DNA of 64,000 nt from Hexactinellida sp. DTS-2022 (taxonomy: Eukaryota > Porifera > Hexactinellida), in contig JAPNXP010000009.1 of NCBI GenBank assembly GCA_028753945.1, forward strand, positions 6,200,001 through 6,264,000. The letters run 5' to 3'. Below the pieces are notes generated by a model, which was not told the DNA's origin, did not search any database, and worked only from the letters and a program-made list of their open reading frames with translations. Made by a program: the position numbers and the translations under genes. Positions 1 through 64,000 of this stretch are shown here, piece after piece; positions within the stretch are counted from its first letter, which is position 1; every line of letters begins with the position of its first letter.

Positions 1-609
1 CTAGACTACGCAGAGGCTAAGGGCTATACAGACTGTGTCAGCCTACTGACTTCTAGCAGAGAGGCTAACAAGCTGGAACAGTCTGATTCTCCAGTTCCCA
101 CCTCAGCACTGGCTAGCTATGTTATCAACCAAGATGTTCGTGGTTCAGAGAGTCCAAGCTTCACTCTGAGTGACCTGTTGTTGCTGAGGTACCTTGCTAC
201 AGGCTGCTACCTACAGAAGTACACTAACAAGGGGAGGGGCCCGAAACACCGTCGTTATTTCTGGATGAATATAGACTCCGGAGAGCTCTGTTGGTCTAAG
301 CGCCAGAATCCCGCCAATAGCGACATACGAACAGCTGTTCCATTGGAAGTGCGGGCTTCTGCTAGCCTAGCTATCCTCGGCAGAAGGGACTTTGATTCTT
401 CCTTCAAACACCAGTTCTGTTTCTGCATACTCTGTTCCAACAGTAGCTATCTACTCAATCTCATCGCAGCTGATCAACAGAGCCATTCCAACTGGGTGCG
501 TGGTCTCCGGCTGTACTTGAGTTTAGGAGCTAATCAAGCTAGCGCTGCAGTCAAAGCTAACGGAGACACCGTAAGCTCCATTGAGGAGGTACTAGATAGG
601 ATGTCATAG
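1..609 (+). CDS. Ankyrin repeat/PH domain protein, C-terminal part
   Basis: The reading frame is open from the first base of the window, so this is the 3' end of a gene that starts outside; it ends at TAG 607-609. The first residues (DYAEAKGYTDCVSLL) look like the second helix of an ankyrin repeat. After a short linker, roughly residues 62-172 of the visible part form a pleckstrin-homology-like domain. It starts with a glycine-containing strand followed by KYTNKGRGPKHRRYF and ends in the expected C-terminal helix with an invariant-type Trp (SNWVRGLRLYL). PH domains of this type bind phosphoinositides or act as adaptors at membranes. The exact orthologue cannot be named because the N-terminus is missing. 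Confidence 0.7.
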   Translation, partial: LDYAEAKGYTDCVSLLTSSREANKLEQSDSPVPTSALASYVINQDVRGSESPSFTLSDLLLLRYLATGCYLQKYTNKGRGPKHRRYFWMNIDSGELCWSKRQNPANSDIRTAVPLEVRASASLAILGRRDFDSSFKHQFCFCILCSNSSYLLNLIAADQQSHSNWVRGLRLYLSLGANQASAAVKANGDTVSSIEEVLDRMS

Positions 610-752
610 TTAAATTATGATACGCTATGTTATTTTCGTTATTATGGCCATTTGAGAGAATTCTATGGTTTATATGATGCTTTTTTTCTAAAATAAGTAA
701 TTTAAATTTTTTATTGTGAATTGTTTGTAATTGTAATTAGCGCAGAATATCG

Positions 753-1634
753 ATGGGTTTAAAATGCCGGTTCTTCAGAATTCTCTTCATCCATTTCCTG
801 CGGCTGTACCCATCAGAGAATGGGAAGTATTGGTTCATTTGTGACCCCTGTGGGATTATTTGTATGTTCCTCACATACTTCTTGATAGCTTATGGTCAGT
901 TTGTAGCTCTCTTCGTAATTCTATTGCCGCAGCCTTCATTCATCATCTCCGTACTGTGGCTTATCTTCACGGCTTCCTCTTTCCTCGCCATCGTCTCGCA
1001 TATGAAAGCTATGTGCACTGATCCCGGCTCGATGCCTCGGGACACAGACTCGGAGGAGAGCATTTCCGAGCGGAAGGACCAGGGCGAGGCTGTCTCCTAC
1101 TGCAAGAAGTGCAGAGGATCCAAGCCATTTCGCGCTCACCATTGCAGCACTTGCAATCGCTGCATCCAGCGTATGGACCACCACTGTCCGTGGATTAACA
1201 ACTGTGTTGGCTCGTACAACCAGAAGTTCTTTGTATTATTCTGCTTCTACATAATGTCAGTGTCTTTTATTGGACTGATAATGTGTTCTATTCATTTCTA
1301 CGAGTGTGCTGCCTCCAGCTTCAACCGGTGTAACGGGCTCATAACTGGCGCTCCTCACCTCGTGATGATGGTGCTAGCAGTGCTGGAAGCACTCTTGTTC
1401 GTTCTGTTCACATTCATCATGTTCTGCTCCCAGGTGTACGCCATCGCATATGACGAAACAGGCATTGAGCGGCTCAAACATGAAGATGTAGAGAGAAACA
1501 CTACTTTTTGTGAGAGCATGCGAGAGGTGTTTGGTGGTAAGGCTAGCTGGCATTGGTTGTCACCGTTCTACTCCCAACAAGGTGTCCACTACAGAAGAAA
1601 ACCATACACGACAGATAACATTTTAGATGTTTAA
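753..1634 (+). CDS. ZDHHC3: DHHC palmitoyltransferase, ZDHHC3/7-like
   Basis: This is a single-exon gene of 293 residues, close to human ZDHHC3 length as I remember it. It is a protein S-acyltransferase that transfers palmitate to cysteines of target proteins, in this subfamily at the Golgi. Two hydrophobic segments precede a cysteine-rich zinc-binding domain (CKKC, HHCSTC, HHCPW, NNCVG). The catalytic DHHC is at about residues 142-145, and two further membrane segments follow. The cytosolic sequence DETGIERLKHED after the fourth segment matches the ZDHHC3/7 subfamily. ATG 753 is the first in-frame Met. I assign the enzyme class firmly and the subfamily with moderate confidence. Confidence 0.88.
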   Translation: MGLKCRFFRILFIHFLRLYPSENGKYWFICDPCGIICMFLTYFLIAYGQFVALFVILLPQPSFIISVLWLIFTASSFLAIVSHMKAMCTDPGSMPRDTDSEESISERKDQGEAVSYCKKCRGSKPFRAHHCSTCNRCIQRMDHHCPWINNCVGSYNQKFFVLFCFYIMSVSFIGLIMCSIHFYECAASSFNRCNGLITGAPHLVMMVLAVLEALLFVLFTFIMFCSQVYAIAYDETGIERLKHEDVERNTTFCESMREVFGGKASWHWLSPFYSQQGVHYRRKPYTTDNILDV

Positions 1635-1894
1635 AGATTCATTGTACCTCTGCATTCAAGGCTGTACTCTATCCAAGCAAAATAGAGCAAAATAGCCTAC
1701 CACATATACTAGAAATTATGTTGAATTTAATTTTAAATACACAGAATTCAAATTATATATTTAGTTTATATTCTTGTAGCATACTCTCCCTTGGTACAGA
1801 TAAATCAAACGATGTATTCTGTAGTTTTATTCATTTAATAATTTCAAATATGAAATATGAACTTGTCTAGTCCCCCTAATACCACTTACCTCAG

Positions 1895-2693
1895 ATGTCC
1901 GAAACGTATCAAGACAGGGACTCCTTCAGAGCGCTGGTACCCGCCGAGCCTATTCCCCCTCCCCCCATCGCTACCTTCTACTCCGACAAAGCGGACCGAC
2001 AGGGCCTCAAGCGCATCAAGGGGTTCAGTTTGGTGTCAGGAATTTGGTTACTCACTACATTCTTTTTGGTGATCGGGCACGCGATTAGTCTAGGGTTCCC
2101 CCACTGGGTCGCTCAGACCGAGGCAGTGATTGCTCCTAATCCTGCTAAGATGGGAATTGTCAATCTGGAGTACACACCCAACAGCGCTCTACAGTACATC
2201 TCCTATCTCACTATCGACACCGCAGACCTTGGTAACTATATATGCATTAGGAATGCTAACTGTACTTTATATTATTGTAAATCTAGCCGCTACAGATGTT
2301 CCAGGCTCTTTCACAGCTGCAGCTATACTCTATTGTACTGGGTGTGCAGTGTTGTTCCTATCCGCCATCTTCATTATAATCGGCATGCTCATACCAAAGG
2401 TGCGGGCTCTCAATGATTTCTCCATATTTGCTATCAGTTATGTGCTGCAGATACTTTCAATACTGCTATTGCTAGTTGGGTTGATAGTCTACCCAATTGG
2501 TTTTGGAAGCGCTTTCGTTACTCAGTTCTGCTTCACATCCACTCCCTATAACACCGGGACCTGCATCATCGACTGGGCCTACATTCTAGCAATGGTGTTC
2601 ACTGCTACAACTGCATTTCTCCCACCACTCGCCATATTCTCAATGAATGTGGTGGACGATCTCCCATTTATCTGCGCTAAGCCTAACTTCTAA
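1895..2693 (+). CDS. LHFPL-family tetraspan membrane protein
   Basis: Two exons, 1895-2231 and 2287-2693, join in frame across a 55-bp GT-AG intron that contains TGCTAAC. They give 247 residues. A first membrane segment is followed by an extracellular loop containing GFPHWV, then three more hydrophobic segments. The last loop has the family layout: YPIGFGS, a Cys-containing stretch (FCFTSTPYNTGTC), then a WAY motif at the start of the fourth segment, as in LHFPL proteins (YPxGW...C...GWAY). LHFPL proteins are auxiliary subunits or assembly factors for membrane complexes such as hair-cell channels and GABA-A receptors. The role here is unknown. The alternative start at 1857 is in another frame and was not used. 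Confidence 0.75.
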
Positions 2694-3113
2694 TAGGTAA
2701 CCCTCTCACTCAACTCTAAGAGACATTATTTTTATACTCATTATACTTTTTATAATTATTTTTTCTAGATTAGTTTACTTTACTCATTTGTATCCTAACA
2801 CTTCTTTGTAACACTATTGTTTACAACATTCATTTTAACCATTTTATTAAGTTTTCTCTCTTACTATTAGTTGATAATAGGTTTCAGGGTTGTCGATACT
2901 TATCTATATGACTGTTTTATTTACCTGTAAAGAGGGATTCTAAATATTTTATATAAGAGACACAAGACTGTCAAAGTTTGTCTCCAGGCACATGCCATGT
3001 TCCGATACGAAGCCTTTAATCGGAGAACTAACTTAACTATTTAATAATCATCATTTTTAATCTAACAAATTCCAACTGAATATAACTTATTTGTTAATTT
3101 AGCACTATTATAT
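2694..3113. other. Intergenic spacer, nothing recognised
   Basis: AT-rich spacer of about 420 bp between the LHFPL gene and POLE3. I see no open frame, repeat or RNA gene. Confidence 0.5.
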
Positions 3114-3593
3114 ATGGCATCAAAGCCTGAAGAATTCTCTCTGCCAATGGCATGCATTAATCGAATTATTAAGGAAAGTCTGCCTGATGGCACCATTGTT
3201 TCCAAAGAAGCAAAGCTAGCTTTAATGAAAGCGACTTGTGTTTTCATTCTATATTCAACTGCCATTAGTAATGAATTTGCTTCCAAGGCTCATCGTAGGA
3301 CGCTGTACGCCGAGGACATGTTCCAAGCGTTGGAGGACATGGAGCTATCAGAGTTTATCCCAGACCTGAGGGCAATGCTGGATACGTACAAGTCAACTAG
3401 TAAGGGCAGAAAAATCTCTCTCAAGAAGCAGAAATCGTCTGAAATGGAGGCAGGGGGGTCTGGGGAGGCTGAGGGGACTGAGGGGACTGAGGGAATGGAG
3501 TTGGAAGACAGGGCGATGTCTGATGATATTTTCAATGATGAAGTGGGGTCTGGAACAGCTGAAGTTGATAATAGCCAAACATCCGATTTCTGA
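3114..3593 (+). CDS. POLE3: Histone-fold subunit POLE3 (CHRAC17/Dpb4)
   Basis: Single exon, 159 residues. The first ~95 residues are a histone fold very close to human POLE3: LPMACINRIIKESLPDG, then SKEAKLALMKATCVFILY, then KAHRRTLYAEDMFQALEDME. POLE3 pairs with POLE4 as an accessory histone-fold dimer of DNA polymerase epsilon and also with CHRAC15 in the CHRAC nucleosome-remodelling complex. The C-terminal tail (about 100-159) is basic, then Gly/Glu-rich and acidic (repeated EGT units), as in family tails that contact histones. ATG 3114 gives the expected short N-terminus. Confidence 0.92.
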   Translation: MASKPEEFSLPMACINRIIKESLPDGTIVSKEAKLALMKATCVFILYSTAISNEFASKAHRRTLYAEDMFQALEDMELSEFIPDLRAMLDTYKSTSKGRKISLKKQKSSEMEAGGSGEAEGTEGTEGMELEDRAMSDDIFNDEVGSGTAEVDNSQTSDF

Positions 3594-3966
3594 GGAGCTG
3601 AGCTCTGCCAATAATTCCATCTTTTAAATAGGATATGTTTAATTTGCTCTGTGGTTATGCTAATGGATGGGGACATCACTTAATTTGGTAGCGTTTCTGT
3701 CATTTTGAATTGATGGTAAGTTGTTTCAATGATGACTAAATCTGAATTCTAAATCTGAATTTACTTCGTTGTTATTGACTAACGAGTCTTGATTAACAAT
3801 TATTTCTCTGAAACAGTATCCAATAGATTAAGGAGATTTACATTATCATTGTGTGAGCAGATTAATTATACTCAATTGTATTCTGCATCAATCATGCATT
3901 TTGTTTATTTCGTAGATCTGTGTATCTTTCTCTCCTCATTTGGGAGGGGCCACTGGGAATTTGATT
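3594..3966. other. Intergenic spacer, nothing recognised
   Basis: About 370 bp between POLE3 and the FEM1-like gene. No supported feature. Confidence 0.5.
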
Positions 3967-5682
3967 ATGACTGAAATTGACAGTGATTGTAATCTCTTCA
4001 CACGGGTGCGTGATAGCATAGTTGTAGGATCGCTAGAACAACTCTCGGTTCTAGTTAAAGATCATTCAGATCGTATTTTAACGCTAGAAGATCACAATGG
4101 TCTTAATGCTATTCACCTTGCTGTTCTTTACAAGAGAAATTCTCTATTAGAGCTGCTTATATCTATCAAACAATGTGATGTAAATAAACGGTCTCAATTT
4201 GGTCTCACGCCATTGCATTTCGTATTGGCCAAACCAAAAGGATTTACACAACTCTATTCGTATTATAAGAAACTGAATATATACCCAACGATTGGAGAGG
4301 CGAAAATAATATATTCATGTGTAGAATTATTTGCTCGTTCTGGTGCGAAATTGCTGCGCTGCGAACACAACTTTAGTATCCTGTCTCTGGCTTCCATTAA
4401 CAACATGCACACACTCAGAAGAAAACTAATGAACTGTTTCGATTTGACTGTTTGTCACGTATTTGATTATTTCAATATAAAAGTGTATAATACTGAGAAG
4501 CAGTTGGTAGCATTAAGCGATGTTTGTAAGAAACGTATGGCTTTCTTAATAAAACATGGGCTCCCTATTAACTACTCATTAGTGGATTTTGATTCCAGCT
4601 GGGTTGTGCTCTTGGATGACATTCATACTTGTTTCGCAGTCAAAGCCAGTCTTGAAGTCCTGAACGGTTCAGATTATAAAATACTTTGTTTGCACAAGAG
4701 CATTAATATAAGGAATGAAAACTTGTTTGGAGAGGTCGCTCAAAAATTTATATACGCTTTGGCTTCCATTCGAGCACTTCTTCTTAAATATTTGAAAATA
4801 TACGAATTCTCATTCATTTCTCGATCTCTTTTCTTGTATATAATATTATCTCTAGAAAGTAATCTCTTCCATAAATCAGTTTCTCTCAATAACAAGCTTG
4901 TTACTGAAATGAATTGTGATCTATGGCAGTTTCATTGTAAGTTGTGGCAATCCGCACTCGACCATCTCCATATCCTCTGGACTTATGACCCTAATAGATT
5001 CGACATAACTCCAGTCGTACACACTTTGTTCAAATACTTTGATCAACGCTTGGTTATAATATTCAAACCAAATTATTTGTTTGCCTCAGATGCAGATATT
5101 CCTTCTAGGATTGCGTTCAATTTTCTGTCCGTTTACACTATTCTATTCCTCTACCTAATTAAGAAGTATTCGACGTATTTCTCCAGCAATACCGACGACC
5201 ACTTTTACAGCTACTTACAGATCTTATTACAATCATCGCGCTCTAAAGCGCATCTAATAAACTTGCTTGTACATCCCGTTAACTATGAGCGCACGTTTAA
5301 ACGGTACGATGCTTCGATTGAAGATGCAATCTCGTTTCTACTCCATTACAATTTAGATCTTAACCACAGGGGTTTGAGTGGAGCTACTGTGCTTCATGAA
5401 GCGGTGGAACACCTGTCAACTCCTCTGTCTGTTATAAATTTCCTCCTCAATGTTGGTGCTTACCCTTTCTCCCTAGACAGTAATGGGAACCGGTTTTATC
5501 ATTATCTAGATGAATGCGTTCAGACAGAAGTTTTTAAACACCCCTCATTGCAGCGTCCATTCCCGTTGCAAACTCTATGTTGCCTCTTTGTTGTCAATAA
5601 TAGGCAATTATTGTACTGTTGTGCCACGTTGTTACCGCCTCAAGTGTTAAGTTTCTTAAAACTCCATACAGAATATATATAA
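3967..5682 (+). CDS. Divergent FEM1-like ankyrin protein (CUL2 substrate receptor)
   Basis: Single exon of 571 residues from ATG 3967 (MTEIDSD); the in-frame TTG 27 bp upstream is not a convincing start. N-terminal ankyrin repeats (GLNAIHLAVLYKRNSLLELL and GLTPLHFVLAKP) are followed by a helical middle part resembling the FEM1 TPR region (CKLWQSALDHLHILWTYDP compares with FEM1 'KLWLYALDLQ'). Two late ankyrin repeats (ATVLHEAVEHL; SLDSNGNRFYHYL) follow. The C-terminal VHL-box-like helix pair has PLQTLCCLFVVNNRQL and LPPQVLSFLKLH. FEM1 proteins recruit substrates with C-terminal Arg or other degrons to CUL2 ubiquitin ligases. Sequence similarity is low, so the family call rests on architecture plus these motifs. 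Confidence 0.65.
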   Translation: MTEIDSDCNLFTRVRDSIVVGSLEQLSVLVKDHSDRILTLEDHNGLNAIHLAVLYKRNSLLELLISIKQCDVNKRSQFGLTPLHFVLAKPKGFTQLYSYYKKLNIYPTIGEAKIIYSCVELFARSGAKLLRCEHNFSILSLASINNMHTLRRKLMNCFDLTVCHVFDYFNIKVYNTEKQLVALSDVCKKRMAFLIKHGLPINYSLVDFDSSWVVLLDDIHTCFAVKASLEVLNGSDYKILCLHKSINIRNENLFGEVAQKFIYALASIRALLLKYLKIYEFSFISRSLFLYIILSLESNLFHKSVSLNNKLVTEMNCDLWQFHCKLWQSALDHLHILWTYDPNRFDITPVVHTLFKYFDQRLVIIFKPNYLFASDADIPSRIAFNFLSVYTILFLYLIKKYSTYFSSNTDDHFYSYLQILLQSSRSKAHLINLLVHPVNYERTFKRYDASIEDAISFLLHYNLDLNHRGLSGATVLHEAVEHLSTPLSVINFLLNVGAYPFSLDSNGNRFYHYLDECVQTEVFKHPSLQRPFPLQTLCCLFVVNNRQLLYCCATLLPPQVLSFLKLHTEYI

Positions 5683-7608
5683 GTGGAATTCCGTTGTTTA
5701 TCCGTATGTATTTTTATTTTTCGAAATCTTGATGGTATTAATTAACGTTATTATTTTTGTGGGATGACTCAATGAGCATTTGGGGAATTAAATCACTATT
5801 TCTTACCCCCTGATTGAACACATCACTATTTGTCGCACGGCGTACTGTGTATGATATGTATTCTACTACATTATACAGCTCATTTTAACATTCGCCCATA
5901 CCGATATTTTACTTCTTCTAATTGGTGTCAAATTTATTTTGAGTTCGCTTCGCATACGTTGGTTGCTTAGAGAAAAATATCTTATTTTAATAAGATACAC
6001 AAAAAATATCTTAAAAATAAGATGCACGAAAATATCTTATTTTGTAAATGCTCGCATCGCATTTTGAAATATGTATAATTAAATTATTTAACATTGTATA
6101 AATGAAATCAGCAATCAATTTCTGATCTTCTAATGTTACCATAATTTATGGGTTTATCTAGTTCATAAATTTTTATTATCATGTGATTATGTAACCTCCT
6201 CTGGGCAAGTTGATTGTTACATGCAAAGCAACTAAATCAGATTAGGTAACACTCTCCCAGTTTAATCGCACGGGAATGTTCTATAATACAATCTTGTGTT
6301 TCATGCCCTGGAGACATATATTCTGCTAACACATATTAACTAATATTTCAAACTATATTCAAATAGGTGAAATTAGTTCATATTCTCTTGTCATTAAGTA
6401 TCCGTATTAGTGTAATCCTAATTCAAATAACCTTAGAATATCAGCTAGCTCAATAGGAATCCTCTCTTATCAAATACGTAGCTAGCGAGTTAACTACCGA
6501 CTCTAACTCTTACATTGATTGCGGAGTTTATAAATACACCTATGATTAGTGAATTTGCAGAAATAGCCGTAACTCCACTTCTTTCGGGTCAGAACTACGA
6601 ACAACTGTTTTACTAATTCATTACTCCTTACTGCATCTTACCAAGGTAACATAAATTTATACTTACTATGACATACTAACCTGTAATATAGTGACAATTA
6701 TTGTCTTAAAACGCTTAATACCTCCAGCCCTGTATTTAAAATGCTTTCCCAGTGCTAGTTCTAGACTATTCATTTGTCGCCGACATGTAAAACGATCTCA
6801 GAAAAGAGAGGAGAGAGAGAGAAAGCATTTGATTTATTCACAAGTCTTTAAACTTTAAGTTATTCTGTAAGGCTACCTACCATGTTCATAAGCACATTCT
6901 CAGTTAGGGTTTACAGGTTAGTTTTAAAATATTTAAACATTTTACCATCTAATTAAGTAAATTTGCGATTTATTAGCTCCAATTATGTGGGATTTGAATA
7001 ACTTAGGCGGATATATTACACACTTAGCACAGATAAATTATTTAATACTTTAAATAGAATGCCAATCTCCATCTGTGTCATGTTAAGTTAAAGTGGGATT
7101 TTAAAGCTGTGTTTGCAAGATCTTTTTATATCCGATACAATTGATTTAGAGCTTCATTGTTTTGTTAATGTTAAGCCATATGCGTGTATGATTCTGGCCC
7201 CTGCTTATACTTGAATACTTGTTTCTTATCTATTGTCAGATTGGCTTCTATCGCTCTTGAGACAGATTGTACATATTCTGTTAATTTTCTGGAACGAAAT
7301 ATGTATACGATTAAGTATACTATTGAACACTTCGAAACCATTCTTAGTTCGCACGGGAATTTGTTTTGCTTCTGTTTTTCGCTTAGAGTGAAGTTTTGGT
7401 TGTTGTTTAAGTTTCTCGCTATGTTTTAGCTATTTTCTTGTTATTGATGCGACTTCAAGCTTTAAACCAAGTAATGTATGATATAGTTAATATAATTATC
7501 AAATTTCACTGAGCCCAGATGGCTAACTGATGATTACCACCTGGGCTTAATGTTATGCAAGCATTACGATATATTATTCTGCACTTATTTGGGTTTCTTT
7601 AGGAATTA
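5683..7608. other. Long AT-rich intergenic region upstream of the CAX gene
   Basis: About 1.9 kb without a supported gene. It contains a small cluster of AATATCTTATTTT-type repeats with internal palindromes (about 5965-6045), a GA-rich tract (about 6800-6825) and an imperfect hairpin at 7511-7550. An 81-codon open frame at 7184-7429 has no recognisable protein character. A TTTCTTTAG sequence ending at 7602, seven bases before the CAX start codon, looks like a 3' splice site. Part of this region may therefore be a 5'UTR intron. Confidence 0.5.
7511..7550. repeat. Imperfect hairpin upstream of the CAX start
   Basis: GCCCAGATGG (7513-7522) pairs with CCACCTGGGC (7537-7546) with one mismatch around a 14-nt loop. 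The stem extends a few bases outward with G-U pairs. It lies about 60 bp upstream of the CAX ATG. No RNA family is recognised. Confidence 0.6.
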
Positions 7609-10197
7609 ATGGCCAACAATGAGTCTGCTCCCAATAAATCAATTTACTCTCAATCGAACGAAGTTTATCCGAGGCATACTTCAGCCTCTCAAAGAGACCA
7701 AGAACCACAGAAACCTAAGCTACGACTAAAGCATGCCAGGAGAGCTAAATCTGTTCACAACACCCCCTACAGAAGAATCGAGTCTAACATTCAGAACTCT
7801 TACGTTGTCCAAATAGACTCTGAACCCAACGAGTCTATCAATCCTAGAGTAACATCCTTTCTCCACCCATCGACTCGATCTGTTCCGCAGATGTCCCCTG
7901 CGAGAACTGACGTTAGGTCAGAGCTCTCGAGCGAGTGGGTCGGTGAAAATTACGTTGTCATCAAAGATCGAATCGAACATGCTAAGTATGAGAACAACCA
8001 CAAATTCGGACTTGTGAAATGGAAGAGCCATCTAGCGACCCGCCCAATGGCCGAAAGATCGCCTCAGGTTCAAGCTCTCTACCATCCCACGCACCAAACC
8101 CCTAAGCATGTAAAGACTAACTCCTGCACCAGTGTGGGCAACGTGATTTACTGCTTGTTGTATGGCTGGTGGGTAGCCTGTATCTACCTATTAATTGGAA
8201 TATTAATGTTCACAACTATTTGTGGATATCGCTACGGAATATACTGCTTTAAGCTCTCCAAGTATTTCTTCTGGCCTTTCGGGAAGTTTATATACGTGCC
8301 TTCTACCAGATCTCCAACTCGCAATGAGGACTTCCAGTCTAATTATGAGAGCATTGAGCTTTCTCATTCTAGGGAGAAGGTACATTACGAAACCATTTCT
8401 AGAACAGCGAGGGAACAGAGACAGATGAACAAGGAAGATCCAATTTTGAATGGAGGGCTAACTCAGCCCGTTGTGACGCCGGATGATGATACCGCCCCCC
8501 TGATTAATAGCGGGATACATACAGCTGATACAGATGATATGAACTTTTCTAGTTTTAAGGAAACTTCATTGAAGAAACGCTTTCGTAAGTCTTGTAGAAT
8601 TCCCAACATTTGTAGATATCCTCTGTTTTGGCTGTGGGTGTTTATTGGCGTCCCCTTTCTCTTCCTGACTCATCTAATTGTATTTATTTTCACTTGGACA
8701 TTCGTTATTAGTATTCCCGTAGCGAAAATCCACAAAACTGCTATGTTTAAGCTGCTGTATCTTGACCCCAGGACAACTAAAATCGAGAATTCTGATTGGA
8801 TTTTGGAGAATTCGGAACATGATGTCGTCTTGTGTACATACCAGGCTTTCTCTCGTTACTATGTGAAGTACACTGTGGACGGGATGAATGTGATTATGTT
8901 CAACATGTTCTTTCTTGTGATAATCGCTCTCATTTTTAACTACACTGTTGACTATATGAACGGTATTAGCGCCCATGCAAAACATTGGATTAAATTCCTA
9001 ATTTCGGTTTTCGGTGTCATTCCACTCGCTTACTATATTGGAATGGCAATAGCCAGTATCTCCGCACAAAGCACGTATGCCGTAGGAGCTGTATTGAATG
9101 CTACATTCGGATCAATCGTAGAAATAACTCTGTACATTGCAACACTGGTGCATGGGAAAAAACAGGGTACATCTGAATGCACTCAGTCTATTGTTAGGAA
9201 CTCTCTCACTGGCTCACTGCTCCTGACTATGCTGCTGCTTCCAGGTCTCTGCATGATTGTTGGGGGCATAAAGTATCCAGAGCAAAACTTCAATGCTCGG
9301 TCAGCTGGAGTCAGCTCTACCCTACTATTTGTCTCCATTGTCGGAGCCTTCGCCCCTACATTATTTAACAAAGCGTTTGGGACATATACCTGCGATAGTT
9401 GCCAATGGATGTACCCAGTCAACTACACAAATCTGACCAACAGTACTCATATAGGATACGACACTAGGAGTTCTGAGTCTAATTACAGTGACCCATTATC
9501 TGCTACCAGTTTTCAGTGCCAAGCTTGCTCCTATCTCACCTCACAGTACAGTTTTGATAATGTCAAATACCTCGCCTATGTGTGCATGACCCTCTTACCT
9601 ATTGCTTATTTCGCAGGAATGATCTACAGTCTTAAAACACACGATCATATATATAAGAACGTACCCGAGAACCATGGGAAGGAATCATCTCCTCACTGGG
9701 GCAGACTTAAGAGCACATTCATTCTCGTATTAATGACTATACTGATGTCCCTACTAGCAGACACCATTGCTGAGAATGTGATGCATGTGTTGGGAAGTGT
9801 TGATTTCATTACTCCTGGTTTTCTCGGCGCTACTGTGTATGCCATTCTTCCGGATGTCCCCGAGCTGGTGACAGGTATCCAGTTTGCTCTACAGGGGATA
9901 ATATCATTGAGTATTGAGGTGGGAAACCAAATCGCAGTTCAGATCTGTTTGCTTCAAATCCCTGTTCTCTTGCTTGCACAGATTATTTACCCAGAACTTG
10001 GGTTTATCCTTCTGTTCAATGATCTCCAGTTGTTTTCAGTGTTTATAAGTGTACTTGTCATTAATTATATCTTCTCTGATTCGAAAACAGATTACTTCCA
10101 AGGAACATCGTTATTGATAATCTACCTTATCCTGCTCTCTGTGATATTTCTGGCTCCAGATTCTAGTAGCTCTACCTGCCTACCGGGTGATGATTGA
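7609..10197 (+). CDS. CAX/VNX1-type cation/H+ antiporter with long N-terminus
   Basis: Single exon of 862 residues. It is a secondary transporter of the Ca2+/cation antiporter superfamily (CAX branch), predicted to exchange Ca2+ or monovalent cations for protons across an acidic compartment or plasma membrane. The two alpha repeats are visible: GAVLNATFGSIVEITLYI near residue 495 and, near residue 740, LPDVPELVTGIQFALQG followed by SLSIEVGNQIAVQ. The second is VNX1-like rather than the plant CAX GNAAEH form. About 290 hydrophilic residues and an early hydrophobic pair (about 180-225) precede the core, as in fungal VNX1. This is much longer than a minimal CAX. A 3' splice-like TTTCTTTAG stands just before ATG 7609. 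Substrate specificity cannot be read from sequence. Confidence 0.82.
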   Translation: MANNESAPNKSIYSQSNEVYPRHTSASQRDQEPQKPKLRLKHARRAKSVHNTPYRRIESNIQNSYVVQIDSEPNESINPRVTSFLHPSTRSVPQMSPARTDVRSELSSEWVGENYVVIKDRIEHAKYENNHKFGLVKWKSHLATRPMAERSPQVQALYHPTHQTPKHVKTNSCTSVGNVIYCLLYGWWVACIYLLIGILMFTTICGYRYGIYCFKLSKYFFWPFGKFIYVPSTRSPTRNEDFQSNYESIELSHSREKVHYETISRTAREQRQMNKEDPILNGGLTQPVVTPDDDTAPLINSGIHTADTDDMNFSSFKETSLKKRFRKSCRIPNICRYPLFWLWVFIGVPFLFLTHLIVFIFTWTFVISIPVAKIHKTAMFKLLYLDPRTTKIENSDWILENSEHDVVLCTYQAFSRYYVKYTVDGMNVIMFNMFFLVIIALIFNYTVDYMNGISAHAKHWIKFLISVFGVIPLAYYIGMAIASISAQSTYAVGAVLNATFGSIVEITLYIATLVHGKKQGTSECTQSIVRNSLTGSLLLTMLLLPGLCMIVGGIKYPEQNFNARSAGVSSTLLFVSIVGAFAPTLFNKAFGTYTCDSCQWMYPVNYTNLTNSTHIGYDTRSSESNYSDPLSATSFQCQACSYLTSQYSFDNVKYLAYVCMTLLPIAYFAGMIYSLKTHDHIYKNVPENHGKESSPHWGRLKSTFILVLMTILMSLLADTIAENVMHVLGSVDFITPGFLGATVYAILPDVPELVTGIQFALQGIISLSIEVGNQIAVQICLLQIPVLLLAQIIYPELGFILLFNDLQLFSVFISVLVINYIFSDSKTDYFQGTSLLIIYLILLSVIFLAPDSSSSTCLPGDD

Positions 10198-10792
10198 TTG
10201 ACATTCAAAAGTTCGATGTGTATAGAAGTTGTTTATATTTTTTAACTTTTTATATAGTTAATTTGCTTCTTGTAGAAAATTCCCAACTTTATTGATGAGT
10301 TTGTTTTCTAAGTACAGTATGTTGACATTATAATATTATGTACTTATGAACTATATTTTGATCCTATCTCACATTTTATTGATAAGAAGTATACGTAGTT
10401 CAGAATGCCCTTCTACTGATTATGTTTATTCTAGCATGTGATAAGATAAATTGCTTACTTTATTGCTAATTTGATATCTAGTATATAGTGCTCAAGGCCA
10501 CTTTGAACTTGTCCTAATTAGTTAAAAGTTATTTCGACTAACTAGCCCTCTTTTACACTTAATTGTTTGAAATTTTCTGAACAACATTTGTTCTAATAAT
10601 ATGTTCGAACGAGACTTATTGTCTCTGTTTTGTATTTTATTGTTTAAAATGTTGCTATATGTAAATCAGTTAATGTAATCCACTGTATAACACGTGAAGT
10701 TATTTATTATGCAGCAGCTTGCAAGAATGATAAAAACAATAAAAAACTAAGGACAATGGATAATAAATATCACATCATAAGCTTGTGCCGAT
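10198..10792. other. Convergent 3' intergenic region
   Basis: About 600 bp of AT-rich DNA between the ends of the CAX gene (+) and the small minus-strand gene. It contains AATAAA-like sequences near 10738. No other feature seen. Confidence 0.45.
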
Positions 10793-11239
10793 TTAAAATT
10801 GAAAATAATATTCGACTTGGTCAGAACTTGAATCAAGCTGGTCGTAACTCGAATCAAATGAGTCGAAATTCCAGTGAGTGTCTGCCAGTTCAAAACAAGC
10901 TTTCTCTTGCTTTAAGGTTTCTATTTCTTCCATAATTTTAATATACTCTTGCACTAGGCTGTCTCTCTCTTCAACTTTATTGCTGTACCTTGACTTAGAA
11001 CGAACATATTTCTGTTTGCTGTATTCCCGAACTTTCTTTTGTCTCCTCATAACTTTGATTTTTGCTTTCTGTTCATTGTCTAATTGTTTCTCTCTTACAA
11101 CTTTGTTCAAGTCCTTTATGTCTAAAGCGATCAATTTTTCCATTTCATATGCTTTGTTACTGCCCATCTTTTGTAATTGTTTTCTTATAGTGAGATAATT
11201 AAATCTCTTTTTAAAGTTTCTTTTTATACATTTCCACAT
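10793..11239 (-). CDS. Small basic coiled-coil protein, possibly a divergent bZIP
   Basis: Open frame of 148 residues starting at ATG 11239 on the minus strand. Residues ~55-115 are strongly charged: a Lys/Arg-rich stretch (KIKVMRRQKKVREYSKQKYV) runs into a helix with leucine/isoleucine spacing (ERDSLVQEYIKIMEEIETL). This resembles a bZIP basic region plus zipper, but the diagnostic Asn-x7-Arg of bZIP factors is absent. The C-terminus is rich in Ser/Asp. Neighbouring genes give no clue. Treat it as a hypothetical nuclear or coiled-coil protein. The bZIP reading is inference only. Confidence 0.45.
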   Translation of the reverse strand: MWKCIKRNFKKRFNYLTIRKQLQKMGSNKAYEMEKLIALDIKDLNKVVREKQLDNEQKAKIKVMRRQKKVREYSKQKYVRSKSRYSNKVEERDSLVQEYIKIMEEIETLKQEKACFELADTHWNFDSFDSSYDQLDSSSDQVEYYFQF

Positions 11240-11696
11240 TTAATTTCTGTATCCTTCTATAAAAAGATCGATTTATCGTAATGCTCTGATCTGCTAGATA
11301 AGCTGGGAGCACTTTAACCACAACTGAATTAGATATCACAGTGTAGATTTAGAATGTATTTCTATAGTGATACAAATTAACCCAGTTGTTAAATGGTTAG
11401 AATCTCGACTTGTACAATGTAAATTTGTCTGACATTTACATATGCATATAAATTTCTGCATATCATAACCATAACTTGTGTTTAAAAAGCAAACTTGATC
11501 ATTTAATGGATTATGTAGTTGAACTTTTTTGGTTTTTAAACTTCTTAGTAATGATGCAAGCATATAATATATTGATTTCCATAACTAATATAAGCATCGC
11601 AGAGTTCTTTTCAAGGAAATATCCTGAAAAGTTGGTCTTCCAATACGATTTGTAGATTATATTATCGTAATCTTTCCAAATCACTAAATTAGTACA
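11240..11696. other. Divergent intergenic region
   Basis: About 460 bp between the divergently oriented small minus-strand gene and PARG, so it probably holds both promoters. No clear motif recognised. A 75-codon frame on the minus strand has no protein character. Confidence 0.45.
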
Positions 11697-13152
11697 ATGG
11701 CAGAAAAGGAAACAAAAACCTTTGATACATTTCGCAACATTGTACTACCTCACCAAACACCATATTGGGAGCAAATAGCTCAAATTCTCAATGGAATTAA
11801 GGACAATGTTACAGCTGATATAAAGGAACTAACAAAGGGTTTTAATGCAATAACTTCTCTATATCAACCTAATTCTTCACCTCTCTACCTTAAAACCTTA
11901 AACAAGGCAATAACCATTAGTGCTGAGCCATGCAATTTGATTCTCCAGCTGATACCTTATATTGCAGAGCTGGCTCTACGTGTTGACCAGCTATTTCCTG
12001 AACCGATACCCTTGTTAGTCCAAGGAAGCTCGCGAACTGTCAGTGTCACTCGCATACAGGTAGCTTGCATTCTTGCTAATGCCTTCTTCAATACTATTTC
12101 TCCTCAAAGCGTAGTCATGCAGGTGCTAACTCTAGTTGATATCTTAGAAATAATGTTTTTCGCTAGTCAGATTTCTAAGCTAACTTGTATAGTAGAGTAT
12201 TTTAGGAGAATACGTGAGCATGAACTCAAAGCAGACTCTGAATATTTGAAAAGGGTAATCTCTGTAGAGCGCCGATTCCTAAGTTCTGTAAATACACCGA
12301 AATTCAGCGAGTCTGCACAACCATTAAGCGCTTTTAAATCCTTCCCAACAGGGCTTATTGAAGATGCACACGGGATGTTGCAAGCTGATTTCGCTAACAA
12401 ATACATTGGTGGGGGAGTCCTCTCTACCGGAAATGTACAGGAAGAAATCCGCTTCGTCATCAGCCCAGAATGTCTCTTTTCCATCATGATCTGTGAGGTC
12501 ATGCTCCCTAACGAGTCAATAATAATTTCTGGTATGTCTCATTTTATAACTACTAGTGACTTAATTTATGTTTATTAATTCATAGTAACTGTGTTTAGGA
12601 GCGGAAAAGTATTCAAATTACTCGGGATATGGAGGTGGGTTTAAATTCGAAGGTCCCTGTTTCGATGAAAATCCGGTGGACCAGTTCAATCGCTCCTTAA
12701 CATCGATTGTTTGCATTGATGCATTGGAAGGGTGTGGTGGCATCAAGAACCAATGTCAAGTGTTACAACTGAATAGAGAGTTGGTCAAATCTTACTGTGG
12801 CTTCTCGTGTGATGAAGCGATTATTAGGGAGGGAGAGAATAAGGGTAAGCTTCCTGTCGCAACCGGAAACTGGGGTTGTGGAATGTTCGGAGGTAACAAA
12901 GAGGTAAAAACAGTTATTCAGTGGATATCCGCTTCCCTGTGCGGGCGTGAGCTGCACTACTACACATTCAAAGACGCTAAGCTGACAGAGAAACAGAACG
13001 CGTTTGTTAAAGTTTGTATCGAGAACGGAATGAGTACCGGGGACCTGTACAATCTCTGTATTGAGTTCGGAACTGTTGACACTGAGGAAGTGGGGTTGTT
13101 TGAGTTTATTACAAACAAGTTTATTAAGATGGAAATTGGAAAACACGATTAA
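11697..13152 (+). CDS. PARG: Poly(ADP-ribose) glycohydrolase
   Basis: Exons 11697-12531 and 12599-13152 join in frame over a 67-bp GT-AG intron to give 462 residues. The enzyme cleaves ribose-ribose bonds in poly(ADP-ribose), reversing PARP signalling in nucleus and cytoplasm. The signature is intact: GMLQADFANKYIGGGVL followed by QEEIRFVISPE, which includes the loop carrying the adjacent catalytic glutamates. After the splice junction the frame continues with GAEKYSNYSGYGGGF and then ATGNWGCGMFGG, as in known PARGs. The long N-terminal regulatory region of vertebrate PARG is missing, so this resembles a short catalytic-core form. A possible poly(A) signal lies at 13278-13283. Confidence 0.93.
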
Positions 13153-13277
13153 TATTTAGGTATGCAATTTATGTGGAATATATTGTAGATATAGACAGAC
13201 TTATTTATTAGTGTTGTTATGAAGAGTTAGATTTGATTTTTCCAACTTTTAACTATAGTTTTATTCATAAAACTCAA

Positions 13278-13283
13278 AATAAA
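13278..13283 (+). terminator. Possible PARG poly(A) signal
   Basis: AATAAA, about 125 bp after the PARG stop codon and before the glycerate kinase start. Confidence 0.5.
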
Positions 13284-13375
13284 ATCCTAAAATCATGTTA
13301 ACAAACAAAATTTCTATGATGAACATTATTTTGGTAACGCAAGACTAGTTAATTACCTGCACGTGATGTTAGATA

Positions 13376-15185
13376 ATGGCTTCAGATCTAAATGCTATTC
13401 TCCAATACTCTCTGAAAGCTATCAACCCTTATCTTCTCCTAAAATCTAAACTCATTAACGGGAAAGGAACTTCCATCTTTGTCCAGGGAAGGGAGTATAA
13501 GTTGAGACATAATGTTAAGTTGATCGCAGCTGGAAAAGCTGTTGGAGGGATGGTCCGGGCAGTTCAGGACCTAATAGGAGGCCACATCACGAGGGGCGTG
13601 GTCTCTCTCCCCATCGGATACAGAGATACGTTCTGCGCCAGAGAGGACTTATACCCACTTCATTCTCCCTTGGTTAGTAATTATAATACTTTAGGTAGTA
13701 TATGTTGAGATATGATCTGAATTAAGTTCGCTGTTCTAAATATAACTATTCTTCGTATTCTATAATTAGAACGCTGATATCATCCAATAAGACTGAAACT
13801 ATATATTTAAGCTATCCTATACTTATGCAAGTAATTATCCTCAAGATAGACATTTACGAAGGAGGCAAAGACAATCTTCCAGATGAGAATTCCCTCATTG
13901 CTGCCCAAGCTATTTATAAATTAGCGAAAACAGCTACTCTTGATGAATTGGTTATTGTGCTACTGAGTGGTGGCGCGTCTACACTAACTTCCCTCCCTCT
14001 CAGTGAGATCTCTATTGGTAAGTATTCAATGGTTCTATTGTTTATTTAATTTCTTTGCCTGTCAGATGAGAAGCGGTTTATCTGCTCCTCTTTGAGCCAG
14101 AGAGGGGCTTCAATCAATGAGCTCAACACAGTCCGTAAACACTTGTCTCTGCTCAAAGGTGGGAAGTTAGCTCTCCTGTGTCAACCAGCCGAGGTAAGCA
14201 GTGTGCTTATATGAGAGCTCTCGCGTTTGAATCATTACATTTTTTGTAGGTTTTGACACTTGTTCTATCCGATGTAATAGGGGATCCTCTCGGCATTATC
14301 GCCTCTGGCCCTTGTTACCCGGACTCCTCTACGCCAACTGAGTTCTTAGGCATAATTAATAAATACGAACTATTTAAACTATTTCCCAAGCCATTAGTTG
14401 ATGCTGTTATGCGCTTATATACTCAGAACACTGTTTCCCAGTTGGTGCCTTCTCAGCACGTTATTGTGGGTAACAATAGGATTGCTCTGGAGGCAAGTAA
14501 GAATTGTGCAGAGAATCTAGGCTATGCGAGCTCTATTTGGTCTGATCAGGTTAGTGGATGTGTAGTGGAGTTAGCTTCTTTCTATTCTGCGGTTATTCTC
14601 ACCACAGTATTAGGCATGTATACAGGTGTTTGTGAATCGAGTGGGAGAATAATGGAGAGGTGCTTACAAATGCTAGGTGGCCCTTTCGTTAAAGATAGCG
14701 AAACGCTTGCTGCGCTGTATCAGTCGTACCGGCAAGCGGCACCTAGCGTGGGATGTGAGAGGGTGTGTTTGGTGAGCGGAGGGGAACCTGTGGTAATGGT
14801 GAGGGGGGACGGGAGGGGGGGCCGCAACCAGGAACTGGTGCTTCGAGTGGGGATCAATTTAGATTTGATATTTGACAATTTAATTTGTGTACTGGATGAA
14901 ACGGTTTCTTTGGAAAAGTTTCGAACATTTTGGCAATTAATTTCGATTAAGTTCGCCAGCATTGGTACTGATGGCCAGGACGGTCCCACCCCAGCTGCGG
15001 GCGCTGTGGTATCTCAGCATTTTGTGAGGGGAAATGAGAAAGATCGCGGTTTTATTCACTCATCACTTCTGCGAAATGATTCATATAATCTTTTTAAGAA
15101 TTTAGATCCCTCCTGTCTCATACATACTGGCCTGACAGGGACAAATGTAATGGATATTCACTTGATTTTGATTTGTCTAATCTAA
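13376..15185 (+). CDS. GLYCTK: Glycerate 2-kinase (GLYCTK, MOFRL family)
   Basis: Proposed exons are 13376-13672, 13846-14017, 14066-14193, 14250-14888 and 14952-15185, giving 489 residues. The enzyme phosphorylates D-glycerate in serine/fructose catabolism. Family landmarks occur in order: IAAGKAVGGMV, EGGKDNLPDE, LLSGGASTLT, INELNTVRKHLSLLKGGKLA, LVLSDVIGDPLGIIASGP, CLVSGGEPVV, GRGGRNQELVLRVG, GTDGQDGPTPAAGAVV and TGLTGTNVMD. Introns of 173, 48 and 56 bp are clear. A fourth, 14889-14951, is 63 bp with no in-frame stop, so it reads through as 21 extra codons. Removing it restores the family spacing between RVG and TDGQDG. Human GLYCTK is about 523 residues. Confidence 0.9.
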
Positions 15186-15556
15186 TATTCTACAAATTAC
15201 TAAATTATTTCAATTCGTAGGAATGACTTAATTTAAACTGTATTAACCAACTTAATTCGCAGAAAACATATTTACACTGTTCCATCTGTGTTTTTTGATT
15301 AATCAATGCAACGAGGTATGGAGAGGTTACGTAAATGCAATTTATTTCCCAAAATCTAGTATAACGTTGTGTCTGGCGCCAAAAAATAATATATGTTTAT
15401 ACAATTATATTGATAAGCTTCTGCAAATATTTTCAGTTTAATTAATCTTTCTTTTATACAATTTGAATCTTTCATAATTGTAACAATGTCTTATAAAACC
15501 AAATTATTAGTTTTCTTATTGCAATAGATTAGATATAGGTATTCTTAACAGACAGA
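15186..15556. other. Intergenic spacer, nothing recognised
   Basis: About 370 bp of AT-rich DNA before the E2/U-box chimera. No supported element. Confidence 0.45.
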
Positions 15557-18500
15557 ATGGCATCGAAACCGAATGAAATTAGAAAACTATTAGAAGAAAT
15601 TGGTCTTTTAAAAGTGGAGGGAAAGTTTGCTGATCTTGGAATCGAAGAGGTGAGCGACATGCAGTACCTCCAGCAGGAGGACTGGGACTCACTGGGTTTG
15701 ACTAAAATCGAACAAAACAAGCTTAGATCCCTGTTTACAAAGGACGACACCGACACGGCTCCTGAAATATCAGTTGTATCCAAGGTAGCCTCGGGTGAAG
15801 GAATCATCCATTATATAATATACAGCAAGCTGGTGCCAAAACAAGGCCAGGTTAAACTGAATCTAGATGATACGTCATTCGATGGGCTTGTCAATGCGAT
15901 CACAGTGCAAGAGCAGCTACCTGATGGCGTCACAGTGGAGCTGTACGCCCCACAAGGATACCCACTTGCTCCCGATTCGTTTGCATACCAAAAGTCACTT
16001 CGATATTGGAAGTTGGAGCATGGATGTCTCGTGCTGGCAATCCCACGGAAGAATCTTATGATGTCTGAGTCAGGTCTCCCCAGCCTGGATCCCACCATTG
16101 GGGCCACACAGATATTCATCAAGCACAACAAGACTAGCGTTATCCGAGTTGATGTCGATAAGGACAATGGCAAGACTCTGAGACAGAAAATATTCCACAA
16201 GACTGATATTCCAACTCCCTGTATAAAGCTTAGTTATGGCGGTGCTTTAGTTCGTCATAGCGACGCTAAACTCTCTTCCTACAACATTCAGGAGAACTGC
16301 ACTATACAGATGTGGACCTACGGCGTAGCATGGACCGGTTCATGGAGGAACAACTTCACAAACAAATCCTGTCTTCCTCTCATCGAACAAACTGAGGATG
16401 CTCTCACCTGTTTTAATTCGGCTCTCTACTGCGTTGCAATGAAATTATGCAAATCAAAGCAAGAGGACATTAATAAGGTGCTGGGTCACATTAGGCGGTT
16501 AGTGAGGTGCCCTCCTCTCATCGACTCACTCAACAAACTGTTTAAAAACGAGGCACTTCTATTCCCACATAAAGTTGCTATTCAAGAAATGCTCTACCTT
16601 CTCTTTAAACAGCTGTTAACCTCCACTAATGGTTTGCCTAGCGATGTATCTATTGAAGATAAAGACGTGTTTACCAGCTCTCCTTCTCTCTTCTCTTATC
16701 TTATCTCAGAATCTAAGAGCACTGACAAAGATACTGAAAATTTCAAAGAATTCGATTTGATCTGTTCCCTCTCCAATCTCCGAGTGGAAGATCCCGTTAT
16801 CATCCCTGGTTCTAACTTGCCGTTCGACAGAGAATCTGTTCTGGATAAGATTCGGGACGAAGAGCCAATTCCTGGTTGCATCATGGATTCGCTCACTGAG
16901 GAAGATTTGCATCCGGACCTAGTTCGCAAGAACTTATTGCTATCATTCACCTCCGACTCTGCTTATGTATGGCAAGGAAAATGCACCAGTGGAGATCTAA
17001 CCGACAGCTTCGAAATTCCAAAGGTCACATGCAGTTGGTCAGAGCTTACAAACAAGCGTAAGACCCTCAAGTACCTCGAAATACTGAAACCTCTCGAGCT
17101 AAAATCCCACTCGAGCACTCCTTATGTTCTCACTCTTAACTCCACCAAGAGTGTCGTGGTGTACGTGGAGCGAGAGGCGTGTGCTGCCACCAGTCGCGAT
17201 TACGTGCTTTTCAACCCACAGCTGGGGTCCACTGAGAGCATTGACCCAGACGAGCTGGCTCGTCTGCTGTATGGAACCGTCGCCAGCACTCAGCGCTCAA
17301 CTGGAGGCTCTACTTCAGAAGAACGCATCGATCTGTCGACTATAAAACTGCAAGACCCAGTCGTCACGCGGAGGCCCGAGGAAGCTATTATTGTGCTAAT
17401 TGACATTAGCGGGTCAATGAGCACAAATTGGGACAGTGGCGTGTCTCGTCTCAATGCTGTGAAACAGCTGTTCCACGCGTTCGCTAACCGGACAATGGCA
17501 TACAACCTGTTCCACGTGGTGGGTCTCACTGTATTCGCGAGTCAGCTCACGTGCGTTTCCAAGGTAACCGAGCTGTTCGAGGAGTTCAAGGAGTACGTTG
17601 ACGCTCTCTACACTCGCGACACGACGGCTCTCTATGACGCGATTAACGACGGTGTCACTCAGCTGGTGGAGTTCACCACGACCCATCCTAATATCGTAGG
17701 GGAAGGTGGCGCCCCCCCTGTGGCGGCTCCTGAGGCGGCTACTGGGGCCTCTGGCGAGGGAGAGGGTCTTCTCTCTCGAATATTTCGAATGGGTTCTTCA
17801 GCTAAACAACCTGTGAAGCCCGCGCCCGCCGCCACTTCTGGAGCGACGCGGGACCCGGATGTAGCTCCCGTCAGAAGACGCATTATATGTCTCACCGACG
17901 GACACGACAACGCTTCCAAGCAGCGCCCGCTCGAAGTTATCAACCGCTGTCTCCGAGAAGAAATTGTAGTAGATTCGTTCATAATCGGGGACGGAAATGA
18001 GAATATGAAAGCTATCTCCCACGCCACGGGCGGCTGCAGCTTCCTGCCCAATGACATCGCGTCTGCTTTCCGGCTGTTCGAGATGGAGGGAGTGCTCAGT
18101 CTCTCTCGCCGCGACATCAGTCCTGCCAGCTGCCCCATGCTGGATGCTAAGTTTACAATCCTCAAGGAAGGGAACTACGACCACGAGCCAGAAACACAGA
18201 TGCCGTCTGAGATGAAGAAGAAAGTTATTTCAGCCAAGGCTTGCCTTGCTAAACAAGCATCAAAGGAACCGAGTAGCAGCAACATAGGTCGCGCTTCTAA
18301 GCGCATAATGGCTGATCTAGCGAAGCTGCAGAAAGACCCACATCCCAGCATCGAGATATACCCCTCGGAGGACGACATTTCGTTCTGGCGACTCTTGGTA
18401 ACCGGCCCTGAGTTCACACCCTACGAGAACTGTGTATTCCTTCTCTACGTTAAGTTTCCTGATACTTTCCCGATGACTCCGCCTGAAGTGCGGTTTGTAA

Positions 18501-19036
18501 CTCCCATATACCATTGCAACATAAACCAGAGTGGGCGCATCTGCCATAGTGTATTCGGTAGGAACTATTCCAGTGACTTGAGCATGCGCGAGATTATGGA
18601 CTGCATGTACGGCCTGTTACTTGAGCCAGAGCCCAACGACCCCCTGGACAGCAACATGGCAGAGCAGTACTTCTCAGAGAGAGAAACTTATAACGAGAAA
18701 GCCAAGCGGATGGCAGAGCAGCACGCCAAGAAGAGCATAGCCGATTGGAGGAAGGAGTTGTTGGGAGCAGTTGTTACTGACTCAGAAATCGGACAAGTCC
18801 CCAAAGAGCTCATCTGTCCGCTCTGCAGTGAGATGTTCACAGACCCTGTCAAAACTCCGTTTGGAGACACCTATGAGCGAATGGCGATCGAGAATCATTT
18901 GGATACGATAGAGAAGGACCCGAAAACTGGACAGCCTCTGAAAAAAGTGGATCTTATCGAAGATTTGGAAATTAAAGAAAAGATTAGGCGTCACCAGGAG
19001 GCGAATATCGTGCCCAAGGGATGGTGGGACAAGTAA
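15557..19036 (+). CDS. SAM-Ubl-U-box-vWA-E2(UBC)-U-box chimeric ubiquitin protein
   Basis: One uninterrupted exon of 1159 residues. Domains read from sequence: a SAM-like helical domain at ~1-62 (FADLGIEEVSDMQYLQQEDW; LGLTKIEQNKLRSLF); a ubiquitin-like fold at ~184-256; a degenerate U-box at ~400-462 (DPVIIPGSNLPFDRESVLDKI, then SLTEEDLHPDLVRKNLL); and a vWA domain at ~609-851 with MIDAS DISGSMS and ICLTDGHDN, interrupted by a Gly/Ala/Pro-rich insert at ~714-770. An E2 core follows at ~911-1060, with catalytic-type Cys at about 996 in GRICHSVF and the usual HPN replaced by HCN. A canonical U-box closes the protein at ~1081-1155 (LICPLCSEMFTDPV). It thus carries E2 and two E3-type modules in one chain, with vWA and SAM as likely substrate or assembly modules. 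Activity and targets are inference. A possible poly(A) signal is at 19141. Confidence 0.9.
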   Translation: MASKPNEIRKLLEEIGLLKVEGKFADLGIEEVSDMQYLQQEDWDSLGLTKIEQNKLRSLFTKDDTDTAPEISVVSKVASGEGIIHYIIYSKLVPKQGQVKLNLDDTSFDGLVNAITVQEQLPDGVTVELYAPQGYPLAPDSFAYQKSLRYWKLEHGCLVLAIPRKNLMMSESGLPSLDPTIGATQIFIKHNKTSVIRVDVDKDNGKTLRQKIFHKTDIPTPCIKLSYGGALVRHSDAKLSSYNIQENCTIQMWTYGVAWTGSWRNNFTNKSCLPLIEQTEDALTCFNSALYCVAMKLCKSKQEDINKVLGHIRRLVRCPPLIDSLNKLFKNEALLFPHKVAIQEMLYLLFKQLLTSTNGLPSDVSIEDKDVFTSSPSLFSYLISESKSTDKDTENFKEFDLICSLSNLRVEDPVIIPGSNLPFDRESVLDKIRDEEPIPGCIMDSLTEEDLHPDLVRKNLLLSFTSDSAYVWQGKCTSGDLTDSFEIPKVTCSWSELTNKRKTLKYLEILKPLELKSHSSTPYVLTLNSTKSVVVYVEREACAATSRDYVLFNPQLGSTESIDPDELARLLYGTVASTQRSTGGSTSEERIDLSTIKLQDPVVTRRPEEAIIVLIDISGSMSTNWDSGVSRLNAVKQLFHAFANRTMAYNLFHVVGLTVFASQLTCVSKVTELFEEFKEYVDALYTRDTTALYDAINDGVTQLVEFTTTHPNIVGEGGAPPVAAPEAATGASGEGEGLLSRIFRMGSSAKQPVKPAPAATSGATRDPDVAPVRRRIICLTDGHDNASKQRPLEVINRCLREEIVVDSFIIGDGNENMKAISHATGGCSFLPNDIASAFRLFEMEGVLSLSRRDISPASCPMLDAKFTILKEGNYDHEPETQMPSEMKKKVISAKACLAKQASKEPSSSNIGRASKRIMADLAKLQKDPHPSIEIYPSEDDISFWRLLVTGPEFTPYENCVFLLYVKFPDTFPMTPPEVRFVTPIYHCNINQSGRICHSVFGRNYSSDLSMREIMDCMYGLLLEPEPNDPLDSNMAEQYFSERETYNEKAKRMAEQHAKKSIADWRKELLGAVVTDSEIGQVPKELICPLCSEMFTDPVKTPFGDTYERMAIENHLDTIEKDPKTGQPLKKVDLIEDLEIKEKIRRHQEANIVPKGWWDK

Positions 19037-19140
19037 AGGGTCATTTCTGTGTTTTTAGTTCAAGCATTCCATAGTCTTATTTCCTTGTATACTATATATA
19101 ATAGTGTGTTTATAGAAATTATTTACGAATTGAGTTGTCT

Positions 19141-19146
19141 AATAAA
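19141..19146 (+). terminator. Possible poly(A) signal of the E2/U-box chimera
   Basis: AATAAA, 105 bp after the TAA stop of the chimera gene. Confidence 0.5.
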
Positions 19147-19219
19147 ATAGTATTTTGTTTGGTAAATTGTATTATACTTTTGATTCTATGAATTTCTACG
19201 AACAAGCCTAAAGTTTGTT

Positions 19220-19257
19220 AACTGAATTAATTCGAGCTAGCTCGAATTAATTCAGTT
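19220..19257. repeat. Perfect 38-bp palindrome
   Basis: Two 19-bp arms, beginning AACTGAATTAATTCGAG and meeting at AGCT/AGCT with no spacer. It lies between the chimera gene and EXD2, about 95 bp before the proposed EXD2 start codon. A related degenerate sequence (ATAATTCGAGATAATTAT) follows within 50 bp. Confidence 0.9.
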
Positions 19258-19352
19258 ATTATATTATATTTGATGAGATAATTCGAGATAATTATTATAT
19301 TTGCTAGAATTAAAGCTAGCTTGTATTGTTCATAAGGCAGATAGAATTGTCG

Positions 19353-22300
19353 ATGTTTACCAGATTTTCTGTTTGGGCTACTCTCATCTGCTCCACAGCC
19401 TTCATTATAGGTAACGTTAATTCAAAAATATTAATATTAAGATCTTTTATTTATCGGCTAACACATTTTCAATAAAATCCCTGCTTCGCAAAGGTGAATT
19501 TTAATATTTAAATGAAAATACATCAGGAAAAGGTATTGGCCGCTAATAATTATTCCTAAATAAATCGATGAATTTATTGATAGGTTGGACTTGGTTTCGT
19601 TCAAGAAGACGCGCTTCTAAGCAGATCGACAATTCTGTCCCTCCCTCTGAGCCCCCTGACCCTACTCCCCCTTCAGAGGAGGTGCGAGCAAAGCCTGAGT
19701 TGTACGTCGATAATACCAGTGCTACAACACAGCATCTGCAGCATGAAGGGATGGACGTGTACGTGATATCTAGCCTGGCTGAGTGCGAAGAAATCCTATC
19801 CAGCATTCCCAGGAGCAACCTGTCTCTGTTGGGGTTCGACTGTGAATGGTCTCAGCGCTACCATTTGGACGAAATAATGCCTGCTTTCATTTACCCAGTT
19901 GCTTTAGTGCAAATAGCTACTATTGATTCCAGATGTTACTTGATTAGACTGTCTGAGATGGATAACCAAATTCCTCAATCACTTATCGATATAATACAGG
20001 ATGAAAAGTAGTTAACTCATGACTCACTAATATCATTGAATTTATTTTACGTATATAATTATTCCTAGGTGTCTTAAATTCGGTGTCGGATCACTTAATG
20101 ACTTGAATCGTTTGAAGAACCATTATTTCATACACCCGAGAGGCTCTGTGGACCTGAGGCACCTGGCACACAACAGAATGTTAAGGTAATCGTAATCCTA
20201 ATTTGTTGTGACTGAAACATAATATTTGCATAATTTAGAACAAATTTGTAATTTTTCCTCATTTCTGTATGTACATATTTGAAATAATGTTGGTGCATTA
20301 ATCATAGTGAAACCAGAACACTATACATACTGCCTACGTTAATTTTATAATTTATATTGCTGTTGGCTGCCCATTGGAGTTATCAAAATGGATTTAAAAG
20401 CGTTTCGTTATTTTATATTTCTTGTTTTCCTCTTCAATGCCGTATCCTCTCAGAAGGAGGATATTTACATCGCCGGCATCTATCCGGCTACTGGTGGTTG
20501 GTCTGCTCCTAATATTCCTATTTCCGTGCGTCTTGCTCTCGAGCACATCAACAATAACAACATCCTGCCTGGGTATGAACTAAAGATAGACCTTGAGAAC
20601 AGTCAATGCAAGAATACGATTGGACTCAGTAAGCTGTTCCACTTTATTCAGAATACCAATCACACGTACGTGTCGCTATTCGGAGACGGTTGTTCCGTGG
20701 TCACAGGTGCTGTGGCTGAGATTAGCCACTTGTATGGCCTCGTGGCTGTTGCATTCGCCTCCACTTCTCCTTCCCTCGCGAATACTGACAGATACCCCAC
20801 GCTGATTCGCAGCCGTCCCTCTGACTCCAGTACGATACCCGCTAGACTGCACCTTATAACGGAGCACAAGTGGAGACGGATAGCGATCATAAACCAGCAG
20901 GAAGACCTCTTTGTATCCACGAGCCACGAGCTGCAGAAACTGCTCAACAAGGATAGCGTGCATTACCGTGTGGAGATAATTGATCCGAAGGGACCAGACC
21001 TTCTTCTGCAGCTCCAGGCGGCACTGGCGCTGATAGAGAAGGAAGGCTATCGCATTATAGTCGCCAACATGTACCAGAATGTAGCTGTGAAATTGCTGTG
21101 TGTTATGAAGTCTTCGGGCTTACGCCCCCCTCTCGTCACGTGGATATTTCCAGGTTGGTACACGGACGGTTGGTTCGAAACTCCCATTGAACTGGACAAT
21201 ATAACTTGTACGCCAGATGATATAAAGAAGATATCCAATGGGGCGCTTGCTTTCTACGCAGGGCCGAGGTTCATGGATTTCCACTCGGACAAAAGCACGA
21301 CTGTATCTGGATATACAGCTGAGGAGCTTTTCATTATGTACACCGAAAAGGTTGAGAAAGAATCCAATGTTTCGCCTAACCCAACTTTCATGGAAACTGC
21401 ATACGCATACGACTCTATGTGGATGATCGCACTTGGACTGAACAAGACTGGTATTGAACACGACCTCACTAACCACCCTCTTGTATTCGCTAAGGATTTA
21501 TATACGAATATTACAGCCCTTGAGTTTAGGGGGTGGAGCGGTGAGATTTCATTTCTCGGACACCAGAGGGTGGAAAGGAGAGTCCAGCTGCTGGAGTTTG
21601 TTAATGGGAAACTCGAATATCGGTGTCTCTACGATAATGTCCCTATCCATGAATCTGAGTATAGCAATACGGGTACAATTACATATGAGACTCTCTATCC
21701 CTTTAAAGTGTGGAATCCTGAAAAGGCTTCTGATGGAATCGAAGTTTATTACATTCATATTGTGATTATAGCTGTGGTCTTTCTCTTGGCCGTTATATCT
21801 TCTATTTACGTAAGTATATTGATTGTGTTGATCCTGGTTGGCATAGCTAAGAAGCTGAAGGTGGTAACCACTTCTCAGCCATGGATAACTGTTATGATTT
21901 CGGTATTCATTTTGGCTGTTCTCTTCGTGGTTGATGGTCGTATCCTGGGCATCGGCGATAAACAGAACTATCAGGCTTGTTACTTGGTCTGCCACTTGCG
22001 GATCTGGCTGGGGAGTGTGTGGGTGAGTACCACATTCGGTGGCATTCTGGTGAAGTCTCTCAGATACTATATCATTGCTATAAAGAAGCGATTTGAATAC
22101 AAACGCGAATTAAGCACGAAAATCTTGCTGACATTCCCTTTATTTCTCGTTATGATCGACACAGTATTTGTATTGATTCTGAGGGTTGTTCAGCCTGTCA
22201 CATTTATGCTCAAAGAGGTCCCATCGGGAAGAATAAGTCCGCCTATTTACCAGATAAGTGAATGTGCAACAGAAATGGGAGACGGATACATTCCCATTCT

Positions 22301-25300
22301 GATTGTCCTGGTTGTGTTCAAGGCCTTGCTAATCCTTCTGAGTGTAATCATGGCTTATAATATAAGGAATATAATTAAAAAGAACCAACGTTTCTCTGCG
22401 ATAATCTCCTGGGTCTCTTACAACGGGACTGTGTTTGTAATAACTGTATGTCTCATTTATTCCTTCGTAACTGACGTTAACGCTAAATATGTTCTCTGCG
22501 CGGCCGCTATTCTGCTTGGCGGAGTTATCACTGCCTCTGTAGTAGCAGCACCCACGCTGCACTACATGCGAACCGACCCGAATGATACCAATGGTGTTCT
22601 TGCTGGGGCGACTGATTCATTTCCGGAAAATACAGATTCATTGCAGATGCGTATCCAGGCTCTGGAGAGGGACAAGAACGCTCTGGAAATGAGACTAACG
22701 AAGAGACTAAGCAAGTCGTATTCCAACTGTCACAAGGAGCATGATGCTCTATTTAATGAAACAATCCTTGATCAATCATTATGAATACTTCTTGTCTCCC
22801 TCCCCCTTCTTTTGAATTGAACTAATTCTTTATTATTTGTATACTTATATATTCACTATGTTCTAGTTATGTTGTTTGTTAATTTTAATTCCTATTTTAT
22901 GTGTTTTATTTTTTAGTCAACGAATCGGTTTACAGGGTCTAAGCAAGTATTTTCTTGGGATTGATTTGAACAAAGATGAGCTCTTACAATGCAGTAATTG
23001 GCAATGTCCCAACCTCTCAATCGAGCAGGTATAATTACTTCTTCAGAGTAACAAATAGCAATTAATTGACTGTATATAGATAATGTACGCTTCAATGGAT
23101 GCTAAAGTATCTCTCAGTATTCTTCTGTCGATTCTACGAATCATTTGCAGAGAGCGTTCCATCCCAGAAGCAATACACTATTATGGCCTCGGCGCACCTT
23201 CAGGTCTTATTGATCTGATATTCGACATTTGCGATCCATTCATTGATGTTCCTTTCGCGGGCCAGCGCAGCAAGCCTCTCCAGCTGGCACCCAATTACAC
23301 TGGTAGTAACCACTCTGTTAGGACCAGAAATATAAATAGGAATAGGAACAGTAGAATGGGATTACCATTGAAAGTTAAACACAGTATTAACATGATCACT
23401 TAAAACACCGTACAAGCTTTGCACTTACGCTCCTCACTTGCATTAATGTTATAAATTGGTTTTCAAATGTATATACGTATCTAGGTTGTTATTACTTATA
23501 TTATATGTGTCTTCTGCCATAGTTCGTATAATTATATGAATCATAGCTGTTCTATCAGATAGCATAGCTTAAACGAATGGCTACATCTACCAGTTCACTC
23601 CTACCATTAGAACTGATTGACAAATGCATTGGCTCTAAGATACATATACTTTTGAAGAACGACAAAGAGATTGTAGGAACGCTGCTCGGGTTTGATGACT
23701 TCGTTAATATGGTGCTAGAAGATGTGACGGAGTATGAGATGACGTCAGAGGGGAGACGTATCACAATGTTGGAACAGATTCTGCTTAACGGCAATAGCAT
23801 AACGATGATGATACCTGGAGGAGAGGGGCCTTCTGTTCAAAGCTAGGTTTATGTTACAGCACTAGTTCCGTTCTGATATTTGTTCTAATATAACTTGAAT
23901 TTATTCTCTATTTCAATTGCTAAAATTATTGAGAACAAATGCATTAGTATTCATTAGCATTTAAGTTTCTTGTCTCGTACAATGTCTGAGCTCCTTGAGT
24001 CTACCGCTAGTGACCTACATTCGTATCTGCTGCAGCCTATAACTTACCTGTACCAGCTGAATGGCAGTCTGGAGAGACGTGTCGTTGGAGAGTTGGAGAA
24101 GCATTAACTGCCAAAAGATAAAATAGAAATATAGCCAGTAACATTGCAACGGTTGATCCCGCATTCAATAGAGAGTTGCAGAAGGCAATGGAAAATAAGT
24201 TCGTAAACAATAACGTTTGCGGAATTGAGGAAAAAATTAACGAATTCTGCGCTAAAACTGAGCTAGAAAGGAAATCTCATCTCCTGAGCTCTCTAAAGAG
24301 CTGGAACAAAGAATTAACTGAATATTGTGATAAAATTAAAGAAAAAATCAGAATCGACCACAAAGCATCTGTTGATATTTATGAATCAGTGAAAAACCAT
24401 CCAAGTTTCAAGTGACTTTACTATTTATTCTATTTCCTTTATCCAATTACAAACATCTGGTGACTATTAATAAACTTCATTTAATTCGTTAATTGAGCGA
24501 GCGTTTGGACCAAAATAAGAAATATCATATAATGCTATGGAAATACTAATAAAACGGATAGTTTGCAATAGAGTAACATAATTTATAAGTCTACAACTTA
24601 GGATCGAAGAAACCTAACTCGGCCTTTGTTACCCGTAAGAGAGCCTTATATGAAAACTGTCGTTTGTTGGCTCCAGATAACGAGCTCCTGTCTCTAATCG
24701 ATAGAAGAAAAGCGAATTGGTACTTTGAGAGAGATCTAGCTGGTTAGTTACCATAAAGTGTATTGAAATTTATTTATAATCAATCTTGTTGTATAGAGCT
24801 AGTAAGCGAGGAACCCTATGTGGTGAGGTTAAAGTTTGAGCCAAAAACCCGCCCTGAAAAGGGAAATCTTGACAAACAATACTACCAAGCTGAGAAACAA
24901 AATATATGCGTTGTTTGCGGTTCAAAAGATGGCAATGGAATTAGAAAAAAGATTGTACCTTCTGAATACAGAAAGTAAGTTTAATAATGATAGTATAATT
25001 TGTTGTTAATAATATTTTAATATTCTAAACACGAGGACAGTTCTTTTCAATTTGTTTCTGAGCTTTAGGCGACCATAGCTTTAGTATTTCGGCGGGTCCA
25101 TTTCTCCACAGATTAAACATGAATGTTGGCTCCAGGTTTTCTACCGCATGCACCCATCCCCTGGGGAGATAGAGCACCTCTCCTGCACGCAAGGTTACCT
25201 GGATTGGGTTTGCATTCTCGAAGAGCGGAAATTTTGTTTTATCAGGAGTACCCAAGGTCCCTAGGGCACTACTCCATTCCAATGAACCCTTCATGTTGAC

Positions 25301-28279
25301 AAGGTATAGGAAATGGTGATCTTGTGGTGAGAATAGCGTCCACCTCTTGCTCCCAATGATCTGATAAACAAAATTATCTTTTGAGTCAAAATGTCCTTGT
25401 GTGTATGTGCCAGGCATTCCCATCCAAACTGACGGAGTTAGAAAACAGTTTTCAGTATCTCCGTAGAATGGAGGGTACCCGATCTCCTGGTCGAATTCCT
25501 GTGCTGAGATTAGTCCCTTCTTTGCAAAGTAGACCAGCTCTTCCTCCTCCCTCGCTTCTCTAAGACCGGTTGCTATGTCTACAAAGTCTTTGATGGACAT
25601 CTTCACACGATTGATGAGTTTCTTCCCAGAAGCAGTCTTCTCTTCTGTGTAGTTTCCCTGCCTCACATCTCCGAACTGCAAGTGTCCGTACTTTGACCTG
25701 ATATGCTCCCAGCTCCACTCGCTCAGCACGTCTTGGCTAATCATGTCTGTGAACACTACAGGAAGGCCGACAGGGCCGATGTAGTTACTGAACACTTCAG
25801 GACTCGGTGTTTGCATTCGCACAATTAGCTTTATTCGCGGCAAGAGGGCACTCGCTCTTAGCAGAGTGTCCAGCGAGTCGGCACTGCTCTCTCTCCATCT
25901 CCGCAGCTGACTAAGATCAATGTCTCTATACAGGGGCGGGGTGTGTGGGTCGTAGGGCTCTTGTGCGCTAGGCTCAGCTAGATCGACTTGTATGTAGTAG
26001 GGTAGAAGATTGGTATAATAGTATAGCAGGATCAATAGCTGGATGACAACAGCAATACAGAAACACAAAAGGAGGAATAGTTTCATTATTATTTCTTACA
26101 AGTTATTTACTTACGAATGGATAACTTATTTACTTATCTAGTGATTATGGAACAATATCAACAATGAACTGTTTCAAACTAAAACTTGTTATGCAAATTA
26201 TGAACTAGTTTTATGTGTAAAATGGTAGTAGCCAATAACCAATAGGAATTGGTAGAAGGAGAAATCAGGCCAGTACACTTTCTCGAATACAAGGAGCGAG
26301 TTGCTGGCTTGCCATAACAGGAAGCTGGACAGCCTCCGCTCGCCAGAGGTTCGAAATACAAGGGACGGCTCCGGACTGGGACTCGTGTACAGGTTATCAC
26401 TAATGTCAGACTCTGTTACTTCTTTCGTTTCAATCAGCCTTAGCGAGTTCACTATTTCTTCAGTCGACAGATAGGCTACACATATGTTGAGTATGAATTT
26501 AGTGTTTCTCTTCGAGTCTTCTTGCACGCTGTGTATTATAGCCCGCAAGTCCTGAGGGAGAGCTGACAGCTTCCCTATAGCTCTTATCCTAGCTCCGGTC
26601 CGTATAAGGGAATCTCTGTGCGATAGCATCTCCTGGAACTTCTCTCTCGCTAGCTGCATGAGACCGTCTACCTCCTCTTTTGGTCTGTTCCAAGTTTGAA
26701 AATAATAAGATATTATTTCTATATTTTTAATATTGGGCCTTTCGAACGTTTTATAGCGAAAAACTCCCCCAAATTAGACACCCAGCCTACCTATGCCCCG
26801 CTTTTTAACCATTTTATAATACAAAAAGGATTGGATCTCACAAATTGATTAAATCCCCCCCCCCCCCCCCCCCCCCCCCTTTGGAAGTTTATTTAGCATT
26901 TGAACGGCCCTGTTAGCTTTTACCTGTTAAAGTTTTCAAGGCTGAAAGCGTATACAGTTGTTTCCTTGATTCCCAGTGCAATACACCACCTAACCACATC
27001 AACCATTTTATCAAATCCAGCTCTATGTCCAAGTGTGACGTCACCAAGTCTGTTCTTCCTTGCGAACCTTCTATTGCCGTCCATAATGATTGCGATATGG
27101 CCAGGAATACTCGTTGAGGGTAGGAATAACCATAGTAAATACATTATATACTTTGGGAGTATTTTTGTTAATTTACTTAGGATGTTCCACATTTTCTAAT
27201 TCTATGTTGTTGCTAGTTCTATTCATTCCTTTGTGTGACCTGTTTGTCTGAGCAGTTTTCTATTCATTTGGTTAGTCAACAAGACTAATGGATGATAAAA
27301 CAATTTACATCTCTTACGAAAAGTTGGAACCATATCTGAAAATACCGAGATACTTTTCAAATTATTCTTACTACGTATTTCACATTGTTATCTGTTGGTA
27401 TATATTGTATTACGTACTGATCTGACAGGCTGTTTGCTCTTTTACACAAGTATAGGCTATCTCTTACATGCTATGGATATATCTAGTTACCATCTAACTC
27501 ATTTGACATTACAGTAGGTACAACTGCTTGATTTTATAAGCCGCTCAGAATTATTAGTCAAAACTGAATTCTAGTAGCCGAGCACTGAGCTTATATAAAT
27601 TATCCCACTTAATACAACTGATCTTATTAGATATTTCCCTCTGGAACACAAGAGCTACAAGTCCCATGATAACCTGCTACTCTGCAGCTCTTGCCACCTA
27701 GTAACATCCCTCAGCGAAGATGTCTTGAAAGCACAAATCGCGAATGAGTATAATTCGCCCATCGCCACGGGTGCATCGAAACAGAATACTGAGCCTACTC
27801 TATTCAGAGTTAAGAACGCTGCCAGGTATGCCATATATTTATTTAATTATTATCTATATCAATTGTCTTTGTATTCAGAGCACTGGCGCAGTCTAAGAAC
27901 ACGCTCCCTGAAGAAAGGGCGGCCCAGTACAGGGAAGTTCTAAGAGATTTCTACCAGGTAGAAGAGTTGGGGGAGGATCTCATTCGTGCAGCAGCAAAGA
28001 TTGACCCGAAGTGAGTATAATTGTGTATAGATAATGATATTTTATTTAGTGGTTTGTAGTCAGTTGAAGCTGACTGCAAACCATTTTCTATTCCAAAGGA
28101 ACGAGAATCCAAACTACAAACCTCATGGGGAGAAGGTCGTTGAGCAGGTCATAGCGAATGGAGAGTTGCTGCAGTTTCAAATGCGATGGAGGGAGCACTT
28201 CCTTAAGACAATGAAACCTCAGTTCTTACCAGAGATGTGGTCCGCGACTCACAACCCAAATAAGGATCAATATTTCTAG
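19353..28279 (+). CDS. EXD2: 3'-5' exonuclease EXD2, ten exons, host of five nested genes
   Basis: Exons: 19353-19410, 19584-20007, 20069-20185, 22917-23028, 23080-23383, 24602-24742, 24797-24974, 27631-27825, 27879-28010 and 28099-28279. All join in frame to 613 residues; human EXD2 is about 621. Exon 1 encodes a hydrophobic anchor, followed by WFRSRRRAS, as in the mitochondrial outer-membrane anchor of EXD2. The DEDDy exonuclease core has FDCEW (D105, E107), [17 protein letters not shown] and YASMD. The C-terminal half has [39 protein letters not shown] and [19 protein letters not shown], matching EXD2's zinc/HNH-like region. EXD2 acts in DNA end resection and mitochondrial RNA/DNA metabolism. 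Short introns are 51-173 bp; three long introns (20186-22916, 23384-24601, 24975-27630) contain other genes. The 23383 donor is less certain than 23350; both keep frame. Confidence 0.88.
20388..22784 (+). CDS. GABA-B-type class C G-protein-coupled receptor, nested in an EXD2 intron
   Basis: Single exon, 798 residues, lying wholly inside the third EXD2 intron on the same strand. A signal peptide (~1-21) precedes a periplasmic-binding-protein-like ligand domain. That domain begins [13 protein letters not shown] and has [18 protein letters not shown], the layout of GABA-B receptor ectodomains. There is no cysteine-rich domain before the membrane region, which fits GABA-B rather than mGluR. Seven hydrophobic segments follow (~450-725), then a short tail with a heptad-like helix ([19 protein letters not shown]) comparable to the GABA-B dimerisation coiled coil. 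Ligand identity cannot be predicted; early animals carry many such receptors. It should have its own promoter in 20186-20387. Confidence 0.88.
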   Translation: MDLKAFRYFIFLVFLFNAVSSQKEDIYIAGIYPATGGWSAPNIPISVRLALEHINNNNILPGYELKIDLENSQCKNTIGLSKLFHFIQNTNHTYVSLFGDGCSVVTGAVAEISHLYGLVAVAFASTSPSLANTDRYPTLIRSRPSDSSTIPARLHLITEHKWRRIAIINQQEDLFVSTSHELQKLLNKDSVHYRVEIIDPKGPDLLLQLQAALALIEKEGYRIIVANMYQNVAVKLLCVMKSSGLRPPLVTWIFPGWYTDGWFETPIELDNITCTPDDIKKISNGALAFYAGPRFMDFHSDKSTTVSGYTAEELFIMYTEKVEKESNVSPNPTFMETAYAYDSMWMIALGLNKTGIEHDLTNHPLVFAKDLYTNITALEFRGWSGEISFLGHQRVERRVQLLEFVNGKLEYRCLYDNVPIHESEYSNTGTITYETLYPFKVWNPEKASDGIEVYYIHIVIIAVVFLLAVISSIYVSILIVLILVGIAKKLKVVTTSQPWITVMISVFILAVLFVVDGRILGIGDKQNYQACYLVCHLRIWLGSVWVSTTFGGILVKSLRYYIIAIKKRFEYKRELSTKILLTFPLFLVMIDTVFVLILRVVQPVTFMLKEVPSGRISPPIYQISECATEMGDGYIPILIVLVVFKALLILLSVIMAYNIRNIIKKNQRFSAIISWVSYNGTVFVITVCLIYSFVTDVNAKYVLCAAAILLGGVITASVVAAPTLHYMRTDPNDTNGVLAGATDSFPENTDSLQMRIQALERDKNALEMRLTKRLSKSYSNCHKEHDALFNETILDQSL
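23577..23846 (+). CDS. LSM5: U6 snRNA-associated Sm-like protein LSM5, nested in an EXD2 intron
   Basis: Single exon, 89 residues, nearly identical in its core to human LSM5. Sm1 contains [21 protein letters not shown] and [17 protein letters not shown]; Sm2 contains [23 protein letters not shown]5 is a subunit of the LSM2-8 ring on U6 snRNA in splicing and the LSM1-7 ring in mRNA decay. The gene sits in the EXD2 intron 23384-24601 on the same strand, so it must use a separate promoter and end before the next EXD2 exon. Confidence 0.96.
23982..24415 (+). CDS. Small helical protein of unknown family, nested in an EXD2 intron
   Basis: A short frame begins at ATG 23982 ([19 protein letters not shown]). 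A second, in another frame, runs to TGA 24413-24415 and is helical and charged ([21 protein letters not shown]). A 56-bp intron 24079-24134 would join them in frame to 125 residues. That size suits this genome, but the donor (GTGTCG) is weak, so exon 1 is uncertain. An AATAAA 54 bp after the stop supports a real, separately terminated transcript. The helical composition resembles small subunits of coiled-coil complexes (BLOC/BORC-like), but I recognise no family. Confidence 0.45.
24469..24474 (+). terminator. Possible poly(A) signal of the nested small gene
   Basis: AATAAA within the EXD2 intron, 54 bp after the stop of the small helical protein and about 130 bp before the next EXD2 exon. Confidence 0.5.
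25025..26086 (-). CDS. Membrane-anchored JmjC (cupin_8) oxygenase, antisense in an EXD2 intron
   Basis: Single exon of 353 residues on the minus strand. A strongly hydrophobic N-terminus (~3-30) is a signal anchor, so the protein is probably a type II secretory-pathway protein. The rest is a JmjC/cupin_8 domain. It has the iron-binding pair HFD in [21 protein letters not shown] and the distal His in [13 protein letters not shown], and the 2-oxoglutarate-binding Lys/Thr region lies around [12 protein letters not shown]. Related enzymes are hydroxylases of proteins or RNA (the FIH/JMJD families). The ER/Golgi anchor recalls JMJD8-like proteins, but I do not claim orthology. It lies entirely within the 2.66-kb EXD2 intron 24975-27630. 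Confidence 0.8.
   Translation of the reverse strand: MKLFLLLCFCIAVVIQLLILLYYYTNLLPYYIQVDLAEPSAQEPYDPHTPPLYRDIDLSQLRRWRESSADSLDTLLRASALLPRIKLIVRMQTPSPEVFSNYIGPVGLPVVFTDMISQDVLSEWSWEHIRSKYGHLQFGDVRQGNYTEEKTASGKKLINRVKMSIKDFVDIATGLREAREEEELVYFAKKGLISAQEFDQEIGYPPFYGDTENCFLTPSVWMGMPGTYTQGHFDSKDNFVYQIIGSKRWTLFSPQDHHFLYLVNMKGSLEWSSALGTLGTPDKTKFPLFENANPIQVTLRAGEVLYLPRGWVHAVENLEPTFMFNLWRNGPAEILKLWSPKAQKQIEKNCPRV
26198..27192 (-). CDS. DHDDS: Cis-prenyltransferase DHDDS (dehydrodolichyl diphosphate synthase subunit)
   Basis: Two minus-strand exons, 27192-26924 and 26684-26198, join in frame to 251 residues across a 239-bp intron. It makes the polyprenyl diphosphate precursor of dolichol, with NgBR/NUS1 in animals, on the ER membrane. 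The signature is complete: [49 protein letters not shown] (the last Arg codon spans the splice), then [30 protein letters not shown] and [12 protein letters not shown]. It ends soon after the core, without the long C-terminal extension of human DHDDS (333 residues). The intron contains a run of 25 C on the plus strand. The gene is nested antisense in EXD2, tandem with the JmjC gene. Confidence 0.93.
26855..26879. repeat. Poly-C homopolymer, 25 bp
   Basis: An uninterrupted run of C on the plus strand (G on the DHDDS sense strand) inside the DHDDS intron. Its length may be affected by sequencing error. Confidence 0.9.
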
Positions 28280-28511
28280 TTGAAGTATGGTTAGATATTC
28301 TATTTATAACTCTTAACAATCTTGCATTGAGATATTTCCGAATTTTATTATTTCTAAGTTTCTGGTTTCTATATTGTCAATATGAATGTATTTTACTTGG
28401 TATTGAATCCATATTTTCAAAGTAGGCCATTACACATGTACCCGCTCAAGTATTTAACCATGATTATCAAATTATTTGTTCTATTTGTTTGAAGGTCTTA
28501 GGATAAATTGA

Positions 28512-29987
28512 ATGTCTATTAACCAAGATGAACCTGATGAGACAACTCGGCTGTTCGCCGGATCACTTGACCCCAAATTCATCCAAAGAAGCGAAGAGAA
28601 GTTTCTCCCCAGCTTTTTGGTGAGCTTAGTGCTGAGTCTACAGGGTCTGATATCTGGCTATGCCATCGGGTATTCTGCCCCGGTACAGGAACATATGCAG
28701 ATATCCGATGGGAATCCTTACGGGATTATGAGCCCTACCATGTTCACAATATTTTCATCATTTTTCAACCTTGGTGCGGCTGCGGGGGCTCTCTCCACTG
28801 TCTTCCTGAGTGACATGATTGGACGCAAAGACACGCTCATTATCAGTCAGGCCACTTGGAGTCTGGGGTTCTTCATGCTCGGGGTCTATCCCAATGCATA
28901 TTTGATGATGGCTGGCCGTATCATAACGGGGATTGGACTAGGGATGTCCACATCAATCACGCCTATGTACATGGGAGAAATAGCGTCTGCGAAGCACCGA
29001 GGAAGGCTGGGCACCCTCTTCCAGCTCATGATTACTATCGGGGTAATGTTGGCATACCTCATAGGAATTCCATCTGCTAGAGTCCCAAACGGTTACCTGT
29101 GGGTGGGACAGGTCGGTCTAGCCATCTCCCTCATGACACTAGTGCTGCTCATCTTCCAATACAGATCTCCAGTCTGGCTCGTGTTCAAGGGCCGCGAGGA
29201 GGAGGCGCTGGTGGCCTTTCGGTTCTTCAGAGGGAGAGGCGCTTCCATCAGAAAGGACATGAAGAATGCTGAGAAGTTGGCTGCTCTGAAATCAGAAAAG
29301 TACAGCTATTCAATTCTCTTCACTAAGCCCTTGTATGTGCCTTTCGTGCTGAGTGTGATGGTGATGATCTTCCAGCAGTTTTCTGGGATCAATGCAGTTG
29401 TCTTTTATTCAACCGACATTCTAAAGGATGCTGTCCCGAATGTGCAAATTGAGATTATCCCATTGCCCGCGGCTTTCGTTCAAATTGTTGTAACATTTGG
29501 TGCTTCCTTTTTCATAGATCGTTTCGGTCGTAAGCTCATGTTGCTAATCGCTAGCTTCGGAATGTGCGCTAGTTCTCTGACTATTGGGACATATTTCATC
29601 CTGGAAGCAAAAGTGTTCCCGAACTGTACCACTCACCCTCCTCACGACGACATTGCTTGCCATATACTGAGCCCGATCGTAGTAATCGCAGTTTGTTTCT
29701 TCTTCGGCTTCTTCTCAATAGCCTGGGGCCCCGTCCCTTGGATATATGCGTCCGAGGTGCTCAACGTTAAACTCAAGAACTGGACAATTGCGTTAGTTAC
29801 ACTAAGCACGTGGATGGCCTCGTTTGTGGTGACACTGGGGTTCCCACTGTACATAACTGTTGTACAGGAATACGGAGGATTCTATACCTTTGCGTGTGTA
29901 AATATCATAGGAATTATATTTATAATATTCTTTCTCAAGGAGACAAAGGGAAAAACACTAGATGAGCTTCAAAATATGTATAGCTAA
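28512..29987 (+). CDS. SLC2/GLUT-family sugar transporter (GLUT6/8-like)
   Basis: Single exon of 491 residues with twelve hydrophobic segments. Sugar-porter motifs are present: GRKD after TM2, GRIITGIGLGMSTSITPMYM(G)E after TM4, the KHRGRLG loop, QQFSGINAVVFYS in TM7, DRFGRK after TM8, GPVPWIYASEV in TM10 and ETKGKTLDELQ after TM12. It is a facilitative hexose (or proton-coupled sugar) transporter, and its compact loops resemble the class III GLUT6/8 group. The N-terminus has acidic residues and ETTRLF, which could serve in endosomal sorting; that is inference. Its 3' flank is duplicated at 39.3 kb. Confidence 0.9.
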   Translation: MSINQDEPDETTRLFAGSLDPKFIQRSEEKFLPSFLVSLVLSLQGLISGYAIGYSAPVQEHMQISDGNPYGIMSPTMFTIFSSFFNLGAAAGALSTVFLSDMIGRKDTLIISQATWSLGFFMLGVYPNAYLMMAGRIITGIGLGMSTSITPMYMGEIASAKHRGRLGTLFQLMITIGVMLAYLIGIPSARVPNGYLWVGQVGLAISLMTLVLLIFQYRSPVWLVFKGREEEALVAFRFFRGRGASIRKDMKNAEKLAALKSEKYSYSILFTKPLYVPFVLSVMVMIFQQFSGINAVVFYSTDILKDAVPNVQIEIIPLPAAFVQIVVTFGASFFIDRFGRKLMLLIASFGMCASSLTIGTYFILEAKVFPNCTTHPPHDDIACHILSPIVVIAVCFFFGFFSIAWGPVPWIYASEVLNVKLKNWTIALVTLSTWMASFVVTLGFPLYITVVQEYGGFYTFACVNIIGIIFIIFFLKETKGKTLDELQNMYS

Positions 29988-30032
29988 GTTTTCATTTGTC
30001 TTTTACGAATACTGCAGCTTTTACATGTAATT

Positions 30033-30290
30033 ATACTTTGTGAAAATCCCTATATAGTATACGTGATTTTTATGATTATTTTAGAATTTTTTGTGAAATA
30101 TGTACTAAAATATTTATTCGAGGGAATATTTGCTGTGAATTATACTTGTAAACGGTTCGAGTTTGTTTATGAATTAATTAATATTAACTATTCTGTATAT
30201 TTATGTCTTTATATTGAGGGTACAAGTACAACATATAATACTTCTTTTTCAAAGTATATTTATATTTATATGTTAAATTTCCATTCGTCT
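30033..30290. repeat. Direct repeat, left copy (3' flank of the SLC2 gene)
   Basis: Starts TATACTTTGTGAAAATCCC, includes CGGTTCGAGTTTGTTTATG and ends in a TTTATATTTATATG tract. A diverged copy occurs at 39287-39527 in the same orientation. The segment begins 46 bp after the SLC2 stop codon. Confidence 0.8.
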
Positions 30291-31039
30291 ATGGAAATTT
30301 CGTCATAAAATGTTTATAATTTGACAAATGTAAAGTTTAATAGATTTGAAAGAAAGTTAGTATGAGGAATGAATAAGTATCTATGAATGTATACAAAATA
30401 AGTAATCCATTAAAATTCAAATTGTATCTTATCCCTCTTAAGTATGTCAGTGTATCACGATTTACATAATCTGTAACAAGTTGTAAAAGCTGCAGAGGTT
30501 GTGTTTCCAACAGTTTCTTCTTCCTTACTTTTATGATTACGAATTGTTCGCTTTATGGAGTCGAATTTTGAAAGTTTAGCAACGGAGGATGGGTGAAGCA
30601 TCTGAATACCTGTTGTAAGAATAGATCTGGTACCTATCTCAGAATCTTTGGCCTGTCGCTTTATTTCACTATGTATATCCTTTTAACATTTCTATTCGAG
30701 CAAGATCTGGGCCATGAGTATGGGTAGTATGGATAACTTCTAGACTGTCTGGCTTTACAATAATATCATGTTGTGTATATAACTTTCCATTACAAGTTCC
30801 GCGTTTCTCACATCTCGATTGTAGTGTATCTCCTGAAGTATGATGGAAGTATGATGGAGATTAGTCAAACTATCATTCTGTCCTATAAATCCTGTGAAAT
30901 TCGACCCCAATAAGCGGACAAATCTATTAATAGGTGCCTCTATTAAGCTGAGTCGACTGTATTATACTTTGTGCATAGTTACCACAAATATTCTACTGTA
31001 TGTAGGTTGGGCCCTCAGGGCTGCAGCTAGCTACTAAAG

Positions 31040-31283
31040 CAGGGGTGCCAAACTCGATTTAATTGCGGGCCACGCTGGGTTCCTCCAATATTTAGCTGGG
31101 CCCTATAGCCTATAGGCCAATTGATAAATTTAAATTATTTAGGGAGAGATAGGTTGGGGTATCCAAGCGCAAATGGAACAGAAAAGGTCAAGAAACACCT
31201 CTAAAATCATGACAGACTACATAAAATGATTAAAAATATTAACCGGATTAAATTTTACGCGGGCCGTATGTTGGGCACCCCTG
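31040..31283. mobile_element. hAT-type MITE with 8-bp target duplication
   Basis: Element of 244 bp with terminal inverted repeats: left CAGGGGTGCCAAACTCG, and right end whose reverse complement is CAGGGGTGCCCAACATACGG. It is flanked by a perfect 8-bp target duplication, TACTAAAG, at 31032-31039 and 31284-31291. Termini of CAG...CTG and an 8-bp duplication are diagnostic of hAT elements. No coding capacity, so it is non-autonomous. Confidence 0.9.
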
Positions 31284-31821
31284 TACTAAAGAGTAGCTAG
31301 CTGTGAGTGCACTTGGGACACACTCTGTACTTTTCCCCAACCGTGAGCCTGGCAGTTGAGGGGGGTCAAGAGCATAACCTATCTCTTGACCCCATAGTGG
31401 GAGTAGGCTCAGGACAGTTTTGATACAATATGAAAGCAACGAATCTTAACTTAGCTAAACTGAAATGCAATGTTTCACGGGTTAGCGGGTCATATTCAGA
31501 TGGTATTAGTTAATGGCATCCCTAATCTGATGTACCTTATTGCGCATCAACCTCGAAACGCTGAGTTTATTGAGTTTGATACCTTGCAACTCAGCGATTC
31601 GAGATAGTACCGACTACCAACCTCGAGCAGTTGAGTTTTTCTAAGTTATTTTACAACTAAACAACTCGAGGAAGGAATCTGGTAATTTATACTAACATTA
31701 CAACCCAATATCATCTTCATTTCAATATCATCTTCATATCCATTATCTTAATTTCAATCTTCATTTTAATTTTCATCCTTCTTATCCATTGTCTTCATTA
31801 TATTCTTCATTACAGTTTTTA

Positions 31822-31970
31822 CAGTGGAAGCTGCTATTTGGAACACCTCAGGAGTAAACTATTCTCCGGTTATTCAGATTAATTAACTGTTGTTAATTAT
31901 ATATTAGATAAATTAACAATTAACCGAATTTCCGGATTACCCCCTCTCCAAAATTAAGCGGCTTCCACTG
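31822..31970. mobile_element. Pogo/Tc1-like MITE with TA target site
   Basis: 149-bp element beginning CAGTGGAAGC and ending GCTTCCACTG, flanked by TA on both sides (31820-31821, 31971-31972). The interior is AT-rich with no open frame. TA duplication plus CAGT termini fit the Tc1/mariner/pogo group. Confidence 0.8.
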
Positions 31971-31995
31971 TATTAGTAGTTTCGTTCGGCGTTCG

Positions 31996-32145
31996 CCGTA
32001 ACGAGATTCGGCCTAAGGTAATTTGCCATTACGAAGTTCGGCCTAACGTAATTCAGCCTAACGTAATTCGGCCTAACGTAATTTGACCTAACGTAATTCA
32101 GCCTAACGTAATTCGGCCTAACGTAATTCGACCTAACCAAGTTCG
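31996..32145. repeat. 15-bp minisatellite
   Basis: Ten contiguous 15-bp units. The consensus is GCCTAACGTAATTCG; the first three units are degenerate and the last seven differ by one to three bases. Confidence 0.9.
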
Positions 32146-32405
32146 GATTTAAATATTGTGTGCATAAATATAAAATTATTGGATTGTTAAAGTTAGATAT
32201 TTAGTTATTAGATAATGTATTTAATTATATATTATTGAAAGTGTATAGTTATTACAAAGTGACAGTTAAATATGACGTTGTTGAATAGTAAGTCCAAAGT
32301 TGTATTTAATATATTAGGGACGAATAAAGCTTCCCCTCCCACCCTCCCACTGGAAGCTATATACAGTGAACTCCCGTTATAACTTTCATTGCGTTGAAGT
32401 TTGTA

Positions 32406-32668
32406 GCCAGCCCCGCTCAGCCGGTCGCGACCTTTTGAACGTTTTGAGTTCATATACTAGATGTATTACTGAATTATTCAAAAAATATTACTGTATCGGG
32501 TGACAACTGCAATCGTTAAGAAAAAACCTGGAAAATTATCTTGAAATGGTTCAAAGAGATATTTATTAGCATGTAATTCGTGCAATTGTGAGAAAAAAAT
32601 GGTAAACAAAATGTCAAAATGCCGCCCCCAAAGCGTGCCCCCATCGCCCCTACCTAGTTACGCTACTG
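32406..32668. mobile_element. Truncated copy (right half) of the hAT-like element at 33482
   Basis: 263 bp aligning along its whole length with 33693-33950, from GCCAGCCCCGCTCAGCCGG to the CTACTG terminus. The left half and left terminus are absent. Instead it directly follows a fragment of a pogo-like MITE (ACAGTGAACTCCCGTTATAAC, about 32364-32384). Confidence 0.85.
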
Positions 32669-33426
32669 CATAGAGGGACTGAGGTATATCCGAGTTGATT
32701 GCTCTAAAATAAGTGAGACCGATCGAAGCTCTGACTAACCAATGATCACTAAAGTGTCCTTCATTTCACGACTGAATTCGATCCTTGATAGCTGACCTAC
32801 TAATCAAGGTACGAAACAGTTCAAATGAAGTGAGGACAATACAAGCCATAGAGGGACCGAGGTAAATCCGAGTTGATATCTCTAAAATAAGTGAGACCGA
32901 TCGAAGCTCTGACTAACCAATGATCACTAAAGTGTCCTTCATTTCACGACTGAATTCGATCCTTGATAGCTGACCTACTAATCAAGGTACGAAACAGTTC
33001 AAATGAAATGAGGACAATACAAGCTATAGAGGGACTGAGGTATATCCGAGTTGATTGCTCAAAAATAAGTGAGACCGATCGAAGCTCTGACTAACCAATG
33101 ATCACTAAAGTGTCCTTCATCTCACGACTGAATTCGATCCTTGATAGCTGACCTACTAATCAAGGTACGAAACAGTTCAAATGAAATGAGGACAATACAA
33201 GCCATAGAGGGACTGAGGTATATCCGAGTTAATTGCTCTAAAATAAGTGAGAGACTGTGAGACCGATCGAAGCTCTGACTAACCAATGATCACTAAAGTG
33301 TCCTTCATCTCACGACTGAATTCGATCCTTGATAGCTGACCTACTAATCAAGGTACGAAACAGTTCAAATGAATGAGGACAATACAAGCCATAGAGGGAC
33401 CGAAGTATATCCGAGTTAATTGCTCT
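32669..33426. repeat. 178-bp satellite, about 4.2 copies
   Basis: Units start CATAGAGGGACTGAGG (or CTATAGAGGG) at 32669, 32847, 33024, 33203 and 33390, giving spacings of 178, 177, 179 and 187 bp. The longer unit carries a small internal duplication. Each unit contains GACCGATCGAAGCTCTGAC and GATCCTTGATAGCTGACC. No open frame. Confidence 0.93.
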
Positions 33427-33481
33427 CAAAAAGGGATACTAATCTAAGTTATGACTATCCATGGAATGACAATCTCACACA

Positions 33482-33950
33482 CAGTTGCGTAACGTGGTAA
33501 AGTACCGCTGGGGGCAAGCATCAAAAACGGCGCCCCCCCCCCCCACAGACAAAAAGCACTAGTTTGTAAACAAACAAAGCATAAATATTTGCTTATATAC
33601 TTATCCAGGAGACAGTGTATTTTTTAAATGAAGTACACAGCTAATATATTGCAACCTATGTTATCTAATTTATTTCCAGTATAAAATAATATGCCAGCCC
33701 CGCTCAGCCGGTCGCGACCTTTTGAACGTATACTAAATGTATTACTGAAATATTCAAAAAATATTACTGAATCGGGTGACAACTGCAATCGTTAAGGAAA
33801 AACCTGGAAAATTAACTTGAAATGGTTCAAAGAGATATTTATTAGCATGTAATTCGTGCAATTGTGAGAAAAAATGGTAAACAAAATGTCAAAATGCCGC
33901 CCCCAAAGCGTGCCGATGTGCCCCATCGCCCCTACCTAGTTACTCTACTG
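33482..33950. mobile_element. hAT-like non-autonomous element with 8-bp target duplication
   Basis: 469-bp element. The left end is CAGTTGCGTAACG; the right end, reverse complemented, is CAGTAGAGTAACTAGG. Subterminal G- and C-rich blocks are inverted relative to each other. It is flanked by perfect CTCACACA at 33474-33481 and 33951-33958. No coding capacity. Confidence 0.88.
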
Positions 33951-34439
33951 CTCACACATGCTCATCACAATGCAATCAGTACTAACAGGAACAAGGAAAC
34001 CATAATATGAATTAAGAGATTGAATGTGTATTGTATCGGGGAATTTGGGGTATCCCTCCCTCCCACCACCCCTGTAATGAGATATATTCAGGTTGATGTA
34101 ATCTCATTAATTAATGGACCAATGGTTATTCGAATGCGGACATATGATCTCAATATACATAGTGGTGAGGTTTTATTGGTTTGTCGAACAATAGGAGCTC
34201 TAGTTAGTTATTTACAAATGAATTGCATCAGCTAAGTGTTGTTATTTTATTTCTATTCGCATTGTTTTTGTGTTGTTGGATTTACTAGTTAATAATGTCA
34301 GTTAAAGTATGTACTATAGAATCATGTTGAATATTTAAGATACAAATCACAGGCGTCGCACGGCTCTGAAAAATCTCTGGCCAAACAATCTCTGGCCAAA
34401 CAGTTAAAGTGGTCCGGCCAAAACCGGACCGTCCGATAT

Positions 34440-34630
34440 AATAATAAATAACTAAAGTAAATACATAAATAATATATAATTAAAATAACTAACTAACTAG
34501 TAACTACCATAATTAAATTAATACTAACTAACTATTAACTAACTAACTAACTAACATAATTAAATTAATAATTAACAAACTAACTAACATAATTAAATTA
34601 ATACTAACTAACTAAATAAATAACCAAATT

Positions 34631-34663
<33 letters not shown>

Positions 34664-34680
34664 ATACATAATTAAACATT
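34440..34680. repeat. AACT/TAAC-rich microsatellite region
   Basis: Interrupted (TAAC)n runs mixed with AATTAAATTAAT. Further blocks of the same type are at about 35375-35485 and 35660-35740. Confidence 0.8.
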
Positions 34681-35005
34681 TACAATTACTTACTGTTGGA
34701 GCATTACACGTAAGGTGTGTAGAACCAAGAGAAGCCAATAGTTGTCCAAATGGAAACAATACAACAAATCTTATAGTAAATATGTGTACAATTGGAACAA
34801 AAGTATATTTAACTACTTAATTCACATGGCTAGCAATTAATCCCTTATCCCACTAATAAATTCGCCCCATGCTATCACATTAGTGGACCAATGGTTATTT
34901 GTATGTGGACTTAATATGTCAATATAGTGGTGAGGTATACCCAATTTGGTATACTCTATTATAGGCAGATCATTAACATATTGTATGTAATTAAATAAAT
35001 AAATC
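34620..35005. repeat. Tandem segmental duplication, copy A
   Basis: About 380 bp, nearly identical to 35690-36080. It includes CATTACACGTAAGGTGTGTA, GAACCAAGAGAAGCCAATAG and GGTATACTCTATTATAGGC. A more diverged piece (GGACCAATGGTTATTCGAATG) is at about 34113-34170. Confidence 0.85.
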
Positions 35006-35486
35006 AAGCAATCAAATTAATTATTAAACTTAATTTAATAAATACAGTCAGGTTCTTCAATTATGAACATTCAAGGGAACAAAAATTGTCTTGTCTTATG
35101 TTATTTATATTTATTAGAAGTTTGAATTAACAGTTGCAATTCATTTGTTTATTGTTTACTAATTGCTCTATTGATTGATCAGGTCATTCGGAGTATTATT
35201 AATAATTAATTACAATTGAATTGCATCAGTTAAGTGTGTTGTTATTTTATTTGTATTCGCATTGTTTTTTTGATAGTTATTATAATGTCATTTAAAGTTA
35301 AATGCCCTCAGATTAAGTTGAATGTTTAAGATGCAAATTGAAACAATAATTATATAATTAAAGTAAATATTAATTAAAATAACTAACTAACTAACTAACT
35401 AACTAAAATAATTAGATTAATAACTAACTAACTAACTAGCTAAACAAAAATAATTAAATTAATAACTAACTAACTAACTAAAATAA

Positions 35487-35657
35487 TTAAATTAAGAATT
35501 TACTTATCCACTGATCATCGGCGTTTGTATTAAAAGACCTCGATACTTTCTACCGATGGTGTTTTTTTTATGAACATAAAAAAACAATCGGTAGAAAGTA
35601 TCGAGGTCTTTTAATACAAACGCCGATGATCAGTGGATAAGTAAATTCTTAATTTAA
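35487..35657. repeat. Long inverted repeat, 71-bp perfect arms
   Basis: Arms 35487-35557 and 35587-35657 are perfect reverse complements (starting TTAAATTAAGAATTTACTTA). The 29-bp spacer is itself largely self-complementary (TGTTTTTTTT...AAAAAAACA). It sits within TAAC microsatellite DNA. A transcript would form a near-continuous duplex hairpin. Confidence 0.93.
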
Positions 35658-35689
35658 TACCTAACTAACTATTAACCAACTAATAACTA

Positions 35690-36080
35690 ACTAAATTACT
35701 AATTAACTAACTAACTAACTAACTAACTAAATACATAATTAAACATTACAATTACTTACTGTTGAAGCATATCATTACACGTAAGGTGTGTAGAACCAAG
35801 AGAAGCCAATAGTTGTCCAAATGGAAACAATACAACAAATCTTATAGTAAATATGTGTACAATTGGAACAAAAAGTATATTTAACTACTTAATTCACATG
35901 GCTAGCAATTAATCCCTTATCCCACTAATAAATTCGCCCCATGTTATCACATTAGTGGACCAATGGTTATTTGTATGTGGACTTAATATGTCAATATAGT
36001 GAGCGAGGTATACCCAATTTGGTATACTCTATTATAGGCAGATCATTAACATATTTGTATGGTATTAAATAAATACATCA
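35690..36080. repeat. Tandem segmental duplication, copy B
   Basis: Second copy of the block at 34620-35005, about 1.07 kb downstream in the same orientation. Small indels separate the copies. Confidence 0.85.
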
Positions 36081-36134
36081 ACAAATGAATTATAATTAAT
36101 TAATTACATAATGTTATATTAATTTATAAAATAT

Positions 36135-36800
36135 TCTTATTATTTGTATTTATTAAAAGTTGGAATTAACAGTTTCAATGTTGTTGTATTGTTGTTATTT
36201 ACTTATAGATGTGTGTATTATTATAAGAGGAGTACAGTTGCAATTCATTTGTTTATTGTTTACTAATATCTCTATTAGTTGGTCAGACCAATAAAGTATT
36301 AATAAAGATATAAGCTATCACAAATAAATTGCATCAGTTAGGTGTTGTTGTATTGTTGTTATTTACTTAAGAGTAAGAGGAGTACAGTTGCAATTCATTT
36401 GTTTATTGTTTACTAATATCTCTATTAGTTGGTCAGACCAATAAAGTATTAATAAAGATATATACTATCACAAATAAATTGCATCAGTTAGGTGTTGTTG
36501 TATTGTTGTTATTTACTTATAGATGTGTGTATTATTATAAGAGGAGTACAGTTGCAATTCATTTGTTTATTGTTTACTAATATCTCTATTAGTTGGTCAG
36601 ACCAATAAAGTATTAATAAAGATATAAGCTATCACAAATAAATTGCATCAGTTAGGTGTTGTTATATTGTTGTTATTTACTTAAGAGTAAGAGGAGTACA
36701 GTTGCAATTCATTTGTTTATTGTTTACTAATATCTCTATTAGTTGGTCAGACCAATAAAGTATTAATAAAGATATAAACTATCACAATTGAATTGCATCA
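36135..36800. repeat. Tandem array with alternating 150/164-bp spacing
   Basis: The landmark GAGGAGTACAGTTGCAATTC recurs at 36227, 36377, 36541 and 36691 (spacings 150, 164, 150). Long units contain TATAGATGTGTGTATTATTA, which short units lack. The array therefore has a two-unit higher-order period of 314 bp. Confidence 0.9.
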
Positions 36801-38080
36801 GTTAAATAAGTGTTGATGTATTTATTTGTATTCGCATTATTATTGTGTTGTATATTATTAAATTAAATACAAGGTATATTATTAAATTATAATACGTGAA
36901 TTGAATGTACAATTACTTACTATATTGATCAAAAAGAAATATCTCCAAGGTTTTTCCATAGTAACAATAGAAGCAAATAATTTGTCCCCAAAGAAAGAGA
37001 AATGGTTTAGTTGAGTGGAGTAGTGTGCGTTATAATAGAAGCAAACAATTTGTCTCAAAAGCGAAGGAAGAGTCTAGAATAGAAATATATTAAGTTTAAG
37101 TGAACTAAAATGTAACTAAAATGATTTAAATATAATTCGAATTTCAGAGATTTCGTTGCACAAAAGACTTCTTATTTAAATTATTTAATTTATTTAAATA
37201 AATACAATAATTACTTACCAAATAATGTCAATAAATATCTCCATAGTTGTCTCAAAAGTTAGTGAAATGGTTCTCATAAACATCAAGTGAAATAAGTAAT
37301 AATTTTATTGTAATTTAACTCTTTTCTATTTATATAAATTACCTTCTATAGAGTAAACACCTGCACACACTTGTTTATAATGCTCGTATCATTTAAATTC
37401 CAATCCTTTCAATTCAAACACGTTACCTTCATTAATATTTATAAATTATTCCTTTCAAGTATACTTGCATAATTTGCTCCTCTATAAACTGATACCATAG
37501 TGTACTTTGAATGTACTATGCAAATATAATTCGAGATTCATATCACGAGTATTTACAGCTAGTATTACAGATAACAAACAATTTTTAATCCACTAGGGGT
37601 GCAGTTTATGGTCCATAATATTCGTAAATATATCTCGTGTTCTTGCGATAATATTATGTTTATAATTAAGTTAAATTTATTAAATTCAATTTCTATTCAT
37701 TACTTTAAACATTTCAATGTACCTTAGTAACATGAATGGAATTTCAACTTGTGTTAATTTTATCAAATATAATCTCTTAGATTACAATTAAATCTCTCAA
37801 TAAGGACACCGTTTAATCGCAAACATTCCCTAATAACCAGAGTTGTAACATTCCTTAATTTAACATTCCTTAGTTGTTCATTGAACATTAGATGGCGCTA
37901 TTATTATTTAAATATTTCTTACAAATTGATTTTTAAAGCGGGGGGTTATTATTGAATTTATAGCGCGTTAAATTTAATATAAAAGACTTCTTTGTAGTTA
38001 TAACTAAGAATTATTCTTAATTTTATTAGAATTGAGAGGACTAAAGCTAATCAGGGAATCGGTGTTAGTGACAAATAACG
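36801..38080. other. AT-rich gene-free DNA
   Basis: No open frame or repeat family that I can define apart from AT-rich sequence. I see no RNA gene. Confidence 0.4.
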
Positions 38081-38127
38081 ACAGCAACAGCAACAACAGC
38101 AACAACAACAACAACAACAACAAACAA
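38081..38127. repeat. CAA/CAG trinucleotide microsatellite
   Basis: Starts with CAGCAACAG units and continues as (CAA)n for about 45 bp. Confidence 0.9.
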
Positions 38128-38601
38128 GAAGATTAACTCAACCTCCTAATCTTACAAACTCAGAACGTATTACTAATCCAGATGGTTCGGTTACTCATTC
38201 TGTTAATACGAACACCAGGGGACCGTCGAAATGCGTTCGCCTATCCCGAATTCGTATTAATAACCGGTATCATTTGTATTGAAATGGCTTTGAAGGGGAC
38301 TGAATAGTAATCGTATTAACCGTGTTGCTACTAACGAGGTTATGTCTATCCAGATTGTATAATACTGTATTTAGATTATTTATTTGCAACCTATGCTTGC
38401 TCCAAATAAACTTAATAATGGATACTTATTTTCCAAATCGTAAATACGTACACAAGGTGCCGTCGAATTTTATTCCCTCCGAAATTCGTTCGTTAATACG
38501 AAGTTGTTCACTGTATTTATGTCCTACTCTCTTGTAATAATTTACAATTCACTAAGTTTTTAATGTTATTAGGGCCAAAATGAATAATCAGAGACAGTAG
38601 A

Positions 38602-38725
38602 CAGTAGAACCTCGTTAATACGAACACCAACGGACCGTCAAAACTTGTTCGTATTAACCGATGTCGTTTGTATTGAAATCCTTTGAAGGGACCAAAAATT
38701 GTGTCGTACTAACGAGGTTCTACTG
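38602..38725. mobile_element. Pogo-like MITE
   Basis: 124 bp with left end CAGTAGAACCTCGTTAATAC; the reverse complement of the right end is CAGTAGAACCTCGTTAGTAC. The right flank is TA but the left flank is GA, so the target site is mutated. Related fragments containing GTTAATACGAACACC or GGACCGT lie at about 38200-38335, 38445-38515 and 39205-39286. Confidence 0.75.
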
Positions 38726-39286
38726 TATTATTTGTCCGTCATTCATTTCAACAAATATTAATTGATTCGCTTTGATTTCAAATATTTGTTTACTTCTAAC
38801 TAATCTCGAACTCGTGTTCTTTGTTAGAAATCTCGATGAATTGATTCTTACTGATTCATAGAATCTAGCTAATACTTATTCAATAGCACTTTAGGAACCA
38901 ACTTTTCTTAGTTGCGTTTATTCCTATTCTTTTATACAGCGAAGTAATTCTATTGGGAAAGTTGAAAAGAATTCTTTGTACCCAAAGTCATGTTTCCATC
39001 ACCGTTCACTTGATTCTATTATTCATTTTGGAACTGCCAAAGTTAATTTCAATTAATCTACAAAGCTTTCATTCCCAAAACGCGTTTTATTTTCGCGAAA
39101 GACGTTATAATTTTCGTTTTATTTTCTACACTGTGTAGAAATAATTTAATTTGCATAATGATCACATTTATTCCCTTAGGGATCACTGCAGTGATCCCTA
39201 GGGGAACCTCGTTCGTACGTACAGCCAGGGGACCGTGAAAATGCGTTCGCCTTATCCGGAATTCGTATTTTAACCGTTGTCATTTG

Positions 39287-39527
39287 TATATACTTTGTGA
39301 AAATCCCTTGTACGTGATTGTTTATGATTATTTTAGAAACATTTTTGTGAAATACCGTATAATGTTTGCAATGAATTATACTTGTAGATACGGTTCGAGT
39401 TTGTTTATGAATTAATTAATTAATATTAACTATTCTGTATATCTATGTCTTTAATTAATACTGAGGGTACACATATAATACTTCTTTTTCAAATTATATT
39501 TATATTTATATTTATATGGTAACATTT
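39287..39527. repeat. Direct repeat, right copy of the SLC2 3' flank
   Basis: Diverged copy of 30033-30290 in the same orientation, directly preceded by a pogo-MITE remnant. It lies just upstream of the stomatin gene. Confidence 0.8.
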
Positions 39528-39705
39528 AATTAATCCATAGGATATATATGTTATAATTATAATTACCTTTCAATTCTAATTATGTAAGTTAAGCTGCAGT
39601 AATTGTAAGGAATATGCATTCAAAATCAAACCAAATACGTAGTTCTTTCATTTAACCCTTAATAATTTAATATTTCTACGTATATACTTGTAACCATTCC
39701 CCTTT

Positions 39706-40590
39706 ATGGCTGATGAAATAGCGCTAGGGAGAATGGAATCCCCTATTATACCCAAACGCAAGCCCAGACGGGGGGACGTTGACATCTACAGCGACGAGAG
39801 GGAGCCCAGGGGGGCCGGGGGGCTCTGTTTAGAGGCCACGCTGAGTTTCCTTTCTTGGATCTTCGTATTAATCTTTCCCATCTGTTGGTTTTCTATGTGC
39901 AGGAATGTGCCTGAGTATGAGCGTGCTGTGATATTCACTTTTGGGCGTTCTGGCGACTTCAAGGAGAAAGGGCCTGGTTTCTTCATTATAAACCCTATGA
40001 CCCAGACGGTTATCCAAATCGACAAGCGACTCCGCACCCTGAACGTGCCCGTGCAGGAGATCCTAACTAGGGACGGCGTGTCTGTGTTGGTGGATGCCGT
40101 TATCAACTACAGAGTGTCGAACTGCGTGTTTGCTGTCAACAACATTATCTCCTACGAGTACGGGACCACTCTGCTGGGACAGGTGACTCTCAGGAACGTC
40201 CTTGGTTCTCAGAGCCTCGCGGAGCTGATGTCCGATCGCGACAAGCTGTCCCAGAACATGCGCAAGCAGCTGGACCTCGCCACTGACCCGTGGGGAATAA
40301 AGATAGAGCGAGTTGACATCAAGGACTTGCGTCTGCCCACGGAGCTCACACGCGTGTTGGCGGCGGAAGCGGAAGCTCACCGAGAGGCGCGGGCTAAGAT
40401 AATCGCGGCTGAGGGCGAGAAGAACGCCGCTACTGCTCTCAATGAGGCCGCACAGGTTATCAGCGGCAACCCCGCGGCCCTGCAGCTGAGGTACCTGCAG
40501 ACTCTCAACACCATCGCAGGGGAGAGTCAGTCCACCATCCTGTTCCCTGTTCCCATGAACATGCTGAACCCCGGGCAGAAGAACATGTGA
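39706..40590 (+). CDS. STOM: Stomatin-family (SPFH/PHB domain) membrane protein
   Basis: Single exon, 294 residues. A hydrophilic N-terminus is followed by one hairpin-type hydrophobic segment (~45-65, FLSWIFVLIFPICWF). Then comes a complete SPFH/prohibitin domain: VPEYERAVIFTFGR, GPGFFIINP, VDAVINYRVSN, LRNVLGSQSLAELMSDRDKL, WGIKIERVDIKDLRLP and EAEAHREARAKIIAAEGEKNA. The C-terminal oligomerisation stretch is LRYLQTLNTIAGE. Stomatins form cholesterol-associated oligomers on the inner leaflet and regulate channels and transporters. Length and motifs match metazoan stomatin/MEC-2. The unusually GC-rich codons contrast with the AT-rich repeats just upstream. Confidence 0.93.
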   Translation: MADEIALGRMESPIIPKRKPRRGDVDIYSDEREPRGAGGLCLEATLSFLSWIFVLIFPICWFSMCRNVPEYERAVIFTFGRSGDFKEKGPGFFIINPMTQTVIQIDKRLRTLNVPVQEILTRDGVSVLVDAVINYRVSNCVFAVNNIISYEYGTTLLGQVTLRNVLGSQSLAELMSDRDKLSQNMRKQLDLATDPWGIKIERVDIKDLRLPTELTRVLAAEAEAHREARAKIIAAEGEKNAATALNEAAQVISGNPAALQLRYLQTLNTIAGESQSTILFPVPMNMLNPGQKNM

Positions 40591-40765
40591 TAGGCCATGG
40601 TACCTCCTCTGTAACTCACTATAGCTAACCCAAGTATATTTTGTTACTTATTCGTATATTTATCGTTTGTGCTTACTAGTATGGTAATAATAGAGAGTCC
40701 AATACATTAATATTGTAATCCACTGGCATTTTACGGCTGTATAACTAAGCCAGTTTAGATCAGAT

Positions 40766-41119
40766 ATGAACGCGCCTCCCCCCTTCGAGTCGTTTCTCCT
40801 TCTGGACGGAGAGAAGAAGATTGTTATCCAGAAGGACACCAAGGTCCCGAATGCTGCTCACTTTATAGTTAATAAAGAGGACCACACCCTCGGTAACCTG
40901 CTACGCGCACAGCTCCTCAAAGACCCACAGGTCATTTTCGCAGGGTACAAGGTCCCACACCCCCTCGAGCACAAGTTCGTACTCCGGGTGCAGACGACGG
41001 ACGGCTACACCCCACAGGAAGCTCTCTCAGTCGCTATCACCGATCTCATCAGCGAGCTGAATCTGCTGGAGGAGAGCTTCAAGGAATCTGTCGATGAGAA
41101 GAAAATGGCTCGCATGTGA
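40766..41119 (+). CDS. POLR2J: RNA polymerase II subunit RPB11
   Basis: Single exon, 117 residues, the exact length of human POLR2J. Start [19 protein letters not shown] and core ANDHT-type motif ([16 protein letters not shown]), then [18 protein letters not shown] and the C-terminal helix. RPB11 dimerises with RPB3 to seed Pol II assembly. Confidence 0.96.
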
Positions 41120-41621
41120 TGGGATGGTTTGATTTATTAATTCGCTGACTAATCATGCTACTTGGAATTATTATTTTATATTAATTATAAATTTTGTTGA
41201 TCTACTTATGCTTCTTCCTACTAGAGCCATACTTGTTACAATCTACACACAACTTACACAATTTGTAGACTAATTAATTTATCTACAAGTAAAGACACGT
41301 TTTTGATTGTGATTCTACGAATTAACATTGCAAAAAGGTCCCTATTATAATTGTTTTGAAGACAAGTTACCTATCGACCTCATAAAAGTGGGGAAAAGCC
41401 TACAAAATCTTTTGTAAGGCCTTGCAGTGAGATAATGTATGTATAATTGTTGCAGTTCTGTGAAGGAAAGAATGACCCAATGCCTGATACATTAAATTCT
41501 AATTTGGTTTGAAATAATTTTCTTGTAAATCATTAAAACAATCTTTTGATTTAAAAGGTGGCATTTTTGTTGGTATTCCCTTTTGACTATAAATAAATAA
41601 TTTCTTATTACTTGCGAATAG
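41120..41621. other. Intergenic spacer before TBC1D9
   Basis: About 500 bp of AT-rich DNA; it must carry the TBC1D9 promoter. No specific motif supported. Confidence 0.4.
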
Positions 41622-44600
41622 ATGTGGGTGATACCAAGTGAAGTATTTTTCGCGCCTTTTTGGTCGGTAGAGAGGGCGAACCCGTTTTTCTCGCTTCAGC
41701 ACCGTGTGAGCCATAAGGACAATGGCTTCGTCGCCAAGGTGCTGGGCACCCTCGACACTGTGCGGGAGTCCAAACCGACTCCGTACCGCATCTTGCTGGT
41801 ACTGCGCATGCAGGACTTCATGATGTCCTGGATGGTGGTGGAGGGGCGGAACAAGGAGGAGATAGAGGCCTACTGGGGCTGGCTCGAGTCGCATATGGTC
41901 GCAACTCTAGAGGCATTCGATGATAACGTGGAGGCGTGCACTTTCGCGAGGGCTAAGATCGAGAGTCTAGTGGCTGAGGAGGAGTTCAGGCGGTCCCCAG
42001 CTGATCCGGAAATGAAGAGGTTCAGTGAGGCGGAGAAGAGGTTTCTAGAAACCTTCAAGTTCCCCTCAGAGGAGCGGGAGAGACTCGTGAACTACTTTTC
42101 CTGTTCGCACTGGAACGCCAAGCTGCCCAGACACGGCTGGATGTACCTGGCTCTGAACAGACTCTGTTTCAACGCGTACACATTCGGCAGCGAGCTCAGC
42201 ATCGTCCTCAGATGGACAGACATCAGTCACCTGGAGCACACCACGCACCGATTGATGGACGCTATCATTATAAAGTCGGGCAAGCAGCGCCACGTGTTCT
42301 GCTTTCTCTCCCAGCAAGGCGAGAAGTGCTTCCAGCAGCTGGAGCAGCTGGCTAACGAGTGTGTGCAGCGACACCTTAAGCACTCCACTCTCCCCGAGGA
42401 CAGCAAGAGGCCCGCCAAGAGGGCTCAGACAATCGTGACGCAGAGGTCTCCGAACGACAGGAGGGAGAGGTTCCTCCTCAAGAACAGACTGGACACTAAG
42501 AAACTGACCGACGAGAAGATCCGTCTCTTCAGGATCCCGCTGGAGGAGATTCTGCACGGACACCTGCGCTGCAGCATTCACAGCCCCTCCAACAAGGAGG
42601 TCGCTATCCACGGCACTGTGTTCTGCTTTCAGAACTTTCTATGTTTCGAGGGTCGTCGGAAAGATAAGATGTGTGTGGTTATTCCGTTCTTAGAAATCTC
42701 AGTGGTAGAGAAGGCTACATTCAGCAACTGCGCACTGTACATCAACACGCGTTCTCAGATCTGTTATATTTTCGATGATCTCAGCAATCAAAGGGATTAT
42801 CTCTGGAAACTAATCTCTGATTTTCTCGCAAGAACCACTACCACTCACCACCGTCCTAGCTCCAAAGGATCGTTTTCCTTACAGCAGCCGCTGCACCTGC
42901 AGTTCCCGCCGCCCCCCTCCTTCTTCCAGAGCACCGCAGAGACGGAGCGCGTGCTGGAGGAGAAGGAACAGGCCTGGGAGCACCATCTGAGTCTCTACGG
43001 ACGCGGCGTGTGCATGTACCGCACACAGGAGCTCTGGGAACTGGTGCAGAAGGGAATCCTGCAGAAATACAAGCCGGACATATGGCTGCTATTCTCCGGC
43101 GCAATCCACTACCTCACCGCTAACCCCGGGTACTACGAACAGCTGGTGCTCAAGAGCGAGGACATGATGCTGGACTCGTTTGAAGACATTGAGCGCGACC
43201 TGCACAGGTCCCTGCCCGAGCACCCCGCATTCCAAACGGACATTGGCATCGCTGCGCTGCGACGCGTCCTGAGGGCGTACGCACTTAGGAACCCCTCTGT
43301 CGGCTACTGCCAAGCCATGAACATAGTCACCTCCATGATCCTGCTGGAGTGCGACGAGCAGCAGGCCTTCTGGCTGCTGGCGGCGCTCACCGAGCGGATC
43401 CTCCCGGACTACTACAACGCCAAGGTAGTGGGGGCGCTGGTGGACCAGCAGGTGTTCGAGTGCCTCGCGGAAGAGTTCCTCCCGGAGCTGCACGCGAGAC
43501 TCCGCAAGCTGGGCGTGCTGCCCATGATCACCATGTCCTGGTTCCTGACCATCTTCATAAACGCGATGCCCATCTCCAGCGCTATGAACCTCATGGACCT
43601 GCTATTCTACGACGGCTGCAAATGCTTGTTCCAGATCGGGCTGGCTCTGCTGGACCTGAACAAGACTGAGATCCTCAAGTGCACGGATGACGGAGATACG
43701 ATGAGTCTGCTCTCCTCCTATCTGGAGAGAATCACGAATGTGTCCAGTCCTCACGCCGTGGTCAAACACGGGCCGGGACACTCAGAGGGGCCCCTGGCCA
43801 ACCAGCCCTCTATCGACATCCTGGAACTCATAGACGCGGCCAACACTCGGTTCGGTTTCGTTACGAACGAGATGATAGAGCAGAAGCGGAACATGACGCG
43901 CATCCACGTGTTCAAGAGTCTGGAGGAGTCCGCCCGTCGCACCGTGCTGAGAGGAGTCATGAGCGGGAGTCTGTTCTCGCAGAGCGAGCTGGAGCAGCTC
44001 TACCAGCTGTTCGTGGACGGCGTGCCTGAGAACGGGTTCCTGCCCATCAGCAAGACCGCGGGGGCTCCCTTCAAGGAGCAGAAAGTGGACTGCGCCAACT
44101 TCTGTCCCCTGTTCCTCTACCTGACCAGCTGGTGCGAGAGCGAGAAGCTGGGCGAGTTCGGCACCGAGCTGGCCATGCAGGCCTTCCGCATCCTGGACAC
44201 CGACAGGGACGGTTACATCTCCTTCAAGGAACTAGTTTCCCTGCTCTCTCTCCTGGCCAAAGGGCGTCTGCAGCACAAGCTAGTGCTGCTGTACTGTCTG
44301 CACATAATGCCAGCCATGGACACGAACGGCCTGCCCCCCCAGCTGGCGCCTGAGCCGCCCCCGGAGCTGGATGCGAATGCTGACGCCAAGAGCATCAGCA
44401 GCGTAATTGAGAAGGAGATGAGTGCCTGCTTCATGCGGAGGAAGAGAGACGCAGACTTCTCAGTTAAATTCCTGTCCTCGAACCCGCCCAGCCTCTCAAT
44501 GGAGCAGTTCTTCCAGCTGTGCAAGACTGTGCAGCACCTGTCTGTCATCAAGGAGGACAACGAGGAGCTGTTCAGGGCTATCCAGGAGTTTATAGCCGAC

Positions 44601-45077
44601 ATGATTCAGGAGGGGAGAGACAACGTAGTTGCTTCCAACACTAACGAGCAAGAAGATACACTCCCTCACACAGAGACAGAATCCATGGTAGAAATACAGC
44701 CGCTTTCTCCCCCTCAAGAGCCTGCCGGGCCCGAATCCCGGGGATCCACTCCAACAGATTTTGAGATTATCAATGCCATATCTATTCCCAACTTATCACA
44801 AGCGGATATAATAGTTGACTTAGAGGAGCTCACCTCCACAGAGGTCGGAGATCCAGAGGAAACCGAGCTCGCTACCAGTAGACCCGATGAAAAGTCTCCT
44901 CTTAAGAAAGCTAGTGGCGACTCAAACTCAAGTTCTCCAACAGGAAAAACCTTCTCAAACCAATACTATCTGCCGCCTGATTGGTTCATAACGTTTGATC
45001 AGTTTTTAGCTCATTTTGAGCGTCACCCTCCGCTTTGTGAATTTCTAAGTGAATTGACTATTATAAGTTTGCAATGA
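41622..45077 (+). CDS. TBC1D9: TBC1D9-family Rab GTPase-activating protein
   Basis: Single exon, 1151 residues. The start MWVIPSEVFFAPFWSVERAN matches the conserved TBC1D8/9 N-terminus. Two GRAM domains follow (~145-235 and ~290-390; motifs HGWMYLALNRLCFNAYTFG and IHGTVFCFQNFLCFEG). The TBC domain is at ~470-690, with the arginine-finger motif IERDLHR near 521 and the glutamine-finger YCQ near 560. An EF-hand near 860 has DTDRDGYISFKEL. The family stimulates GTP hydrolysis on Rabs in membrane traffic. Both catalytic fingers are intact. The C-terminal ~130 residues are Ser/Glu-rich and end in a short hydrophobic helix. The coding sequence is clearly more GC-rich than its surroundings. A MULE is inserted 27 bp after the stop. 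Confidence 0.93.
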   Translation: MWVIPSEVFFAPFWSVERANPFFSLQHRVSHKDNGFVAKVLGTLDTVRESKPTPYRILLVLRMQDFMMSWMVVEGRNKEEIEAYWGWLESHMVATLEAFDDNVEACTFARAKIESLVAEEEFRRSPADPEMKRFSEAEKRFLETFKFPSEERERLVNYFSCSHWNAKLPRHGWMYLALNRLCFNAYTFGSELSIVLRWTDISHLEHTTHRLMDAIIIKSGKQRHVFCFLSQQGEKCFQQLEQLANECVQRHLKHSTLPEDSKRPAKRAQTIVTQRSPNDRRERFLLKNRLDTKKLTDEKIRLFRIPLEEILHGHLRCSIHSPSNKEVAIHGTVFCFQNFLCFEGRRKDKMCVVIPFLEISVVEKATFSNCALYINTRSQICYIFDDLSNQRDYLWKLISDFLARTTTTHHRPSSKGSFSLQQPLHLQFPPPPSFFQSTAETERVLEEKEQAWEHHLSLYGRGVCMYRTQELWELVQKGILQKYKPDIWLLFSGAIHYLTANPGYYEQLVLKSEDMMLDSFEDIERDLHRSLPEHPAFQTDIGIAALRRVLRAYALRNPSVGYCQAMNIVTSMILLECDEQQAFWLLAALTERILPDYYNAKVVGALVDQQVFECLAEEFLPELHARLRKLGVLPMITMSWFLTIFINAMPISSAMNLMDLLFYDGCKCLFQIGLALLDLNKTEILKCTDDGDTMSLLSSYLERITNVSSPHAVVKHGPGHSEGPLANQPSIDILELIDAANTRFGFVTNEMIEQKRNMTRIHVFKSLEESARRTVLRGVMSGSLFSQSELEQLYQLFVDGVPENGFLPISKTAGAPFKEQKVDCANFCPLFLYLTSWCESEKLGEFGTELAMQAFRILDTDRDGYISFKELVSLLSLLAKGRLQHKLVLLYCLHIMPAMDTNGLPPQLAPEPPPELDANADAKSISSVIEKEMSACFMRRKRDADFSVKFLSSNPPSLSMEQFFQLCKTVQHLSVIKEDNEELFRAIQEFIADMIQEGRDNVVASNTNEQEDTLPHTETESMVEIQPLSPPQEPAGPESRGSTPTDFEIINAISIPNLSQADIIVDLEELTSTEVGDPEETELATSRPDEKSPLKKASGDSNSSSPTGKTFSNQYYLPPDWFITFDQFLAHFERHPPLCEFLSELTIISLQ

Positions 45078-45112
45078 TATCTCGTGTGTATACAATCCTA
45101 TGTATTTGTAAA

Positions 45113-47654
45113 GGGATACAGACTTTTCGTGACAAGACTTTTCGTGACGAGACATTTCGTGACGGACTTTTCGTGACAGGGACTTTTCGTGACAAGACTT
45201 TTCGTGACAGGGACTTTTCGTGACAAGACTTTTCGTGACAGGGACTTTTCGTGACAAGACTTTTCGTGACAGGGACTTTTCGTGACAATACTTTTCGTGA
45301 CAAGATGGGTACTCTTTACACATGGATATCCATGTAATAATTTAATATTCTACATGGCCGTATCAAGTTCATGAAAACACTTCCGGCCATCATCAGTATA
45401 GCTGCCCTTCAACAATATAATTAACATTGTTTAATATATAACTGTTCCGGCAATTTCCGGACCGCAGATCTCTTGCTACGGCCCTGTTCTATAATTGTTG
45501 TGGTTAATGAATCAAGCTTATATAACAAGAGATGTAAGACAAAGTCATGATGATTTTATTGTGAACATAAAATATAAGTGATATTATTTGTAAATATTTC
45601 TAACCCTTGCTAAAAGAAATATAAATAATTATCCCTACGTAAGGAACTCTTCAATCATGAAAAGTAAAATGATAGGAAACTCCCCTTAAGAACTCAAACT
45701 TTGGCCGCAGTAAATAGCTCTCAACTAAATTTTCTAACGCTTTTTCTCTATCTTCAAAATTTCTGCGTTTCGATGGATTGCGCCCACTTATATAAAACGC
45801 CTGTTTTACTTCAACCAACCCCTGTTCTCTCTTAAGTATGGTTAGAAAACGCCATACAGAAGGATGGTGACAAGACATGTGACAAGCAAATGAGCGGTGC
45901 CATGCCTCAACTGCATTATTTGTCCTTGGTAACCCATGCTAAACCATGAAGTGGTTGTTCCACATTTCCATTGGAAATAATGGTGATGACAAAAGGGGGG
46001 AATTAGCGATATGTCTACCAATATAAGTCGCTTCAAAGTATAGTGCCAGATCGTAAGCTTCCACAGGTAGTTGCAAGAAAAGGTTGTTGAAAAGTTCGGG
46101 TATGTCAGTAGGAGTTGCAAACGCGAGTGCAGGTAGCATTCGCACTTTTATTGCAAATTCGACATCTTGCTTGTATCTTGCTGCTAGTCCAAAATGTTGA
46201 ACTTTACGCCAGACATTTTGGCATAGGTGAAAAAAACAGCCCTGAACCTTTGTAGTTGGGAAGTATTGTGAAAATGCATTAATCGAGGCAATTTCAAAAT
46301 CCACAATTAGATGTGTCGGGCAAGCGGTTGGACATAAATCAAGTACTTTATTCCACTTGTTTGAATATGTTTGCTGGGTCTTGTTCGGTAGCAATATGTA
46401 TAAACTTGGAAAAATATGACCGGTGAAAATCAAATCAGGACCTCCTTTCAAAGCATGTATCACGTAGAGTTGATAAAACAAGCTAGGCACTGTTTTAAAG
46501 GTGCCATCAGCTAGCCAAACAGTTGCAGATGAGAGTAACTCCACATTAGCCTGAGTTCCGAAGATTACAATCCTCTGATTTCCACTTTCCGCACCAGAAT
46601 CGTAGAGCAAAAATTGTTGGTCCTTTTTTGTTTTAGTATAGCTTTGTGGTATAGAGAGATGATGTAGTGATAATGGTTCAGGCGGAACATTCTCGGCTTT
46701 TCTTCTGCTTCTCACTATAGTTCTCTTCAGGCTATTGATTTTGGGTAGATGAACAGCAGATTGATCATTCAATTCGCTAATAGAAGCTGTCATGATTGAA
46801 TGCGTTGCTTCCTGACTTTCAGAAGCTTTGCGTTTCATTCCAGCTTTAGCCTGACTGTTGAAAAATATATGAGGATTACACTCATGAGAATGTATATTCT
46901 TTCTGGCTATTACTTCATTTCCCCTTGTGTGCAACCTTGCTTTGCAGTAATCTCTCTGAACACACTGCCATTGTGTAACATCTCCGGTAACACGGTGTTT
47001 AGAATAAGAAAAATCGCCTTCTAACATCATCAATCCACCCTTAGATGTTTCACAGAACGCTAGTTCAGTAAGTGTAGGATTACCTATGTAACTATCTAAC
47101 TCATCGTAATCTTCGTCGTCCACAGATTCGCATGAAAGTGAAACAGTAGGTGTAGAGTGATCTGGCGAAAATGGATCCGATAAATTGACGATTTCGTCAT
47201 CTTCAGGGGAAACTGAAAACACTGACAATGGACCTGGAGGTAAATCATATGTGTCACTAGAACCATAGTCTGTTAATGTTGAGTGCATTGGATTGTAATG
47301 TACAGGGTCGTTCTCTGGCGAATTGTTACCAGTAGGCGGGCATTTAGTATAACTCATAACGAATACTCTTACGTTAACGAATAAATAATATATTTAACGA
47401 TATACACCATAAATATTTGAACTCCCTACTTATAGAAAATTGTAAGCTTGATTCAGTAACCCCACGATTATAAAATTATTACATGTATCCATGTGTAAAG
47501 AGTACCCATCTTGTCACGAAAAGTCTTGTCACGAAAAGTCCCTGTCACGAAAAGTCTTGTCACGAAAAGTCCCTGTCACGAAAAGTCGTGTCACGAAAAG
47601 TCCGTCACGAAATGTCTCGTCACGAAAAGTCTTGTCACGAAAAGTCTGTATTCC
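45113..47654. mobile_element. Mutator-like (MULE) DNA transposon, 2542 bp, 9-bp target duplication
   Basis: Terminal inverted repeats start GGGATACAGACTTTTCGTGAC on the left and (reverse complement) GGAATACAGACTTTTCGTGAC on the right. They consist mostly of tandem GACTTTTCGTGACAA/GG units: 12 on the left (45113-45305) and 9 on the right (47511-47654). A shared inner block (GATGGGTACTCTTTACACATGG) extends them to about 45343 and 47472. The element is flanked by a perfect 9-bp duplication, ATTTGTAAA, at 45104-45112 and 47655-47663, as expected for MULEs. It encodes one transposase on the minus strand, broken by a single in-frame stop. The low divergence of the ends suggests recent insertion. 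Confidence 0.95.
45651..47357 (-). pseudogene. MULE transposase with FLYWCH zinc finger, one in-frame stop
   Basis: The minus-strand frame runs from ATG 47357 to a TAG at 45939-45941 (472 residues), then continues open in the same frame for another 95 codons to TGA/TAA at 45651. N-terminal FLYWCH-type zinc finger at ~90-165 (QWQCVQRDYC ... HSHECNPH). The MULE catalytic core includes first Asp in VWLADGTFKTV and second Asp in THLIVDFEIASINAF. The expected late Glu motif (NNAVEAWHRSF) lies just after the TAG, between WNNHFMV and HGLPRTN. The stop therefore removes the probable third catalytic residue, so the protein should be inactive unless the stop is read through. The rest of the frame is intact. 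Confidence 0.9.
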
Positions 47655-47944
47655 ATTTGTAAATATTGCAAAGTTTGGTGTAACCTTTTCATGTTCTTTT
47701 ATTGCATTGGAAAGTAAACTGAAACAAACAGCGGATTGACATTCTATTGTATACCCACTTTTGTATGAGAAGTTTCTACTTATTTGATATGCAATAATTA
47801 ATTGAATCTATATTATTGTCATACATTCTGCTACCAATACTATGTGTTTGCGTCTTATTAATAAATGATATAAATTGCAATTGTAGTCTGCTTGTATATT
47901 GTTACAAAATACTTTATATTGTCCACAACTCGCTTCGCATTACA

Positions 47945-49369
47945 ATGAGGAACACGAGATATTCCAACACATTCTACGTCAAATTTTTGGTGTTGTTTGT
48001 TCTCGTTGTTCATATATTTATAACTCCGTTTAATCGTACCCTCACAGAAGAGGAATTTATCGAACTATACCCTCAAATTAACTCTGACTACGAGGTTAAT
48101 AACGCTAGGCTGCACCAACTGATTGCGGATTATAACACGGTAGTTCGATACACTGCGTACGATGACCTCAAGCCCGAGGACCTCACTCCGGAGCTAGCAC
48201 ACAGAAAAGTCAAAGAAAAAGCGAAAGAACACGATATTCCTATCCTCCTCTGGTGGACCGACTTGTATCCAGACTTGACAGACTTCCGATCCTTTGGGAA
48301 CTACACTTGTGTACTGACAAAGGACAGGACTGTATTGACTGATGGTTTTGATAGTGTGTTTATAATGTTCTATGGGTCAGGTATCCATTGGGAAGACTTG
48401 CCCCTCCCACGAACCACAGATCATATTTGGGGCCTGCTACACGACGAATCTTCTAAGAACAATGTAGAACTGAACTTTATTGAAGTGCTCAGTCTGTTTA
48501 ATTACACTTCAACATTCAGTCGGCACTCAGACCTGCCAATAACCGCGATGTTCCTACCCGACCTGGATTACCTCACCCAGCCTCTGAAGTACCCTCCCCA
48601 TAAAGACACGCAATCTCGTGGCTCAGTTCTCTATATCCACTCGGACTGCCAGGTCCCTACTTACAGAGACCTGTACACCCAGGAACTGATGAAGCATATA
48701 ACTGTGGACTCATATGGCGCCTGTCTTAACAACAAACAGTTCCCTGAACACTTAGAGAGCGGGGACAATATTCTCAAATACCAACATGACGAACTATACG
48801 AGTTTATAAACGGGTATAAGTTCACGCTGGCGTTTGAGAATTCGCGCTGTGATGATTACATAACGGAGAAGCTGTGGAGACCGTTGCATATGCGTTCTGT
48901 TCCCATCTACCACGGGGCTAAGAACATCAAGGACTGGGTTCCTTCTCCACACAGCGTTATATACGCTGAGGATTTCGAAAGCCCGAAAGCACTAGCTGAA
49001 TATCTGCGCTATTTGGAGTCTAATCAGACTGCTTACGAAGAGTACTTCAGCTATAAAAGTAAAGTTACCAACGAAAGATTAATTAATGCTTTGAATGATA
49101 GAGTTTGGACTGACGAAGGATTGGGGTTTGTTGAAGAATTCCATCATTTTATGTGTAAAAAGGCGACTGAGTTTAATGCAGCTAAGAGAGAGAACAGATC
49201 TATTCCTCACAACACAGCCGACATAACTCACTACAACTGCGAGGTTCCCAGCAAGCGGATATCTAGAGTATCAATGGGGGACCACTTCGATTGGTACGGA
49301 GTCTATAAGAGTGGACACGCTCACGCTAAGCAAGTGAGAGAGGAAGTGTTAAGCAACTCTCGTTACTGA
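47945..49369 (+). CDS. FUT10/11-like GT10 fucosyltransferase
   Basis: Single exon, 474 residues from ATG 47945 (MRNTRYSN); in-frame codons upstream lack an ATG. A signal-anchor (~12-30, FLVLFVLVVHIFI) gives a type II ER/Golgi topology. The GT10 catalytic domain has PILLWWTDLYP near the start and the donor-binding motif YKFTLAFENSRCDDYITEKLWRPLHMRSVPIYHG (positions within 48811-48915). It ends with a region like the FUT10/FUT11 tail (YEEYFSYKSKVTNERL). Vertebrate FUT10/11 are now described as protein O-fucosyltransferases (POFUT3/4) of EMI domains in the ER. The MULE ends about 290 bp upstream, so it may lie near the promoter. Confidence 0.87.
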   Translation: MRNTRYSNTFYVKFLVLFVLVVHIFITPFNRTLTEEEFIELYPQINSDYEVNNARLHQLIADYNTVVRYTAYDDLKPEDLTPELAHRKVKEKAKEHDIPILLWWTDLYPDLTDFRSFGNYTCVLTKDRTVLTDGFDSVFIMFYGSGIHWEDLPLPRTTDHIWGLLHDESSKNNVELNFIEVLSLFNYTSTFSRHSDLPITAMFLPDLDYLTQPLKYPPHKDTQSRGSVLYIHSDCQVPTYRDLYTQELMKHITVDSYGACLNNKQFPEHLESGDNILKYQHDELYEFINGYKFTLAFENSRCDDYITEKLWRPLHMRSVPIYHGAKNIKDWVPSPHSVIYAEDFESPKALAEYLRYLESNQTAYEEYFSYKSKVTNERLINALNDRVWTDEGLGFVEEFHHFMCKKATEFNAAKRENRSIPHNTADITHYNCEVPSKRISRVSMGDHFDWYGVYKSGHAHAKQVREEVLSNSRY

Positions 49370-49463
49370 CTGGGCTTATTCGTTTGTATATTTTTATTAT
49401 TGTAAATTTTCATGATATTGATACTTCATCTGTTTTGATTCTGCATCGCTTTATTAGGAAATA
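49370..49463. other. Short spacer before the ANKRD40-proximal MITE
   Basis: 3' flank of the fucosyltransferase gene. Nothing recognised. Confidence 0.4.
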
Positions 49464-49646
49464 CAGTAGAACCTCGTTAGTAGGAACACGGTTAATACGA
49501 ATTCCCGGATAAGACGAACAAAAAGTTCCACAAAATCAGGTCCCTACAATAGCTATTCAATGGGTATTACTCCGGTTAATACGAACTCCGGATAAAGCGA
49601 ACAAGTTTTACCGTCCGTTGGTGTTCGTACTAACGGGGTTCTACTG
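49464..49646. mobile_element. Pogo-like MITE directly upstream of ANKRD40
   Basis: 183 bp. The left end is CAGTAGAACCTCGTTAGTAG; the right end, reverse complemented, is CAGTAGAACCCCGTTAGTAC. It is flanked by TA at 49462-49463 and 49647-49648. The right end is 8 bp before the ANKRD40 start codon. Confidence 0.88.
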
Positions 49647-49654
49647 TAGTTAGA

Positions 49655-50353
49655 ATGCATTGTAGCGATACCACAGCAGGGGTCAAGCTGCTTGAAGCTT
49701 GTTACCATGGCGACCTCAATGCTGTTAAGGAATTGGTAGAGAACGGAGTTGACATTAATTTCGTAAATAAAGTTAACAAGTGGACCGCTCTGCATTGGGC
49801 TGTCTCGCAGGCTAATGTCCCACTGGCACAGTACCTTATGAATGGGGGGGCCAGGGGAGATCTGGAGAATATCAATGGGCATAAACCGATTGATCTCTCT
49901 ACCAGCCAGGAGATGGACAGTGTATTAGGTCCTAGCGGTCAGGTAGAACAGAACGGAGTGAGAATAAGCGCGTTTTGTAAAGAGAGTATTCGCGAGAAAT
50001 ATGGGTTTGTACCTAGCTTCATAAAGTATCCGCAGAATGTTTCCGCGAACAGAGACTGCGGTTCTATGAGAGATACATTGCGAAATATGTCGAGAGAGAT
50101 CTGCATTAGAGCTAGAATTTCAGAAGCAGAGGAAAGTGACTTTATCGAATTGGACATAGACTTAGATGCCTGCTCATTTCAAGAGTTACAGACCATTCTG
50201 TGTAGAGAGTTAAGGATCAATACACAAGTGCTAGCAGTTAGGAAAGTTAGAAAACTTCCGAACATAATAGTTAGGAACGATAGAGACGTTCAACGACTCG
50301 TAGAAGGGTCAGAAATAGAGCTGGTTTTGGAAAAATATCTAAAAAAGATTTAA
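49655..50353 (+). CDS. ANKRD40: ANKRD40-like ankyrin protein
   Basis: Single exon, 232 residues. Two N-terminal ankyrin repeats (GDLNAVKELVENGVDINFVN; WTALHWAVSQANVPLAQYLMNGGA) are followed by a linker. The C-terminal domain has ESDFIELDIDLDACSFQELQTI, the KVRKLPNIIVRNDRDVQRL motif and ELVLEKYL. This pairing is specific to ANKRD40 and its relatives, where the linker is longer and acidic. Molecular function is poorly known; it is probably an adaptor. The ATG at 49655 is immediately preceded by a pogo-like MITE. Any 5'UTR therefore lies in transposon DNA, unless translation starts at a later Met. Confidence 0.85.
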   Translation: MHCSDTTAGVKLLEACYHGDLNAVKELVENGVDINFVNKVNKWTALHWAVSQANVPLAQYLMNGGARGDLENINGHKPIDLSTSQEMDSVLGPSGQVEQNGVRISAFCKESIREKYGFVPSFIKYPQNVSANRDCGSMRDTLRNMSREICIRARISEAEESDFIELDIDLDACSFQELQTILCRELRINTQVLAVRKVRKLPNIIVRNDRDVQRLVEGSEIELVLEKYLKKI

Positions 50354-50507
50354 TTAAGTAACAACTTAATACCAAAGGAATTAGCTACCTATCAATTACG
50401 TATATAGTATTTATATTGTAAGTATGCACCAATACAATACACTTGTTATATAAATTAATATAAGTCCGCTTTTTTCATTAATAATTAGAATCTTACTTAG
50501 ACTCAAG

Positions 50508-51173
50508 ATGGGGACATGTATTATTGTGATGAGGATATTCTTAATCTGCTTCTGCGTGTTCCTATGGGCGATAGCAGCCGGCTTGCTATACGGAATCGCA
50601 ACATACTTTATCTCGGTTAACGACCTCAGCTCCCTGACTGAGGGCAGCAACTTGCTGTACACGCTGCTGCCTCTCATTGTAGCTATTCTGGTCGCAGTGC
50701 TGCTCGTTGTACTGGGCATATTGGGGATAATCGGTGCGGCTATTGACAACAAGGCCATGCTGGCTGTCTTCTCGTGTGCGCTTGTGTTTGTGATGGTAGC
50801 GCAGGTGTCTGCTGGCGTGCTGGCAGTGTCGTTCAGAGGCGTTGTGATAGAGCACCTGAGGACCGGGCTTGAATTCAACATAAGGGAGAAATACAATAGT
50901 TCTAGCAGTATACAGGAGGCTGTAGACTTTCTACAATCTACCCTGCAGTGCTGTGGAGTTGTTAGCGACACTATTTGGGATGGAGACATTCCTAATTCGT
51001 GCTGCGAGAACGATGACTGTGTTAGTAACGTCCCATTCATGACAGGCTGTCTCTCTATCATAGAGAGCTCCATTATACAGTCTTCTGCTATAGCCATATC
51101 AATAGCAGTCCTGCTAGCACTTGTGGAGACACTCGGGATTGTATTCGCATGTATTATCATGTGTTTTGACTGA
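50508..51173 (+). CDS. Tetraspanin
   Basis: Single exon, 221 residues. Four hydrophobic segments lie at ~9-32, 52-80, 86-112 and 190-217. The large extracellular loop (~113-188) carries the tetraspanin signature CCG (near residue 148) and a later CCENDDC / GC pair, giving the usual disulfide set. A family-typical short cytosolic N-terminus with a membrane-proximal Cys (MGTC) could be palmitoylated. Tetraspanins organise membrane microdomains. The specific subfamily is not assigned. Confidence 0.88.
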   Translation: MGTCIIVMRIFLICFCVFLWAIAAGLLYGIATYFISVNDLSSLTEGSNLLYTLLPLIVAILVAVLLVVLGILGIIGAAIDNKAMLAVFSCALVFVMVAQVSAGVLAVSFRGVVIEHLRTGLEFNIREKYNSSSSIQEAVDFLQSTLQCCGVVSDTIWDGDIPNSCCENDDCVSNVPFMTGCLSIIESSIIQSSAIAISIAVLLALVETLGIVFACIIMCFD

Positions 51174-51727
51174 TGTGTTTATCACTGAACTGTATATGTT
51201 TGCATTAGTTTTATAAGTTGACAGATAGCTTTAACAGTTCTACAGTATGTACTATTTTCAGGCATTTGTGTATTTAACAGTTCTACAGTATGTGTATTAT
51301 TTTCAGACATTTGTGTATATATTTGTTATGTTGTATACTTATTAACTATTCCTAATCTGTAATATTATAATGCTTAATAATGGGAGAATACTTAATCAGC
51401 GATCATCGGTTTTACCATTTTTTCTCTGTTAATGTTAATAGAGAAAATACAAAGTTTAGATCACTGATAAATATTCTCCTTAATTGGGTGACAAACTTAC
51501 ATGTCCTAGCAGAAACTAATTTCTATTGAGATTGTCTCTGATCTGCATAGCAGATGATACGTAAGTAGTGTCAGTAGAATAACTACTTACTTAATTACAA
51601 ACTAAGGGGCTAAATGTATACAGTATATTTATGTGCATATCCCATTCTCGTCTGTTCGGTCTGTTGATACGCTCTCTCGTCCTAGTCTAGAATATTCCAA
51701 TTGATTCAAGAATTAAATAAACTTGAA
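51174..51727. other. Intergenic region with one palindromic element
   Basis: About 550 bp between the tetraspanin and nucleoredoxin genes. It contains two short direct repeats of TTTAACAGTTCTACAGTATG (about 51228-51300) and the inverted repeat described at 51383-51480. Confidence 0.6.
51383..51480. repeat. Palindromic MITE-like inverted repeat, about 98 bp
   Basis: The ends are inverted: GGAGAATACTTAATCAGCGATC on the left (22 positions, some mismatched) against the reverse complement of the right end, AGGAGAATATTTATCAGTGA. The centre has a perfect TTTTCTCT/AGAGAAAA pair around a 12-nt loop. It shares ATCAGnGATC/GATCATCGG with the long inverted repeat at 35.5 kb, so the two may be related. 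Confidence 0.7.
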
Positions 51728-53005
51728 ATGTCCGATATCGTGCAAACTCTTGGCGCAAATCTGGTTAGGAGAGAGGGAGAGGCTCTGGTTGATGTAAAGA
51801 CGGAATCTTTGGTTAAAGAAGGGACTCTCTTCGGTCTGTATTTCTCTGCGAATTGGTGTCCCCCGTGCAAAGCCTTCACGCCTATCTTGGTTGAATGGTT
51901 CACTGCTTTGACTTCTCAGGGTAAGAAGCTAGAAGGAAAACTCGAAATTGTGTTTATCAGTTCAGATGAGAGCGAGGCCCAATTTCAGGATTATTTCAAG
52001 AAGATGCCCTGGTGCGCACTGCCCTATTCCGACCGTGCGAGGAAGAAGAACCTAGCAGAGCAGTATATGGTCACGGGAATACCGAATCTGATTTTCATCG
52101 ATTCTAAGACAGGTAAAGTTAACACGAAGGAGGGTCGACAGATCGTCACTGAGGACAGAGAGGCCGCTGGGTTCCCGTGGGTCCCGACCCCCATTCCCCC
52201 CTCGGACTTCGTCACCAGCTTCCTAACTGATTGCATTCTCGATAGAGAAGGCAACGCCTACAACCCGGAGAAAGTGATAAAGGGCAAAACGGTGAGTTTA
52301 TTTTTCTCTGCGCACTGGTGCCCGCCCTGTGAGAGGTTCACGCCGCGCCTGCTCGAACTGTACAGCAAGGTTAACGAGAAAGCGCACAGGTGGGAGATTA
52401 TATTCTTCAGTCTGGACCGAAACGTGGAGGAATACAAACAGTACTTCTCTACACTGCCTTTCAAGGGGCTACCGTTCGACGTGAAGAGAACCAAGAAGAT
52501 GGCGCGTCGCTTCTTTATCAGTGGAATCCCTGCTGTTGTTATGATGGACGATAAAATGAAAGTACTCAATCTGAACGCGCGCACTCATGTTGAGCTAGAC
52601 TCTACAGCTGACAAGTTTCCATGGAAAGCTGGCATATTTGGCCAAATGAAGACTAACCACGACGCGGCCTTCGCCATTGCTCACCCGTCAGTAATCTACG
52701 CACCTAACGAAACCAAAGAAGAGATAGAACAAGCTAAATGCATCTTACAAGAAGTACATGACAGCTTCAAAAGCAGAGAGGATATTCTGATTAACTTCTT
52801 TTACTACGTCAGAAGTCCAGACACAACGGTCAGCGACCCGTGTGAAGAAATATATCAAAAAGCAATTGGAAAGAACGGTGTTTGTATCCTATTCGACGCT
52901 AAAAACAGCTGCAAATTCGTGTTCGATAAGATTGGCAAGGACGAAATGCGAGACAAGATTCAACAGTTCCTCAGCGACGGATTAAAGATGGAAAAATTGA
53001 GTTAG
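51728..53005 (+). CDS. NXN: Nucleoredoxin
   Basis: Single exon, 425 residues from ATG 51728; human nucleoredoxin is 435. It is a thioredoxin-fold oxidoreductase acting in the cytosol and nucleus, known to restrain Dishevelled and other partners. Three thioredoxin-like domains can be traced. The first two carry intact WCPPC motifs (Trp at ~43 and ~197) in the typical settings FSANWCPPCKAFTP and FSAHWCPPCERFTPRLLELY. Matching cis-Pro segments are GIPNLIFID and GIPAVVMMD. Having two WCPPC motifs is unusual compared with vertebrate NXN (a single WCPPC) and recalls plant-type nucleoredoxins. Confidence 0.88.
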   Translation: MSDIVQTLGANLVRREGEALVDVKTESLVKEGTLFGLYFSANWCPPCKAFTPILVEWFTALTSQGKKLEGKLEIVFISSDESEAQFQDYFKKMPWCALPYSDRARKKNLAEQYMVTGIPNLIFIDSKTGKVNTKEGRQIVTEDREAAGFPWVPTPIPPSDFVTSFLTDCILDREGNAYNPEKVIKGKTVSLFFSAHWCPPCERFTPRLLELYSKVNEKAHRWEIIFFSLDRNVEEYKQYFSTLPFKGLPFDVKRTKKMARRFFISGIPAVVMMDDKMKVLNLNARTHVELDSTADKFPWKAGIFGQMKTNHDAAFAIAHPSVIYAPNETKEEIEQAKCILQEVHDSFKSREDILINFFYYVRSPDTTVSDPCEEIYQKAIGKNGVCILFDAKNSCKFVFDKIGKDEMRDKIQQFLSDGLKMEKLS

Positions 53006-53356
53006 GTTTGTATTCAGTGCATGCCAGTCAGAGATTTTATCAATATTTTTAGTTTAGCTCAGCGGGTGATTTATACTAATTTGTGGCTGAAATGTATATA
53101 TGCTTTGTAGCTTTATATTTTAATTTATTAACCTTTGAAGCTGATAAGAAACTTCTTAACGAGGGGATATACAATAGCCTTTGTACAATATTTGTTGCTA
53201 ATAATCATCGTAATTAGACTAACTCCACAAAATATAAAATTGCACAATATCGATACATATTACTGCAGGCCTAAGATAATAGGGATAGTATGAGTTCGTA
53301 GCTCCTATTCGTAATAGCACACTCTAATGACCTAACGATTATCTGAGGATTAGTAG
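53006..53356. other. Convergent intergenic region NXN/NAMPT
   Basis: About 350 bp between two 3' ends. No feature beyond AT-rich sequence. Confidence 0.45.
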
Positions 53357-55831
<2,475 letters not shown>

Positions 55832-56695
55832 ATGGCATCCTATCTAAGACTCAGTAAAGTGATTGACGGCCCTAGAAATGATTTGTTCAAACCCCCTGGC
55901 TGGTCCCTGGAATGGCATTGTTCTTGGAAATCTTACATTTTCGCTTTGCTCAGTGATGATGTGTTAATTGTCCCTGATGATGCCAGCTACAATTTTCCTA
56001 AATTAAATTTACATATGAGACATGTACTCGAGATTCTTGCAGCATGCATCAAGCTGCCACCAAGCGATAGTGTATTCGACGAGTTGATCAAACCCCACAT
56101 CATAGGCGTTGCTGAGGCATGCTACATGGATCAGGAAAACACTGATATTTTATTGAAAAATTTTAAAATATTTCTTGCCGAATTCACCAAACGACATGAA
56201 TATACTCTGTATTCTGCAATCGATTCAATCGTGCTCAACAATGACTCCACCAGTTTATTCCGCGGTTCCCTAGATCATCTAATATTTGGTAAAATTGTCG
56301 GTGATGCTCTAGGCTTGCATCCAGTTTTCGGTGCAATGCTTAATCCAACAGGCGGCATTTGTGGACCAGACAATAGCAACATATTTCTCCGTGCTCTTGG
56401 AAAGATTCCAATGTTCCGCAGACACAGTATTGTCCACGACGCAGCGGGTTACCTTCGTCTCTACCACGGAGTGGGTCCTGGGTATCTATATTTCAAAACT
56501 GGAGAAATCCGTGGGAGGGGCGTACCTACTAATGGGCACGAGCACATCTGGCAGTACCCTTGGACTAATATTCGAATGCTTGCGACCTGGCAGGCAGGCG
56601 AGCTTAAGTACATGTATCGGGAAGCTTCATCTCCCGAGTTCTATACGTTCTTCATTATCCTCGTTATCGTGGTTATCTTGATAGTAATATTTTGA
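55832..56695 (+). CDS. Unassigned protein with C-terminal membrane anchor
   Basis: Single exon, 287 residues from ATG 55832. I do not recognise a family. The last ~20 residues (FYTFFIILVIVVILIVIF) are a strong hydrophobic tail with nothing after it, typical of tail-anchored proteins. The middle contains a dense, conserved-looking block (~165-240). It has LNPTGGICGPDN, then HDAAGYLRLYHGVGPGYLY with a His-Asp pair followed by Gly-rich turns, and a Trp/His-rich stretch (GHEHIWQYPW). The His-Asp and Gly-Pro-Gly pattern looks like an enzyme or ligand-binding site, but that is inference. A poly(A) signal (AATAAA, 56788-56793) supports expression. Confidence 0.7.
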   Translation: MASYLRLSKVIDGPRNDLFKPPGWSLEWHCSWKSYIFALLSDDVLIVPDDASYNFPKLNLHMRHVLEILAACIKLPPSDSVFDELIKPHIIGVAEACYMDQENTDILLKNFKIFLAEFTKRHEYTLYSAIDSIVLNNDSTSLFRGSLDHLIFGKIVGDALGLHPVFGAMLNPTGGICGPDNSNIFLRALGKIPMFRRHSIVHDAAGYLRLYHGVGPGYLYFKTGEIRGRGVPTNGHEHIWQYPWTNIRMLATWQAGELKYMYREASSPEFYTFFIILVIVVILIVIF

Positions 56696-58023
56696 TACCA
56701 TTACTTGTTATATTGTACTTTATATTAATTGTATACTTTTTATCTGTTAAGTAATTTTGTACCACATAGGTTAATTCTTTTTTATGAAATAAACATCTCA
56801 CTCACTATTAACTATTATTTTATTTGTAATTTCAAGGACGCATAACTTTGATTGCTATGCCTGCAATTATTATTGAAGTTTGATTAGACAATTAACCGGT
56901 TTGCAATTGCTAAACAAATTGTTGTCTATTAAAGAGCTTTTGAAATAATTAAAATTATTTTGCAACGGATTTTCTATGAAATCTCACTTATTCTTTTAAA
57001 TTTTCGATTGCAAAATTAATTAAATTCATGTGTTCAATTAATGAACTGAATGTAAGGAATATCAGTTCTATTAGATTCATACAGAGCCTTAAAGATGAAT
57101 GAACTTTACAAAGAAATTTAATATCGTCTAAATTAGTTTTAGGTCAAGAGACTAAACTCATGTCTTATTTATTTTGTCATTTCATGGGCGTAACTAACTT
57201 AAGATTATTTTACAATTCCATCCTCCATGCTATTGGTGCATTACTTTCTCATTTCACAAAAGGAACTTCAACGTTTACTTTAACAATGCTATACGTGGCA
57301 CAACTAGGCAGTCAACGGTAAATACTGCAAATTGACTGAAATTATTTGTATATTTGACATATTCTTAACATTTTTAGTTAAGTACTTGTATAGTATACCG
57401 TATCAAAAATAATATCGAAAATGTAAAATAGAGAACTAACTGTATAACATAACTCTCCTGTAATTGTCTAAGACTCTAAGTATATTGCATATCTACATAT
57501 ACAAAATATTTTAAACAATTCCTATTTGGACGAGACACAATTAATCCCTAATTTAAATTATTATCTCAATTAATTAATGTATCATTTACAATGAATCACG
57601 AACATAACATAAGATGTGATATTCAAATGCACATGTTATTGAGCATGATCTTGGACCATTTAAATATGACAACATAATAAAATAACCTAATTATTTCTAC
57701 TATCGATCGGGGTTACTTTTGTACATTAATCCCTTTGCAAAGTCAAGTGATTGAGATTTAATTAATGCAAAATTGATTGTTTATTGGTGCTCGTGCTCCA
57801 GGACTATTCTTATGTTCGTTCTAATTTTGTAAAATGGGAAAGTTCTCTCGTGCTTGTTTGTCACGCTACTTTATCTAAACATCTATAAAACAGATACTTT
57901 TAAACTATCAAACACAATTTAGTACTTAACCCCCGAACGTATAGAGAGATTGTAACCATTAGACCAGGTGAATATATAATTTGACATAAATAATAGCAAA
58001 TAAAATTAGTTAAACTATTCTCT
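56696..58023. other. Long AT-rich intergenic region
   Basis: 1.3 kb without a supported gene or repeat. It contains the AATAAA at 56788-56793 for the upstream gene and should hold the zinc-finger gene's promoter. Nothing else seen. Confidence 0.45.
56788..56793 (+). terminator. Poly(A) signal of the tail-anchored protein gene
   Basis: AATAAA, 93 bp after the stop codon at 56693-56695. Confidence 0.6.
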
Positions 58024-58809
58024 ATGCTTGTCAGTTCTAATCAAACACTCAGTAACATGTTACACCATCATAACACTAAAGATGTTGCTCGCGTCGATAA
58101 TATAAACGAAATCGAATTAAAAGTCCAGCATGCCATTTCTACTCTAACTGATGTCTTAAAAGACCTACAAAAACACAAGACGACTAACTTATCAGATGTA
58201 ATGAACCCTTTCAACTTAAATCAAGCTATCAATACGTCACCGGTGGCAGACCGACATGATGTGTTTCTTACTCAACACAATTTAGCTTCGGTTATTTTCC
58301 CTAATGGTACGAATACTGCAGGTGTTGCTATTGTCAAATTAATCGAACAGGAAGATAAGTTTAGTGCGAATAAATGTGACGTTTGTGACAAAGTGTTTGA
58401 CGATAGACAGAAGTTACGTAACCACTCGCGAATACATAGACAGATTAGGAAGTACAAATGCGAAATATGTTCCTTAGGGTTTCCCGTACCATCTAAGTTA
58501 AAGGAGCATATGCGAACTCATACAGGGGAGCGTCCATACCAGTGTGAACTCTGTTTGCGTTGTTTTACCAAGTCAAGCAGTTTAAAGCGTCACCGACGTG
58601 TTCACAAGAACTTCCTTCAACCCTCTCCCGTTCGGACTGGAGGGCACTCAGTGCCTCAGGACCAAGTTGTACAGAGCGTGGATCAGGTTCTCAGTCCAGC
58701 CTACTACAAGGCAGAAGAGATGGAACCAGAAACTTGCGTCACTTATGATGCAGCATTCCTCGCTCATGCCGAGACAAAACTCAGTTCTGAATCTGTATCT
58801 CCTTATTAA
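58024..58809 (+). CDS. Three-finger C2H2 zinc-finger protein
   Basis: Single exon, 261 residues. Three contiguous C2H2 fingers lie at ~120-198: CDVCDKVFDDRQKLRNHSRIH, CEICSLGFPVPSKLKEHMRTH (20 residues quoted or fewer from each) and CELCLRCFTKSSSLKRHRRVH. They are joined by one canonical TGERPYQ linker and one non-canonical linker (RQIRKYK). The N-terminal ~110 residues include an amphipathic helix (VQHAISTLTDVLKDLQKH). The C-terminus is Ser/Gln/Glu-rich, consistent with a transcription regulator. Gene-specific orthology is not assigned. Confidence 0.85.
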   Translation: MLVSSNQTLSNMLHHHNTKDVARVDNINEIELKVQHAISTLTDVLKDLQKHKTTNLSDVMNPFNLNQAINTSPVADRHDVFLTQHNLASVIFPNGTNTAGVAIVKLIEQEDKFSANKCDVCDKVFDDRQKLRNHSRIHRQIRKYKCEICSLGFPVPSKLKEHMRTHTGERPYQCELCLRCFTKSSSLKRHRRVHKNFLQPSPVRTGGHSVPQDQVVQSVDQVLSPAYYKAEEMEPETCVTYDAAFLAHAETKLSSESVSPY

Positions 58810-60304
58810 CTAGCTAACTCATACACTTGTTACTTTTCTATGATGTTGAATAATCTAGTGGTTAATTAATTACTATACTTTGTATTGAAATTTGTAATTT
58901 GAATTATCCAGACCATTAGGAATTATAATAATAAATTATTATTTTTTGCCTTACAAGTTACAATATGATAAATACAACAATCGAATGTTTAATTGAGTGT
59001 AATCTGTTGGAAGAAAGCATCATGCATTATTCATCGATTGAAACTATCAGTAATGGTGAAACTGTCAGTAATGGAATAATCAGACCATAAGGAATTATAA
59101 TTAATAATAATAATTTTTTGCCCTACAATATGATAAATACAACAGTCGAATGTTAAATTGAGTGTAATCTGTTGGAAGTAAGCATCATGCATTATTCATC
59201 GATTGAAACTAATATCTAGTAATGGTGAAACTGTCAGTAATGGAATAATTATTGTGGTTCAATTCATCAACATTCCTTATTGACTTAGTTGTATATTATG
59301 GCTACTTATGTACATGTAAGATATCATAAAAACACATTACCAAATCTACAATTATGCATGATCATGAGTTTTCTACAGACAGTGTGTCTAATCATCCGTA
59401 ATTATTATTACTGAATCATATTTAATAAATTTACACCATGCCTCAATTTCCTCGGTTTCATTGAATTCATTTAATTCGAACTTTTAGATTCGTTTTTAGC
59501 CTCTAATTAGTCTAATAGGTAGTTTTATACCATTGGTTTATCTTATCTTGCACATTCAGATTCAACACATTTCCTTCTTGAAACACATGTAGAGTTGTAC
59601 TGTTCACTCTCTTCTTAGAAGTATTTTGTGAATGCTTTGTGATTTGGGCTTCCGATAATCCGATCTATTGAATTTTATCTAATTATTTGACTATAATTTT
59701 GAAGGTTTCTTCTTGAAAATGCGTCACTAATTTCATTTGTTTTTTTCAATGACTATTTGTACTTATCTTATGGAGCTCCTAGACGATATTTAGTCATTTT
59801 AGTGTTGTCCCTAAATTAACTTTATTCTATGGCTATTAAATTGCAAGATCTATGTAGTTTGACTTTGATATATATTTCGTTGACAAGAAGACTTTTTGCT
59901 AACTAACTAATAATTGAAATCGCTTCATTAACTTCTGTTATCATTTGGATAATAAGTATGTTTCCGATCGTAATGCTATGTAATCTTAATTAGAACCAGC
60001 CTACTACAATAATTGAATCCCGACTGTTGTCACCTTAGTTCAGGTAGACAGCGAGGAGAATTCGTTGCTGCACTATATTGGGATAGAAGTTTTATAATTG
60101 AAGGTAGATATTACTCAAGGTTTCTTTATCAGCTTGCAATGTATATGCACAGAGACATTTGGCTATCAATCGCAGCACTAGATGTCCATTTGTTAATAAG
60201 GCTTACTATTTACATGTGGGTCGTGTGTACGAAGCATAAATAATAAGTCAATGTTCAAATAGTGATCAGGAAAATCACCAATTGTAATTTTTATCGATTC
60301 CAGA
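58810..60304. other. Intergenic region with a tandem duplication
   Basis: About 1.5 kb. It contains the 172-bp duplication described separately. A short open frame near 60013-60243 has no ATG and no protein character. No gene supported. Confidence 0.5.
58909..59250. repeat. Two-copy tandem duplication, 172-bp period
   Basis: Copies at 58909-59080 and 59081-59250, both beginning CAGACCATnAGGAATTATAA and sharing GAGTGTAATCTGTTGGAAG and TGCATTATTCATCGATTG. They differ by small indels in an AAT-rich run. Confidence 0.9.
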
Positions 60305-63300
60305 ATGAGTTTTACATCAATTCACAGAATTATGAAAGGATTTAATTCTTTCGGTCAAAATTCTAATGGTATGAGTAGAAAACGACACAACATCGGTGAC
60401 CCCAGGTAGAATATAATACTATTTTTATTCAAATATATTTTTGCAAGACATCTGTGTATGCAAAAATTAGGCTTCTAGAGATATTTTTGCTAATGCCATT
60501 TTCTTTTTACAGCAATGAACCCAGTATTAGATCATCACTACATATTTTCTTTATTTCTTTTTGACTATGTTTGACTTCATCGATTTAGAAAACGCCTTAT
60601 CAAGATTAATGCTGTGTATGATGGTGATCTAATTCGAATTGAATAATTAGTTTGTAGTTGACCAGAAATGCCACTAAATACAGAGTCGTGAATTCTTTCC
60701 CCATGCGTAAATATCAAAAATATTCATTTGAACTGATAAAGGGTTAGGACAAGATAAACCGAACTAATTGACTCTACAATCAACCAATCTGTGATAATAT
60801 TCATTGCATATTTTCTTCAAAAGTAATTATTTCTTATACGCAAACTACAAATTTTATTTATTCGAATTTAATTAATTGATCTCCCGTTTAGTGCAACAAT
60901 CAATCTATATTTCCCTAACGGAGATGTTTTTGAAGAGAAATGTTACATGAAGGAGCCTATAGCGCAGCAGCTAACTAGAATACTCAACGATCTAAGGGTA
61001 ACTACATTTCTACATTAGATATGTTTCTATTAATTATTCATTTATTCAATAGCGACAAGGTTCAACTTTCATGAAAAAGAAGTATCACTATCATGCATTG
61101 CACCCAGTCGACCTACTGATACTCGATGAGGTAATATCCTATATTGGTTCATATGTCATGTTATTCATTAAATGATTTGTTTTTCTTGGTTACAGGATCA
61201 CAAGTTTATCCCTAACGATAGACCACCTGGTAATTGGCCTTCAATCGTGAAATGTATTATGCAAGAGAGGAAACCTCTTCTCTATGTATGGAGCTTCAAA
61301 TTTTCTGAGAAGGATAAAGTTTCTTTCCCAGATGTGGCCCACATGACAGAGCGCAAGTTCTTTGCTCAGAAAAAGTCAGATCCAGTTGATAAACAAGAAA
61401 TACAATCGCATAATTTGCCACTTGTTTCGAGAGCAAACTCTCTTTCCGATATAGGATCTCGGAAGGTGCCCTTACAATTTGATGACTCACAAAGGTACAT
61501 CCTTACTGTACTATATAGTAATTAAACTGATCACTAATACTTGATTTGCTACCAAACGAAGAGGGCTTTGGTTTAGAGATGTTAGGGATTGACAACATTG
61601 AAACAAATGTGTTCAGTAAAGACTTAAAACACAAATTTGTTCATGCTTAGCTTCAACTGTATTTGATCTCCTATAAGGTGAACTCTCATAAGAAATCTAC
61701 ACTTATTTATAAAACTATACAATTTAATGGACTTGTTCTTAATCATCATGTGTTAAACTCCGTACATCTTCTTTGTATTCCCTCTTGTAGTATGAAGAAC
61801 TTCATTCAGTGGCACTTGTTTAATTTTAGCAATTTTTTCTGCCACATGCAGCACCATAATTGGATGAGAGAATCTAATTTTCTCCTTTAGCTCTATAGGA
61901 ACCATGTAAGGCGCATCTGTCTCTAACAACAAGTGCTCCAGTGGAACTAAACTCGTAGTTTCTCTAACTTGTGATAACTTCTTGACTGTAATGCTTCCAG
62001 TGATACCGATGTACATGTTAGGGAATGTGGCTATTAGCTCAACAGCTGTTGCGGCCGGTCCAGTGTAACAGTGTAAGTGGATCCGCCACTCCTTCGGCAG
62101 CTCTGCTAGCAGAATGTCCGTCAGTTCGTCTTCTGCCTGTCTACAGTGGATCTGCACTGGCTTGTTGTACTGCAGAGCTAGCTGTAGCTGATCTTTAAGA
62201 ACTCGTATCTGTGTTTCTCGGTCGCTAGGACTCACCTGTGAGAAATCTAGCCCGATCTCCCCTAGAGCCACGCACTTGGGGTGCATTAGAGCCTCGCACA
62301 GCTTGGCTTTCAGTGTTTCTGTGTAGTACTTGGAGTTGTGAGGGTGAATGCCAAACGTAGCCCACACCTTGTCATCTTTGAGAATCTGTTCGAAAGCCCC
62401 TAAAGATGAGAATGCTGTCGGATCACAGAAGGTACTGATACACCCATCGAATCCGCTAGGATACTGGTTAGCGAGCATAAACTCTTTAAAAACTGACTCA
62501 GTGATTATAAGGTGATGTCTCTCGAACACGTACTCCAAATGACAATGCGTGTCTATGTAGTGTGTATCTTCTTTGATTAGATATGACAAATCTAGTAAAG
62601 ACTGAAGATAGTATGTTTGTGCTTTTTCTGCTTCTTTCCCTTTACCAGAAATATGTACTGTACTAATCAAATGACCTTTGCCTGCTTCTTGTAGAGATTC
62701 TTGTTCTGCGAATTTGACTGGACAGTTCATCTGCACGTGACCCTCATCTTGACAGTAATAACACTTGACAGTTCTCTTACCGCTGGTTACTTTCGACCTT
62801 ACAGTGGAAGGGCAGTTTCTCTTGGTGTGGCCTGTCTCTCTGCATGCGTAGCATACGATGCCTTTTTGGGATTTGCCGCTATATTTCCATTCTTCTTTAT
62901 TCGAGTCATCTCCACCTTCAGCCATGAATTAACTTTACTAATCTTATTTCTAATTAATAGAATATTATATCAATGCTCTATACATATTAGTTCTTGTACC
63001 ATGGCTGAATGAATGGTTTAGTAGTTTTGTAATTCTCTCTAAATTTATTGATTTTATATTTCAGTACACCGAAAGCAAAGCCTCGACTTCGCAGCAACCC
63101 ATTAATCAACTCAACTTCACAGCTACTGAACAATGCCCCACCCATCCCGCCCAAAACAAAGTGTTCTAGCATGACTTGTATCGACGAACAGATCAGTTCG
63201 GGCAGACAGGATGACTCATTCAGTTTACCCTCTGCTATTGACAAGGACTCCATCGCTTCAGATATACAACAGTTAAGTATCAAGAGAAATACAATGGTGG

Positions 63301-64000
63301 CAAGGTCACGCCCCTTGCTATATCCCGGGAAAGTACCTATGCATCCGGCTGAATCACGTGCTGACACTCCCATTCCTATACAACCCGTAGCTCCGTTAAG
63401 GAACAGCAGTGCGCGAAAGGTTTCAGCTAACAGTGTTTTCCTCCCGCCTGGCTACGAAGATGCGTTCCCAGATACTTATTTTAATGAATCAAAGTTGCAC
63501 AATGATGTTAGTTTTTACCATCAAGATCCCGTTACCCCAATTATTCCCCCAGTGGCTGCAAGCCAGCCAGCGGCCTCGTACCCTGCGCAAGAGCATGCTC
63601 CCATTCCAATACAATCGTACAAGTTCAAGCGTGAACACTGTTTGCCATCATCCACACTACCGAGATCTCGTACCAACACTGTGTTCTCAATTAGTCAGAA
63701 CAGGGATATGGATAGCTCCTCATCTGGGCATTATGAACCCATTGTGCCAGCCATCCCGCCAAAGAGCAAACGTGCTGTAGCAGTTACAGTTACACAGGCC
63801 CCGGTAGCTAAGCCCAGAAAGATTAAACCTGAGTCGAGTAAACAAAATCTATCTCAAAACGTTTCCTCGCCTCACCCCACTCAAATGGTACCAGCTAATC
63901 ACACTCCTCACTCGTATGAAAACAACAATAACACAGGGTATCCAACCCCCAATCAACTCCTACACTATCCAATCCCTCTACCAAAGAAAGCCAACTGTGA
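60305..64000 (+). CDS. Proline-rich adaptor-like protein, 5' part, host of an antisense gene
   Basis: Proposed exons 60305-60405, 60892-60997, 61053-61130, 61196-61494 and 63065-64000 (open at the window edge); all junctions are GT-AG and in frame. The first residues are short and basic; an acceptor-like CAG just before 60305 means earlier exons are possible. Exons 2-4 encode a compact domain of ~100 residues (ATINLYFPNGDVFEEKC ... LHPVDLLILDEDHKFIPNDR ... KPLLYVWSF). It could be a ubiquitin-like/Ras-association fold; I do not recognise it with confidence. The last exon is low-complexity and proline-rich, with repeated SH3-ligand-like cores (PPIPPKTK, PAIPPKSK, PIPIQP). The 1.57-kb intron 61495-63064 contains the TatD gene on the other strand. 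Confidence 0.65.
61753..62925 (-). CDS. Zinc-knuckle/TatD nuclease (TATDN2-like), antisense in an intron
   Basis: Single exon of 390 residues on the minus strand. Two CCHC zinc knuckles near the N-terminus (CYACRETGHTKRNC; CYYCQDEGHVQMNC) are followed by a Lys/Glu-rich linker. A complete TatD-type metal-dependent nuclease domain runs from ~122 to the end: DTHCHLEY, ATFGIHPHNSKYY, CVALGEIGLDFS, PVQIHCRQAEDEL, IHLHCYTG and LLLETDAPYM, which together provide the His/Asp/Glu metal ligands. TATDN2-type enzymes cut DNA or RNA, including R-loop RNA. The knuckles suggest a nucleic-acid-bound, probably RNA-directed, form. The gene lies wholly inside the intron 61495-63064 of the proline-rich gene. Confidence 0.92.
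   Translation of the reverse strand: MAEGGDDSNKEEWKYSGKSQKGIVCYACRETGHTKRNCPSTVRSKVTSGKRTVKCYYCQDEGHVQMNCPVKFAEQESLQEAGKGHLISTVHISGKGKEAEKAQTYYLQSLLDLSYLIKEDTHYIDTHCHLEYVFERHHLIITESVFKEFMLANQYPSGFDGCISTFCDPTAFSSLGAFEQILKDDKVWATFGIHPHNSKYYTETLKAKLCEALMHPKCVALGEIGLDFSQVSPSDRETQIRVLKDQLQLALQYNKPVQIHCRQAEDELTDILLAELPKEWRIHLHCYTGPAATAVELIATFPNMYIGITGSITVKKLSQVRETTSLVPLEHLLLETDAPYMVPIELKEKIRFSHPIMVLHVAEKIAKIKQVPLNEVLHTTRGNTKKMYGV

Follow-up and report, generated by a model that had tools for sequence, protein, structure and literature searches.

The window analysed here is a 64,000-nucleotide stretch of contig JAPNXP010000009.1 from the glass sponge Hexactinellida sp. DTS-2022. The locus within it is one forward-strand coding frame whose product joins a ubiquitin-conjugating (E2) domain to a C-terminal U-box and to several further modules (Table 1). 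The start codon is preceded by an in-frame TAG (15536-15538, 21 bases upstream), and the stop codon is followed after about 105 bases by an AATAAA (19141-19146), both read by eye. Such an uninterrupted frame is unremarkable for a glass sponge, given the low intron count in the excerpt of the Oopsacas genome report, i.e., 1.59 introns per gene (PMC10280926). A Pfam scan of the entire chain placed SAM_TNK, ubiquitin, VWA, UQ_con, and U-box above their cut-offs, SAM_TNK barely, and thus supports the module set that an initial annotation had read from the single 1159-codon frame, including the combination of E2 and C-terminal U-box.

Table 1. Features of the frame, with residues of the predicted protein and nucleotide positions in the window.
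Feature	Residues	Position	Strand	Basis
Whole coding frame, 1159 aa		15557..19036	+	ATG start; uninterrupted single frame; length-wise conservation in relatives
SAM-like five-helix domain	7-61	15575..15739	+	Pfam SAM_TNK; AlphaFold2 model
First beta-grasp (ubiquitin-like) domain, probable	81-165	15797..16051	+	AlphaFold2 model; weak profile match
Second ubiquitin-like domain	184-254	16106..16318	+	Pfam; AlphaFold2 model
Helical domain	263-393	16343..16735	+	AlphaFold2 model, pLDDT mostly 87-96
Degenerate inner U-box	397-466	16745..16954	+	Profile-profile alignment with C-terminal U-box
vWA domain	606-852	17372..18112	+	Pfam VWA 611-704
MIDAS DISGS	616-620	17402..17416	+	Family alignment
Disordered insert in vWA	714-768	17696-17860	+	AlphaFold2 model
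E2 (UBC) fold	911-1058	18287..18730	+	Pfam UQ_con 916-1051, E=1e-35
HCN motif His986-Cys987-Asn988, replaces HPN	986-988	18512..18520	+	Family alignment
Catalytic-type Cys996, then invariant His997	996-997	18542..18544 (Cys996)	+	58/58 rows for both residues
Linker E2 to U-box, 22 residues, partly helical		18731..18796	+	Model; no residue at pLDDT <50
C-terminal U-box	1081-1149	18797..19003	+	Pfam U-box

The modules of the N-terminal half differ in how readily they are recognized. The SAM-like domain, which forms five helices in the AlphaFold2 model, exceeds its threshold by a hair (SAM_TNK at residues 9-61, 25.1 bits versus a cut-off of 25). A family profile of its position matched 144 of the 196 listed relatives introduced below, which is an upper figure for a loose profile that also matched residues 1-71 of Blepharisma P0176, a region that is not SAM according to Pfam. 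The ubiquitin-like part had been announced as one fold. The Pfam ubiquitin match at residues 186-252 (E=1.1e-7) confirms its presence, but sequence profiles and the model indicate that the chain probably carries two such folds in tandem. Residues 81-165, for which the Pfam scan gave no match, show a strand-strand-helix-strand pattern in the AlphaFold2 secondary structure, and the two regions were linked by a weak profile-profile match (probability 53, E=1.3e-4). Ubl-a and Ubl-b profiles matched 175 and 176 of the 196 listed relatives, respectively. The helical domain (residues 263-393) was without a match in Pfam and among PDB sequences, and its family profile was found in 189/196 listed relatives; region 465-607 was likewise without a Pfam match.

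A degenerate U-box between the helical domain and the vWA had also been proposed. Taken alone, the stretch of about 400-462 stays below the Pfam cut-off (E=0.033, 14.8 versus 21.4 bits), and CHIP, its best solved relative, was found at E=0.026 only. However, the family profile of residues 395-470 was aligned by hhalign to the profile of the C-terminal U-box with a probability of 98 (E=2.7e-13, 25% identity); five of six other module pairs remained at a probability of <1, the sixth being the two ubiquitin-like regions with the value of 53 given above. Together with relative P0189, which has an above-cut-off U-box upstream of its vWA and none after the E2, this alignment shows that the inner U-box is real, and the corresponding profile matched 189 of the 196 listed relatives. 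The vWA domain itself is recognized by Pfam VWA at 611-704 (25.9 bits versus 23.8), with VWA_2 remaining just under its cut-off (26.2 versus 27). Its MIDAS is intact, as had been claimed: Asp616, Ser618, Ser620, and Asp781 are present in all 58 rows of the family alignment and Thr690 in 57.

The 58 rows of the active-site alignment comprise the window protein and 57 relatives. The domain has a UBC fold with an active-site Cys and the motif Asn, and it lacks the HPN tripeptide, which is usual in E2s without defining them. Cys996, the residue proposed as catalytic, is invariant, as are His997, His986, and Asn988 (58/58 rows each), and a thioester with ubiquitin may accordingly be expected to form at this cysteine, judging from residue conservation. 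Position 987 is occupied by Cys in 56 rows and by Thr and Pro in one row each. The HCN motif noted in the initial annotation is thus present, but a reading of it as an oddity of this particular gene was rejected, since HCN is the signature of the family (56/58 rows and 190 of the 194 parsed proteins among the 196 listed relatives, two being unparsed, counted with a pattern for which the cysteine is a requirement). The resulting HCN...CH site combines a near-invariant second cysteine, nine residues before the catalytic Cys, with an invariant histidine after it. To our knowledge, usual E2s have no near-fixed second cysteine in the active site.

Conservation is uneven at the remaining positions compared with UBE2D, whose contact roles, like those of the U-box, are taken here as assumptions (e.g., for 1006, 973, and 1127). 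Position 1028, matched by hand and presumably the counterpart of UBE2D Asp117, is Asp in 57/58 rows. The E3-contact loop of UBE2D is taken to be Ser-Pro-Ala; at position 1006, the assumed counterpart of Pro95, Pro occurs in 9/58, Ser in 21/58, and Ala in 21/58 rows, and position 1007 is Asp in 32/58. Position 973, which we regard as the counterpart of Phe62, is variable, with Phe in 6/58 rows. As far as the alignment tells, the usual E3-contact loop is not preserved in the E2 of this family.

The C-terminal U-box is a canonical one (E=5.4e-18, 65.4 bits versus a cut-off of 21.4, i.e., 44 bits over), and its PDB sequence matches include LubX, plant U-box protein 12, CHIP, UBE4B, and UFD2. At the hydrophobic position 1089, 51/58 rows carry Leu or Ile, and 34/58 retain Pro1127 of the second U-box loop. 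When residues 880-1159 were predicted alone, E2 and U-box were modelled with high confidence and an ordered linker (pLDDT 94.1, pTM 0.86), which suggests that E2, linker, and U-box form one rigid unit. The top Foldseek match of both the full and the E2+U-box model was 8v0d, an engineered UbcH5B-RING chain that is also built as E2 followed by RING. The predicted placement of the two domains differs from this chain, because Foldseek aligns both with it at an rmsd of about 13; VIA-align to 8v0d covers the E2 alone. The RING may act on a neighbouring chain in the 8v0d crystal. Engineered RING-UBE2D3 chains with the reverse domain order (7jzv, 4r8p, and 8uq8) were found among the sequence matches, and fold searches with the full model returned vWA and E2 chains only among the matches listed.

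Three protein searches yielded at least 196 distinct relatives; one of them is represented by the best 120 of 263, and two scored only candidates sharing most words. The module profiles derive from the 58 rows, and because 57 of these are among the 196 relatives scored, the following counts hold partly by construction; the sample may include truncated gene models, and transcriptome entries may be contaminated. The vWA and E2 profiles matched 196/196 listed relatives and the C-terminal U-box profile 184/196. Going by order, the E2 is immediately followed by a U-box in 183/196 (182 with an overlap of at most 10 residues allowed); of the others, 12 gave no match to the C-terminal U-box profile, and in P0189 this profile matched only upstream of the vWA. 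The order of seven modules from the first ubiquitin-like domain to the final U-box (UBLa-UBLb-HEL-UBmid-VWA-E2-UBc) was found in at least 162/196 (131+23+8), and in 131 of them, an upper figure, a SAM-position match occurs exactly once ahead of the seven. The rarity that the initial annotation implied for this architecture is not borne out by these numbers.

A U-box after the E2 occurs in Oopsacas minuta, Oscarella lobularis, Saccoglossus kowalevskii, Lampetra planeri, and many teleosts and, among protists, in the ciliate Blepharisma stoltei and in Trimastix. A vWA-E2 chain without a U-box match behind it was found in Amphimedon queenslandica (P0191 and P0192) and in the fungus Lyophyllum atratum (P0196), the latter with HPN and CV instead of HCN and CH. 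In a tree built from 58 rows for the vWA-E2-U-box segment and rooted at the midpoint purely for display, the window protein groups with P0001-P0007 beside the Oopsacas group (99/98) and apart from Oscarella and the fishes, a placement that points to a glass sponge; the deep branches are long, and the order between deep groups is unreliable. Several fishes have two records, e.g., Thunnus thynnus P0055 and P0080.

The conserved pairing of E2 and U-box makes it plausible that the two cooperate within a single chain. We favour, with a probability of roughly 0.62, a self-contained R795-like E2-E3 ligase whose own U-box stimulates its own or a neighbouring E2 and whose other modules handle the substrate. 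In such an enzyme, E1 would charge Cys996 of the UBE2D/Ubc13-like E2 with ubiquitin, and the adjacent U-box on its short ordered linker would stimulate discharge to lysine, either in cis or on the E2 of a neighbouring chain in a SAM-built oligomer, so that the protein might discharge its own thioester. Selecting or holding the substrate would fall to the vWA, both ubiquitin-like domains, and the helical plus inner U-box part; the inner U-box would contribute to a scaffold or a dimer and would not be an active E3. The invariant Cys996, Asn988, and His986, the almost fixed Asp1028, the conserved adjacency of E2 and U-box, Leu/Ile1089, and the ordered two-domain model argue for this reading, as does the domain order shared with 8v0d as the top fold match. 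Simple docking of the U-box onto the E2 is disfavoured by the poor conservation of the E3-contact loop, the Phe62 counterpart, and Pro1127, and the E2 may act without a C-terminal U-box in view of the 12 relatives that have no match and the one that has it only before the vWA.

The same residues are compatible with a fusion that acts as a scaffold, in which the U-box recruits a free UBE2D/Ubc13-type E2 while the fused E2 serves another E3 or works independently of any: the E2 lacks conservation at the canonical E3-contact positions, yet the U-box keeps its usual hydrophobic contact position, and the relatives without a C-terminal U-box match include both Amphimedon proteins and Lyophyllum, possibly as truncated models. 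Since E2 and U-box are adjacent in nearly all listed relatives and are predicted as one ordered unit, we regard the scaffold as unlikely, albeit worth keeping in mind. A quite speculative extension of the self-contained ligase is an overlooked pre-animal class of self-sufficient enzymes: with the E3-contact loop given up, only the own U-box could activate the E2, and the HCN...CH site would confer redox-controlled or altered transfer. It is improbable that the U-box caps the E2, structurally or as an inhibitor, in a chain of little ligase activity whose working half is formed by the vWA and SAM domains; the inner U-box of the window protein has degenerated to a score under the Pfam cut-off, but the C-terminal one lies far above it, and the catalytic residues do not vary between the animals and protists aligned. 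Two adjacent genes or an assembly fusion are practically out of the question, because the frame is single and open, the vWA-E2-U-box order is kept in 183/196 other listed records, and nothing was found in favour of such an artefact.

E2s and RING/U-box E3s usually pair weakly and interchangeably. A natural chain in which the two are permanently joined, in animals and protists, would be a ready system for studying E3 stimulation of one defined E2, and its biochemical characterization would put a name on many fish records, most of which are labelled "uncharacterized" or "hypothetical" among the matches listed. BIRC6 and UBE2O are E2/E3 hybrids that also have both functions on one chain. The window protein differs from the BIRC6 type in its E3 part, a U-box, and in the lack of a BIR domain, for which the Pfam scan had no match at E values of up to 1; with UBE2O, compared by description, it shares the presence of E2 and E3 in one chain, the E3 part again being a U-box here.

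Outside cellular eukaryotes, the 1329-aa protein A0A1V0SEK3 of Hokovirus HKV1, recorded as an E2 ubiquitin-conjugating enzyme, was matched by fold over its full length (1418 alignment columns, E=1.5e-39); in this comparison by fold alone, identity is 15%, and the chains do not superpose well as a whole (rmsd 26, query TM 0.39). Three pattern scans of viral contigs gave no confirmed relative, and such scans can miss distant ones, as the Hokovirus protein with its match by fold illustrates. The family is apparently old and widespread in animals and protists and apparently reaches into a giant virus. A scan of prokaryotic genomes returned one short stretch of 50% identity on a 6.4-kb contig labelled Paenibacillaceae MAG, which we guess to be eukaryotic contamination.

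With respect to the literature, no dedicated study of this enzyme was found among the matches listed (titles and starts of abstracts, with subscription papers and most preprints outside the scope). In the excerpts concerned, only an eel study names such a gene among the matches listed, i.e., "probable bifunctional e2 e3 enzyme r795" in an immune-defence table for nematode infection with a value of 0.18, which reads as a fold change (PMC5560681). The excerpts of Grau-Bove 2014 (PMC4327156) and of a giant-virus study (PMC11915834) do not mention an E2-U-box fusion. A relative may have been described by Marin 2010 (PMC3087547), the available part of which reports Mb_UBOXa of Monosiga and relatives in Naegleria, Trimastix, and Spironucleus. 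These proteins, compared by description only, have vWA and U-box in one chain, as here, and Trimastix is common to both sets; that part of the text, however, leaves the E2 unmentioned and calls the gene lost early in animal evolution (PMC3087547). If Mb_UBOXa belongs to the R795-like family, a loss in animals would be contradicted by the sponges, the hemichordate, the lamprey, and the fishes.

The Oopsacas minuta protein LOD99_14356 (P0009) shares the eight-module order and 44% identity along the chain with the window protein and belongs to its sister group in the tree. The record is "hypothetical" at NCBI and a protein-tyrosine kinase in UniRef, and a kinase domain is absent from its listed Pfam domains. 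The window protein is a further member of the known, apparently little-studied R795-like family, as judged by its likeness to fish records and relatives; the fish record names presumably refer to a Mimivirus gene, R795. R795(-like) records were already present in databases. Compared with the fish records, both the vWA-E2-U-box order and similarity over the full chain are present. Three records are named "bifunctional E2/E3 enzyme R795(-like)", i.e., P0152 of Solea senegalensis, P0155 of Scophthalmus maximus, and P0158 of Liparis tanakae; they are not among the rows of the tree, which contains other fish members. P0152 differs by an extra N-terminal RING, and the record of P0155 starts within the first ubiquitin-like region and ends within the U-box. 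All three have the two ubiquitin-like domains, the helical domain, the inner U-box, vWA, E2, and U-box together with the HCN...CH site, as in the window protein, and two of the three also have the SAM domain.

The E2-U-box gene (15557..19036) is closely followed downstream by a class C receptor-like gene, and further features annotated in the window are listed with it below. In the most upstream of these, the Pfam name of the YccF domain denotes an inner membrane component. The MULE/FLYWCH feature is the trace of a DNA transposon. Base composition is uneven, the GC content falling to 0.25-0.28 between positions 34001 and 38000, with values of 0.39 and 0.35 in the flanking 2-kb windows.

Features annotated in the window
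Feature	Position	Strand	Content
YccF-exchanger frame	7609-10197	+	single frame, 862 aa; YccF domain and sodium/calcium exchanger domain
Class C receptor-like gene	20388-22784	+	single frame; ligand-binding region and 7tm_3
MULE transposase	45939-47357	-	with FLYWCH zinc finger
TatD frame	61753-62925	-	single frame; zinc knuckles, then TatD DNase domain

In the search of genome contigs for relatives of the E2-U-box protein, a 6.4-kb contig labelled as a Paenibacillaceae MAG carries a short E2-like match (L001, positions 2514-2615, 50% identity), which probably represents contamination.

The E3 modules vary among the relatives. Some fish copies, e.g., P0075 and the Solea senegalensis record P0152, possess an extra N-terminal RING (Pfam zf-C3HC4 types), so that a single chain unites a RING with the inner U-box, the E2, and a further U-box; within the same architecture class, the U-box profile matches the N terminus in 8 of the 196 sampled relatives. 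A further relative, P0189 (residues 606-675), has an N-terminal RING-H2 and a U-box ahead of the vWA, and scanning of the chain with Pfam and module profiles found no U-box after the E2. Judged from this arrangement in P0189, the E3 module seems to have been shifted or lost in parts of the E2-U-box family.
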